Source of the DNA: Dysidea avara
Lineage: Eukaryota; Porifera; Demospongiae; Dictyoceratida; Dysideidae
Length of the DNA stretch: 64,000 nucleotides
Direction: 5' to 3'
NCBI RefSeq assembly: GCF_963678975.1
Contig: NC_089281.1
Location: forward strand, 28,107,151 to 28,171,150
Shown: piece by piece, positions 1 through 64,000 of the stretch
How positions within the stretch are numbered: the first letter of the stretch is position 1
Layout: each line of letters starts with the position of its first letter
Program-made: the position numbers and the translations under genes
Notes under the pieces: generated by a model
Seen by the model: only the letters and a program-made list of their open reading frames with translations
Told to the model about the DNA's origin: nothing
The model's database searches: none

Positions 1-1
1 G

Positions 2-547
2 TTTGGCAGTAAAGGTACTGCCAATGGCCTATTTAAATCTCCTTGTGGTCTAGTTATGTCTCAGTCTGAGCTGTTATTTGTGTGTGACAACGGCAATCAC
101 AGAATTCAAGTCTTTCAAAAGGAACAATTCTCTTACTGCTTTGGACAACGTGGCTCAAAACCTGGTGACTTGGATGACCCCAAAGATTTAACACTCGGCA
201 ATAATGAAGAGCAGTTGTTCATTACAGACCATCAAAACAACAGAGTCCAGGTGTTTACTATAAAAGGACGATTACTTAAAATATTTGGTGTCGGCTATAC
301 TGATGTTCCCTTCAAGTTGCAACATCCAACTGGAATACACTACACACCAGATGGGCACCTCTTGATTAGTTCCAGTGGCAATAACTGTGTGTTGGTGTTT
401 AAGGAAGATGGTAAGTTTATATCGGCCATCGAAGGTATCTACCAAGACAAGAAAAGATTTGTTTATCCCTGTGGAGTAGTGATGATGGATGATGGACGGA
501 TAGTAATAGCTGCTGGCTCTAATGGTGACAAACTTGTTGTGTTTTAA
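2..547 (+). CDS. TRIM-NHL protein, C-terminal NHL repeats (gene cut by window edge)
   Basis: The reading frame is open from base 2 to the TAA at 545-547, so the gene begins outside the window. The roughly 180 visible residues form the last NHL repeats of a beta-propeller, with characteristic stretches such as FVCDNGNHRIQVF, FITDHQNNRVQVF and GIHYTPDGHLLISS, ending in KLVVF. These align block for block with the C-termini of the complete genes at 9038, 16727 and 46395. In TRIM2/TRIM3/TRIM71-type proteins the NHL propeller binds protein or RNA targets for the RING ligase; that role is known for the family and inferred here. The RING and B-box part is not visible. No intron is needed in this part. 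Confidence 0.9.
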   Translation, partial: FGSKGTANGLFKSPCGLVMSQSELLFVCDNGNHRIQVFQKEQFSYCFGQRGSKPGDLDDPKDLTLGNNEEQLFITDHQNNRVQVFTIKGRLLKIFGVGYTDVPFKLQHPTGIHYTPDGHLLISSSGNNCVLVFKEDGKFISAIEGIYQDKKRFVYPCGVVMMDDGRIVIAAGSNGDKLVVF

Positions 548-2170
548 TAGTAGTCTTCCATAGTAACATTAGTTGTAGTGTAGAAACCATGGCTATTGCT
601 ATAGATTTTACTGTTATTAGTTTATTTTTAAAGTGAACGTTATAACTGTTAGTGGTAGCAGTTTAGGGTATTGTGTTATAAATAGCTAGACGGTAGAAGA
701 GGAACAGTGATGGCATCAGAATGACTATATAGTCCTTAATGGTGTTTGTCTGTGGTCTGTTTGAAAAGGTGTTTTTGATGTATTCTAATTGTTTATGTGA
801 TGACTGTGCAGAATGGGCCATTAAAAACATGGATATTATACCGTGATCATTGATAGCAAAATGAATGTGGAGTTAAGTAATTTTATAGTGTGTTGATGAG
901 TGTGTGCTGTGGCTATAGCAGTGCTATTAGGGCATCGTTGAGGAAGTGCAGAATGGAGTTGATATCTTTTCGATGAGGTTACCAAGAGCACATATTTTGT
1001 CCCCTAAAAGCAGGACACTTGCCCATAGTCCGTTCATATTAGTGTACACACATATTAGCTCCTGAAATCAGGACACCTTGATGACACTTGTCCATGGTCC
1101 CATGATGTCGACGCTATGTATACAAAGTTGTGCATGCACGTACATGGTTCTCCTAAAAGAATGGACTGCATGCATGGGCACCACAGCATGCAATGGTGAG
1201 ACCATCTTATCATTATAGGGACCTGTGAGAAAGCCCTCAAAAATTTGTCAGTACAGGGAGTTAAATAAAACCCTTTTATACTTATTTCCCTGATCAATAG
1301 TGATTCAATCCTCTGCAGTCTGCCATATAGGATCTGGAATTTCTTCTAAACATGCAACATCAACTTCTTGCCAGGAAAGGTAGGTCATTTTACAATTTGC
1401 ACTATTGAGTATCTTAAAGATCTAATTGACAGTTAATATTATTTGTACGCATCGCATAGCACACTTTATACATGTACATTTGCACAGTTCTGTGCAGTAC
1501 ATATAATTTAATTGAATCTTGGTCATTCCATATATGTTTTTTCATAATTATATCATATGTTGTTGTTTTTTTGAGATCTTAGCTCAGTTCACACTAAAAT
1601 GAGATACAATTAACTTCAGCAACAGTCAAAGTACATTATACAAGATGTGAGCAATAAAAAACTAGAGGACTCCAACAAAGACTTTGAGACAGATGGAAAG
1701 GTAGACACACAGTCAACCATATGGCGCACAATAAAATACTTTGTAGGAAAGGAAAGACTATAGGGCTGGCAATATGCACAGAAACTGATTCGATGGTATA
1801 TAGAATACTAAAGGTGGTCACAAATCAATAGCACTGATGTTACTACTTATAATAATGTGTCACAGACTAGATAAAACTAATTCAAGTGGAACAGCTTGGG
1901 ATGGGAGGCCATTCAAAAGAGCAGATCATCATTATTATTTGATATGTGGTGTGGTCAGGAAATAAAATGTCTGTATTCACTGGCTTTTCACAGGATAGCA
2001 TTCACAGAATTATATAAAGGCCAGGCAAAGTCAATTCACATAAAATTATCACCATGCTGCACCCACGCATGCATGGCATTCCACTGTTGCTCCAAATTTT
2101 TATAGCTATTATAATATACACATGTATTTTAATTAGCAGGGCCTGCCTAAAGCATAGGTGCTATAGTGAT
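548..2170. other. AT-rich intergenic DNA without a supported gene
   Basis: I see no long ORF and no clear transposon ends. Positions 1312-1377 resemble an exon (AG before, GTAGGT after, open for about 20 codons), but nothing next to it continues the frame, so it is not called. Confidence 0.4.
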
Positions 2171-3413
2171 TGTGTAATGATTGTTTGAAACTGTCAATAG
2201 TTGGTTGGTTGGTTGATGATGTCTAGTGGTAGTCCATCCATTCAGGTATTGTTCTTGAATATTCATAGTTGTTGTCTATTGATGTATGATAAGTGTAGAA
2301 ATATTTGGTCATGGTTAGATCTTGTACAGGTGACAATGTTATTAATTAAGTAGCTGTTAGGTATTTCAGTTATGTAGGTTGTGAATAATTGTTAATCTAG
2401 CACATTTTCTATGTAATTGGAGTGGAGGCCATTCTAGTGATGTTAGCATTTCAGTTATGCTATCTCGCACATTCCTTCTCCATGGTCAATTGATTACTAG
2501 CCGCTTTGTGTTTCTGTTATTTAGGTGGTATGGGTCCCAAATTACTGCGGCATAAACCAGTTTTAAGTGTGTGTGAGCAGTTTCCTAAGTTACACTGTAA
2601 GAATCCGATTAGTTTGGTTGCTTATTGCATACATGGTTAACTTGTGGGCCCCAAGAAAGATGGTGATCTGTTATTATTCCGATGCAAGAATGCTTTTCAA
2701 CAACTTTGAGGGGTTTGTTTTACATGTGATAAAGAAATGTCGTTTTATGGTGGTGTTTGGATAACTGAAGAATGCAGTGCTTGTTAACACTGAATTTCTG
2801 TTTCAGCCCAGGTATTTAGTGTATTTAAGTCTTGTTGCAGTAACTATTGGTCATTAGGAGAATTTATTGGATGATAGATAAGACAGTCATTGGCAAATAA
2901 GCGAACAGTGCTCTGAATTAAATCATTTATATTATAGTGTTGGCCCTAAAACTGTACTCTGAGGCACTCCTTCACATGATGAATTTGTGCCCTCAATGAC
3001 TAATCTGTTGTGTAGGAAAGATGTGATCCACCATAGAGTTCAGTTTCTGTCGTATTCCATAATAATCTACTTTCTTTACAAGCCTGGTGTGTGGAACTTT
3101 ATCAAATACGTAGGTCCAGAATTCCAATGTCAACTTGTAGCCTATTGTTTAATGCACAAGCAAACTCATCTATTGTTAGCAGTAGCTAGTTGTGATTCAC
3201 AAGAGCATCTAGTTCTAAATCCATATGGTTATATATACAATATATTGTTTGTTCCCAGGTGTTTCATAATCTGACTGACTAAAATATGTTTCAAGGTTTT
3301 CCAGACAATGACACTGGACAATAATTAGATGGATCATTTCTTTTGCCTTTCTTAAATATTGGAGTTACAAAATTAATGCAGACTTCCACTCCTGTGGTAT
3401 ATCACCAGTTTTA

Positions 3414-4174
3414 GGGAAATTGGAAACAGTGGAAATGAAAACCGGAAACGGAAAGTGGAAATGGAAAACGGAAATGGTCAAATTGTCATATAAATGTACC
3501 CTAGAGTAAAACCCTTGTTCAGTGGCCACCTCTTAAAGACCACCTTCTTATAAAGACTGTCTCTGTACAAAGACCACATTGTAATTAATTAGATCTCAGG
3601 GATGGCTTAGCACCACTTTGTGGTCACCTTTGATAAAGACCACCTCATTACATGGTAATAATTTATTTGGTAAGCTTCAAACATGTATTTCATGACTCAA
3701 ATCAATGTCATCTCTTTGTCTACACTTCATTTAAGTCATATACCATCATCACTTAGTTTGTACCAGCACAGATAATACTATGGTACCACAGTGTGTCATA
3801 CAAAAATATTCCATGCAAGTGAAATGTAGCTAGTACACTGCAACAACGAAGAGCCTAGTCTTTTTAGTTGTTTTTGATAAAGCGGTCTGACATATATAGG
3901 ATGTTTAGAACCTAGCTATTATTGCAATGTGAAGAGGTGGTCTTTGTAAAGAGGTGATCTTTATAAAAGGTGACCATGCATGAAGTGGTCAGTATGCCTT
4001 GGCCATCTTTGAGATCTAATTATAATGTGGTCTTTGTACAGAGGTGGTCTTTATAAGAAGGTGGTCTTTAAGAGGTGGCCACTAAACATGGGTTTACTCT
4101 AGGGTACATTTATATGTCATTTTCCATTTCCACTTTCCGTTTCCGGTTTCCATTTCCACTGTTTCCAACTACCC
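3414..4174. mobile_element. Non-autonomous DNA element with long terminal inverted repeats
   Basis: Both ends carry matching inverted arms of more than 200 bp. Each begins with GGG followed by TTGGAAACAGTGGAAATG, then GGAAAC-rich sequence, then the block TATAAATGTACCCTAGAG. Further in, both arms repeat words such as AAAGACCAC and its complement GTGGTCTTT. The element splits the reverse-transcriptase relic between its GPDNIPA and WKTLKH blocks, which proves insertion. No coding sequence is visible and no clear target duplication was found, so the superfamily is open. Confidence 0.75.
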
Positions 4175-5111
4175 AATTGTTTATAGCATGGTGTTAACTG
4201 ATCATTGCTTAAGTATTCGAGCTGGAATGTTGTCTGGCCCTCTCACTTTGTGTGGATCTATCTTAGAGAAGAGAGCAAAGACATTTATTGAGAATTTCAG
4301 CTTTACAGGTTGGTGTTGTTGTACCTATTCCATCAGAGGTTTGTATAGAAAACTAATTCTGGTGTGGTCACAGTTCTGAGACTTGATGAAGTTCCAAAAG
4401 GTTCCTTTCAGCTTACTTGTAATATTAAGAATGTTGGTATGGTACTTGTTATGTTGTAGTCAGATGGATCGGTACACTTGTTGTTGAATGTTCTGTGCCC
4501 AATCAGTAGAGTTCACTTTGCTTTACTGTATATTAGTCTTTAAGGTAAGGTGTCATCTATGGAAGTTTCTGATTACTGATTTAGAGATATGTATACAGGT
4601 GTCAACAGCTTGTAAGAGTTTCCATGTGTGATATAGTTCCAGTTTTCTTCGGCAGATCTTGAGTTGGTCGAAAATAGTCTGTTGAAATACTGCTTACTTT
4701 GTCATGGAAAGAGACCCAGTCTGTTCTTATAAAACAATGCATTTTCTTTCTTGGTTTGCTATCTATAAGGAATACAATTTAACAGATCAAATTATGGTCA
4801 CTTAAATCAGAGACAGTTTTAGATTGTCAAATATAGCTAGGAGATATAAAACATAGGTATAAAGTATTTTCACTTCTAGTGGGCTAAGTAATTATTTGCT
4901 CTAATAGAAAGTCTTGGGATAACGAAATTCTCTAATGCTGCTGGAAATAAGATTAAGTTAGAAGACTAATCAATTTCTGGACAGTTAAAATCACCCCCAA
5001 AAATAAGTACTGCATAAAGAAAACGTTAATTAGTTTGTTGACTTTGTTGGATACATTTATAGTTCCAAAATTGAATTGAATTTGATATTGGAGAATGAGG
5101 GGTGTACCCTC

Positions 5112-5748
5112 CAGATTCGGTAGTGAAACTGTAGGTGTAGAGGTCTGGGACGCAGCCCCTAGGCACTGACAGATTTTGAACATTACAATGCTTCAAAATT
5201 TCTTAGATTCATGATTCATGGGTAGTAGCTATAAGCTATTTTCAATACATGCTTGGTTCCCTATAAGTCGTAAATGTCAATGGCCGCATGGTCAGATATT
5301 GTAGTGGCCCAAATATGTATAGCTATCCAAATTCTTTGATTTAACATTTAACTTAAGATTTAACATATTCAAATATTTATATAACATTTTAAATACCAAT
5401 TGCAGTCTGTTATGAATGTTCTATTAGAGTAGTTAGACTGCTCTATTGAATACATCTGGTTGCTCTATTATAGTATCTCAATCTTTATTAAATTAAGGCA
5501 TATCAGGCTTTGTTCTCCCTTAATATACACCGCTTTTAAGATATACTGTAGCTACCCTGCCCTGTTCCCATTTACTCCATACATTTGTGCTACCAAACTA
5601 CCTTCTCACAGGTCCCTAGTGGGGATAGCATTTAATAAATAAAACTAAGACAGTTTGGTGTTCTTGCTGCAAACCCACAAGTTAAAATTTCAGAGGGGGT
5701 TTCCAGAACTCCAGGACCCCCCTCCCCCCCCCAAATATGTCCCTGGAC
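5112..5748. mobile_element. hAT-type non-autonomous insertion (ends approximate)
   Basis: The retrotransposon frame stops inside the endonuclease PPHS region near 5112 and resumes at about 5749 with the preceding residues, so the DNA between was inserted. Its interior carries inverted copies of the CTCTAATAGAGCAGTCA-type motif (5420-5480) and a GTCTGGG..GCAGCCCC stretch found in other hAT-like elements here. Exact termini and target duplication are not resolved. Confidence 0.55.
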
Positions 5749-6299
5749 AGTAAAAAGATCCTAAAATTATATTGGGGTGGTTCTATAGATGTAATTGTGC
5801 CCACACTACTTCACATGGAGAATCTATTAACACTTGCAATGGAACAATTTTGTCAACTAATATGAACAATCCTCCACCATGACTGTTTCACCAAGTAGGC
5901 TAAATCTCTCATTTTGATTTCCTTTGCTTCCTTTCTATTATTCTAAGAATGTAGAACTGTGATTGTATTTAGCAGTGAGCAAAGTTACATTCTGTGAAAA
6001 TGATGGTGACTTGATGCAAGAGGAAATTCTCTTCTTTAAGAGGATAAAAAGTCTCATGTAGTGCCATTGCATTTGTACCACGTGTTACTGTGTACCTTTG
6101 GAGTGCCATTATAGGGACAAAAATGACCACTGTATGTAAAAAAGTGAAAAATAAAATAGAGCAGCCTGACTCCAGCAAATTCATTCATAATATATAATGC
6201 TTAAATTAAAATTTGCTACGTACCTTTAATTTTATCAATGGTAACCTGATCACTACAAATAATACTCACTGAGACCTTGGCATTATCTTGTCTACCTGA

Positions 6300-6880
6300 C
6301 TGACCTCTCTTGGAGAAACCACTATGGTCACATTTCTGCTAAAGCTTACGGTCTACTTAGGCATGCTTTTTTCCATACCGCAAACATTCTGACCAAAAGT
6401 CCTAGCTTTTGTAAGGTCACAACTTCTTTACTGTTCCCCACTATGGCATCCCTACCAGCATCATGATATTACTTTACTTGAAAGAATATGACGCCGGCAA
6501 CTTTACGTCTGACTACAAGACACATCTTATAAATCTCAACTTAATTGTTGTAATACTTCAGTGACCTAGCTATATGACATTCTCAATCTATCAGAAAACC
6601 TTCAGAAAGCTTCAATGTCAGGAACTATGTCTTCTGTCAGCTCTCTACCAGATCATCTGCCAACAACAAACTAAAACATGTACTCTCATCTACTAACAAG
6701 CAAAACAGTTTTTACTTCCAACTCCTTAGATCTGAAACAATCTTTTATCAAAACATACCTGTCCTGAAGTCGTTTCTTTAAATCATTTTACAACCAACTT
6801 TACTATACTTCAGGCAACCCAAGCCTCCATTTTGTTTGTCCCTGTTGTCTCTGTTCAAAACATCCTCACACATCCAACTT
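6300..6880 (+). pseudogene. Non-LTR retrotransposon fragment, C-terminal ORF2 region
   Basis: The plus strand reads HISAKAYGLLRHAFF near 6335 and continues with pieces typical of the region after the reverse-transcriptase core, ending near 6840 in a cysteine-containing tail (FVCPCCLCSKHPHTSNF). Several stops and frame changes interrupt it. It points the opposite way to the relic at 2180-5930 and looks like a different family. It is inferred to be a 5'-truncated dead copy. Confidence 0.55.
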
Positions 6881-7079
6881 TAGCTAAATAATACTTGTAT
6901 TGAGTATGCAAGGAAGCAAGCATAATACAGTATATCTATAGTAGCTATAGGTGATAATTATAGTGTATATAGTTACTAACTTGTAATATAACAGGTGTTG
7001 GTACAAGACTACAAGTTATCTTTAAACTTTAAACTGCTCACTACCCGGCATGCACAACATAATCTTGTATTTATACAGA

Positions 7080-7220
7080 CTATATATATATATATATATA
7101 TATTGTAAAGCCTATATAATTTTTGATGCAATTAATAAATTGAAAGTTGATATAATAATAAGTAAATATTATAAGAATTTTTACATACAGTGGCATTTTG
7201 TCTGTGTGTGTGTGTGTGTG
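7080..7220. repeat. TA and GT microsatellites
   Basis: There is an uninterrupted TA run at about 7080-7102 and a GT run at about 7203-7220. Confidence 0.9.
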
Positions 7221-7504
7221 CTTTGTACTCTTCTTTTGCTCACAGGGCTCCACTGAAAATCAGTATTTGATTGCTGAGTGGACCCCATTACAATTACAAT
7301 TGTGTATTACTACTACTGAGCTAAATGGCACCCCAACTATGATGGAAAGCATTTTTCAGAGGTGATTCAGTTGTTAAATGACTAGTTTAGTTGACAGGTT
7401 ATAGTGCATTTCCGGTACTATCATTTTCGTTGTACATGCATGCATGTATGGCAGCCACGCCCCTTTGCTTATGTTTATCGCTAATCACATGAGCACATTT
7501 CAGC

Positions 7505-9041
7505 GCAATGACCTCTATCCGAAATGACGTCACGAAATAAAATGGCCGCCAATAGTAGAGGGACTTTAATATTTTCGAGTACAGGCGCCTATGGAGAAAA
7601 TTTTTTGATCGATCATATTTCTGCCGAGATAGAAGATACGGAGCTCTAACTATCAGGTATGGTTATAAATAATATAAGGATGAACTTACACTATAGTCGA
7701 AATCTACGATCAAAAAGCTTCCAAAAGACGCGTAAATGATTCATTCTAATGTCTTATAACCATACCTGTTGGCTGTAGCTCCGTATCTCTTTTCTTGGCT
7801 GAAATATGACCGATTATTATTATTATTATTATTATTACTAGGACCGCGTCACATACAACCAAGTACATACACCAACGTGACAGCCCCCCGGTGAGGCTAT
7901 TAGGTGGTGAATGCATTATCCCCAAATCAACTCAATATGTCACAGTAGTGACAGATATAACACAATAGTGGCATCGTAACTAAAGGCCACCAGTAGCTAA
8001 GTGCCAGTACATCATTGGTGTGGTAATGGCACAGTGATGTGTACAAAGTATATGTATACAAAACATACAGGAGAGAACTATACATTATTGCAGTATTGTA
8101 TGCAGCAATACATTATAGGCAACATCACCATGCAGATAAAAATTATTAGCCAATATACAGCAATGCATATCAACATCAACTAGAGCTAAGCAAGGTTCAT
8201 CAGTGATGTAGCAATGGCACAGTGATGGGTGAGTCTGACACACTATAGTTATGCATACACAACTTTCAGGAGATAGCTACACAATGCTGTAGGCGTATGC
8301 AAGCCAGATGAACCAGATAAAGGAAGACAGCCTAAGCCACTAGAGCCTAGTAGCTACGCCAGGTGAAGGCAAAAAAGATTAAGCACGTATTGAATTGCCT
8401 GACACCAACACAAAGAAAGTTCGCCATGCCAGCTGCACAAGACAAAATTGTTTACTTGTATTTTATATGTAACTGTAAGCTTATTGTAAAGAGCGTGGCA
8501 TATATCAGTTTAATGTTTTCTTGTATTGCTTATGTACGTGAATGAATCCACTGGCAGCTGGCATGGAGACTTGAGATGATACAAACATAAAAACTTACTT
8601 GTAATCTTCTTGTTTACACAAGTGGCTTCTGGCTCTCCTGCACGGGCATCACTAATCTTCTTCGCGCAATATGTAAGTAATTAAGCAAGGGTGTGGTACT
8701 GGGCGTTATATAGAATTACACGTATGGTCAAGTCATCAGCACAAACAGGAGCGACGATTATACGTTTGTGCCTTCATTCACAGGCGAATCTATCCCCGGT
8801 TAGTTCATGTCTCTAGGCCTCGTAGTTTTCTCAAACATTAATTATTAATTATTTATTTATTTAATTATTTATTTATTTATTTATGACGTAATTTTAACCG
8901 CGTTTCGTATTATTCTTAGTACTTGGTTGTATAATTATTAAATTTTTTTCTCCATAGGCGTCTGTACTCGAAAATATTAAAGCCCCCCTACCATTGGCGG
9001 CCATTTTATGTTTGTGACGTCATTTCGGATAGAGGTCATGG
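7505..9041. repeat. Inverted repeat duplicating the TRIM-NHL 5' flank
   Basis: The arm at about 7505-7608 is a near-identical reverse complement of 8942-9041. Shared blocks include GACCTCTATCCGAAATGACG, AAAATGGCCGCCAAT and TTTAATATTTTCGAGTACAG. The right arm is the immediate 5' flank of the TRIM-NHL gene and contains its ATG (9038-9040). In the left arm, read on the minus strand, the same triplet is ATT and no TRIM coding follows. The 1.3-kb spacer includes an (ATT)n run near 7818-7837, an (ATTT)n run near 8840-8884 and a second, shorter inverted repeat. The arrangement could be a foldback element or an inverted duplication that carried the promoter. Confidence 0.8.
7608..7815. repeat. Internal hairpin-forming inverted repeat
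   Basis: Positions 7608-7667 pair imperfectly with 7757-7815. Shared blocks are GATACGGAGCT and CAGGTATGGTTATAA, with an intervening loop of roughly 90 bases. It lies just inside the left arm of the larger inverted repeat. Confidence 0.7.
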
Positions 9042-11329
9042 CATCTGGTCGAGCCGAGTCGGGTCGAGCCGCATCTGGTGGTGTTGAGAATGAATCATGG
9101 CAACAGATCGAGGACGAAATAACTTGTTGTATCTGTGGAGATCTTTTTACTGATCCGAAGACCATCCCGTGTTTACACACGTTCTGTAAGCGATGTATTG
9201 AGAAGATTATGAAATCTAATAAGATGGCCGTTGTTTGTTGTCCGTTATGTCGTGCCCCTCTTTCACGAGACAAAGTACCAACTATTCCCACTAATTTTTT
9301 GATTAATCGTTTAGTGGAAATTTACAAGAAGAGACTAATAGCGACTCGAGAAGGTTCGGTGGAAACGAATTGTGATAATTGTGAGGTGAATGTAGCGATC
9401 ACGTGGTGTATAGAGTGTGATGGTAGTTTATGCCGCAATTGTAATGAAGCGCACAAGAAATTGAAATTGTCCAGGTGGCACAAAACTGTTTCCATTAAAG
9501 CATTTTTTCAAGATCCCAAACTAACCCTATCGACACTTGAAAAGGCAGAATTTTGCAAGATCCACACCAAGCAAACACTAGACCTGTTTTGCAAGACTTG
9601 TTGCAGTTTGATATGTCGAGACTGCACCTTGAAGGATCATCCTCGTGAAAAGCATGATTTTGATTTCATTGAAAATGTGGTAGGTAAAGAAAGAGAGAAG
9701 ACAAAACATGCTACAGCGTTACTGAAACAGTTGTTAGAACAAATGAGAAATGGAATAAAGAATATTGAACATTGTGAGAAACAAGTTGACATGGAGACTG
9801 CAGCGAATATTAAGAAGATACGAGCTACATATGGTGAGGTGTACAAGTTGTTGAAGAAACAAGAAGAAGAAACAGTAGAAAAGGTACTAACAATGAAGAC
9901 TTCATTTAAAAAGAGACTTGCCTTACAAAAAGAAAGTGGTCATTTGATTGAAGGCCATTTGGTAAGCTGTGACGAGTTTTGTAAAAAGATTATGACAGCC
10001 AACAGAACAAGGCAGTTACTGATGTACAATAAATGGATTGTGGGTAGAGTTGAAGAACTAAAGAAGCAAGTGGAATACACTAGTCGTGATCCAGAATGTA
10101 AAGCAAACAACATGATTGTTAACTATCGTAAACCAGTTGAGATTGTTAATGATTCACTTTGCGACGTGTTCTGTATGCCTATTTGTAGTTGTTCCCAGTA
10201 TGGTCAGATAATCAGGCCAGATCAAATTAAAGTTATTATCTTGCTAGAAGATATTGTTGAATCTCCTGTAGTGAACCAATCAAAAGATCTAGAAATTTGT
10301 GCCAACAAGGAGAGAGGGTTTATACATAATACACATATTGAAGAAGGGCCAAAAGGACAGTACCATATATGGTATAATCGGAAAAGAAATGAAGAACATT
10401 CCTTAACAGTTTACTGGAAAGGATTTGCACTAAATCATGAAAAAATTAGGGTTTCAATGAATATCCGAGACTATGCTACCATCAAGCAGGAGGTGAAGGT
10501 CATTAAAAAAGCTGATTACAAGAGCCTCGAAGATCCCTATGTGTTAGCAAAAGGACCTAACAGTGAGCTTATTGTTCGGAACGATTCTAAGAATCAATTA
10601 GCAGTATTTGATAAACACTTTCAGTTTTCACATGTTATTGGCGGGGTGAATAGTACTGGACATAGAAAGTTCCATAGTGTCGATATCACTGGAATAGCAG
10701 TAGACAAGAAGGGATACGTGTTTGTTGCAGCTTGTGAGTTGGGCTGCATCCAAAAGTTCAAACTAAGTGGAGAATTTATTGCTCAGTTTGGCAGTAAAGG
10801 TACTGCTGATGGCCAATTAAAGTGGCCTTGTGGTCTAGTCGTGTCTCAGTCAGAGATGTTATTTGTGTGTGACAATGGCAACCACAGAATTCAAGTTTTT
10901 GAAAATGAACGATTCTCTTACCGCTTTGGACAGTGTGGCTTAAAAAGTGGTACCTTCAATGAACCTAAAGATCTAACACTCAACAATAATGAAGATCAGT
11001 TGTTCGTTACAGATCATAAAAATAGTCGAGTACAGGTATTTACTATAACAGGACAATTCCTCAAAATATTTGGTGATTTCACTGGTGTCCCCTTCAAGTT
11101 GCAACATCCAATCGGGATACACTACACACCAGATGGACACCTCTTGATTAGCTCCTGTGACACAAACTGTGTGCTGGTGTTTAAAGAAGACGGGAAGTTT
11201 ATATCGGCCATTGAAGGTACCTACCAAGGCAAGGAAAGGTTTTGTCATCCTTGTGGAGTAGTGATGATGGATAATGGAGAGATAATAATAGCTGCTGGCT
11301 CAGATGGTAACAAACTTGTAGTATTTTAG
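9038..11329 (+). CDS. TRIM-NHL protein (RING, two B-boxes, coiled coil, filamin-like, NHL)
   Basis: This is an intronless gene of about 763 codons. I start it at the ATG at 9038 because the following MASG matches the start of the paralogue at 16727; an in-frame ATG at 9008 would add ten residues of 5' flank. Residues 30-71 form a C3HC4 RING (CCIC, PCLHTFCKRC, CCPLC). Residues 111-150 form a first B-box and 170-212 a second (CKIH..CKTC..CRDC). A glutamate- and lysine-rich coiled coil spans about 213-345, a filamin-like domain about 392-475, and six NHL repeats fill 497-763, ending KLVVF. RING TRIMs of this class are E3 ubiquitin ligases, and their NHL propeller recruits protein or RNA targets; this is inferred here. 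All key zinc ligands are present. The gene body and 3' flank recur as a broken copy at 22611. Confidence 0.95.
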   Translation: MASGRAESGRAASGGVENESWQQIEDEITCCICGDLFTDPKTIPCLHTFCKRCIEKIMKSNKMAVVCCPLCRAPLSRDKVPTIPTNFLINRLVEIYKKRLIATREGSVETNCDNCEVNVAITWCIECDGSLCRNCNEAHKKLKLSRWHKTVSIKAFFQDPKLTLSTLEKAEFCKIHTKQTLDLFCKTCCSLICRDCTLKDHPREKHDFDFIENVVGKEREKTKHATALLKQLLEQMRNGIKNIEHCEKQVDMETAANIKKIRATYGEVYKLLKKQEEETVEKVLTMKTSFKKRLALQKESGHLIEGHLVSCDEFCKKIMTANRTRQLLMYNKWIVGRVEELKKQVEYTSRDPECKANNMIVNYRKPVEIVNDSLCDVFCMPICSCSQYGQIIRPDQIKVIILLEDIVESPVVNQSKDLEICANKERGFIHNTHIEEGPKGQYHIWYNRKRNEEHSLTVYWKGFALNHEKIRVSMNIRDYATIKQEVKVIKKADYKSLEDPYVLAKGPNSELIVRNDSKNQLAVFDKHFQFSHVIGGVNSTGHRKFHSVDITGIAVDKKGYVFVAACELGCIQKFKLSGEFIAQFGSKGTADGQLKWPCGLVVSQSEMLFVCDNGNHRIQVFENERFSYRFGQCGLKSGTFNEPKDLTLNNNEDQLFVTDHKNSRVQVFTITGQFLKIFGDFTGVPFKLQHPIGIHYTPDGHLLISSCDTNCVLVFKEDGKFISAIEGTYQGKERFCHPCGVVMMDNGEIIIAAGSDGNKLVVF

Positions 11330-13558
11330 TGGACATGATGACAAGTAGTCTTTATATGTTCAGTTGTAGTAGGAAATGTGTAACTAGATTTGTTATTTTT
11401 CACTGTTAAAGCTTAATTTTAGCTAAGTATATATATAAGCTGAAATGTGTTTAGCTCAGGACATAACTTTCCTAGTCTGCTCTAGCTGCAATCACCCACT
11501 GGTGATACAATAATTCATTAATGCAGTAAGAAAATCTTGATGCAAGCAATATGGGCCTAAAGTGTTTGTTTGAAGCTATAATGTAGATCTGACACCATGC
11601 GCTACAAGAACAACAACATGATGTGAAGGGTTTCTGTTATGTGATGACTCTTATAATATATAGGTCAGTGGAAAACTATGAAATACTTTATTCATAATAA
11701 TTATGAAAATCTGCTGCTTTGTTCTTGGATCATAAAAATTTCATACCACAACATTTCTGTACATGCATGGGCAACAAAATGGTCCCCACTGGTTAGGAAT
11801 TTTTTCCAGTGATGTTCCTAACTGTGACTTATAAAACATAATCATAATGTTTGTGACATTGTCTTCCCACTGTGCTACACTGTTTTTCTATCAATACTTT
11901 GGAATAGAGGCAGATAAGATCATATGTGTGTTATACCTAATGGCAGTCTCTTTTCATTTCCTGCATGCAGGTGTATATAGCTAATTTAATTGATTTTCTG
12001 TTGCTTAAACTCACAACATTTGGCATAGCCATTCTTCCATATACACTGCAAAAAACAAAGTATAAACTTTATACTTTCAAAGTTTAGTCTTTACACTAAG
12101 GCCTTTTATACTGAGAGTATAAACTCTGACTGAGGTGTAAACTTTATGCTTCGACTTCATAAGGAGTAACCTTTGTACTAAACCTCCGGAAATCTACTCG
12201 GTAAGTTTACCGTATAATGAAGAAGGGCATGCACCCGAAAAAAACATGAGCAAAGCCAATTCGCTTTGTCTAGCGGTGGAGATGGGATAGCCTAATATTT
12301 CACCCTAGGATGACTAAACCATGAAGTAGACTATACACAAGCACATAAGACACAAGTAGTATATGCACACATTAACTATTATTATATAGACAGGTAATAA
12401 GTCTTTGTCAAAGAGACAAACTGCTTGTGGAGCACTTCAAATGGCAAATTGCTTGACCATAGGCCAGCTAGCTATACTAGTTGGAAGCATCACTGCATGT
12501 GTTCTTACTATATAGTTGATATGGTGAAGACTGTTAGTAAAATGGTGCACACTGACACACCAATTGCAAGTGTTATCTGTATACGAGTGGCCCAATGTTA
12601 TTGGCAGCTGCAGTTGCAGGCACTGCATGGTAATCTGCATCTTACTCTATAGGAAATCCATTTAGAAATGAGCTCTAGGTCATGAGAGAACTGCTTCTTA
12701 ACTTCTTTACAATTATCTCTCCAGAACAAATCAAGTCATGTTGTCAGCAAATTGTAAAAGTTACCATGCTGCACCATGCAGGGAGGGCATATCATTGAAA
12801 TAGAAGCACCAAGTTTTATTGTTAACACTGGTAACTTTGTATTCAACTTGGCAATTAATTTTCCACAGTATAGCTATAGGTTACTGAGAGAAGATTTGTG
12901 TACCTATATGCATTTTTGTGTATGAGTTACCTCCTTTGCAACAGCCAGCTAGGTGAGAGAGAATCATGCAGCACCTGTATCATTCTCTCTATTATGCTAT
13001 AACCCAAGAAAGTCACACAAAGTGCTTTCTATATACTGACCAACGTGCATAAATCTCATACATATAGAACAACACATTTTGCTTATATGTTTACCAAATA
13101 AGAGGAAAGAAACAACACGCAATGTCTGTCTGTATAAACATGCTATCATATGCAATATTGCAAGTGTACTTGTAGTTGTATACATACTAGTCATGCAACA
13201 ATCTTTAAATGTCACACTGTTGGTCTTGTCTTGGGACTAGTTTTGGTATATATGAAGTTGCAGTATTCCTTGGTTTTATGTACTGTTGCAGCTCTCTGTA
13301 CCTTTTTTAAATTATAGATTTGATAAACAAGTTGGTATAGTGTTTGTTGAATTGTTGCATCTTTCCTAAGTAATCAGTATCTTTAACAAAGTGTATTTAA
13401 ACTGATTAAGTGGTACATGAAGTTATACAAACTTCCTTGTCAAACTCTGGAGTAGAATTTGGTAAGACAGAGCTTGAATTCAGGAGTATACATTGTTAAA
13501 TTTGCTAGAAGTAGTATACCTCATCAGTTGCTTGGTGGTTTACCAAGCAGTAAAAATT
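9444..13558 (+). repeat. Segmental duplication, copy 1 (partner 22611-27758)
   Basis: From inside the first B-box of the TRIM gene through its stop and about 2.2 kb of 3' flank, the sequence matches 22611-27758 in the same orientation. Both copies keep long identical stretches of non-coding flank, for example around 12900-13000 and 26200-26300. Copy 1 lacks the hAT element and the 902-bp element seen in copy 2, and has its own insertion at 12047-12338. No other gene is visible in 11330-13558. Confidence 0.85.
12047..12338. mobile_element. Small insertion with 7-bp direct repeats
   Basis: Comparison with the paired duplication shows extra DNA here. It is bounded by the direct repeat TATACAC (12040-12046 and 12332-12338). 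It begins TGCAAAAAAC and contains palindromic words such as AGTATAAACTTTATACT. There is no coding sequence and no clear terminal inverted repeat, so the family is unknown. Confidence 0.5.
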
Positions 13559-13689
13559 GTATTTTTGTTGTTGTTGCAGTTGCTGTTGAAGGTATTGCAT
13601 CCAGACAAGGAAGCAGAGAGAGGTTTCAAACTCAGCAGGTAACCAAATTGAATAATTATATCGCGTTATTTCTGTTAGCAGACCAGTAT

Positions 13690-13868
13690 ATATGTTCCAG
13701 AGGGGTCTGGGGGTGCAACCCCCAGAAGCTGCAGGAATTTTGCAATTTGAAGGCTTGAAAACAGCCTATGCTAAAAACATGAAAAATGCTTAAAATAACA
13801 TGCCAGCTCAGTATACTACAACATTTTCCCATAGTTCAAAACTTATATTTCAGCATGCAGGGGGCCCC
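13690..13868. mobile_element. Partial hAT-type element, related to 39424-39701
   Basis: The block GTCTGGGGGTGCAACCCCCA followed by AAGCTGCAGGA and TTGAAAACAGCCTA matches the reverse complement of the bounded hAT element at 39424-39701. It directly abuts the element at 13869 and its own ends are unclear. Confidence 0.6.
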
Positions 13869-14219
13869 CAGTGGCGGATCCAGGATGGGGCATTTGGGGC
13901 AAATGCCCCCCCCCCCCCCCTTCAAGAAATTGCATACAAGATCGAGATACTCTAATAGAGCAGTCAATTACTCTAATAAAGCAGTCACAATGTTCATGAG
14001 GCAGTGTAGCTTACCTATGAAGCTACAAATAGGATTTTATTTTACATAACAGACGTGATATAGTTGGTAAGGATAACTAGCTATTATTGTTGTGACCTTT
14101 TTCTTTTTTTTTTTTTTTTTTTTTTTTAGTCTTCAACTGGTTTTTAGCAAGTTTTTTTGGTCTTCAACTGTTTTTCAGAAAGGTGCCCCCCCTCTTTCGA
14201 AACTCTGGATCCGCCCCTG
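13869..14219. mobile_element. hAT-type MITE (TIR CAGTGGCGGATCCAG)
   Basis: The left end is CAGTGGCGGATCCAGGATGG and the right end, reverse-complemented, is CAGGGGCGGATCCAGAG, the usual hAT terminal pattern. Inside are two copies of the CTCTAATAGAGCAGTCA motif (13954-13990) and a long T run (14104-14127). An 8-bp target duplication is not clear, because the left flank is another transposon fragment. There is no coding sequence. Confidence 0.75.
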
Positions 14220-14710
14220 GCCCCTGACTATTGTAGCTCCCTCAAGATCACCTATAATGGCGCCTGGCGTTTAAAAGTGTAGCACAACATCAACTTGTTT
14301 TCTCATTCACCTGCAGTCTAACTCAAATTTCATTGCTGCTATTAATTACATTTTGGCCTAGAGAAAATTGATAATTACTTTAGAGCTAAGAAAACATCTC
14401 TTACGGCCTTTCAACAAAAGCAGTAAAACATAAATAGCTACAATTTGCTTATATATCTTATAAGGGTTTAGCCAACCTTTATAATCATACAGTACGATAG
14501 TACTGTATAGTAGAGACCAACAAGGAGTGGGCATGGCCCATAAAAAAAACCCACCCAAAAACAAGCCTCATGTTTCTCTGACAACAATGAAGCAGTATTG
14601 GTTTGGTAAAACGAAGCCCCAAACAAGTCTTCAGATTGACCTGAAACGCTTTCAACAAGTTGCTATGAATTTTTTTTTTTTAAATATTAAACAAAACTTT
14701 CTACTGACTG
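14220..14710. repeat. Part of a dispersed repeat (CAGTACGATAGTACTG family)
   Basis: Positions 14488-14675 contain ACAGTACGATAGTACTGTAT, GGGCATGGCC and TTCAGATTGACC. The same blocks occur in reverse at 62740-62925, and a shorter related piece lies at 30820-30960. No gene is supported. Confidence 0.5.
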
Positions 14711-15145
14711 AGTAACTGACTGATGCCTTCAGACAAGCATAACTCAATAATGGCTAAGGCTACGGACTTGATTTTTTTTACTGTTCGACGTCGCTTCAGC
14801 CTGAGAGGTGCCTTTTGGCATACCACAGTATGTACAATGCATTCTTCATGGACTTACCAGTGTCCTCCTATCTTTGCTGACAGTGAAAAGTGTCAATTTG
14901 GCTATAGCATGTAATGGCTTACCTTCGTAACAGAAATCATCCGTATTTTTCATGGTGACTACTTTGATTGTAGAGGTGCTATTCAAACAGTTCCCTCTTG
15001 ATTTGTAATGCTGTGTAACAGGTTGAGTATAGTTGACAATGAAGTGTAATGGTCTAATGGATACTTCACTTTTCAGATGATAATTGATAGCTGGGGCATA
15101 CGGTGCCATCTCTTTCTTTTGATGCGGTATGCGTGGATTCACCAG
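14711..15145 (-). repeat. Dispersed repeat family R1, copy 1
   Basis: On the minus strand this matches 30190-30796. Shared blocks are CGCATACC..CATCAAAAGAAAG, the CTATCAATTA stretch, GTCAGCAAA, ACATACTGTGGTATGCCAAA and GTTATGCTTGTCTGAAGGCA, ending in a CAGT-rich tail. It is SINE-like in size and tail, but no convincing polymerase III promoter boxes were identified. Confidence 0.6.
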
Positions 15146-16726
15146 TCATAGGCTTAATCCTGGTTTTCGGTTATCAATCTCTCCACAACGTTGAGGCTTT
15201 TAATATTTCTGGTGGCACTCAAAAGGTACAGGTCCTGGCCTCCCAATACAGGACACTAATTTCCAACAGCTTATAGTGTCACCCCTTTATCACTTCTGTG
15301 CAAACCCATGGCTGTAGTAGCTAGGATATCACGTGATTACATATATATATATAATAAAAATTAATAAAATTATTAAGGAATTAGCTATAATAAATCACAG
15401 TTCAATGGCTGTCAGTCTTAGAGGCATTGAGGGGTCACCCATCCTCACACCTCACACTTTATTAGAATTCTAACACTGAAATAAATAATTAGAATAAGCA
15501 TAATAAATGGACACATGCAGTAAAGCAAACAAGCACAACCTAGCTGGTCTAGAGACCATTTAATTAATTACTTAGCAATTATATATGTATGATTGTAATT
15601 GTACTATTGTTTCTTTTGTGCACCACACTCTTCTTGAGGTCTGCACAATACAAATAAATAAACTGAATTACAAACAAACAAACCTACTAATAGGGCTAGG
15701 CATTTCATAAAGAAAAATCAATCCCAGACCGTCACTATAGTATCTTAACGCCACTGTTGGAGGCATACATCATGCATGAGTGGGGCAATTCGTGATTCCG
15801 TTTGTTATTTAAATCTATGACTCACAAAGTAATGCATAGTAGTGGGCCTAGTGGCTATATAATAAAGAGGCCTTGCCATTTGTGTGAAGTTTTTAGCCTG
15901 CTAAATTTTATTTTGTGCAACTTCTTGTGTGTGGCAAAGTAATGCATAGTAGCTAGTGGCTATAAAATAAAGAGATCTTACCATTTGTGTGAAGCTTATA
16001 GCCTGCTGTTTTACTTTTTACAACTTCTTGGGCGTGGGAACCACACCCACCCCCTACTGCCCCCTTATATGCTACATGTGTAATATTATATAGTAGCTTG
16101 AAAAAAAATAGTTAAATTTATAGTTTTGTGCAAGTATTTAAATACTCTAATACAACAAACAGCACTTTTTGACAAATCAGTGTGCAGAATCTACATTTCT
16201 GGTGACAGAAAAAACTAGTAGCTAACCCAGGTGCGTGCCTTATCCAAACTAAAGTGCACACAAATAAATCTCTGGCTGGGAAAGTATAAGACCCTGCAGT
16301 TTTACTTGACCGCTATAGTGTTCGGGATCAGTCTCATTGTTAGATTTTCCCCTCCATAATCTATGGACACGTGACTCCATTGAAAGAGGAAAACCTCTAT
16401 ATTACAGTAAAAGTGGCCAAAACTTCTTGGTCCCAAAATGTCCATAATAGAGAGGTTCTACTGTAGTTACTGATAACTAATTCGGCTGGTAAAAAACTAA
16501 AATACCACCAGAAGGTCGTCAAGTTTTAGCTATTAGACCGTTACGGATTCGTGTTATTGTATTTAGATCTATACATAATATTATATACATGAGGTAGCTA
16601 TGTAATTTTCATAGACAAATTATTTTTACGAAGGACGCCGCGAAATGCGCGAAAATTACGTTCCTTAAAAATACCCCGCATACGATTTGTTGATCACGGA
16701 TCACGTGTCACGTCCGGCGAAAGGCA
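15146..16726. other. Intergenic repeats upstream of TRIM-NHL gene 2
   Basis: A direct tandem duplication of roughly 115 bp lies at about 15822-16040; both units contain AAAGTAATGCATAGTAG and CCATTTGTGTGAAG. The part at 15590-15665, ending in an AAATAAATAAA run, resembles a retrotransposon 3' end but was not proven. The last 100 bp before the gene contain several CACGTG/TCACGT words, which could be promoter elements. No gene is visible. Confidence 0.45.
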
Positions 16727-18988
16727 ATGGCGAGTGGTGAAAAAGAATGGCAGCAGATCGAGGAAGAAATAACTTGTTCTATCTGTGGAGATATTTTTAC
16801 TGATCCGAAGACCATCCCGTGTTTGCATACATTCTGTAAGCGATGCATAGAGGGAAGTATAGAATTTAATAAGAAAATGGCGACTGTTGTTTGTTGTCCG
16901 TTATGTCGTGCACCACTTCCACCAAATGAAATAGAATCCATTCCCACTAATTTTACGATTAATCGTTTGATAGAAATTTTTGGAAAGCGAAAAGAATCTG
17001 TACAAGGCTCCACGTTAATGAAGTGTGGAGAATGCGTGGAAGAAGCGACAGCGGTCACGTGGTGCATAGAATGCGACAATCCTTTGTGTCACAGCTGTAA
17101 CGAATTTCACGGTAAATGGAAGGATTTTAAATCTCATACAACAGTTAATGTTGCTAAATTTCTTCAAAATCCCAAGCAGGCACTAGCCACACCTGGTGAA
17201 AAGGCAGAATTTTGTAAGGCCCACAGTAATCAACCACTTGACTTCTACTGTAAGACTTGTAGTATGCTAATTTGTCAATACTGTATGTTAAAGGATCATC
17301 CTCGTGGTCATCGAGATCATGATTTTAACTTCGTAGATGAAATGGTGGATGAAAAAAGAGAGAAGATGAAACTAGTCATTGCTCCTCTGAAACGATTACT
17401 AGAACAAGTGAGAAATGGAGTGAAGAAAATTGAACATTGTGAGAAACAAGTTGACATTGAGAGTGAAGCAAATATTGAGAAGATACGAGCTACGTATGGT
17501 GAAGTGTATAAGTTGTTGAAGCAACAAGAAGAAGAAGCAGTAAAAAAGGTAAACACCATCAAGGCTTCATTTAAAAGGACACTTGCTTTGCAAAAAGAAA
17601 ATGTAAATTCAGTGGAAAATCTATTAGCTATTTGCGACGAGTTTTGTGAGAATATTGTGACCATTAACAGAACACGACAATTACTGACATACAGCAAATG
17701 GATTGAGAATAGGATTGGCGAACTAACGAAGCAAGTGGAACATACTAGCCTTGATCCAGAGTGTAAAGCAAGTAACATGATTGTTACCTATATTAAGCCA
17801 GTTGAGTTTGCAAATACGTTACCAACAATCTGTGGTGTCAATCCCAATGTTCCTTGTACTGTGAGTAGTCGAGTGATAAAGATAAACAGTGATCCTGTTA
17901 AAGTGACTATTGCACTGCAAGACATTTTGGGATCTCCTATAGTGAACCAATCAGAAGATCTACACATTCGTTGCAACAAGGAAAAGTTTTTACAGAGTGT
18001 GCATATTGAAGAGGAGTCAAGAGGACAATACCATATATGGTATAATCCTAAAGGACAAGAAGATCATTCATTGTCAGTTTACTGGAGAGGGTTAGCACTG
18101 AATCATGAAGGAATTAAGGTGTTGACAAGTGTCCGAGTCTATGCTACCATCAAGCAGGAGGTGAAAGTTATCAACACTTTTGGAACAATGCAGCAGCTAC
18201 ATTGGCCTTATCAGGTGGCCAAAGGACCTAACGATGAAGTTATTTTTCGTGATAATTCCACCAAACAGTTAGTAGTATTTAATAAACATTTCCAATACTC
18301 TCATGTTATTGGTGGAGCAGGTATCGGAAATGGAAAATTTCAATGTATCACTGGAATAGCAGTAGATAAGAAAGGGTATGTGTATGTTGCAGATCTTACC
18401 TTGCATTGCATTCAGAAGTTTAACTTTAATGGAGAATTTATTTCCCAACTAGGCAGTGAAGGTACTGCTAATGGTGAATTCCAATCTCCTCATGGTCTAA
18501 TGTTTCAGTCAGATCTATTATTTGTATGCGACTACAACAATCACAGAATCCAAGTGTTGCAAAATGAACAGTGCTCATACTGCTTTGGTCAACATGGTAC
18601 AGAACCTGGTAATTTTAACAGACCTGCTGATTTAACAATGAACAATAGTGAAGACCAGCTGTTCATTACTGATTGTGGTAATGGTAGAGTCCAGGTGTTT
18701 ACTCTAAAAGGACAATTTCTTAAAATTTTTGGTAACTTTACCAGTATACCTTTCCGTTTGCAAGAACCAGCTGGGATATTCTATACTCCAGATGGACACT
18801 TGTTGATTAGTTCTAATGGCACTGGCTGTGTGTTGGTGTTTAAAGAAGATGGGAAGTTTATATCAGCCATTCAAGGTACCTACCAAGGCAAGGAAAGGTT
18901 TCGTCATCCTTGTGGAGTAGTGATGATGGATAATGGACAGATAGTAATTGCATGTGGTGAAGGTAGTAACAGGCTAGTAGTGTTTTAG
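16727..18988 (+). CDS. TRIM-NHL protein (RING, two B-boxes, coiled coil, filamin-like, NHL)
   Basis: This is an intronless gene of 753 codons, starting at ATG 16727 (MASGEKEWQQ) and ending at TAG 18986-18988. The RING ligands are C17, C20, C32, H34, C37, C40, C57 and C60. The B-boxes follow at about 100-145 (CGEC..CIEC..CHSC) and 160-205 (CKAH..CKTC..CQYC). The coiled coil covers about 205-340, the filamin-like domain about 385-465 (with RGQYHIWYNP), and six NHL repeats about 485-753, ending RLVVF. Relative to the gene at 9038 it differs through the N-terminal linker and the filamin region, so it is an older paralogue and not part of the recent duplication. An E3 ligase role with target recognition by the propeller is inferred from the family. 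All domains look intact. Confidence 0.95.
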   Translation: MASGEKEWQQIEEEITCSICGDIFTDPKTIPCLHTFCKRCIEGSIEFNKKMATVVCCPLCRAPLPPNEIESIPTNFTINRLIEIFGKRKESVQGSTLMKCGECVEEATAVTWCIECDNPLCHSCNEFHGKWKDFKSHTTVNVAKFLQNPKQALATPGEKAEFCKAHSNQPLDFYCKTCSMLICQYCMLKDHPRGHRDHDFNFVDEMVDEKREKMKLVIAPLKRLLEQVRNGVKKIEHCEKQVDIESEANIEKIRATYGEVYKLLKQQEEEAVKKVNTIKASFKRTLALQKENVNSVENLLAICDEFCENIVTINRTRQLLTYSKWIENRIGELTKQVEHTSLDPECKASNMIVTYIKPVEFANTLPTICGVNPNVPCTVSSRVIKINSDPVKVTIALQDILGSPIVNQSEDLHIRCNKEKFLQSVHIEEESRGQYHIWYNPKGQEDHSLSVYWRGLALNHEGIKVLTSVRVYATIKQEVKVINTFGTMQQLHWPYQVAKGPNDEVIFRDNSTKQLVVFNKHFQYSHVIGGAGIGNGKFQCITGIAVDKKGYVYVADLTLHCIQKFNFNGEFISQLGSEGTANGEFQSPHGLMFQSDLLFVCDYNNHRIQVLQNEQCSYCFGQHGTEPGNFNRPADLTMNNSEDQLFITDCGNGRVQVFTLKGQFLKIFGNFTSIPFRLQEPAGIFYTPDGHLLISSNGTGCVLVFKEDGKFISAIQGTYQGKERFRHPCGVVMMDNGQIVIACGEGSNRLVVF

Positions 18989-20197
18989 TAACAATCTAGT
19001 TTTGTAATGACTGTAGGAGTTGTGATAATTATTAATTTTTGTTGTTACAATTATTGTATTACATTTACTTTAAGTGATAAGCTGGCTATATAGTGGCAAG
19101 AGAATTTATATAAATCAGCAGTGAGTGCACCTAATGTTGCAGCTGTAGGAGAAAGTATGGTGAAGACATCAGAATGAGCTATAGTAGTCCTTTATAGTGA
19201 GTAACTAAATTTTTAGGTAATTCCAATTTTTTAGGTGATAGTAAATGGACAAGTGATTGAGTTGCAACATTGAGGTTGACATGGACAAACATTTGCATAG
19301 AAGTATATAAAATTATGTATTACATGGGTGTATGTGAAGTACTGTGCATGAGACTATAAGGCTTTGTGTGTGCTATCTGTGTGTAGTGTGTGGCATTGTG
19401 TGTGTGTGCATGTACGTGCATGGGTGTGTGTGCATAGATGTGTGTGTGTGTGTACTAGTTGTACATACAGTGAAGGTGCCCACTCCTGCAGAATTGTCTG
19501 CTGGTCAGTCTTTATGTAGAGTTGTAGCAATGAAACAACAATGTCACAGTATTGGCAGCAAGAACGGCGCACTGAGAACCATGCCAGTAGTAGTGCTCAA
19601 AATAGTTCAACTAATGGCTACTTGCATAGTCAAAATTCTGATTAGGTGACATCATTATCAGTTCCAGCTACAGGATGTGTAATTCCCTCCCTCTTTTGTT
19701 AACACCCTATTGGTATCATATTGCATGCATCTTCACAAAACTTCGTGACAAATTATACCTCTAATTACATGATTCTGTTGGTTTCTATGGTGACCTCAGA
19801 AACAAACATCACGATTCAGTGATTACCAATAGCACAATCTGATTCCTGTTTTTGGTATAATAACATGCTACAATTTTTTGAATGCTAGCTATAGAGTATC
19901 CAGGCCTATACTCTATGTAAAGGAGCATGCAAACACCACATTATTTTTATTAGTGATTATTGTACTGAACTCAAAGTTGTTGAGTGTAAAAGTACAAATT
20001 AATTATAAAGATTACTTAAACTGTTCTTGAATTGAGACAAGGATTCTGACATCACCACTACAGTTGGTAACCTATTCTGCATACAAATAGTTGATGGAAA
20101 AAATGAACTTGATGTTTATATGAGTCAAGACTGGTAGCATGGCTAAATGAATCTAGACTATAGTTGTTGTAATATACAGTATAGATTATGCTGTTAT
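18989..20197. other. Intergenic DNA with TG-rich microsatellite
   Basis: A degenerate TG/CA-rich tract lies at about 19364-19453. Nothing else of coding or transposon character was identified. Confidence 0.5.
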
Positions 20198-20792
20198 CAA
20201 GGACGGATTCGGGACACCCCCTCCAAAATTTTACCATGTGCTAGCTAGGAAGATAGTAGAAGCTACAGTACAGGTGCAGTTGAACCTAAAGCATGAAAAC
20301 ATGGAAAGAGTGAGAAGAGAAGAGCTAACCTCTTTTAGGAATCCACAAGAGGGGATAAAACTGCTAAAAAGCTGCTAAACACTCTAATGGAACAGTCAAC
20401 TACTCTAATAGAACATCCATCATTAAAATTCTTTAAACTATAAAGAACAAAGACCAACTCTCACTAACTTATACTGCAGCATTTATGTTGTGCCCTTTAT
20501 ATGAAAGCTAGTTACCACTGCTAGAAAATAACTCAGTGATTTGGCTGCTCACAATTGCTTATAATTTTGATAAGGTTCAGTCAATATTATTGTCAAATTC
20601 ATTCTCAGAAAGCTAAATTTGCAAACATTTTCCTGTGAGGGCATGCTGCAAGACCACTTAGATAAAGGATAAAGCATGCTCCTCATGCTGAGTGTTCTTC
20701 TCACACTGCACTACTAGTTGTATCAACCAGATGCCACATTTTTAGCCCCCACTAGCTTAGCACCCCCTTGGGAAATCCTAGATCCACCCCTG
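20198..20792. mobile_element. hAT-type MITE
   Basis: The left end CAAGGACGGATTCGGGA and the right end, reverse-complemented CAGGGGTGGATCTAGGA, form imperfect hAT-type inverted repeats. GTTAT flanks both sides, which may be what is left of an 8-bp duplication. Two copies of the CTCTAATRGAACA motif lie at 20377-20422. There is no coding sequence. Confidence 0.65.
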
Positions 20793-21648
20793 GTTATTAT
20801 ACAATTGTTTAGTACATTTTAGTTGTGATTGATCCTTATATATTATAGTCCTTTTTGCTTTGAAAACCAGATCCATTTTCACACTGACACTCATTCAGTA
20901 TTCTATAACTCTGCTAGCTTTTGGGTAGCCAATCAGTGTACCATCATAGCATTTTCAAACTATATCAGTATACAGCTCACTTGTTAACTCAGAAATTTGA
21001 ATACTTCACCATACAGGCATATGAGAACCATACAGGGCATGTGGTGATCAAAGTAGTTCTTGATTAATGTTAGTGTAGAATCTATAATGATCTTGCACGT
21101 AGGAAGTATACATTGAAGGCCATGATAAGACTTCAGCTGCATTCCATTGCAAACCACAGAATAAACAGTTGAGCTGGTAAAGTACCTGCTATACTTACAG
21201 TTGTTGCAGCATTTGAATTTGGATCCTGCCAATGGCATTTTTTTTTGTTTTAGCATGTGGGATCTAAAATTGTCCTACCTTGAAAGGCTTCATAACAAAA
21301 TACTCTAGATTGTAGGGCATGCTAGTTACTGATATAAAAAAACCAGAGCACTATGATTGCATGGTTCTATCACCTGTGCAATTTACCAACAACTGTTTAG
21401 GCTACTGTACTTGTACCCACATTCCCAGTGTTTGCCAGCATACGTGCCTATAGTCATATGTGCAGCTATAGTAGAACATATACAATTAGCAACATAATGA
21501 GCCACAAAGAAGTGTGCTCATATAATGTATACTCATACCTCAGCCTTCATTCTTTTTCTAAAATGAGTCATGATTTTTTTAGCTTACTTGCTTACAAGTA
21601 CTGCTGGTATTGCCTATACAGAAAATTTTAGGTATAAAATGTTGATAT

Positions 21649-21710
<62 letters not shown>

Positions 21711-22438
21711 CTCAGATCAAAGGAAACCACAGGGTTATATTTCACATATTTCCCTCACCACATCGCCCTAACATATCATGATATAGCTCTGACCACAATA
21801 CCTATGATACTGAGGCAACTACAGTGCATCAGTTCCCTTTGCTTCTATATATAAGCTACATAAAGGTTGCATTGTGGGTTTGAGTTTAGCATAATAGGCT
21901 TAGCTGGCCAAGCATTTTCTTCAAGGAAAAATAATTGAATGAGTCATCATCATGTAGTTCAGCTACTATGTACCATTAAATAATTACGCAGTGTTGGGGA
22001 TGGTTTTCTATACAGCACATTTCAACCGTGTGACAAGATGACTTAGACATTCTCAAGGTCAGTAACCTATACTCTTCACCACTTACTTTAGTACCTTATA
22101 GACTATTGTAGACATCCTTAACTGGGTTGCTTGGTTAGAAATGGTACCACTAAAACCACTAAAACCCACAATCATTTCTTTTTTGTGAATACCAAATTTT
22201 AAACCCACAATTGATATCTAGATACCTTTGTATAAAAGTAATGTGGTGAATGTAGGTTTGTCTCTTCACCTATTATAGGTGAGCCAAGTGATATATATTA
22301 CTTATACTATGGCCACTTGGGATTTACCTGATATATATATATATATATATATATATGCCCATGTCCTTGGGTTTAGGACCTTCGGGCTTGGGCATATACA
22401 TCAGCATGGCCATGGTATATAAAACACAAGTACACAAT
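20793..22438. other. Intergenic DNA with TA microsatellites
   Basis: Pure TA runs lie at about 21656-21708 and 22331-22356. The stretch 22356-22395 contains a short imperfect palindrome, GCCCATGTCC..GGGCTTGGGC. No gene is supported. Confidence 0.5.
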
Positions 22439-22585
22439 AAATTGGAATTTTCAACTAGAGTATACACAGTAGGGATATAACATTTCTTATTGTTTTACTG
22501 TGATTTAATATCGTGCACTACTCCAGCTTGTTTCAGTGCTTTTTATTGATATGTATGGTCCCTACTCTAGTTGAAAATTCCAATT
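22439..22585. mobile_element. MITE with perfect 23-bp inverted ends
   Basis: The first 23 bases (AATTGGAATTTTCAACTAGA followed by GTA) are the exact reverse complement of the last 23. Inside is CAGTAGGGATAT..CTCCAGCTTGTTTCAGT, which recurs in a decayed copy at about 61444-61592. A looser relative with AGTAGGGAT and ATCCCTACT ends lies at about 60405-60490. It inserted just upstream of the TRIM pseudogene. Confidence 0.8.
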
Positions 22586-22610
22586 TTTGTGTAACCTTTT
22601 TTATAAATAA

Positions 22611-24941
22611 TGAAGTGCACAAGAAATTGAAATTGTCCATGTAGCACAAAACAGTTTCCATTAAAGTATTTTTTCAAGATCCCAAACTAACCCTATATTG
22701 ACACCTGAAAAGGCAGAATTTTGCAAGACCCGCACCAAGCAAACACTAGACCTGTTCTACAAGACTTGTTGCAGTTTAATATGTCAAGATTGCACCTTGA
22801 AGGATCAAAGCGTGATTTTGATTTCATTGAAAATGAGGTAAAGAAAGAGAGAAGACAAAACAGCCACAGCTTTACTGAAGCAGTTGTTAGAACCAGGGGC
22901 GGAGAAATAGGGGGGTGCAGAGGAGGCAACCCCCCCCCCACTTTTTCCAATGCCCAGTTGCCAAAGTAAAACAACTATTTTAGTCATTAGCCAACTTACT
23001 TTGCCTTTATTTACTGGGATTTGTGCTAAAGGTTATGCAAGCATGGAACACTGCATGAATCAGTACTGGGAGTGCACGAGATCGATATACTCTAATAGAG
23101 CAGTCACCTAACTACGTATACTCTAATAGAACATTCAGCGGAATCATTATAAGTTTGCCCTGCTATATGCAATTGATTCAATATACCTTCACTAACACTT
23201 ATATCTATATGTATATAATCAACAGCATGAGTCTATCTGAAATGCCTTCATTTACTGATGTATCTAATTGTACAGCGTCTCAATGATAGTCATTGCATAA
23301 CAGTATTCTATTCAAGTACACATGTTTCACTACGGAATAACAGTCCCATGTCACTGAAAATTTTCTCAGATTCAATCTCAAAGTATCCAAATCTCAAAAT
23401 TTTCCTGTGGCAGCATGAGTCCAGACCCCTTAGTATTGGCGTGCTTTGCAGTGCAAAGTGCACTAAGGTACAGTTAATGGTCTTAAAACACTTTGTAACT
23501 TACAGCCAACCCACATGACTTTCCCCCCCACTTTTGAGTACTGTTCTCCGCCCCTGGTTAGAACAAATGAGAAATGGAGTAAAGAATATTGAACATTGTG
23601 AGAAACAAGTTGACATGGAGACTGCAGCGAATATTAAGAAGATACTAGCTACATATTATGATGAGGTGTACAAGTTGTTGAAGAAACAAGAAGAAGAAAC
23701 ATTAGAAAAGGTACTAACAATGAAGACTTCATTTAAAAAGAGACTTGCCTTACAAAAGGAAAGTGCTCATTTGATTGAAGGCCATTCGGTAAGCTGTGAC
23801 GAGTTTTGTAAAAAGATTATGACAGCCAACAGAACAAGGCAGTTACTTATGTACAATAAATGGATTGAGAGAATACGCTAGTTGTGATCCAGAATGTAAA
23901 GCAAACAACATGATTGTAAACTATCATAAACCAGTTATGATTCACTTTGTGATGTGTTCTATATGCCTGTTTGTAGTTGTTCCCAGTATGGTCATTATCT
24001 TGCTAAAAGATATTTTTAGATCTCCTTTAGTGAACCAATCAAAACATCTAGAATTTGTTCCAACAAGGAGAGAGGGTTTATACATAATGTACATATTGAA
24101 GAATTGCCAAAAGGACAATATCATATATGGTATAATCGTAAAAGAAATGAGGAACATTCATTAATAGTTTACTGGAGAGGATTTGCACTAAACCATGAAA
24201 AAATTAAAGTTTTAATGAATGTCCGAGACTATGCTACCATCAAGCAGGAGGTGAAAGTCATTAAAGAAGCCAATAACAAAAGCCTTGAAGATCACTGGAA
24301 TAGCAGTAGACAAGAAGGGATACGTGTTTGTTGCAGCTTGTGAATTGGGCTGCATTCAAAAGTTTAAACTAAGTGGAGAATTTATTGCTCGGTTTGGCAG
24401 TAAAGGTACTGCTGATGGCCAATTAAAGTGGCCTTGTGGTCTAGTCGTGTCTCTGTCTCAGTCAGAGATGTTATTTGTGTGTGACAATGGCAACCACAGA
24501 ATTCAAGTGAACGATTCCCTTACCGCTTTGGACAGTGTGGCTCAAAACGTGGTACCTTCAATGAACCTAAAGATCTAACACTCAACAATAATGAAGATCA
24601 GTTGTTCATTACAGATCATAAAAATAGTCGAGTACAGGTATTTACTATAACAGGACAATTGCTAAAAATATTTCACTGGTGTCCCCTTCAAGTTGCAACA
24701 TCCAATCGGGATACACTACACACCAGATGAACACCTCTTGATTAGCTCCTGTGACACAAACTGTGTGCTGGTGTTTAAAGAAGACGGGAAGTTTATATCG
24801 GCCATTGAAGGTACATACCAAGGCAAGGAAAGGTTTTGCCATCCTTGTGGAGTAGTGATGATGGATAATGGAGAGATAGTAATAGCTGCTGGCTCAGATG
24901 GTAACAAACTTGTAGTATTTAGTGGACATGATGACAAGTAG
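22611..24941 (+). pseudogene. TRIM-NHL pseudogene, copy of the gene at 9038
   Basis: This is the duplicated body of the 9038 gene starting inside the first B-box, so the RING is missing. It carries multiple lesions. An early stop replaces a tryptophan codon (CATGTAGCAC against CAGGTGGCAC). A 663-bp hAT element sits at 22894-23556 in the coiled-coil part, and small deletions follow. A deletion after KWIE creates a stop near 23878. A deletion of about 150 bp joins the LED codons directly to ITGIAVDKKG near 24292. At the end a lost T removes the normal stop and adds a few codons. The C-terminal NHL blocks remain recognisable (GIHYTPDEHLLISS). It cannot make the family protein. Confidence 0.9.
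22886..23564. mobile_element. hAT MITE with 8-bp target duplication GTTAGAAC
   Basis: The element itself is 22894-23556 (663 bp). Its ends CAGGGGCGGAGAA and TTCTCCGCCCCTG are a 13-bp perfect inverted repeat. GTTAGAAC stands on both sides (22886-22893 and 23557-23564) and occurs once at the empty site in the intact gene (around 9733-9740). Two copies of the CTCTAATAGARCA motif lie at 23089-23130. It has no transposase and would depend on a hAT transposase supplied elsewhere. Confidence 0.95.
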
Positions 24942-26637
24942 TGTTTATATGTTCAGTTGTAGTAGGAAGTGTGTAACTAGATTTCTTAATTTTTCACTAT
25001 TAAAGCTTAATTTTAGCTAGGTATATAGCTGAAATGTGTATAGCTCAGAATATAACTTTCTTAGTCTGCTCTAGCTGCAATCACCCACTGGTGGTACAAT
25101 AATTCATTGATGCAGTAAGAAAATCATGATGCAAGCAATATGGGCCTAAAGTGTTTATTTGAAGCTGTAATGTAGATCTGACACCATGCGCTACAAGATG
25201 TAAAGGGTTTCTGTTATGTGATGATTCTTATATAAGTCAGTGGAAAACTATGAAATTCTTTATTATTCTTAATAATTTTGAAAATCTGGTGCTTTGTTCT
25301 TGGATCATGAAAATTTCATACCACAACATTTCTATGCATGTATATATGGGCAACAAAATGGTCCCCACTGGTAAGGAATTTGTTTCCAGTGATGTTCCTA
25401 ACTGTGACTTATAAAACATAATCATAATGTTTGTGACATTGTCTTTCCACAGTACTCCACTGTTTTTCTATGAATAGAGGCAACCTGTGTGTTATACCTA
25501 ATGGCAGTCCCCTTTCATTTCCTGCATGCAGGTGTATATAGCTATAATTTGATTGATTTTCTGTTGTTGCATAGCCGTTCTTCCATATACACTAGCACAT
25601 AAAACACAGGTACAAATGCAAATTAAATAACACACACAAAATATGACAAAATTAGCTACAAAATAATTTGATATATGCATACATTAACTATTATTATATA
25701 GACTATTAATTATTACATAATAAGTCTTGGTCAAAGAGACAAACTGCTAGCTATACTAGTTGGAAGCATCACTGCATGTGTTCTTACTATATAGTTGATA
25801 TGGTGAAGGCTGTTAGTAAAATGGTGCATACTGACACACCAAGTGTTAACTGTATATGTACAAGTGGTCAAATATTATTGGCAGCTGCAGTTGCAGGCAT
25901 TGCATGGTAATCTGCATCTTACTCTAGGAAATCCATTTAGAAATGTGTTCTAGATCATGAGATAACTGCTTCTTAACTTCTTTACAATTATCTCTCCAGA
26001 ATAAATCATTGAGTCATGTTGTCAGCAAATTACAAAAGTTACCATGCTGCACTATGCAGGGAGGGCATATCATTGATAGATACTAAAAATAGAAGCATCA
26101 AGTTTTATTGTTAACACTGGTAACTTCATATTCAACTTGGCAATTAATTTTTGCACAGTATAGCTATAGGTTACTGAGAGAAGATTTGTGTACCTATATG
26201 CATTTTTGTGTATGAGTTACCTCCTTTGCAACAGCCAGCTAGGTGAGAGAGAATCATGCAGCACCTGTATCATTCTCTCTATTATGCTATAGCCCAAGAA
26301 AGTCACACAAAGTGCTTGACCAACGTGCATAAATGTCATATGTATAGAGCAACAAATTTTGCTTTATATGTTTACCAAATAAGAGGAAAGCAACAACACG
26401 CAATGCCTGTCTGTATAAACATGCTATCATGATGCAATATTGCAAGTGTACTTGTAGTTGTATACATACTAGACAACAATCATCAAATGTCACACTGTTG
26501 GTATTGTCTTGGGACTAGTTTTAGTATATATGAACTTGAAGTTGCAGTATTCCTTGTATATGCACTGATGCAGCTCTCTGTACTTTTAGATTATAGATTT
26601 TGCAGTTTGACAAACTAAACAATCAAGTTGGTAGCTA

Positions 26638-27537
26638 CACTGTAAAAAATGGGGTGTTCCGTTATACACTTTTGACGTTATATATACACCCGTACCTCAA
26701 AAGGTGCTTGTGTACACCCACAGAGTGTTTTGTAAAAAAAAATTGTCCAACAGGGGGTGTTTAATAGACACTGCTGGGTGTAATGCCACACTACACTGAA
26801 GTAAGCACTCATACACTTTAGTGTTAATTATTGTGAGATAAGAGTAAACAGAATCTGGGAACTATTCTTATGACATTACTTGTGTTGCTTTACTCTTTGA
26901 ATAATATGGCCTTCCTTTATTTTAAACCCACAATCAAAATGATATTTGTTAGTTACGTTATATATACAAATCCAAAATATTTAAGAGACAAGGAAGTTAT
27001 CATTGGTAAGTTGGAGAGAATTATACTAAGTTACCGTATAGCTGGAAATTTTCAAAGGACAAAACTTTCACAAATTTCACGAGTGATGATAACTTCATGA
27101 AAATATAATTGTGAAATATTTCAGTTTATACACATAGCTATTCCCACTTTCTAGACTTTTGTGAATTTAAAAACATGAAAATCGTATTTTGCAGTTTTGC
27201 GAAAGTTTCATCCCTCAAAAGTTTCCCATTATACGGTATATGGATTATACTAAGAATTAAATTATATGGTAATACACACTTCATGCATTGTAATGAATCA
27301 GCTGCAAATCTATGGTTGTTGCATTGTACAGTTCTTATCTGTAGCACAAAGCATTCAGTGAAGTTCTTTTTTAAAAAACAGAGGTGTTCTTAAACACCCT
27401 ACGGGTGTACAGAAAAACTCTATTAGTGTAATGGAACACCTCATAAGGGTGTAACTGAACACCTGTGGAGAGCCCAGTTGTAATGGCAGATATAACACCC
27501 CAAAAGGTGCTTATGTAAGAACCCATTTTTAACAGTG
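26638..27537. mobile_element. Non-autonomous DNA element, CACTGT ends
   Basis: The left end CACTGTAAAAAATGGG and the right end CCCATTTTTAACAGTG form inverted repeats, with TA immediately outside each. Both subterminal regions are full of ACACC/GGTGT words (GGGGTGTTCC, AACACCCTACGGGTGT, AACACCTCATAAGGGTGT). It is absent from the paired duplication, so it is a genuine insertion. It hosts a smaller element at 27032-27239. No coding sequence was found. Confidence 0.75.
27032..27239. mobile_element. Nested MITE with TACCGTATA ends
   Basis: The ends TACCGTATAGCTGGAAATTT and, reverse-complemented, TACCGTATAATGGGAAACTT are inverted repeats about 25 bp long, continuing into TTGCGAAAG/CTTTCAC words. 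It sits inside the 26638-27537 element, so it arrived later. Confidence 0.7.
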
Positions 27538-27758
27538 TATATATATAGGGCTTGTTGCACCTTTCCTAAGTAATCAGCATCTCTAACAAAGTGTATTTAA
27601 GCTGATCAAGTGATACATGAAGTTATACGTATAAACTTCCTTGTCAAATTCTGTAATAGAATCTGGTAAGACAGAGCTTGAATTGAGGTATACAGGAGTA
27701 TATATTCAGAAATAGTATACCTCATTAGCTGCTTGTCAGTTTACCAAGCAGTAAAAAT

Positions 27759-28241
27759 GGTTTCTGGTTGATATCATTGGGAAAAATGAATAAAGGAGAA
27801 CTATTGTTATGTAGGAGGAGTGCAGGCTCAGATCAATTTACTCTAATAGAACAGTCATGCATTCTAATATGTGACTACATGGATTTGTGAGAAGGGGTCA
27901 TCCACACACATCCAATTTAGCAACTTTGATAATTCATAACTTCAGATTGAAAAAAGCCATTGCCTTGAATTTTGCACAGTAGTGCACAAAAGCATATGTG
28001 ACCGGATTTGCGAAAAGGTACCTTTTTCACACAAACTTTGACCCATTTTTTGAACTTTGAGATGCCATAACTTTTAACCCATAGCCTATAATTGTCTCAA
28101 ATATTTTATGAGTGTAGCCACAGTATCTGGCTGCATGTTGAAACCAAGAGCAAGTTGATCAGTGTAAGGACTCAAAGGTTACATCATTTTGTTTGCTGGT
28201 ATGTAAAATGTGTGGAAAAGGTACCTTTTTGCAAATCTGGT

Positions 28242-28279
<38 letters not shown>

Positions 28280-29297
28280 AATGGATGGGCAGGGAAAATT
28301 TTCAGATTTGTATGTGCTTTGAAACCTAAGTTATGGTCTTCAAGTTCAAAGAACTGGATGTGTGTGTAAGATTTCCTTCTGCAAACCCAGTCACAGAGTA
28401 TATACGCAGTCATAATTAAATCTATGTATTTTTCAAAATTGTTTGATGCCATATTATAACTTCCCAAAGTCAGCTTCTATCTGCAGCTAACAGTTTCACT
28501 TCTTGCTCCTGGATGCTGCAAACAGTTACATAGTATGGACCATTTTATACTGGCATGCCGAATTTTAGGCTTATAAAATTCAGACAAGCACCATACAGTC
28601 AGCTTGAAACAAACAGATAAACTTAATTATGGCTTAAAACTCCGATGGTGAGAATTACAGTCCTTAAAGCTAACTAGTCAACCCAACCTCTTTTTTCCAA
28701 TCCCACTCTTCCATTGCAGTCTTTAGCTATCCAAAGAATTTAGTATACCCATATCATTTTACAATTTGTGCCCTGGATTGAAATATCATAAGTGTGAAAA
28801 GGCAGAGAGACCAGAATCTTCACACCAGAAATTTTGATTACAGATAGAAGCGAGAAAGGAAGGTTAACTGCATCAGATTCATGAAGTGCATGAGGCGAGA
28901 CAGTCAAACTCAGCAAATCTTAGCCAGACATCAGTCGTGCATACAATGGATAGTTGATCATGACAATGTAAAGCTAGACAAGACAGTTGTCATCACATGT
29001 TAATCTTAAATTGAAGGCTGGTGATGCACTGGTTTCAACCCAATAGTTTGTCCAATGTGGAAAAGTTATGAATACTATACTATATTACTAGCTGTCATAT
29101 AGGGGGCACAGCATAAATGGTTGAGTTCATGCAATTCAAGGGGATGTATAGTAGTGCAGCCTTTGTGATGCTAATGAAACCATGATAAGCAATAATTGAT
29201 ATAGCAGCTGCTTTTCAAAGAGTTTTCATTTTAGGGAAGAGTAGTTATTTATTGTTGGGAATTTCTGATTTGTACTGTGGTTATTGTACTTTGGATG
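27759..29297. repeat. Repeat-rich intergenic DNA
   Basis: The CTCTAATAGAACAGTCA motif stands alone at 27841-27857. Around 27880-28400 a phrase of the type GTGACCGGATTTGCGAAAAG recurs four times in both orientations, alternating with AGGTACCTTTT, which suggests a decayed repeat array. An AT microsatellite lies at 28249-28276. From 28500 to 29297 I see nothing. Confidence 0.45.
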
Positions 29298-31432
29298 GTT
29301 GAAATTAGTGTTGTTTTAGTAATGCATTTGATTTTTAATTTTAGTTATAGCTGTAAATAGAAAACGTTTTAGTTAAAGTTTTTAGTTGTCATTACCATCA
29401 TTAATATATTATAGATATAGTTTTAGATGCTAGTTCTAGTTAAAGTTTTAGTTTTAGTTACCATTACATATTTGCACCAAAACTATAAACTCTAAATATA
29501 CATGCATGTATTTAAGTGCTACAAATTACACAGCTGCAAATTGAATAGCATAATTATATTGTTTGTTGTGGCAAAACATATACTAATTGTTTCAATTAGC
29601 ACTTAAATAAGACAAGATACACAATGTGACAATTAAGGTGCCAAGATAAACATGGTAAACACAAGACCAACTCACCAACAGAACGTACCAATTAGGTGCC
29701 AAAATCAAAATGATTAGCTGCAGCAAGTGCCAAAATAATTGCAGTGAATATGAAGACCGATTTAGCAATCAGTGCATACTAGCTACCCTTCAATAATTTG
29801 ATGCACAGTTATACATAGTACTTTCAACCCACCATGTTTCGTTTATGCTATAATGAATGCATGTACATAGCTACCTACATGATTCTTTTTCAAAGAACAA
29901 GTATAATATAGTGCATGTGATTTCACTATAAAGAGCTATTATTACAACTTTAAGAATTTTTAAGGTCAATTAGGGATCGTATAGGAAGGGAAACAAGCAG
30001 AAGGCTGCCTACACATATACTATAGAAACATTTAATCCCCACTCCAATCTATAACCATGGCTGATATGAATTAGGGATTAAATGTTCATTAGTATAATAT
30101 TATGTGTAGGCATGCAATGTTTCCCTACTTTAATCTCTGTAGTCAACCTTAGAATTCCCAAAGCTTTTTTGTAACATTGTTATGACTGGTGAACTTGTGC
30201 ATACCACTTCAAAAGAAAGGATGGCACCAGAGGTAATGTGGTTTTCATCTGAACATGCACCCCAACTATCAATTACTGAGTGAAGTGGCCATTATGCTGC
30301 TATGTTCAGCCCATTACATAGTGCTACAAATGAAGAAGAGTAGAAGTGCCTCTGCAATCCAGTCACCATGAAAAATTAAAATATGGATGATTTGTGTGCC
30401 CAAACTATCAATTACTGACTCAAAAGTGGAGTGGCCATTACGCTTCGCTTTTACCTATTTTCAGCCTGTTACAGTATTACAAACCAAGATCAGTATTAGG
30501 AGTGCCTCTACAATCAATCTAGTCACCACATTAAGTATGGACGATTTCTGTTTACAAATGTAGGAAAGCCATGCATCACACTACTGTGAATTGACAACTT
30601 GGGGCTGTCAGCAAAAAGAAATGGGACACAAATGAGAACAAAGGTAAGGTACGTCCATGGTGCATGCACTGTATGTACTGCATGTGGTATGCCAAAAGGC
30701 ACATCTTGGGATGAAGTAATGTCAAACAGTGAAGAAATCAATCCTGTAGCCTTAGCTGTTATTGAATTATGCTTGCCTGAAGGCATCAGGTAGTTAATCA
30801 GTAAAAAAATTCAATTAAAAATATTTGTAACAGTCTATTGGAAGCATTTAGGGTCATATTGGAGGCACTTTTAAGCTTGGTTAAATTATTATACTATAAC
30901 TGTTACTGCCAAGGTGCATGCCAGGATGGTATTATGAAGCTGGTTTTTGAGTGATATTTTTTTTGGCCAAACCTCCATGATCCCTAATATACAGTACTAC
31001 AATAAATTCTGTGATAGTTTAAGTTAGCTACGTTCTGCTTGAAAACATTACGGTAGTAACTTTTTAGCATTAAAGCTGATGATTATAAGATATCTTCATA
31101 GCAAAGTGCTTTTAGTTGCTTTTATATTCGTATATATAATTAGCTATGTGTTCAACTGTTACTACAATATAGCGTAGCAAAGTACTTTTAGTTTTAAACG
31201 AGTAACAAGTTTTATATTTGTAGGTGGTAAGTACTTTTAGTTTCAGTTATTTGTAAACATTAAGTAATATTTTTGGTTTTAATATAAGTTTCAATGTGAA
31301 TATTGAGGTACTTTTAGTTTTAATTTTAGTCTTGAGAAATCATAAAAACTCCAGTTTTAGTTTCAGATAATAAAAGCAAAAGCCCCACTTTTAGTTTTAG
31401 TTGTGGTTAATTAAAACAACACTAGTTGAAAT
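29298..31432. mobile_element. Large hAT-type element with target duplication GTTGAAAT
   Basis: The element is 29306-31424 (2119 bp). The ends TAGTGTTGTTTTAGTAA and, reverse-complemented, TAGTGTTGTTTTAATTAA are inverted repeats. GTTGAAAT is found directly outside both (29298-29305 and 31425-31432), an 8-bp duplication as hAT transposases make. For about 180-300 bp inside each end, TTTTAGTT words are repeated many times, possible subterminal transposase sites. The interior has no transposase ORF and includes a copy of repeat R1. Confidence 0.85.
30190..30796 (+). repeat. Dispersed repeat family R1, copy 2 (most complete)
   Basis: Blocks in order are GCATACCACTTCAAAAGAAA, CTATCAATTACTGA, GTCACCATGAAAAAT, GTCAGCAAAAAGAAATGGGA, GGTATGCCAAAAGGCACATC and GTAGCCTTAGCTGTTATTGA. 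Part of the first half is repeated within the copy (about 30260 and 30410). It lies inside the hAT element at 29306-31424. Confidence 0.6.
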
Positions 31433-32132
31433 ATAAGGTCACAGTGTATACTTTTGCCATTTATGTTGCTAACTTCATGTGCAACACTGATACAAGTAGA
31501 AGGGATCCATATAGTGGTAAAATTTTGTTTGTTATAAAGCCATTTAAAATTGAAGCAACACAAGTATCAAGTTTGTAGCTACAACTGAAACTACCTACTG
31601 TATGTTCAACTAAAAGAAGTTATCTCAGAATAGCCTTTCAAAAAGAATTGATGTCATGTGATTCATGGTACATTTTAACCTTAGGATGTTTGGCACAATG
31701 ATAAGATATCAATGTGCAGCACAGGTCAAGAATAAGATATTCAATTTCAGCATACATACCAGTCTTTGTTCCTAAATGATGAATGTGCTGCGTCAGCTAT
31801 TAGAGAGTTTGAACTTTTAAAAATAATCCCCAGGTATTATAAACCACCACATAATATGACACAAGCTGCAACCACTGAACTTTTATACCTCTGCATGATT
31901 TCCTCATAGCCTACATGTCCATTAGGTGTACACATAATTTCTATAGATCTCAGTACAGAGGCTGTCACAAAATGAAGAAATTATAGTCACTTTCATGTGG
32001 CACTGCAATTGATGGTATGATCTTGGGGCACAAGATGGTTTCAATTATATCCTCTGTTTGGCAGACATTCTTCAAGCTGCTGACTTTCTTTCCGAGTCAT
32101 GATAGAATACACACAGTCACACACTATAAACC
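31433..32132. other. Intergenic DNA, nothing recognised
   Basis: There are no long ORFs, and neither transposon termini nor strong repeats were seen here. Confidence 0.4.
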
Positions 32133-33010
32133 TTGGAATCTTGCCACAAGAAAGTGACACCTATTCTTAAGAAATATGAGACCAAGCTAACAAAACTTAA
32201 TTGCTCAGTCAGTCTTACACATCCACCCATGCACATTTATGTTTGCAGTAATGAAGACTATACTACAGCACTTTATGAATTGAACTCACTTTATGAATGG
32301 TCATTTCTTTGGCAATTGAGGTTTAACATCTCCAAGTGCAAGCATGTACACTTTGGACCAGAGGGTCGTATTAGTTGAACGGTAAAACTATTGACAGTAT
32401 CGAATGCCACAAGGACTTAGGCATCATCTTAGACCATCAACTTAAGTTCCACTCACATGCCACAGAGGTTGTTGCAAAAGCCAACCTATTTACTGGGATT
32501 GATCAGGAGATTTTTCAATCATCTGGATTCATTAAATTATTTACGGCTTTGGTATGTACCCTACACTTTAATATTGTAGTGTGGTATGGGGGCCATTCTT
32601 TATTCTCGATCAACATATTTGTTACCTTCAATTAGAGACCAGCCCTATGAGGAGAGACTTTCAATCCTTCAGTTACCATCTCTGGCTCATATAGGCGTCA
32701 CAGAGGTGACATGATACTACTACTATAAAAGATTCTTAATAAGTATTTTAATTCAGATTTTTCCATTTTATATACCTATTCCACTACCAACATCACCATG
32801 CAAGGGACACCACTTCAAACTGTTTAAATAGCATTCAAGATTAAACTGTTTAAATAGCATTCAAGATTAAACTGTAGATCAAAATATTTTAATTACTGAT
32901 TGGAACACTTTGCCTGCATTTGTAAATAGCATTAGATATCATAGATATCGTTGCCACTTAAACAACGTGTCTCACCACTCCTACTTTCAGATTACCACCA
33001 CCTTGGAATG
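32133..33010 (+). pseudogene. Non-LTR retrotransposon fragment, C-terminal ORF2 region
   Basis: The plus strand reads NISKCKHVHFG, then IECHKDLGIILDHQLKFHSH near 32400-32460, then RPYEERLSILQLPSLAHR near 32636 and, near 32890, NTLPAFVNS. This is the order of motifs after the polymerase core in CR1-like reverse transcriptases. Frames change at least twice and the catalytic core is absent, so this is a 5'-truncated dead insertion. Its wording differs from the element at 34008, so it belongs to another subfamily. Confidence 0.7.
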
Positions 33011-33529
33011 CTTATATCTGTGCTTGACCTGAATTTGTCATTTCTTGTGATAAAATACAAACTTATACAATATTAAATGGAACCATTTTTAGCAAATTTC
33101 AACTACAACATTAACTGTTCACTACAATACCTTTGTCCCTGCTCGAGGTATCACCACCCGCCTCTAACTTGCATCGCTTGTAACTAATGTATGTAGTACT
33201 TAAACCCTGAGCCCTGTAATCTATTACTTGTAACAAATGTATATATAAGTACTTAAGTAAGTATATATGTGTAGAGTAAATATTGTAATGTATTTTTGAC
33301 TGTAGGCATGTGTTGCCAACAGACCATCAGTGTTTTCACCATAAAATTATAATTAAATTCTAGATTATTCAGTTTGTATATATTGTATTGTTATGTGCTG
33401 ATCCGGTATACAGGCTGTGCCTTTACCGGTAGCTACTTTAACATAATTTAATGGTATAAAGCTGGCAGAAGGAGTGTTAATTGAAAAACTTACAAAAAAA
33501 CATGTCACTAAAAGGGTATTGATCAGGAA

Positions 33530-33625
33530 AAAATCCATGGTGTATTGGGGATTTAAACCAAAGACGACTTGCTCTTTGGTCCATCATCATGACCACTGTA
33601 TCACAGTGCTTCCAGCTACTCATCT
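33530..33625 (-). repeat. Possible tRNA-derived SINE head
   Basis: Read on the minus strand there is a stretch resembling a polymerase III internal promoter. An A-box-like CTGTGATACAGTGG is followed about 45 bases later by a B-box-like GGTTTAAATCC. A proper acceptor stem was not found, so it is not called a tRNA gene. Confidence 0.35.
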
Positions 33626-34007
33626 CTCATAGTTTCTACCTTATAAATGTGAAAATGAAGAAACTTCTATATGTTAGTAACAAAGATGAAGAACAAACCA
33701 AAGTTGAATCCAACCCTAACCCTATCTCAACAGAGGTATACTTATTGTGATAATGTCAGGACAGTTCTTTGTTGTCTTTTTTTGTATATGTATCTGTGAC
33801 ACTGTTTTCCTCAGTTACCATATATGCTCACAATGGATCTACTGTTCCGGCAGGCCAGGTGGATCTGATATATGGTCACAAGAGTTTGTCCGAGGATTCA
33901 AATGTTGTTTGTTGTTGTTTTTTTTGTACACTTTCACATGATTATCATTATTATCATTATTAATTAGCAAAGCCCACCAGGGGCAACACGCTAATGTGCA
34001 TTACAAA

Positions 34008-36914
34008 TCACAAATTGTTTAGCTTATCTATAATGTTCTTAAAAGTGTCAAGGTTAATTGTGTTAATGTTGTCAATTTTCAAGTTATTCCAATCAATAAT
34101 TGTTCTTGGCAGAAAAGAATACTTATATAAATCAATTCTGGATTGCAGCTGTGCAAATTTGAGGGGATTATTGGCACGAGTATATGATACAGGGGTTGGC
34201 TGGGGTAAACAATGGTTTGGTAGCACCAGTAAGTTTTTTACAATCTTGAATAATAATATAAGTCTAGCATTTCTTCTCCTACTTTTTAAACTTGGCCATT
34301 GAAGGTAATTAAGCATATCTGTAATACTGTGTTGTTGACTGGATCTGTGCCATGGTTTATTAAGAACAAATCTTGCAGCTCGGTGTTGGATCATTTCTAA
34401 TTTGCTAACTGTTGTTTGGTGATAAGGATCCCAGATGGCTGAGCAGTATTCAATAGAAGGTAACAATAATTGTTTGTATAAGTGTTCTTTGATTTGTATT
34501 GGGGCATTATATAAATTCCTTTTCAGAAATCCAAGAAGACGGTTTGCCTTTCCACAAATATAGTTAACATGAGGTTCCCATGATAGTGTATGATGGAGGC
34601 GGATACCAAGATAGGTGTGCTCTGATACAATATTCAATGGAATATTAGACATTTTATATGTAAAAGTGCTTTTACTGTGGTGGGTTGTAAATTGTAAAAT
34701 ATTGCATTTGGGAATGTTAAATTCCATCAGCCAGTTGCTAGCCCATTGTGTTAAGGAATCTAAGTCATTTTGCAGTATTCTGTGATCGTTGGGCGTAGCT
34801 ATAGTTTTAAAGAGTAGAATGTCGTCAGCAAATAATCTAATTTCACTCTTGATGTTTGTTACAATATCGTTAATGTAAATTAGGAACAACACAGGACCAA
34901 GTACAGAACCTTGTGGAACACCAGATGTAACTTGACATGTAGAAGATCTAGAGCCTTCTACTACAACCTGTTGGGTACGACCATGAAGGAAGGACTCTAG
35001 CCACTGTAAGACAGTTCCTCTTATACCATAGTAATTTAATTTGTAGAGAAGTCTAGAATGAGCTACTCGGTCGAACGCTTTAGAAAAGTCTAATATAGCA
35101 GCATCAACTTGCAGGTTCCTGTCAATATCTTTTGCAATGTCATTAACAGTAATGAGTAGTTGAGTCTCACAGGAATGTTTTGATCTAAATCCAAACTGGT
35201 TGTCTGAAAGAATATTGTGGTCCTCCAAATGCTTCATAATTTGACTCACGATGATATGCTCCATTGTTTTACAAACTACTGAGGTGAGTGAGATAGGACG
35301 GTAGTTGCCTGGGTGAGCTTTGGAACCTTTTTTAAATATTGGGGTGACATAGGCATGCTTCCATTGTAATGGGACTTCACCAGATTCTAGTGATTGTTTG
35401 AAAATATGAGTTAGAATGGGAGATAATTCGGCAGCTGTGGCCTTCAGTACATACGGATGCAAGGAGTCAGGTCCTGGGGATTTGGATGTGTCACAGGTAC
35501 TTAACAAGTTGTAGACTCCTTGTTCGGTAATCTCAAATGTAGGTAAAGATGGAAATAAGGATGGACCTTTGTCAGGAATGTTACTATTATCTTCGGATGT
35601 AAAGACAGACTGAAAGTGTTGATTTAGGGTGTCTGCTTTTTCCACAGGATTGGTTATGATATGACCATTTATAGGATTTATTAATGTACTAATACCATTG
35701 TTTTCTTGTTTTCGTGACTTGATGTAGTGCCATAAAGACTTTTTGTTACTGTCTGGTGATGAAGTTAGGTTTGTCAGGTAGGATTTGTGTTGGTACTTTA
35801 GTTTATGATCTATCTCTTTTTGTAATGATTTATATTCATTCCAGTCACTATCTCGACAATAACGCTTTGCTCTTCTATAAACTCTTTGCTTTTTACGTAC
35901 GAGTCGTTTTAAAGCAGAAGACAGCCAGGGAAGGTGAATTCTTGTACTTAATTTCTTGGTAGGAGTATGAGTGTTTATTATTTCTTGTAAATTTTGTAAG
36001 AAGAAGGACCAATTTTCATCTAAGCTTTGGGGTGATGCTTGATTTATTTCAAAGTAATCATGTGACAAGTCTGATAATTCCTCTCTTATTTTTTCCCAGT
36101 CAGCTAGCTTGTAAAGGTAAACAGTTCTGGGATGTTGTTTGATTACACGTTTAGGAATCTTGATGGACACTAAAACAACGTCGTGGTCACTCAAGCCTGG
36201 AAGTGGTTCACATGATATCACAGAATTAGGATTAGTAGTAAAGCATAAGTCTAAAACATTTTGAGCTCTTGTAGGGAAGGTGACTAACTGAGACAGTTGG
36301 TAGTTGTGTGATAAGTCAATAAGTCTTTCACGAAAGTGACATGATACATAGGAATTTATTAGTGTACTGTTTTCCCAGTCAATACCTGGACAATTAAAGT
36401 CACCTCCAAGAATGATGTGAGTGTGGGGATACTTTTGCTTAATCGTGTCTATGGAAGACTGCAAGTTGTCAAGTATTGTATCACTTGAGTGAGGAGGACA
36501 GTAAAAGGAGCCAACGATAAAGTCATTGTTCTTATCAAGATGAACGTGAGCCCACACTATTTCAATAGTTGAATTGTCATTAATTTGTGTACATGGTATA
36601 GAGCTCTTTATGGAAATAAACACACCACCACCAGAAGTGTTTCCGTCTTTTCTGTATGTTTGATAATTATTTGGGAAAACCTCAGAGTTTAGAATAGATT
36701 CATTCAAATGTGATTCTGTCCCTATAATGATGTCAATTGCATAGGTAACCAGAAAAACTTCAAGTTGGGTTCGTTTGTTAGTAACACTACAGAAATTTAC
36801 AATAGAGAGTTTCAAATCACTTAATACATTATTTGAGTTTGGGTTATTAGTAGAGTTATTAAATACCTGTGAATTTGAGTCAGGATTTGAGTTAGTTATA
36901 GTGGAAACAGGGAG
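34008..36914 (-). CDS. Retrotransposon ORF2: APE endonuclease and reverse transcriptase
   Basis: The frame is open from the codon after the ORF1 stop (36914) to its own stop at 34008-34010, about 968 codons. The N-terminal part is an apurinic-type endonuclease with GTESHLNESI, IILGGDFNCPGIDW and GLSDHDVVLV. The central part is a reverse transcriptase with NYRPISLTSVVCKTMEH, AILDFSKAFDRV, SGVPQGSVLGPVLF and the catalytic FADD. The C-terminus has SAIWDPYH and a SFLPRTIIDWNNL tail. The protein nicks DNA and copies its RNA at the nick. It has no ATG until 35264, within the reverse transcriptase; 36815 is only a TTG. It is in the same frame as ORF1, so production probably needs reading through the UGA or re-initiation at a non-AUG codon. 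Confidence 0.9.
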   Translation of the reverse strand, partial: LPVSTITNSNPDSNSQVFNNSTNNPNSNNVLSDLKLSIVNFCSVTNKRTQLEVFLVTYAIDIIIGTESHLNESILNSEVFPNNYQTYRKDGNTSGGGVFISIKSSIPCTQINDNSTIEIVWAHVHLDKNNDFIVGSFYCPPHSSDTILDNLQSSIDTIKQKYPHTHIILGGDFNCPGIDWENSTLINSYVSCHFRERLIDLSHNYQLSQLVTFPTRAQNVLDLCFTTNPNSVISCEPLPGLSDHDVVLVSIKIPKRVIKQHPRTVYLYKLADWEKIREELSDLSHDYFEINQASPQSLDENWSFFLQNLQEIINTHTPTKKLSTRIHLPWLSSALKRLVRKKQRVYRRAKRYCRDSDWNEYKSLQKEIDHKLKYQHKSYLTNLTSSPDSNKKSLWHYIKSRKQENNGISTLINPINGHIITNPVEKADTLNQHFQSVFTSEDNSNIPDKGPSLFPSLPTFEITEQGVYNLLSTCDTSKSPGPDSLHPYVLKATAAELSPILTHIFKQSLESGEVPLQWKHAYVTPIFKKGSKAHPGNYRPISLTSVVCKTMEHIIVSQIMKHLEDHNILSDNQFGFRSKHSCETQLLITVNDIAKDIDRNLQVDAAILDFSKAFDRVAHSRLLYKLNYYGIRGTVLQWLESFLHGRTQQVVVEGSRSSTCQVTSGVPQGSVLGPVLFLIYINDIVTNIKSEIRLFADDILLFKTIATPNDHRILQNDLDSLTQWASNWLMEFNIPKCNILQFTTHHSKSTFTYKMSNIPLNIVSEHTYLGIRLHHTLSWEPHVNYICGKANRLLGFLKRNLYNAPIQIKEHLYKQLLLPSIEYCSAIWDPYHQTTVSKLEMIQHRAARFVLNKPWHRSSQQHSITDMLNYLQWPSLKSRRRNARLILLFKIVKNLLVLPNHCLPQPTPVSYTRANNPLKFAQLQSRIDLYKYSFLPRTIIDWNNLKIDNINTINLDTFKNIIDKLNNL

Positions 36915-37904
36915 TCAGGATGACTCCATGCTTGTGGCAGAGGTATTATTAAGTGGCTGTGCTGATACAGTTACATACTCTAATTTGTTACCATCTGTAC
37001 TCACTTTGCAGTGAAGCTTGTTGTTGAGGTATAAGGAATCATTTCTTATTTTGATGTATCTCCGTTCGGTACCATTGTCAATTAGGGATCTCCTTTCCTT
37101 CAACAATAAGCGTTCCTTTTGACGCTCCTGGGGAGTTAGATCAGGTTTTATGTAGATTGGAGCTTCAAGCTTAGACTTAGAACTTAGGATGTCAATTGCT
37201 GTGTTTGAACGAAGGAACTTCACCAGAAGGGGTCTGGGACGCTCACTCTTTTGGTCATACTTGCCGAGACGATACAAATCTTTTATATCACTAGGTTCAA
37301 TGTCAATATCAGTTGCAGACAGAGCCTCCATCACGTTTTCCATGTCCTTTTTCATTCGGAGTTGTCTGTTGGTATTTTGGGGATTTTCTGCTACACCATA
37401 CACAACGATGTTGAATTTCCTATCAATGTTGGTGGCATTTTGATAGACAGTGTTTGAAACTTTGTCAACAACTGGAGCACGAACAGTTTGAGTAGAAGTC
37501 TGCTGTGGTTGATTAACAAGGTCTAGTTTGCGTTTAAGATCATTTAGAGAAGTTTGAAGTGTAGTAATGGTCGACATTAAGCTGTCTATTTCTGCCTTCT
37601 GCGCTTGGATCTCACAGTATAGACAGAAGAACGTGTGTTCTTCGCCAGCATCTCTTAATGTCGCGAAGTTCGTTGCTGATAACCCAGTGCATCTACGATG
37701 TACCCACGCGTCACAGTAGCCTTCACAATAGATTGCATCATCACCTTTCCTGTGCTTTGTAGCTTCTTTAATTACTTCATCGCATATTGGGCAAGTACTG
37801 TTTCTTTTGGGTTTCTTCTCGCGCTGGTTTGAGCTGTCTTTAGATCTCGGTCGTTTCAACGGCAGTAAACCTGGACTGGGAGTTGAAATTGCGTTCAACG
37901 ACAT
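36915..37904 (-). CDS. Retrotransposon ORF1: PHD finger and RNA-binding protein
   Basis: 329 codons run from ATG at 37904 to the UGA at 36917-36915. Residues about 38-98 form a PHD-like zinc finger (CPICDEVI, DAIYCEGYCDAWVHRRC, FFCLYC). A short coiled coil follows (about 100-130), then an RRM-like region beginning RKFNIVVYGVAE and containing RPRPLLVKFLRS. PHD-bearing ORF1 proteins are known from the CR1 group; they bind the element RNA, and the PHD may contact chromatin (inference). The stop is followed by CTC, and the next frame continues in register into ORF2. Confidence 0.85.
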   Translation of the reverse strand: MSLNAISTPSPGLLPLKRPRSKDSSNQREKKPKRNSTCPICDEVIKEATKHRKGDDAIYCEGYCDAWVHRRCTGLSATNFATLRDAGEEHTFFCLYCEIQAQKAEIDSLMSTITTLQTSLNDLKRKLDLVNQPQQTSTQTVRAPVVDKVSNTVYQNATNIDRKFNIVVYGVAENPQNTNRQLRMKKDMENVMEALSATDIDIEPSDIKDLYRLGKYDQKSERPRPLLVKFLRSNTAIDILSSKSKLEAPIYIKPDLTPQERQKERLLLKERRSLIDNGTERRYIKIRNDSLYLNNKLHCKVSTDGNKLEYVTVSAQPLNNTSATSMESS

Positions 37905-38104
37905 TTCTGTTCACGAAGGGGAAGGAAAGCACAACTTTTCTTCAGGAATATCTTCTTGGCAGCTTACTTTCAAGGAGACGACAAAAGTAGCTGCATACCA
38001 CAATCGAATTTTTTATTTTTTTCATGATGGTATTCACTATGTGGGACTGCTCACACAGTGACACTGAAACTGCCTCACACTCTTGGCCCTCACTCTCACA
38101 CATC

Positions 38105-38895
38105 CAGGGGAGTAGCCAGGATTTTTTGAAGGGGGGTTCCAACAGCAGTATTGAAGCAGGGGTCTGGGGGCACTGAGACTTTCAATATTTTAATGAATAA
38201 AAACTCAGCAAATTGCTATATTTTATGCAAAAAGTACATTAATTATAATGCATATAATTGCCCCTGGGATGAAGCTAGTACTAGATAAAGCTACCTAGTG
38301 GAAACAGACAGCATAACACATAGAGACACATGTATATACGTAGTGATCTGTAAATGATAGTTACCTCACTGGTATAGAAATCACAAATCCACTGATACAA
38401 ATGTCACGACTTACAATCAAAACATTATAACTATACAAATATGCATAGCACAAATTCATTTTGCATAACACAAGTGATAAATTACTGGAGTTCTATATCC
38501 TTAAATACTACAAACCAAAGCTACAGCAGTATAAGATCATGTTCAGTTTTGCATTTAATGTTAGAATGTCTGAAAAACTTCATATGGATATGGATATTTA
38601 CATACATGTTCTATTAGAGTATACCTGACTGCTCTATTAGGGTATATACCAGACTGCTCTATTAGAGTATATCGATCTTCTTAAACAAGTTTTGAAGAGG
38701 GCTCATGTTACTTCTGTGTACCTTCCCTGAGAGATGAATGCAAGCTTTATCAATTGTTGTGCTGTGCCATTACATTATATTACTCACTCATTTTGTCCTG
38801 CCACACTAAATGGTGTGTTGGGGTCCTGCCTTGTAGAAGTCTTATTTTACAGGGGGTTCCTGAACTCCTGGGAACCCCCCCTCCCTACGCCCCTG
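38105..38895. mobile_element. hAT-type MITE (CAGGGG..GTAGCC ends)
   Basis: The left end CAGGGGAGTAGCCAGGA and the right end, reverse-complemented CAGGGGCGTAGGGAGG, form an imperfect inverted repeat. Three inverted copies of the CTCTAATAGAGCAGTC motif lie at 38610-38672. GGGGGTTCC and AACCCCCC words mark both subterminal regions. The 8-bp flanks do not match, so the target duplication is lost or the ends are slightly misplaced. Confidence 0.65.
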
Positions 38896-39042
38896 ATACC
38901 TCAACACGCCACGAATCGAGATTCACGACTAGGGGTTTTACTCGGGTTTTACTCTTTTCACCATGCACCTTTCATAACCCTTACGTAATATTAAGCTCAA
39001 AGGCATCCAGACTTCCTACTGTAGTTGTTGCTCTCTCTCTCT

Positions 39043-39186
39043 TCGACTTTAGGGCACGCATCTAGTAGTTGCCGCGAGTAGTCGACTTTAGGGGATGCGT
39101 CCAGTAGTTGCCGCGAGTAGTAGACTTTAGGGGAAGCGTCCAGTAGTTGCCACGAGTAGTAGACTTTAGGGGAAGCGTCTAGTAGT
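39043..39186. repeat. Tandem repeat, 39-bp unit, about 3.7 copies
   Basis: The unit begins GACTTTAGGGGAAGCGTCCA and ends TTGCCGCGAGTAG. Copies start at about 39043, 39082, 39121 and 39160 with few differences. It is GC-richer than its surroundings. Confidence 0.9.
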
Positions 39187-39415
39187 GTTAGCGTTAGGGT
39201 TAGAGTTCAGCTTTGGTTTCTTCTTCACCTTTAGGGTTAGGTTCTTCTTACCAGTGTTGGGAGTAACGCGTTACTTAGTCTATGTAACGCGTTACGTAAT
39301 ATTATTACTTTTGTGGTAACAAAGTAATATAACGAAATACGCTATAAAAACAGGTAATATAACGCAAGCTACTTTACTTACAAAAGTAACGCGTTACCTA
39401 TAAGTAATATAGTTA

Positions 39416-39709
39416 CTGTAACGCATAGGCGATCCCCCCCCCCCCTGTTAAAAAATAACTTTTAAAAAATCTTGGGGAAAAGTTGCTGTATAGATTGGCA
39501 TTGTTGTTTTTAGCATTTTTCATGTTTTTAGAACAAATTTTAGGCTGTTTTCAAGCCTTTAAATTGCAAAAATCCTGCAGCTTCTGGGGGTTGCACCCCC
39601 AGACCCCCCTGAAAATTCTACTTTATACTATAGCCAAACAACAATAGTTATGCTGTTCCCTACTGGGCCCCCCCTGTAGGTCAGGTCTAGAATCGCCACT
39701 GCTGTAACG
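39416..39709. mobile_element. Nested hAT MITE with target duplication CTGTAACG
   Basis: The element is 39424-39701 (278 bp). The left end CATAGGCGATCC and the right end, reverse-complemented CAGTGGCGATTCTAGA, match the hAT pattern. CTGTAACG flanks it on both sides (39416-39423 and 39702-39709), copied from the host element's own TAACG-rich subterminal region. The body contains GGTTGCACCCCCAGACCCCC, shared with 13690-13868. Confidence 0.95.
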
Positions 39710-39800
39710 AGTCTAATATTACGTAATATTATTACTACAAGTAACGAAGTTACTAATCTCGTTAGTTATCCCCTGAGTAACGCCTAGCCACAATGAAGTA

Positions 39801-40211
39801 ATGCACTTGTCAATTTCATGCCCCACCTCCCCACCCCCGGGCGTCCCCACACCCCAGGTGGGGATTTGACATTGCTTCTTGTCCCCACCCCTGGGGCAAT
39901 TGACAGTTGTCCAATTCACTGACCGATTTTCGGTAGTTGCAATTCTAAACAATAAAATCACACTTGCTATCATTTTACTAGGCACAGGGCAGGTTTATTA
40001 TACTAGTTGCATGCATGAAATATGCGCTTAGTCATCCTTGAGGTGTTGTCAAATCCCCTACTATGGGGGTGGGGACATAGTGGGGATTTGACAGCCGATT
40101 TTGCCCCAGTAGTGGGGAATTTGACACTACGATTTGTCAAATCCCCTGTATTCCCCCACCCCCCCCCCCCCCCCGGGGGTGGGGGGTGGGGCATGAAATT
40201 GACAAGTGCAT
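39801..40211. repeat. Inverted-repeat unit with GATTTGAC words
   Basis: ATGCACTTGTCAATTTCATG at 39801 is the reverse complement of the right end (to 40211). Inside, GGGGATTTGAC/GTCAAATCCCC words appear at least five times, amid C- and G-rich runs. It is likely a third transposon inserted into the 39252-40470 element; its target duplication is not clear. Confidence 0.6.
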
Positions 40212-40494
40212 AACGAGGCCTACTGAATTAAGTTTATTCACCAGCTTCTTACTTAACCAAAATTTGCATATTGTCCAAAAACGCAATCATGTCGCGTGAT
40301 AAGGTGGTAGTTTCACACGTGACAGCTTAAGGCTGTGGACACAAAGTAATATAATATGCAATAATATTACAGTTACTTTATTTTATGGGTAATATGTAAC
40401 TGTAACTAAATAGTTCAGTTGTAAGTAATATGTAACTAGTTACTTTTACAAAGTAACTTGCCCAACACTGCTTCTTACTATATACAGCTCACGA

Positions 40495-41875
40495 CTAGCC
40501 TGCGCGGGCCAATTTTTTTTTGGGCCCACTTCTGACTTAGAAAATTTTTCTCGTTTGGTGAACTTACCGTTTTTGTTTGTTTTACGTAAAGTCACATTAC
40601 TCAGGGGGTTGGTGAATCTCGGGGACAAAACCCTCGAATCAACCCAGCTGGGTTCCTCGAGGTTCTTCTTCTCAAGTGATGTAGCGAAGTCAAGGAGCGA
40701 ATTATACAGGAAGCTAGTCTTACTACAGTAGGTGAAGATTTCCTTTGCCAACTCACAACACACGAGATGACTGAAACAGATTCGCCATGGGCTGAACTTG
40801 CTGGGAGTGGAGGAAATGAAGGCTATAAGAACATGAAATGGTGAACACTGAATATATCTATATGGTATGATAGTGTAAACTGCAATTGTTGGTTAGTTGG
40901 ATTTCCTGAGACTGCATGAGTAGCTATCTTCATTTGATATGCCAGTATGTCAGTCATTCAGTGTCCAGTTCAGGTGACCCCACCAAAAGCACAGCTAAGT
41001 TTGCATCATTTACTCAGGTGAATTGGCAGGGAAGCACTCATTTTTTGTGGGTCCACTTCTGAGTTAGAAAATTTTTACATTTTGTGAATTTACCGTTTTT
41101 GTTTGTTTCACGGAAGTCACATTGTTCAGGCATAGATTATATATTCCCCACCTAGGGAATATATAATCGGATCATCGATAAAACACGATCATGGGAGATT
41201 TAAAGTAGTCCTAACCCATACCCTAACTCTAATCCTACTAACCCGGTTTCCTAACTCCTAATCCTAATCTAGCTCCTAACCTAACTCCTAACCTAACCTA
41301 ATTCGACATGATCGTGCTTTATCGTTGATCCTATATAATCTATGGCTTGCCATTTTCTAATCCTTTTAGTGTGCACATGCAGTACTAGTTTCAGTAGTAG
41401 GTGTTCTAGAAGCAGTTCCGTTGGGAGCTTTAACATATACCATTATTCTATTGTAATCCAATACTATAGTGCTGCTGTGGTGAAACTTTATGTTTACTAA
41501 AGGAGATCGGTCATGCATCATAGTCCCGGGCATGTCTATGTTTGTATGTTAGAAGTGGTGCTGCTAATCACGTATTTGAATAATTGTTATGTGGTTGGCA
41601 TATTTGATGACGCAATGTGTGTTAATATCGCTCATTGTTTCAAATTGTCACAGGGATGCACTGGTATAGAGCAGATGACTCAGGGGACATTGGAGCTGAA
41701 GGCAAAGACCTGCTTCAAGGCAGGCATCTGATGACACAGCTGAAAGATGAGCTAAGGAACGAGACGGGTATCACCAAATAGCCGAGCTTAACCTTGCAGT
41801 GTAAGGGGGTGGGGCTAGACTGATGATAGTCATGTGAGACAGAGATAGTATTTAGTGGTTTTCTACAATGTTGGT
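40495..41875. repeat. Palindrome, left arm (pairs with 44955-46322)
   Basis: This 1.38-kb stretch is a near-identical reverse complement of 44955-46322. Small indels separate the arms, for example near 41540 against 45270. Both arms carry the same internal MITE, so the MITE predates the inverted duplication. The arm starts about 25 bp after the hAT element at 39252-40470. Confidence 0.95.
41131..41344. mobile_element. MITE with CATAGATTATAT ends (left-arm copy)
   Basis: The ends CATAGATTATATA..GGATCATCGATAAA and the reverse-complement of GATCCTATATAATCTATG are inverted repeats. The middle is a run of degenerate CCTAAC words. GATTATATATTCCC and GGGAATATATAATC form a 14-bp perfect hairpin at 41134-41168. 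The reverse copy lies at 45479-45692. Confidence 0.75.
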
Positions 41876-44260
41876 TTTCTACAATAAACATAATTGAAGC
41901 CTTACTACAGAGCCCAGTGGGAATGGTAGCACGGACCATAAAGGTGGGTGTGGTGATATGTTGTTGCCATCTTGGTGTGTGTTGTGAGGGCCATGTACTT
42001 CTCCAGCCTCAGATTGGCTGTGTTGCCAAGGGGATAAGGGAAGCATTTATTGACTATAACAAAGTGTCCACCCACATGATCAAAGCTGCTGCAGGACAGG
42101 TGAGCACCAACCACATTCACACAACTATTATTGTTGCCATGGTTACACAAAGGAGCATCATCTCACAAACTACAATTGTGATGTTACCGTCTTAAAGAGT
42201 TCTACTTCATCGTGAAGAAACCATGGCAACCAGTGGCATGTACATGTGAGCAGATGCTACAGTATGTAACCAGTCCTGTCCATTTATCTATCTGTCATCA
42301 CAGGACTAATCTTGACTACAGACATTCAAGAAACACACTTCACAAGTCTTAGTTATATACATATACTATCTATGAGAACACTCACCAGATAAGATCCTCA
42401 AGTGGGATAGTAAGAGTATTTGTATTAGTACACCATCATCAATACCTCTATAGGCATCATTAGAAAGTACTGGTTCCAGTCCAAAAAGATTGCTGTTGTG
42501 TATTTTTGCTTATTTGCAAAAAGTACATCGTCTGACCGTGGGGTATGTTCTTGTAATGCAACTGTGTGGCAGTCATTTGACAATTTTCATTAAGTGTGAT
42601 AACATACAGCATGTATGTGGCATTTACATATGCATATCTAGTATGACATAGCTGTAACTGTTCTCATGACACCTAGTTGTCACTGCTAATGTGTGCATGC
42701 CATTGCTGTAGAGCAGGGTTTTACAGGTGGGGAGGAGGGGGTTCACAAAATTTAATTTCACAGATTGGCAGTTCTCCATGCAAATTTCCCCATTCAAAAT
42801 TTGCAGTAGTTTACTCAAAGTGGCATTCCCGTTTATGTGATGTCAACAATTGATTAAACTACCACATTGTCACTTTATAATGAATCCAAAGAACAAATTG
42901 TTAGAGAAAGGGCCTATATATGTACTACCATATCAGATTGGTTTGTTAGTCAGCTTGATAATAATGATTAATGGTGCACCCTCCTTGCTATCTAAGCCAA
43001 AATTTTCTATTTACTATCATTTGTTTCCAACAGAGAATTGAAGTTCCCAGCTATGAAATTCTGTTACAGACTGGTGGATTAATGAACTTAAGGTGACTGA
43101 TATGTTTATAAGGATGATGACTGATAGTGAAACTTTTTGTATCTTGTACAGGACGGATTCTTTAATCCCAATGATGACATGCACAAGTAAACCATGTGTT
43201 TGTGTTGCATGTTTTGTTATACTTACAAGGATGACATTTCTTACACTATAATATGTATTGTACACTGACTCAAATTTAAATATTGTGTTAAATAATGATC
43301 TGAGGTGTTTCTTGAATGTCAGTAGACTCAGTATAGGTTTGTCCTGTGATGGACGGAAAGACAGACAGATAAATGGACATGACTGGTTACATACTGTAGC
43401 ATGTACTCACTTGTACATGCCACCGGTTGCCATGGCGTCATTAGTTTTCTTCACTGATGAAGTAGAACTCTTTAAGGTTACGGTAACATCACAATTCATC
43501 TCATTATGAAATACCACAGTCAACACCTGTGACAAGATCACACAACCTCACAAGATAATACACAAGTAACTGGTTCCCACATATCACCTTTATTTTGTAC
43601 CATGCGATTTGTCACAGCAGTGGCAACAGTATCGATATGCTGCACAAAACGGTTTGCTAGACAATGGCTTTGTTAGCTTATAGTATAGTTGAAAACACCC
43701 ACAGCCTTCCCAAATAGCACTACTAACAAACCAACTGCTGCCACAATAAACATATCATAGGAGTGGTCATTAATACAGTACACGAGTTTCATGTCCCAAC
43801 AACGGACCAAGTTAAACACCAATTGGGACCTATATACTTGACACGGTCACTACTGTATATTGAGGTAGTCTTATAAATGAGGTCATGAAGTACATCTCAG
43901 TTGTGTTTGGGACCTATATACTTGACAAGGTCACTATATTGAAGTGGTCTTACAACTCTTGGCCTAGTGACATGACCGTATTTGTCATAGTGGGTTCACT
44001 CATTTTATTACAGCCACACAACACCCAAAACACTACAGCAGAACCCCTCTATACAAGAGAATAATTATACTTTATAGTTTACGCCAGCACAAAGGAAGAG
44101 AAGTTCCACTGTATCACACAGAAATGATAAGATCACGCACCTCTCTTTGCTGTCTAGTTCAAATCATCAGAAGGTGTGTACTCTGCTGTCATGTGACATC
44201 ACATGAGCTTATATGACATCATCACAGGAACTAGAAGACAAGATCAATCTGCTACAATAA
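41654..44260 (+). pseudogene. Degenerate inverted copy of the small gene at 44401-45161
   Basis: The exon at 41654-41767 (ATG 41656; MHWYRADDSGDIG, then HLMTQLKDELRNETG) and the last exon at 44228-44260 (ELEDKINLLQ, stop) match the minus-strand gene of the palindrome's right half. The two exons between them in that gene are not found on this side, where 41876-44170 is unrelated DNA. Two further exon-like stretches lie there: 42000-42098, containing AKGIREAFIDYNKVST before a GTGAGC donor, and 43031-43089, containing RIEVPSYEILLQTGGLMNL before GTGACT. They share phase with each other but not with the flanking exons. I infer a broken or rearranged copy. Confidence 0.35.
41876..44170. other. Unpaired interior of the palindrome (left side)
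   Basis: This 2.3-kb stretch has no counterpart in the right half, where only about 460 bp separate the arms. It contains a partial direct duplication, GGGACCTATATACTTGACA at 43826 and 43909. No transposon ends were defined. Confidence 0.5.
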
Positions 44261-44490
44261 CTGGAAGAAGCTCAAAAGAAAATGGTAATTAGCATTATCT
44301 GTTGTACCTGACTAGCTCTCTCTTCCTAACAACCAATCAGAATAGCTCGAAGTTTAAAGACGTCAATGCTAATTACCATTTTCTTTTGAGCTTCTTCCAG
44401 TTATTGTAGCAGATTGATCTTGTCTTCTAGTTCCTGTGATGATGTCATATAAGCTCATGTGATGTCACATGACAGCAGAGTACACACCTT
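44171..44490. repeat. Central hairpin of the palindrome
   Basis: Positions 44171-44296 are an almost exact reverse complement of 44364-44490, with a 67-bp loop. Both arms contain the same terminal exon (GAACTAGAAGACAAGATCAA onwards). This is the innermost part of the large palindrome. Confidence 0.9.
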
Positions 44491-45161
44491 CTTATCTGTG
44501 TCCCCTTGTGTGATGACCACTCTTACTGCTGTACGTTGTTTGTGCACCTCTCCCTCCTCACGTACAGTGTGGCCTTGTGGTAAACAAAGTGTGACTTGCA
44601 TAACGTAACCACCCACTTAAAAAGTCCACAAATTTTGACCCAAACTCAATGTCCGTTTGCCATACACTACACCGTAGTAAGGCCAGCCAAATTAACAGAT
44701 TATACTCACTGGCTTCTTCACTCACTAACTTGCTACTTCTAGTTGTTCCTTCAGTGACACATTCCCCTGTACAACAACAACAACAACAAAGACAACTTCA
44801 CACCGCTACAAGTCTCAAGAAATGTTCCACCAACTAGTAACAGCTTTACTACTCTCCCCCTAATGACTATTTACACATTAGGGGTACTGGTAGCAGGATG
44901 CTCTGGGAGCAACAATGTTTTTGAGATTAGCAAGTTGTCCTGCAACGTTGTAGAAACCACTAAGCACTATCTCTGTCTCACATGACTATCATCAGTCTAG
45001 CCCCACCCCCTTACACTGCAAGGTTAAGCTCGGCTATTTGGTGATACCCGTCTCGTTCCTTAGCTCATCTTTCAGCTGTGTCATCAGATGCCTGCCTTGA
45101 AGCAGGTCTTTGCCTTCAGCTCCAATGTCCCCTGAGTCATCTGCTCTATACCAGTGCATCC
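44401..45161 (-). CDS. Unrecognised small multi-exon gene candidate (about 108 aa)
   Basis: Four minus-strand exons fit GT-AG rules and keep one frame: 45048-45161 (ATG at 45159), 44710-44766, 44488-44615 and 44401-44433 (stop TAA). The predicted protein begins MHWYRADDSGDIG, contains LLQGRHLMTQLKDELRNE and LCLPQGHTVREEGEVHKQRT, and ends TDKKELEDKINLLQ, a charged, partly helical protein. I do not recognise the family. An upstream exon-like stretch, 45983-46056 (MTETDSPWAELAGSGG before a GTGAAC donor), is one base out of phase with the next exon, so it is either 5' untranslated or wrongly delimited. A mirror copy lies in the left half of the palindrome. Confidence 0.45.
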
Positions 45162-46322
45162 CTGTGACAATTTGAAACAATGAGCAATATCAACACACAT
45201 TGTGTCATCAAATATGCCAACCACATAACAATTATTCAAATACGTGATTAGCAGCACCACTTCTAACATACAGTAATACAAGCATAGACATGCCCGGGAC
45301 TATGATGCATGACCGATCTCCTTTAGTAAACATAAATTTTCACCACAGCAGCACTATAGTATTGGATTACAATAGAATAATGGTATATGTTAAAGCTCCC
45401 AACGGAACTGCTTCTAGAACACCTACTACTGAAACTAGTACTGCATGTGCACACTAAAAGGATTAGAAAATGGCAAGCCATAGATTATATAGGATCAACG
45501 ATAAAGCACGATCATGTCGAATTAGGTTAGGTTAGGAGTTAGGTTAGGAGCTAGATTAGGATTAGGAGTTAGGAAACCGGGTTAGTAGGATTAGAGTTAG
45601 GGTATGGGTTAGGACTACTTTAAATCTCCCATGATCGTGTTTTATCGATGATCCGATTATATATTCCCTAGGTGGGGAATATATAATCTATGCCTGAACA
45701 ATGTGACTTCCGTGAAACAAACAAAAACGGTAAATTCACAAAATGTAAAAATTTTCTAACTCAGAAGTGGACCCACAAAAAATGAGTGCTTCCCTGCCAA
45801 TTCACCTGAGTAAATGATGCAAACTTAGCTGTGCTTTTGGTGGGGTCACCTGAACTGGACACTGAATGACTGACATACTGGCATATCAAATGAAGATAGC
45901 TACTCATGCAGTCTCAGGAAATCCAACTAACCAACAATTGCAGTTTACACTATCATACCATATAGATATATTCAGTGTTCACCATTTCATGTTCTTATAG
46001 CCTTCATTTCCTCCACTCCCAGCAAGTTCAGCCCATGGCGAATCTGTTTCAGTCATCTCGTGTGTTGTGAGTTGGCAAAGGAAATCTTCACCTACTGTAG
46101 TAAGACTAGCTTCCTGTATAATTCGCTCCTTGACTTCGCTACATCACTTGAGAAGAAGAACCTCGAGGAACCCAGCTGGGTTGATTCGAGGGTTTTGTCC
46201 CCGAGATTCACCAACCCCCTGAGTAATGTGACTTTACGTAAAACAAACAAAAACGGTAAGTTCACCAAACGAGAAAAATTTTCTAAGTCAGAAGTAGGCC
46301 CAAAAAAAAAAATTGGCCCTGC
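44955..46322. repeat. Palindrome, right arm (pairs with 40495-41875)
   Basis: Reverse-complement partner of the left arm. Within it the MITE copy lies at 45479-45692. The arm ends about 70 bp before the ATG of the TRIM-NHL gene at 46395, so the presumed promoter region of that gene lies in the arm. It also holds a 75-codon open frame (46035-46258; MANLFQSSRVCC, then a GTAAGT) antisense to the start of the small gene; a mirror copy occurs on the left. Confidence 0.95.
45479..45692. mobile_element. MITE with CATAGATTATAT ends (right-arm copy)
   Basis: Reverse-oriented copy of 41131-41344, with the same hairpin and the same degenerate GTTAGG-rich middle. It was duplicated along with the arm and is not an independent insertion. 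Confidence 0.75.
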
Positions 46323-46394
46323 GCGGCCGCCCCTTCGACCGCGCCAGACTCGTGCAATTTTATTTGACAACGTGATCAACCTATCGAGGAGAAT

Positions 46395-48689
46395 ATGGCG
46401 TTTGACTCGACGCGATTAGGCGGTATAGAAGAATGGCAACAGATCGAGGAAGAAATAACTTGTTCCATCTGTGGAGATCTCTTTACTGATCCAAAGACCA
46501 TCCCGTGTTTGCACACGTTCTGTAAGCGATGTATTGAGAGGAGTATAGAATCTAATAATAAAATGGAAGCCGTTGTTTGTTGTCCATTATGTCGTGCACC
46601 TTTCCCTCAAGACGAGGTAGCATCTATTCCCACTAATTCCACAGTTCATCAGTTCGTAAAAAAGTTCAAAAAGGCAGGAGCGAGGGCGGGGAAAATTTCA
46701 AAGGAGACAACAGAAGAACAGTCACAGTGTGGTAACTGCAGTGGAAATTTACCAGCAGTCACTTGGTGTGTAGAGTGTAAAGACTCTTTTTGTCATGATT
46801 GCAATGAAGCACATAAGAAATTGAAATTATCCAGATGGCACAAAATTGTTCCCATTAAAGATTTTTCCCAAGATCCTAAACTAACCTTATCTGCACCAGA
46901 AAAGGCTGAATTTTGCAAGACCCACAAAAAGCAACCACTAGACCTGTACTGTAGGACTTGTAGTAGTTTAATATGTCGAGACTGCACCTTTAAAGATCAT
47001 CCTCTTGAAAACCATGATTTTGATTTCAACGAAAATATGGTGGGCAAAGTTAGGGAGAAATTAGAGCAGGTACTTGTTTCCACAATAAAACAACTGCTAG
47101 AACAAGTGAGTAATGCAGTCAAACAACTTGATCATTGTGAGAAAAAAGTTGAATCAGAAAGTAAAATAAACCTTGAGAAGATACGAGCTACATATGATGA
47201 AGTGTACAAGTTGTTAAAGCAACAAGAACAGCAGACAATAAAAAAATTAAACTCTATTACTAGCTTATTTGTAAAGAGACTTTCCTTGCAAAAGGAAAAT
47301 GCGATATCAATAGAAGATCAGTTGGTGAGTTGTAGTGAGTTTTGTAACAAGACCATAACAGTTAACAGCACAAAGCAATTGTTAACGTATAATAAATGGA
47401 TTGAAAGTAAAGTAGATGACCTAACAAAACAAGTGCAAAATGCTAGGTTCAATCCAGAGTGTAAAGCAAGTGACATGGTTGTTAGATGTTGTAAACCATT
47501 CGAGTTTGCTCGTAATTTAGTCTGTGATGTGTGTCGTGTTCCCCATTTTTCTGATTGTACTCCAAGTGGTCCAGCAATAATTAGTAATCCAGTTAACATA
47601 ACTGTTACACTGAAAGATGTTTTTGGATCTCTAATCGCAAACCAGTCAAAAGATTTAGAAATCCGCTGTGACAAGGAGTTTTTACAAAATGTAAGTATTG
47701 AAGAGGAGTCATTAGGACAATACCATATATGGTATAATCCTAAACAAAAAGAGACTCATTCATTATCAATTTATTGGAGAGGAACAGCACTGAACCATAA
47801 AGTTAACGTGTTTGTCCGAAGTTATCATTATTTTCAGCCGGAGGTAAAGATTATTATTGACAAATATGGACCTGCTAACAATGCATTAGGGCATCCTCTT
47901 CTGTTGGCTAAAGGACCTAACAATGAACTTATAGTTCGTGATAATTCCACCAATCAGTTAGTGGTATTTGATAAAAACTTCCAATACTCTCATGTCATTG
48001 GTGGAGAAGGTAGTGGAAATGAAAAGTTCATGTACATCACTGGAATAGCTGTAAACAAGAAGGGAGATTTGTACATTGCAGATTCTGAATTGCACTGTAT
48101 TCAGAAGTTCAAACTTGATGGAGATTATGTGTCCCAATTTGGCAGCAAAGGTGATAATGATGGAGAGTTTAATTCTCCATATGGGCTAGTGTTGTCCCAG
48201 TCAGGACTATTGTTTGTGTGTGACAGTTGCAACAACAGAATTCAAGTATTCCAAAATGGGCAATTTTCTTACTGCTTTGGAAAGTACGGCACATGTCATG
48301 GTATGTTCAATGATCCCAAAGATATAGCACTGAATGGTAAAGATCAATTGTTTGTTGCTGATTGCCAAAATAACAGAGTCCAAGTGTTTGCTACAAACGG
48401 ACAATTCTGTCAAGCATTTTGTAGCTTTACTGGAGTCCACAGGCACTATAATTTATATCAACCAGTTGGAATACACTACACTCCAGATGGGCACCTATTG
48501 GTTAGTTGCTGGAATTCCCATTGTGTATTAGTGTTTGAAGAAAATGGAAATTTTACATCAGCTATTGAAGGCTCTTATCAAGGGGAGCATAGGTTTAGTA
48601 GCCCTTATGGAATAGTGATGATGGATAATGGAAAGATAGTAATAAGTGCTACAAGAGGTGGCGACCACAACGTATTGGTAGTGTTATAA
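46395..48689 (+). CDS. TRIM-NHL protein (RING, two B-boxes, coiled coil, filamin-like, NHL)
   Basis: This is an intronless gene of 764 codons from ATG 46395 (MAFDSTRLGG) to TAA 48687-48689. The RING has CSIC at 23-26, PCLHTFCKRC at 37-46 and CCPLC at about 63-67. The first B-box is CGNC..CVEC..CHDC (about 115-150) and the second CKTH..CRTC..CRDC (about 173-213). The coiled coil spans about 215-350, the filamin-like domain about 395-475 and the NHL repeats about 490-764. The tail ends VLVVL where its paralogues end LVVF. It is divergent from the other copies, for example in the linker after the RING (KKAGARAGKISKETTEE). All zinc ligands are kept, so it is probably an active E3 ligase (inference). 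Its 5' flank is the palindrome arm, which may influence its expression. Confidence 0.95.
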   Translation: MAFDSTRLGGIEEWQQIEEEITCSICGDLFTDPKTIPCLHTFCKRCIERSIESNNKMEAVVCCPLCRAPFPQDEVASIPTNSTVHQFVKKFKKAGARAGKISKETTEEQSQCGNCSGNLPAVTWCVECKDSFCHDCNEAHKKLKLSRWHKIVPIKDFSQDPKLTLSAPEKAEFCKTHKKQPLDLYCRTCSSLICRDCTFKDHPLENHDFDFNENMVGKVREKLEQVLVSTIKQLLEQVSNAVKQLDHCEKKVESESKINLEKIRATYDEVYKLLKQQEQQTIKKLNSITSLFVKRLSLQKENAISIEDQLVSCSEFCNKTITVNSTKQLLTYNKWIESKVDDLTKQVQNARFNPECKASDMVVRCCKPFEFARNLVCDVCRVPHFSDCTPSGPAIISNPVNITVTLKDVFGSLIANQSKDLEIRCDKEFLQNVSIEEESLGQYHIWYNPKQKETHSLSIYWRGTALNHKVNVFVRSYHYFQPEVKIIIDKYGPANNALGHPLLLAKGPNNELIVRDNSTNQLVVFDKNFQYSHVIGGEGSGNEKFMYITGIAVNKKGDLYIADSELHCIQKFKLDGDYVSQFGSKGDNDGEFNSPYGLVLSQSGLLFVCDSCNNRIQVFQNGQFSYCFGKYGTCHGMFNDPKDIALNGKDQLFVADCQNNRVQVFATNGQFCQAFCSFTGVHRHYNLYQPVGIHYTPDGHLLVSCWNSHCVLVFEENGNFTSAIEGSYQGEHRFSSPYGIVMMDNGKIVISATRGGDHNVLVVL

Positions 48690-49923
48690 CAGTTTACCCA
48701 TATAGTGTGAGTAAGTGTCCTACATGTTGCTATTATCACTTTATGTATAATTATAGTGTTGTTCAAATATAAATGGGAAGCTGATTAATTTACATTCTTA
48801 TTTTATGCTTATCAACTGCATTGCTCATAGCTATAGCTATTACAAGAAAATTAGGTATCTTATGGGATTGAGGGAAAAAAGCGAAACAAGGGAATATATG
48901 TATAGCTAGCTAAAAGGGAGTAAAACAAGAGAGGTTGTCTACCTGCAGATATAATGGGAATTATACTTCAGTCTATATAATCATCACTGAATTAGGGATT
49001 AAAATGACCAGATTTTACAAAACTGGTCAAAATTACACATCAAGCAAAATCACACTAACACCACCATGCAGTGGATAGCTACACTATCGTACTAGTTTTG
49101 ACCCTCACTAAACTACTCAAGGCTAGGCATCTTTTCTGGGTGGTGTGCAGAGCTCGAATGGTGGTTTCTGGCCTTGCGAAGGACCTGGCTTGGTTTACTG
49201 GTGGATAGCTCGATAATGTTGGCCAAACATTTTTTCTTTTGATTTTGCTACATATCAGCCACTAAGGAGCCAGCACAGCCCTGTAATCTCATGTCTGAAC
49301 TCCAATTGTAGCCTACCTCCATTTATCGAAGTCTATTTCTTGCCCACCCCCCACCCCTTTGCATATTAAAACACAAGTAAAATTAACCATGCATTTAAAT
49401 TTCCGTAAAACATTATGCATATACAGCAGCCTATGGAGGTAAGTTACATTATCTATCATAATTTTTTTTCTGAAGATGGCATCAATTGTTCGGCCACCAT
49501 TACACACGCATAAGCCTCCTTTATCCAATGATTAAAATTAAATTAATGCCAAAGTGTTTACAGGCTGCAAATTTACAACAAACAATAGTAAGTAGCAACT
49601 TAATCCATTGGAGAGTCAAGGTTGCGTACAATCACTGGTGGGTTGAACTACTGAAATCAAGTTCTTTTTTCTTCCTTTTGTCTTTTAAGCACATATTTGG
49701 GCAATTGGTTGTAGTTATTACTACATTTAATGTAGAATATACAGGTAGACCTGTCTACTTTGCACTACCTGTGCATTTTAGCACAATTAACACAATCAGC
49801 AGGTATCATTTGCCAATCAATCTTGAGATCAACCCTGAAGAAATGCTTGGCTGTAAAACAGATGAGTATATACTTTGTGATGTAGCTAACAGCTGTCTCT
49901 TCCAGAGAGTCATGCATGACTAC
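48690..49923. other. Intergenic DNA with one unexplained open frame
   Basis: A plus-strand frame from about 49486 runs open for about 145 codons up to the MITE at 49924. It includes YHLPINLEINPEEMLGCKTD, but no family is recognised and an ATG start appears only at 49529. It may be an old exon or gene remnant. The remainder holds nothing I can name. Confidence 0.3.
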
Positions 49924-50220
49924 CAGGGGCGGTGGAGCAGGCCAAAGAGTGAGGGGGCCAGGCTAGATGTAAGTTGAAGACCAAAAAAAAAAAGGTCACA
50001 GCCTGCTGACAATAGCTGCTTCACCAATTATATCTCCTTATTTATAACTACACATACATAGCTAGTAATTTTGCTACACTGCTTCTTTGAATACTGTGAC
50101 TGTTCTATTAGAGTATCTCGATCTTTTCTTGCAAACAGTGTCCCAAAAAAGTGGGGGGGGGGGGGGGGGGGGGGGCACGGCCCCCCTGGCCCTCCTGTCT
50201 CCACCTCCTATGATGACTAC
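49916..50220. mobile_element. hAT MITE with target duplication ATGACTAC
   Basis: The element is 49924-50212 (289 bp). The left end CAGGGGCGGTGGAGCAGG and the right end, reverse-complemented CATAGGAGGTGGAGACAGG, are inverted repeats. ATGACTAC flanks both ends (49916-49923 and 50213-50220). It carries one inverted CTCTAATAGAACAGTCA motif (50098-50116) and a G run of over 20 bases near 50153-50175. Confidence 0.95.
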
Positions 50221-52430
50221 CATTCTTCTTATCATGGAGTATAATTGTATACAGTACATGTTTAGTTATAATAATAACCATGTATCCTAATACTATTAAG
50301 TAATGGTCTTTCGAGTCAGCAAAATTAAGTGACTGTCTTGCTATTTGACAATACATACACCCTGAATAGCTGCAGCTGACATATTCTGGCATGGTGGCTG
50401 CACTGCTTTCTATTGTGTTTGGAGGTGGGAGTGGTCTAACTACATAAGATTATCATATTCTATGTAACAAACAATAGCCTGTTGACCAATATTTGGTGAA
50501 AAGGGGAAAAAAACCTGAGTCCAGTAGTCCAATCACTAGCCCAGTCCAGTGATTGTATACAACTGGAGAGTCGGCAATCATGAAGTATGCATCCTAATTA
50601 AATAATGGCATCACTGTAACCATGGTGATTACGAATTTTTTTGGATAGAGCGACTCATAAGGAGTTGAAATGGTACTAAAGTTTATGATAGTTGATCATG
50701 TCTAGTGCTTGTAAAAATTGAAAATACAAAGTGATGCAAAATGTATAGAGTCTGTGTTGGAGAAATCAAAGATAGCAGCCTGAGACCTTTAGACAATCGG
50801 AGTTTAATCAGTCCATTTCATGATCCAAAGACAAAAAACAAACAAAGGACACTGCACAGTATTGCTAATAAAATGATTACTGGCAGTAACTTCGTAATTT
50901 TCATTTTTGCCATTCTGACTTCACAAATCCCAATAACATGTTTTGATATGGTGAGCACTCATGATACTACTTCACTTGTCCAACAGCTCAGATTTTCTTG
51001 GTGGGAAAAGCTACAAATACTGAGAGTGGTCTGAAAGGTAATAGATTGATGCATCTTTTGTGTAAATTTCATACGCATGCTTGTTATCCTTGGCAAGTTA
51101 TGCTGATTTGAATTCTTTAAAATCTTGTATCTCAAAACTTCTATAATGTGCAATTCGGATCGTTTTTCCAAAATCCAATCACAAATGTCATTATATAGTA
51201 TATAGATAACCTCTCTTGTTTCATTACCTTATACCTTGTTTTATCCCTAATCCAACTTAAAATTCCTTCTACTGTTTGTTGATTTGTAATTTAAACTCTA
51301 TAACCAGTGTTTATTCTCAGATTCAGTATCAAATGGTTTGAAAATTTTCTTGGGTACATATATGGCTATCACACAGTGACGATTATTCAATTTCAATAGT
51401 CTAAATTTACCCAGTTTCTTATACTTCGTTTTCTTACAGTAGTTAGTGCTCTCAACTCACAAAATTGTCCCTGAATTCACCCTCAGAAAGTGTAATTTAA
51501 AAAAATTTCTAAGCCAAAGTGGCATGCACAACCAGCAAAAATATCCTCAGATTTAATCTCAGAAGTCTGATTTTAAAATTTTCTTTGTTTTAAGAATGGA
51601 CTATGAAAAATAGTCTATGATGTTCAATCTCAAATAGCATAAGTTTTAAATATTTTCTTGGGCAATGACATCCACCCAGATCTCTTGACCTGGTGCCTTA
51701 GTATCATACAATTACAGCCAATTGCATATATGTCTCATATAAATTGTTATTCATCAACATAATATACGCAATGCACTATAATAGAATAATTGAGCATGAG
51801 GTGCACATGGTTGTCCTAGATTTATATCATCGTCATCATTACAACACTCATGCATCAAGCTCAACCAACGATAGGATCTGGTTTCACCCAATGACACAAC
51901 CTTAAATGACTAGTCCATTATAGTTGTTAGTTTGGACAAAATTAATGTAGTCAGCTATCATAGACTTTCACATAGTCAAACCCACTTCTCCCCCCCCCCC
52001 CCCATTCTTAATTCCTCCAAAGGAGAAAGCATCTCTGCAATCACTCCAGGAAAATATGGACAATAAGCGTGATAGCTACCCCGCACTTTGCCCCACACCT
52101 TGCATTGTCAGCAAAAAGAACTGGAACACAAAGGAGTAAAACCAGTCCATGATGCATGTATTGTACATACTGAGGTTGGTGAAAAGGCATGTTTCGGGAT
52201 GAAGTGACATCAAGCAGTGTAGAACACTTATAGGTTAATTATTATTAATTTTGTTAAGATGTAAATTAAGGCAAACCGGTATGAATTAGTGTGTAATTAC
52301 AAGCCATCATACATGGTATATATTATAGACCACTAATCATCTATCAAAATATTTAAAGATTCAGAGTTCCTTGCAGCATTCACAGCTTCTGGGGGCAGCT
52401 CTCACTGTTAAAAATTCATTCAACAAAGGA
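50221..52430. repeat. Repeat-derived intergenic DNA, including R1 copy 3
   Basis: Positions about 52000-52235 match repeat R1 (GTCAGCAAAAAGAACTGGAA, ACATACTGAGGT). At about 51320-51690, phrases such as TTCAATCTCA, AAAATTTTCTTGGG and GGCAATGACA recur several times and also occur inside the hAT elements at 20198 and 22894, so this is probably a decayed hAT interior. No gene was seen. Confidence 0.45.
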
Positions 52431-53582
52431 TGTCCTGTATAAAAACTCTAATAGCAGCTTGTGGTATATTTTTGATATACTACAGCAAACTAGCCAATAG
52501 AATCAGTATAATATTATCACTTGTACATTTGATATACGCATCTGATTGGCTAAAATTTTTAGATAGTGTTTGGTTGTTTTTCCAGTTAGGCATGTCCGAC
52601 TTGACAACTACTGGCACCATAGTAACCAATATGTGTTATCTAGCAACAGCATTGTTGCCTAGCAGCCATTGCTAGGCAACCACTACTAATTTTAAAAATG
52701 ATTTTGACACCATAGCAATGGTTGCTAAGCAACAACCAAAAAGCATGCAACTAGGTCAGGTTTAAATTTTGTTGCCTAGCAACAGTTGCTATGGATTGTT
52801 GGACCAATTTTCAAGATTGCAGGTTGCAACACATGTGCATACTCCTTGAGCATGCTAATCACAAGGAATTACTTATCAGTACTAGAAATTGCTGTTACTG
52901 ATTCCAAGTGGGAGACAAGATGTTGTATTAACATGTTGCACTACAGATATCATGGTATTCGAAATATATACCAAAAGATATACAAACTTAGAAAAGATGT
53001 TATAGTGCGAGGCTTTCACCATTTCCTAAATATGTATATCTTTTGGTATATATTTCGAATACCATGATATCTGTAGTATAACATGTTAATACAACATCTC
53101 GTCTCCCACTTGGAAGCAGTAACAGCAATTTCTAATGTTTTTACACCATTATTAGTACTGATAAGTAATTCTTTGTGATTAGCATGTTGAAGGAGTATGC
53201 ACATGTGTTGCAGCCTTGAAAATTGGTCAACAATCCTTAGCAACTGTTGCTAGACAACAAAATTTAAACCTGACCTAGTTACATGCCTTTTGGTGGTTGC
53301 TTAGCAACTGTACTATAGTGTCAAAATCATTTTTAGAATTAGTAGTGATTGCTTGTGGTTGCCTAGCAATGGTTGCTAGTAGGCAACAATGTTGTTGCTA
53401 GGTAACAGGTATTGGTTACTATGCTACTACCAGTTGTCAAATCGGACATGCCTAACTGGTAAAACAACCAAATACTATCAAAAAACTTTAACCAATCAGA
53501 TGCGTATATCATTCTATTGGCTAGTTTGCTGTAGTATATCAAAAATATACCACCAGCTGCTATTGGAATTTTGTACAGGACA
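52431..53582. repeat. Large foldback (inverted repeat, arms about 550 bp)
   Basis: Positions 52431-52983 are the reverse complement of 53034-53582 with minor differences, around a 50-bp unpaired centre. The outer ends are TGTCCTGTA and TACAGGACA. Each arm contains a cluster of palindromic words of the form GTTGCCTAGCAAC or TTGCTAGGCAACC (for example 52771-52783). No coding sequence is present. It may be a foldback transposon; no target duplication was found. Confidence 0.9.
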
Positions 53583-55931
53583 CGATATTGATGTTGCATT
53601 AATATATATATAGCAAAAGGTTTAAACAATTTGAAATTGTGACCCTTGCGGCGGTAAAAGTTTCTGGCTTCATGGGTCAAAATTGAAGTGGCCATGTATA
53701 AGAGTTCATGAATAAAGATCATATCCCCCTCTTCCTTCTGTACTACAAGTTAATCTGTCTGGATGAGGGATGGTAGCTAATGATGGAATAAGTCTAGTGG
53801 CTATGGAAGGATTAAGTGGCAAACTTTTGTAGCTATAAAATAATACTCTGCGGAATGGTTGAATCTGGAGGAAAAGTTTCATAGCTGTATGAAAATTTTC
53901 TAACTCAATTTTTTTTCCTTTCTTTTACCACTACGATGTATTATTTTATACAACAGTATAAAAGTATCACAGAAAAGTTACAATATGGGAACAGGCCAAG
54001 TCAACAGCTGGATCTTGAAAATTGCATCTATGATGGCTTGATCTTGATCCTTGTAAGCAGAAGGAAGCAATGAATAAGAAATAATCCAAACAGTGTCTGA
54101 TTATAAGGATGATCCTGTTTCTAGGAAATAAGTGCTGCAAGTCTTTTGTAAACAATATTTGCAACTGGACTCATCCCACCACAGCATGAAAACACCAAGG
54201 GAGAGAAATTTCCCTCTCTACCTTATGTACTCGCTCATCATTAGTTCTCTTCTTGTCATAGTTCGACAATAAGAATCAGCAAAAGGGTTACAAACTTTAC
54301 ACCAAAAAGGCCATTTTCCTATCCTATCCCAAAAACTCTGCTCTCATATCAAGCCAGGCACCCATCTTCAGTGTTAGCAGATCTGTAGTGGAATTGTTCT
54401 CCTGACAAATGTTGTAATGATGGTTCAGTGTGAACATTGTGGCAGACTTCTGACAACAAGGCTGCTGTAATTCATTTTGTCTTATTGAATTAAGTAGAAC
54501 CACAAAGGAATACCTAAAAGTATACTCAACAGTCATTGATTACCCACAAACACAGTCTGTTAGGTTATCGGGTTGAAAACTAAAGCATTTTCCAGTATTA
54601 ACTCCAATAGCCTGCAATATTTTAGCAGTACCAACCTCAATTACCCCTTAGAATGCATTTTTTCAACTGTCGGGGATGCTATTAGTGGAAAGAGAAACAG
54701 ATTAATGCAGAAATATTTAAACAGAAATACTTATTCGACGAAATCTGTAGGTTGCACCGGCAGATTCAGAATAATTGTTACTAACTGGTTAGATATAATT
54801 ATGTTAGGTACTAACTACTTACTATAAATTTTGGTACCCTATACTTTACCAAATCAAATTTTGGGAGTGAATACTTTAAAACATTTACTTAGAAAATTTA
54901 CATACCAAAAGTAATACTAGTACTTTACTATCATTGCAAGTCAAGGTCAAATACTAATACCAATACTATACTAACAGATTTCTTAATACTGGAACAACAC
55001 TAGTGTAGTAGTTAGAGATGTTTAAATGATCTAACTCAGCAAGCAGTTGTAAATGTTCTGTTTTCTGTTGCTTTCGACAATGTGAAGATTCAATATGTTG
55101 TCTTGAGTTGAGAGGACAGTAATACTTATTGATGGAGAAATGGAAGTATAGATAACAATGTCAGGGCGATAATATCACATTATGCTCTTAATTATGCTCC
55201 ATTATGCCAGCATTATGCTTTATGTTTTTCATCTCCTATTATGCCAAAAAGTATGCCAGCATAATCAATCACTAGTTACTCAAAGAAAGGTATTTAAAAA
55301 CAAGCAGCAAGTTACATCACATGATCCACATAGATATTGACACCTGTCTTCAACTCAGTTTGGTGTCAATATCTATAATAGCTATAATGCAATAAAGCCG
55401 AAAGTTTCAAATTTATATTCTGTACTCAATAGCCCACACTAATTTATACCAAGCAAAATTGTTGCGTGGGAAGATAATTACCAGTAGCTATATATGAGTA
55501 AAATCATATTCAATAAGTGTGTGGCATTTGTAAATTTATCATCCCTATAATTATACAGCATACCCAAAGGCTATAGGTTATACTCCATATGTAAGTAATC
55601 TAGGCAAACCGTGCAAGGTTAGCAAGTATAACTATAAATTCGGTTCTGTACAGCTAAATAAATGTCAAGGGCCAGTATGTATTTAGACAGATACTAATAA
55701 TTTTTAATGGAGGGAATACACACAGTACATGTGTAACCAGACAATCACTACAATGGTAGAATATATGTGCTCACTACAAAACTTTCAATTAAACTCTTCT
55801 ACTTTCTACAATTAATTCTAGAACAACTGTAAATATGCATGCCAGTGTTACAGCCAACAAACATAGTATAACCTCACATATAAAAACCGAAACAAAACCT
55901 TAAAATGCAGATAGCCCGTATGTCTAGATAA
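53583..55931. other. Intergenic DNA, no gene recognised
   Basis: Around 54800-55005, words such as ACTAATACCAATAC lead up to an end CTGGAACAACACTA, which resembles the TAGTGTTGTT hAT terminus of 29306. A matching left end was not found, so no element is called. Nothing else is supported. Confidence 0.4.
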
Positions 55932-58900
55932 TTAACTCAAGCAAGAGCACTGCCAGTACTCCTGCAGGTCATCTAAATAATTCTTGTACTCCATGCTATA
56001 ACCTCTTGATTTGCTGAATGCTATAGATAGTAAAAGAGACAGTATGTAAGTAGTTAAGACAAGTATATTTATGTAAAGTTTGTCAAATGTACCTATGAAA
56101 TGTCCACTGGTTAGTAGTGGCAATTCTAAGGTGAATATGCAGGTTGGGGAGGTGAGCATGAATGTATAGCTATAGGGAGGTATAGAGGTGCAACCCCAGA
56201 CGCTGCAGAATTTAAAGGCTTACAATACATACCCCTGACAACATCAAGTATGTGTATGCACACAACTAGCTAGCACGTTACATACTTTTAATAGCATCAT
56301 CTGAAGAATACTTGAAATGGTCAATCAAGAACCTACCAGTATACAAATGATAACAAACACATGTGCAGGAACTACTCACTTGCAAATAAGATATCCAGTT
56401 CGATTCACTCCATGAGTGCAGTGTACTACCACTACACCTGTGTAAAAAAACATTGACCAAATACTACAGCAAAATTATGTCCGGGCATATATAGAACTAA
56501 ATGTGAAACAATACATACTAGATCATTGTATGCTTAATATTTTCTCATTAAACCTTAATTGCAAGATCATGAAAGAGGCTGAGGCTATAGCCATACAAAC
56601 TGACACTTGTACTTTCATAATACATAGTAATGTATGTATAACCTCAGTTATCCAGACCCCACTTACCCGGATTCTCGGTTAACCGAACTATGGAAATGAC
56701 TGCTCTATTAGAGTAGTGATTGTTCTATTAGGGTAGTTGATACTACTGAATATTTTAAAATGCTCTTTATGCTATTTTAAGGTTTATAAGATATGGACTT
56801 TTCAGACTTATGGACCACCCCTGGTCCCAAGGGGTTCAGATAACCACTGTATAGTTTACCTGGGTCAGGTAGTGCTAATTGGCTTCTTATCACACCAGCA
56901 AATCTATTAAATACATGCAGGATAAATACTCAGAACAATAAACTAAAGAACACACTTTTTATAAACATCTGCGCTTGGCACAACCTTCCCAGGACACTCC
57001 ACTTTAATATGTTGTACTCCAAACTGTTCAAACTCCTAGGAACAATGCCAACAATAACACAAACTGCAAGTGCGGCCTTCATAAAACATGTAGGTAGTGA
57101 CATGTAGGTAGTGCTAAAAATTAAACTATACATCATTTTGTACAAGGAAAGTTTGGATTTCCATAAGCTGGTATAAGGATAAATACATAAGACCAAGAGT
57201 TCATAATATATATACTGAAAAGAGTATCCTACTCTCATATACCCCTGTAGAAGGGCGTATTGAGAAGTTATGATGTAACGACAAGATGTTGAGGTTTGTG
57301 ACGCATTGGGAAGCCATAAAAGTGCAAGAATTGTTAGCACCGTTTCACACTCACAACACTCAGAATAGCAGTATTCGCGAATGGCTTAGCAAGAAACGCG
57401 TACGAAGTGGTCTTAACCCATGAAGGAACGATTGTAGTTCAGTGAGAAACGCTTAGAGCTGGAGAAAATTCAGTTGCTAACCGCAACGTTGTTAGGCACG
57501 CGTTCAATTGATACCGTGTTCAACTAATGACATCATTAATTATACAAAGAAAAACGGGCGAACGCAGAAGTGCTACGTCATAACTTCACGATACGCCCTT
57601 CTACAGGGGTATATGAGAGTAGGATACTCTCCTCAGTATATATATTATGAACTCTTGATAAGACGCTTTAAAAGAATAGAGGTTTGCAACTTGATTATCT
57701 TATGCTAATTTATTACTAGGGAATTAAATAATCATGTTAGGCATTCTCTTGTCAGCATTCTTCTTTATTGCAATGATCCCAGTGGTAGATCCAGAGGGGA
57801 TGACATGTCCATCAATACAACTTTCGCATAACATCAAGATTCTCTAATAGAACAGTAACCATATGCAAAAAGTGCTGTTATTTACAAAACATTTTAGTGC
57901 ATGGGTATGTCCATTGCATGGTACTGCAAAGGCAAGTTTTTCTGAACAGTAACAGTCTATGTATTTAATAACAAAGGCTCACAATTTACATTTGGGTCAC
58001 ATCAATAAGTCTGAGCCTGAATTTTTTTCGGTTTAGTAGTGCAATAAGATCAGTTGAACTGATCCCTACAACACATGTTTAATAAAGAATACTCAGAAAG
58101 GATAGCCAATTTATTACTACAATTTTGTACACTGAAAATTTAAATGCAAACTTTTTAAAATGTTCACAGCTTCTGGAGAGCTTAGCCTCTCACATCCCCT
58201 GCACACTCCGGGCACTATCCTGCCCTTTGCCAACTTCCTCCTTGCACCCATTTTCAACATTTGTGAACTCATCCAATAAGCTATATCAAAGGAAAAATGG
58301 TGCCCCAAACATATTGCTATACCATAAATTGCACAATGGACATGTACTTTAATACTACTGGCCATTTTGCTTAGTTTTCAGCTATGCTCTGTTACACAGC
58401 CTTACGTATGGAGAACAGCATGCCAGACATGACTGCATTTAATTCACACACACTTCAACTGTTTAGTCATAGCTCTAATATCTATGGTGTAACAGATACA
58501 CTATATACAAAATAAGTGTGATTTCGTTACACTTGATAGCAACATTTATATGGACATACTCGTGGATCATAGTATATGCTGGTATGGGTTAGATCCACAA
58601 CAAGACCTAACTTTAGTCCATTCTTCTTCAGTCCACCAACAAGTTGGGTAGGCGTAAACCTAGAAACAACAGAAAATTAATGAATCATGACAAAGACCAT
58701 ACTATTGCTATAAAATGGTGGAAAAGGGAGTTGGTGGGCTAAAGAGGTAATAATTAAAACATCTAACAGAACATTAAAAGTTAAAATACTCCAATAGAGC
58801 AGTCAAAGTTTGTGTTCTTAAAAGAAAGTAGCCGGTCACTTCCTCTCTAATTTCTCTAAATACTTTTTGTACTATTTATAATGTTGTGTACAAATGAAGA

Positions 58901-59998
58901 AGTTTGTTATAAAAACAGACACCATTTTGGCAATATATGAAGTTTATAAACTAACCTACAAAAATATCTGTGGTTCATTTCAATGGGTGTCAAGAAAATT
59001 TATTATCATCCACATCATTGCAGCCATTTCATGGCCGCCACCTTTGATTTCACAACTTTTTTTACCCAGGCTTTTTGAAGGCCGCACCCTTTTTATACAG
59101 TTTGGCTGTTTTTGCATGGATTTACTTAACATGTAGAAAATTACTTAATGGATATTAAGTTTTCTGTATTGGACATGCTAGGTGATTTTGCAGAAATAGC
59201 TAATGTCTGCAAACTTCTTCCAAGTTTTTGACAACCGCTATATAAATCAACACTATAGTTAAAATGCTATTAATTTAATTCTGGTCAACTTCGAGACATC
59301 CGAAAAGCTTAAATGGCTACAGCTTCTAGGAACAATCCAAAGCTACCAGAAATCTATACTCTAACCATGCCCTCTCACATCAACAGCTCCCATCACTGAT
59401 GCCACACATATATGTGATTGTTTTTATGGAATAAAGAAATAAAAATCTTCAAGCTTATCAAATTACTAAAATCCTTAAGTACCACTTACTATTGAGAAGG
59501 TGGTATGCCTTGTGGTCTCTCCCTGGTCTTAGTAGTGTAAAATTCTCTTTTGAGCGGTGTCTTTGAAGCTATTATACCAGTGTCTCCGATAGGTTCACCA
59601 TAATGGCTATAATCCAGCCACCTGCACAAAACAATAAATAGATTATACCACACCGTTTAAGTAGGGATGGCCCCAAAAATTTTGCTAGCCACCCAAAATT
59701 CCGCCTTTAAAATCAACCTAGAGACATCTTACGTGATGAAAGTCACCTTTACGGAAGTCCATATAATATATAACAAAACACTTACAGGTGACCGAATATA
59801 GAATTTACAAAAAGCGCCAAAACTCAAATTTTAGTCTCACTGCCTGAAGGCTAGAGGCCAAACACAGCAGCCCATGGCCACCATTTTATGCCACAATAAC
59901 AAACTCACCAGTGGGATGTGCCTTTTGGGGTTCCAACGAGTGTAGGCCCTCTGCGCCTTGTCTTTTGTTTTATCTTCAATCAGGCTGCTTTTCTTCAT
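55932..59998 (-). CDS. DUSP11: DUSP11/PIR1-type RNA 5'-phosphatase, multi-exon gene
   Basis: Minus-strand exons: 59490-59621 (WLDYSHYGEPIGDTG..SKTPL), 58560-58659 (FTPTQLVGGLKKNGLKLGL), 56956-57035 (EFEQFGVQHIKVECPGK), 56860-56903, 56380-56437 (the catalytic loop HCTHGVNRTGYLIC), 56286-56332 and 55932-56020 (SMEYKNYLDDLQ, stop TAA). From 58659 to the stop every junction is GT-AG and in phase. The cysteine phosphatase signature and the order of blocks match animal DUSP11, which removes 5' phosphates from RNA in the nucleus. No guanylyltransferase follows, so it is not a capping enzyme. Two oddities: joining 59490 to 58659 creates TAG, and a likely first exon (59909-59998, MKKSSLIEDKTKD..NPKRHIPL) does not fit the next exon's phase. 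Unseen small exons, or decay of the 5' half, could explain both. Confidence 0.8.
56644..56848. mobile_element. Pogo/Tigger-like MITE in a DUSP11 intron
   Basis: The left end has CAGTTATCCAGACCCC and the right end, reverse-complemented, CAGTGGTTATCTGAACCCC, followed by TA. This is the pattern of pogo-type MITEs that duplicate TA. Inside are two inverted copies of the CTCTAATAGAGCAGTCA motif (56699-56739), the same motif found in the hAT elements. Confidence 0.6.
57194..57657. repeat. Foldback repeat in a DUSP11 intron
   Basis: Positions 57194-57276 pair with 57576-57657. Shared blocks include CAAGAGTTCATAATATATA, AGAGTATCCTACTCTCATAT and CCCCTGTAGAAGGGCGTAT. The 300-bp centre is unpaired. It lies in the intron between the exons at 56956 and 58560. 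Confidence 0.85.
57779..57860. mobile_element. hAT-type element, left end only
   Basis: CAGTGGTAGATCCAGAGGGG at 57779 is a hAT-type terminus, followed by one CTCTAATAGAACAGT motif at 57842. The matching right end is not recognised. Another lone motif copy lies at 58789-58805, also inside the DUSP11 gene span. Confidence 0.45.
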
Positions 59999-62403
59999 CC
60001 AACGAAACCATATCGAGGCACTTTATTTCAGCAGCTTGTTTAGACGCCATAGAATTATTTCAGAGCTGGATTTCAGAAACACTTCAGTCGCGGCGCTACC
60101 ATGAGAGGTATACTAGCTAGATATCTACAACCTCGCCATTGGGATCACTCATCAAAATAAAAATCTAATAGCGAAGAGTACAGAGACCACAACTCTTAGC
60201 AATGTAGCTATTTACTTAACAGTAAGCAAGATGACCTCACACCTTATTGGTCCAACTAGCTGCACACCTCTCGGCTGACTTGAGATACTCTAATACAACA
60301 GATATTCTAATAGAACAGTCACAAGTTACACTGTAGCTAGCTGTGCTACAACAAAATACTAAACAAAGTAGTACTTTTAAAAGTTAACTGAAAAATGTGC
60401 CAAAGTAGGGATATCCTGCTGGGCTATGCTGTAATACCATCATTCAACTCTTGTTTCACTACTTTTTTATTGCATAGATCCCTACTACATTTTTAAATTA
60501 ACATTTTTTTTTAAAAAACACTAGTATATTTATAAGAACAATGACTGTGTTTGGTTGACACTCACATTTAACAAGGCATCAAGAAACTTTGACCCAAAAC
60601 ACAATTTCAAGAAAGGACAAGCCATAGAGAGCTAGGGGTAAGAAAAACTGGAACAGCTACCAGAATGGAAGTTAGAGACAATTCACAATAGCAGATCTTG
60701 TGATGTACATGGATGCTCAGCCTAGCTGTAAAGCCCTAAGTTATCAACTTGGTTAATAATATAACTGATGTTCAATAGTGTACAGTGTCATAGGATGTGT
60801 ACTGTACTGTAAAATATGACACTATCCATTCCCATGGCCAATACCATCAACAAGCTACAGGTGATAGATAAATATTTTCTTGCTACAGTATAACATACAC
60901 AAATAATATGCATACACAGGAGATACAATCAGGTATCACGTTGACAAACAGTCTGGAATTACACAGGTGGCTTAGTCTGTACATTCAATTATATAATATT
61001 ATGTTGTGTCCCTGTATCCATTCACAGGCCAGTCACTATGTGATACTTCTGTTGTACATAACAATGTGTCCGTCTGCTACCACGAATCAACAACTTGCCA
61101 GCAAAAAGAAATGGGATACAAAGGAGGGCAAAGGTATTATACATACTGTGGTATGCCAAAAGACACCTACTGTATCAAGCTGAAGCAACGTCTAACAGTG
61201 AAAAATCAAGCCTGTAGCCCTTAGCCAATATTGAGTTTTACTGAAGAGTCAGTCTCAGTCAGTCAGTCCGTCCGTCCGTCAGTCAGTCAGTCAATAGAAG
61301 AAACTTCCACAGAATTTAAACAAAGTGTATGGGCCCATACCAATAGAATGCAGTCTATCCATATGGCATTTATGCAGAAGATGTGTATTCGTCCATCAGT
61401 CATCCAACATCAAGCAAGCACACTACAAGTATAAGAAAAAATGAGGAATTTTTACTCAATGCACAGTAGGGATATTCACTTCTTATTGTTTTACAATATT
61501 TGGACATTACGTACTACTCCGATCCAGCTTGTTTCAGTACTTTTTATTGCAGCACTATACAATGTCCCTACTCTAATTTAAAATTCCTAATTATTTTCTT
61601 ATACTTGTTTGTGAAGTTTTTTTGTAAGCTCGTGACCACTAAATAGCCTGCTTTTCACAAAATCGCCTGCTTTTCACAAAATCGCCTGCTTTTCACAAAA
61701 TCAGTCACAATATTTTAAAAGAGTTAATCACAGCACTATTATACTAGATTATGACTCATATAATAACAACCGATCAGTGGGCATGGCTCTACATAACCCT
61801 GCAGACAATAATAGACGTGGATTCGTACATACCTACGGACTGATGAATGGGCATGGCTACTACAGACAGTAATTTACATAAGTGGGTATGGCTCACAAAA
61901 GAAGTAGGGCTACGCTATGACGTGCTACTACATGTCCACACCATTACACTAATTAATTTAGCATGCGGGGTCAGACCCAGATAATCTGTAAAGTGGGACC
62001 TGGATGACCCAACTTGGTTTTAACATTGTTACTAAATGACTTACATGTTGCTAGTTCTCCGTGATTTGTTCTCACTGATTGATATCAACAACCAACTTTG
62101 AAAACCAGCGAGCAACATGTGTTCAAATAGTTTGGTGCAACAACCACATGTATTCGAATAGTTTGATGCAATATGCACTGGTAGATGGAAGCCCTACTTT
62201 AGTCTATTAACACTCAGTGGTAGAACCTTGACTGATGGCCATGGTAAAGAAGGATAAAAGGTAAGACAATAGAGCAAGCATTGTATGTTTATCAATATAC
62301 CAAAGGTTTTTTCTTAAGCGAAATAGAAATGTTTCTGCGAAAGAATTAAGGCTGTAGCTGTATCCAGTTTTCCGCTACGCTTGACACGTCAGGCAGGCAG
62401 GTA
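59999..62403. repeat. Intergenic repeats, including R1 copy 4
   Basis: Two motif copies (CTCTAATACAACA and TTCTAATAGAACAGTCA) lie at 60288-60319. R1 matches run at about 61080-61310, with GCCAGCAAAAAGAAATGGGA, GTGGTATGCCAAAAGACACC and a CAGTC-rich tail. A decayed copy of the 22439 MITE lies at 61444-61592. A 19-bp unit (TCGCCTGCTTTTCACAAAA) is repeated three times at 61644-61700. GTGGGCATGGCT recurs three times at 61775-61890. No gene was recognised. Confidence 0.5.
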
Positions 62404-62685
62404 GTCTGGTGCCGCCCACCCCTTCACAAAAAGTAAGGGTCTGGTGAAATACAAATACTAAATCATTTCTACCGCCCAGATTAGGCGGTAGCCAATTAAT
62501 GCGTGCCAATGACGTTCACACAGAAATCTCCTTGGCAACACAATGCTTTTGTTCGAATTGAAGTACAATCATCTGATGTAACAAGCATTACGTGCACTGT
62601 CTAATTGAATTCCTTTTGAAATGATTTGGCATTTGTATTTCACCAGACCCTTACTTTTTGCGACAGGGCAGGCGGAACCAGACTA
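62402..62685. mobile_element. MITE with about 65-bp inverted ends and TA duplication
   Basis: The element is 62404-62683. The left end GTCTGGTGCCGCCC, followed by AAAAAGTAAGGGTCTGGTGA and AATACAAAT, is the reverse complement of the right end. TA stands on both sides. It is framed by CAGGCAGG tandem words. There is no coding sequence. Confidence 0.85.
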
Positions 62686-64000
62686 GCAGGCAGGCAGGCA
62701 GTAGAAAATTCCGTTGAGTAGATAAAATTAAAAAATTCTGTAGCAACTTGACGGGAACATTTTGGGTCAATCTGAAGACACTTTTGGGCTTGATTTTACC
62801 CAACCAATACTGTCATGTTGTTGTGAGGAAAAATCGAGGCAGGTTTTTGAATTATATTATATCACTGGCCATGCCCACACCTTCAATGTCCCTATTATGC
62901 AGTACTATCGTACTGTATGATGAAGGTAAAATAGCCTTTTAAAATAATTTCATAGCAACTTATTGTAAGCATTTCGGGTCACACTGAAGGCACTTTTGTG
63001 CTTGATTAACCAATATTGTTGGAAGTGGGTAAAACCGGGAGCAAGAATAGAACGAAGGGCAGGAGATATGTGAGTAAAACCAGGATGGAGACCAGGATAT
63101 CACATGAGTTGTAGCATGCAAGAAGGGGAAGTTGAGTTCTAGAGAGCAGGGGCGGATCCAGGGGGGGAGGTCTTTGGGGTCTCAAGACCCCCCCTTCAGG
63201 TTGAACCTTGAACAGGAAATCTAAGACAGAAAGTGCACGGAGGAAAGCAACAGATCGCAAAAGATCGATATACTCTAATAGAGCAGTCCTGAAGTATTTA
63301 ATATAGCATCACGTGATGATAGCTCACGTGATATGAATTGTTTAAAGTTCATCAAATGGCGGAAGACACACGCTTACTGTCAGAGACCTCAACCTGGAAA
63401 GTGCACTTGGAGTGAGACTTGAGGTTGAAATGTGTGAGATTTGCTTACTTAGGAGTGAGGTCTGTCACGCTGCAGATGGTCCCCGGCCGCAAGTGGTCCG
63501 GCCGGACCATATGAAGTTGCTGCAGATGGTCCGCCCTGCTGCAGCTGGTCCCCCCAATGAAATCTCCACTATCAGCTTCCCAGTCAGTACTAGCTCAATG
63601 TCTTGATCAAAACGCACTGCCCTCCACGACATACCGTCATACGAGTCCTGAAGCAGTGAAGCGAAATTTGAGTAATGCATGACCTATTCACAGGGAAAAA
63701 AAAATGACATTTCCGGACCAAAAATCAGCATGGAAATGTACAGGGAATGTACCTGTTGAATTTACTATATCAAACCTGGAGTAAACCTGTATACCGTAAA
63801 TGTCACATGTTGTGACATTTCCTAAAACATTGGAAATTTCATGTGTCTGTACATTTCCTCTGCCAAAAATTTGACGTGTTGTTAGATTTCCTGCATGTAT
63901 TCAGAAATTTGACATTTACATTAGATTTCCTTAGTCAAGGACACATGGCATGCAGTGACATTTCCTACACTATTCAGAAAACTGCTTTTTATGTGGACTA
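62684..64000. repeat. Terminal repeat-rich stretch
   Basis: A piece of the CAGTACGATAGTACTG repeat lies at 62740-62925. A hAT-type left end, CAGGGGCGGATCCAGG, starts at 63147, with a motif copy (CTCTAATAGAGCAGTCC) at 63272-63288; no right end appears inside the window. From about 63690 to the edge, words of the form GACATTTCC or GGAAATGTAC recur at least eight times in degenerate form. No gene is supported. Confidence 0.5.

Follow-up and report, generated by a model that had tools for sequence, protein, structure and literature searches.

A LINE of the sponge Dysidea avara with ORF1 and ORF2 in one frame, separated by a single UGA within a predicted hairpin

LINEs of the CR1/L2 lineage with a PHD-bearing ORF1 have been described, and those of types IIC/III combine a PHD in ORF1 with an ORF2 in which an APE-type endonuclease precedes the reverse transcriptase (RT) (PMC4120745). 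The main text of that paper uses 'stop codon' and 'frameshift' 0 times and, as far as that text goes, presents these elements as having two ORFs or a single ORF, with no readthrough of an in-frame stop described. In mammalian L1 and silkworm SART1 the second ORF is translated from the same RNA in a manner tied to ORF1 translation (PMC5009743, PMC5972666, PMC2881922): in L1 a spacer of 63 nt separates the two ORFs, and ORF2, though it has an AUG, is translated independently of it; SART1 has an overlapping stop and start, UAAUG. Gammaretrovirus gag-pol and the fungal LTR element VdLTRE5 place the polymerase in frame behind one stop, and readthrough has been shown or proposed for these elements (PMC5009743, PMC3441728), murine leukaemia virus using a UAG with a downstream pseudoknot. 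Recoding is also reported in LINEs, namely trypanosome and sea urchin elements with 2A sequences (PMC5972666). We found no LINE that reaches its ORF2 by stop readthrough in the open literature searched, outside of which much of the literature lies, and within that literature the nearest readthrough cases are the fungal LTR element and the gammaretroviruses.

The element described here lies on the minus strand of a 64,000-nt window (the whole stretch of Dysidea avara DNA that was analysed), with the following features:

33941..38004, minus strand: LINE element, its 5' end placed at about 38000-38005 from six copies with different flanks
36915..37904, minus strand: ORF1, 329 aa, ATG at 37904, stop TGA at 36917-36915
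about aa 38-97 of ORF1: PHD finger, from a PF00628 match below the Pfam cut-off and a Pygopus PHD match
36905..36933, minus strand: predicted hairpin, AAGCA-U-GGAGUCA-UCC-UGACUCC-C-UGUUU, the UGA being the part of the 3' arm nearest the loop
36915..36917, minus strand: ORF1 stop UGA, followed by CUC, the same in 8/8 copies read
36816..36914, minus strand: spacer of 33 codons (99 nt), Asn/Ser-rich, open in the ORF1 frame
36813..36815, minus strand: UUG, candidate non-AUG start, just 5' of the endonuclease
34008..36914, minus strand: ORF2 frame with endonuclease and reverse transcriptase, 968 codons, stop at 34010-34008
35262..35264, minus strand: first ATG of the ORF2 frame, codon 551, within the RVT_1 match

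Judged by its predicted domains, the element belongs with the PHD-ORF1 LINEs of the CR1/L2 kind (Jockey superfamily). The ORF2 frame has an APE-type endonuclease and then an RT in one ORF (PF03372 at aa 46-244, PF14529 at aa 134-247 and RVT_1 at aa 528-771, all exceeding their Pfam cut-offs), and ORF1 is of the PHD type, through a PF00628 match that is itself below the cut-off (E 0.0018, 18.7 bits, the Pfam cut-off being 24) and through matches to Pygopus PHD chains (phmmer, E 2.5e-4). The 3' end was set by eye, in the window copy alone, at the end of a short repeat tail. The short 3' region (33941-34007) ends in AATGAT-like repeats and has a 40-nt window at 33995 with z -2.8, a fold that, we presume, might suit a 3' stem-loop as in the CR1/L2 kind. 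A short upstream ORF of 8 codons, ATG to TGA (37970-37996), lies a few bases inside the 5' end, and its bases are present in all six copies that reach that end. Elsewhere in the window are degraded pieces of LINE relatives, at 2375-5887 (minus strand) and 32241-32598 (plus strand), 30-53% identical to ORF2 and too broken to show a junction, and a 782-codon open frame at 8981-11329 (plus strand) whose translation, judged by eye, resembles a TRIM-NHL protein that has a RING and a B-box. Further afield, pattern searches gave 4, 54 and 23 matches among viral contigs and 6 among genome contigs, with none confirmed, and a search of plasmids gave 10 records, all below 60% identity; the best 5 of these 10 matches were 23-27% identical, 4 of the 5 being annotated as group II intron or other RTs.

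When set against the known systems, this element differs from L1 in having no AUG near ORF2 and one frame shared by both ORFs, and from SART1 in having no AUG at the stop; a SART1-type stop-start coupling was rejected because the UGA at 36917-36915 shares no base with an AUG. It also differs from gammaretroviruses and VdLTRE5, which are LTR elements, in being a LINE, and from murine leukaemia virus in having a UGA and no downstream structure.

The earlier note had reported that the ORF1 UGA is followed by CTC, that this reading frame remains open beyond the stop for about 968 codons, and that its first ATG, at 35264, already lies inside the RT. The coordinates and counts proved correct, and the position inside the RT follows from codon 551 falling within the RVT_1 match. 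There are no ATGs in the first 550 codons of this frame (35265-36914) and 6 in the last 418, while the other two frames have 15 and 6 over the same 550 codons; position-specific composition leads one to expect 4.6 in-frame ATGs there, from which our own Poisson arithmetic gives a chance of about 1% for finding none. The prior chance that ORF1 and ORF2 would fall in one frame is 1 in 3. The spacer, which encodes, for example, the peptide NSNPDSNSQVFNNS, has 2 and 8 stops in its other two frames, and among 20,000 dinucleotide shuffles of its 99 nt, 7.9% left frame 0 open. Each of these observations is modest alone, but frame sharing, the open spacer and the lack of ATGs are jointly suggestive of more than chance. 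As in stop-codon readthrough elements, ORF2 follows a lone stop in the frame of ORF1, and the spacer between them is open.

To look at other genomic copies, as the earlier note had proposed, we searched the sponge's own 550.8-Mb assembly with a 901-base ORF2 probe whose nearer end is 15 bases from the UGA. This yielded at least 41 matches at 91-100% identity (a lower bound, with 40 of 88 candidates scored), of which 33 span all 901 bases. The junction was read in eight of these 33, the window copy (L001) and L002-L008, which are about 99% alike. UGA CUC is present in all eight, and none has a sense codon in place of the UGA; such a codon in most copies would, for the earlier note, have pointed to a chance mutation. 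In seven of the eight, the ORF2 frame is open across the 805 codons covered and has no ATG ahead of codon 551, its first Met; copy L006 has one stop and a one-base deletion in ORF2. ORF1 is open in all six copies reaching the 5' end, L007 and L008 being truncated within it, and the start points of these six are only a few bases apart while their flanks differ, so that they are separate insertions. Copies differ from the window at 10 to 16 positions in 2413 bases of ORF2, and pooled codon differences are 5 synonymous and 4 replacement in ORF1, 14 synonymous and 19 replacement (one a new stop) in ORF2, and 0 synonymous and 1 replacement in the spacer, so that the spacer gives no sign of coding constraint, as far as one change can tell. 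Considering that the copies are about 99% alike, they descend from one recent source, and this comparison shows that a source with this junction has moved, near-identical copies saying hardly anything about the age of the junction. The expectation that UGA, CTC and the missing AUG would recur was thus borne out, among near-identical copies only. Mutation of a single copy is ruled out as a whole account, since all eight copies read carry the junction, and chance mutation at the level of the family appears unlikely, as the UGA, the CTC and the absence of an AUG recur in young insertions at separate sites.

From the observed anatomy, frame and sharing among copies, we infer low-level readthrough into an ORF1-ORF2 fusion as our preferred reading, to which we give about an even chance. 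In such a recently active CR1/L2-like LINE, the endonuclease-RT would be made as a rare C-terminal extension of ORF1p: the majority of ribosomes would terminate at the UGA, freeing the PHD-bearing ORF1p, and a minority, reading UGA-CUC by means of a near-cognate tRNA, would go on to translate the spacer, endonuclease and RT. The product would be a fusion of about 1298 residues, with, presumably, a low ratio of polymerase to ORF1p. In its favour are the single frame with one UGA and no ATG over 550 codons, the UGA-CUC common to the copies read, the open ORF1 in all six that reach the 5' end, the open ORF2 frame in seven of the eight, a spacer open in the ORF1 frame alone, and an out-of-frame AUG-UAU-UAA at 36829, which a scanning ribosome would meet before the UUG at 36815. 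At the same time, the openness of the spacer by itself could arise by chance at the rate given above, and the stop context has the UGA-CU core, which speaks for readthrough, but lacks the strong UGA-CUA-G form. In Ustilago the minimal leaky motif consists of UGA plus a following CU, and this motif is active in HeLa cells too (PMC4207609); UGA CUA G is the stronger motif, and only 0.27% was obtained with a human UGA CUU G context (PMC4359377, PMC12233894). No readthrough value for UGA CUC was found in the open literature examined.

New to the original observation is that the UGA lies within a predicted hairpin. When the element was scanned for folding, in 202 windows of 40 nt, 200 windows of 80 nt and 198 windows of 120 nt, the lowest z fell at the junction at every size: -5.8 at 40 nt (window 36935, dG -13.6), -4.1 at 80 nt (window 36935) and -3.5 at 120 nt (window 36955). 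A near rival at 40 nt, at 34695, has z -5.6 in a weak fold with dG only -2.6. Because other 120-nt windows have better free energy, the claim made for the junction concerns z and not energy, and a 140-nt fold around the stop departs only mildly from the ordinary (z -1.7). The element contains three perfect 7-pair stems with loops of 3-8, of which the one at the stop is the most G+C-rich. When the codons next to it were recoded synonymously, an equally stable fold appeared in 204 (5' side), 300 (3' side) and 72 (both sides) of 20,000 draws, that is, in only 0.4-1.5% of recodings. The 12-pair hairpin with the UGA is predicted in all eight copies, the sole variant (in L005) falling on an unpaired base, a uniformity that in near-identical copies cannot show retention, and the hairpin was noticed post hoc. 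Readthrough stimulators usually lie downstream of the stop, yet we saw no structure 3' of the UGA, the windows from 36915 to 36815 being ordinary (z -1.4 to +2.2); such a downstream structure is not always needed. Moreover, with the UGA in the A site the hairpin would be melted, which counts against readthrough and would leave the hairpin to act on approach, after release or at some other step; it may slow approaching ribosomes or tune termination. The fuller picture of a gammaretrovirus-like LINE, with an ORF1p-ORF2p fusion made via a programmed leaky UGA and the stop set in a termination-tuning hairpin, we regard as somewhat short of an even chance.

The main rival to readthrough, which we consider possible but well below even, is termination followed by AUG-independent reinitiation, a mechanism proposed for mammalian L1; the restart would be at a non-AUG codon such as the UUG at 36815, which borders the endonuclease. 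There are LINE precedents for such reinitiation in the AUG-independent ORF2 of L1 and the coupling in SART1 (PMC5009743, PMC5972666, PMC2881922, as far as the cited texts go), and the UUG lies directly ahead of the endonuclease (its location with respect to the first endonuclease strand was judged by eye). The predicted structure sits exactly at the stop, where it might hold or place a post-termination ribosome. Frame sharing would then be incidental, however, and both the 1 in 3 coincidence of frame and the open in-frame spacer, with its 7.9% probability by chance, would be left unexplained, while the out-of-frame AUG at 36829 would obstruct scanning to the UUG.

Other routes to ORF2 seem improbable even when taken together, namely conversion of the UGA to a Trp codon by A-to-I editing, splicing, an internal ribosome entry site, selenocysteine and a 2A skip. 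Editing gains some appeal from the 12-pair hairpin that encloses the UGA in every copy read, since a change of its A would yield the Trp codon, but the stem is short and that A follows a G, a neighbour that ADAR enzymes disfavour. Selenocysteine was rejected, as no motif was seen and no Rfam family reached the gathering score on the element, the one snoRNA match being sub-threshold. NPGP is the 2A motif, and by eye none is present in the translation near the junction, so that a 2A skip was likewise rejected; unlike the 2A LINEs, this element has a true stop codon there. Still less probable, in our estimate, is that the UGA or the loss of the AUG is a recent defect of the source element, which would then have been spread in trans by another family, the ORF2 of the present copies being unmade or unneeded. 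Help in trans among LINEs is known, and copies about 99% alike would fit a single recent source, but ORF2 has stayed open over the codons covered in seven of the eight copies, and its 14 synonymous to 19 replacement differences include fewer replacements than the ratio of roughly 3:1 that our own rough arithmetic leads one to expect without selection.

How the ORF2 protein is synthesised in two-ORF LINEs is still an open matter, L1 included. In this young sponge family the lack of an ORF2 AUG together with a single in-frame UGA takes an AUG out of the question, and ribosomes would reach the polymerase either by UGA readthrough, for which the chances seem balanced, or, with lower probability, by AUG-independent restart; the junction, about 100 nt long, is small enough for a reporter test, whose outcome would be informative either way. 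An AUG-less restart, if true, would give the L1 puzzle its second natural example. Readthrough, if true, would mean that a LINE has solved the problem much as retroviruses do and, if programmed, would set this way of making ORF2p apart from the AUG-independent and stop-start mechanisms that are known for LINEs.
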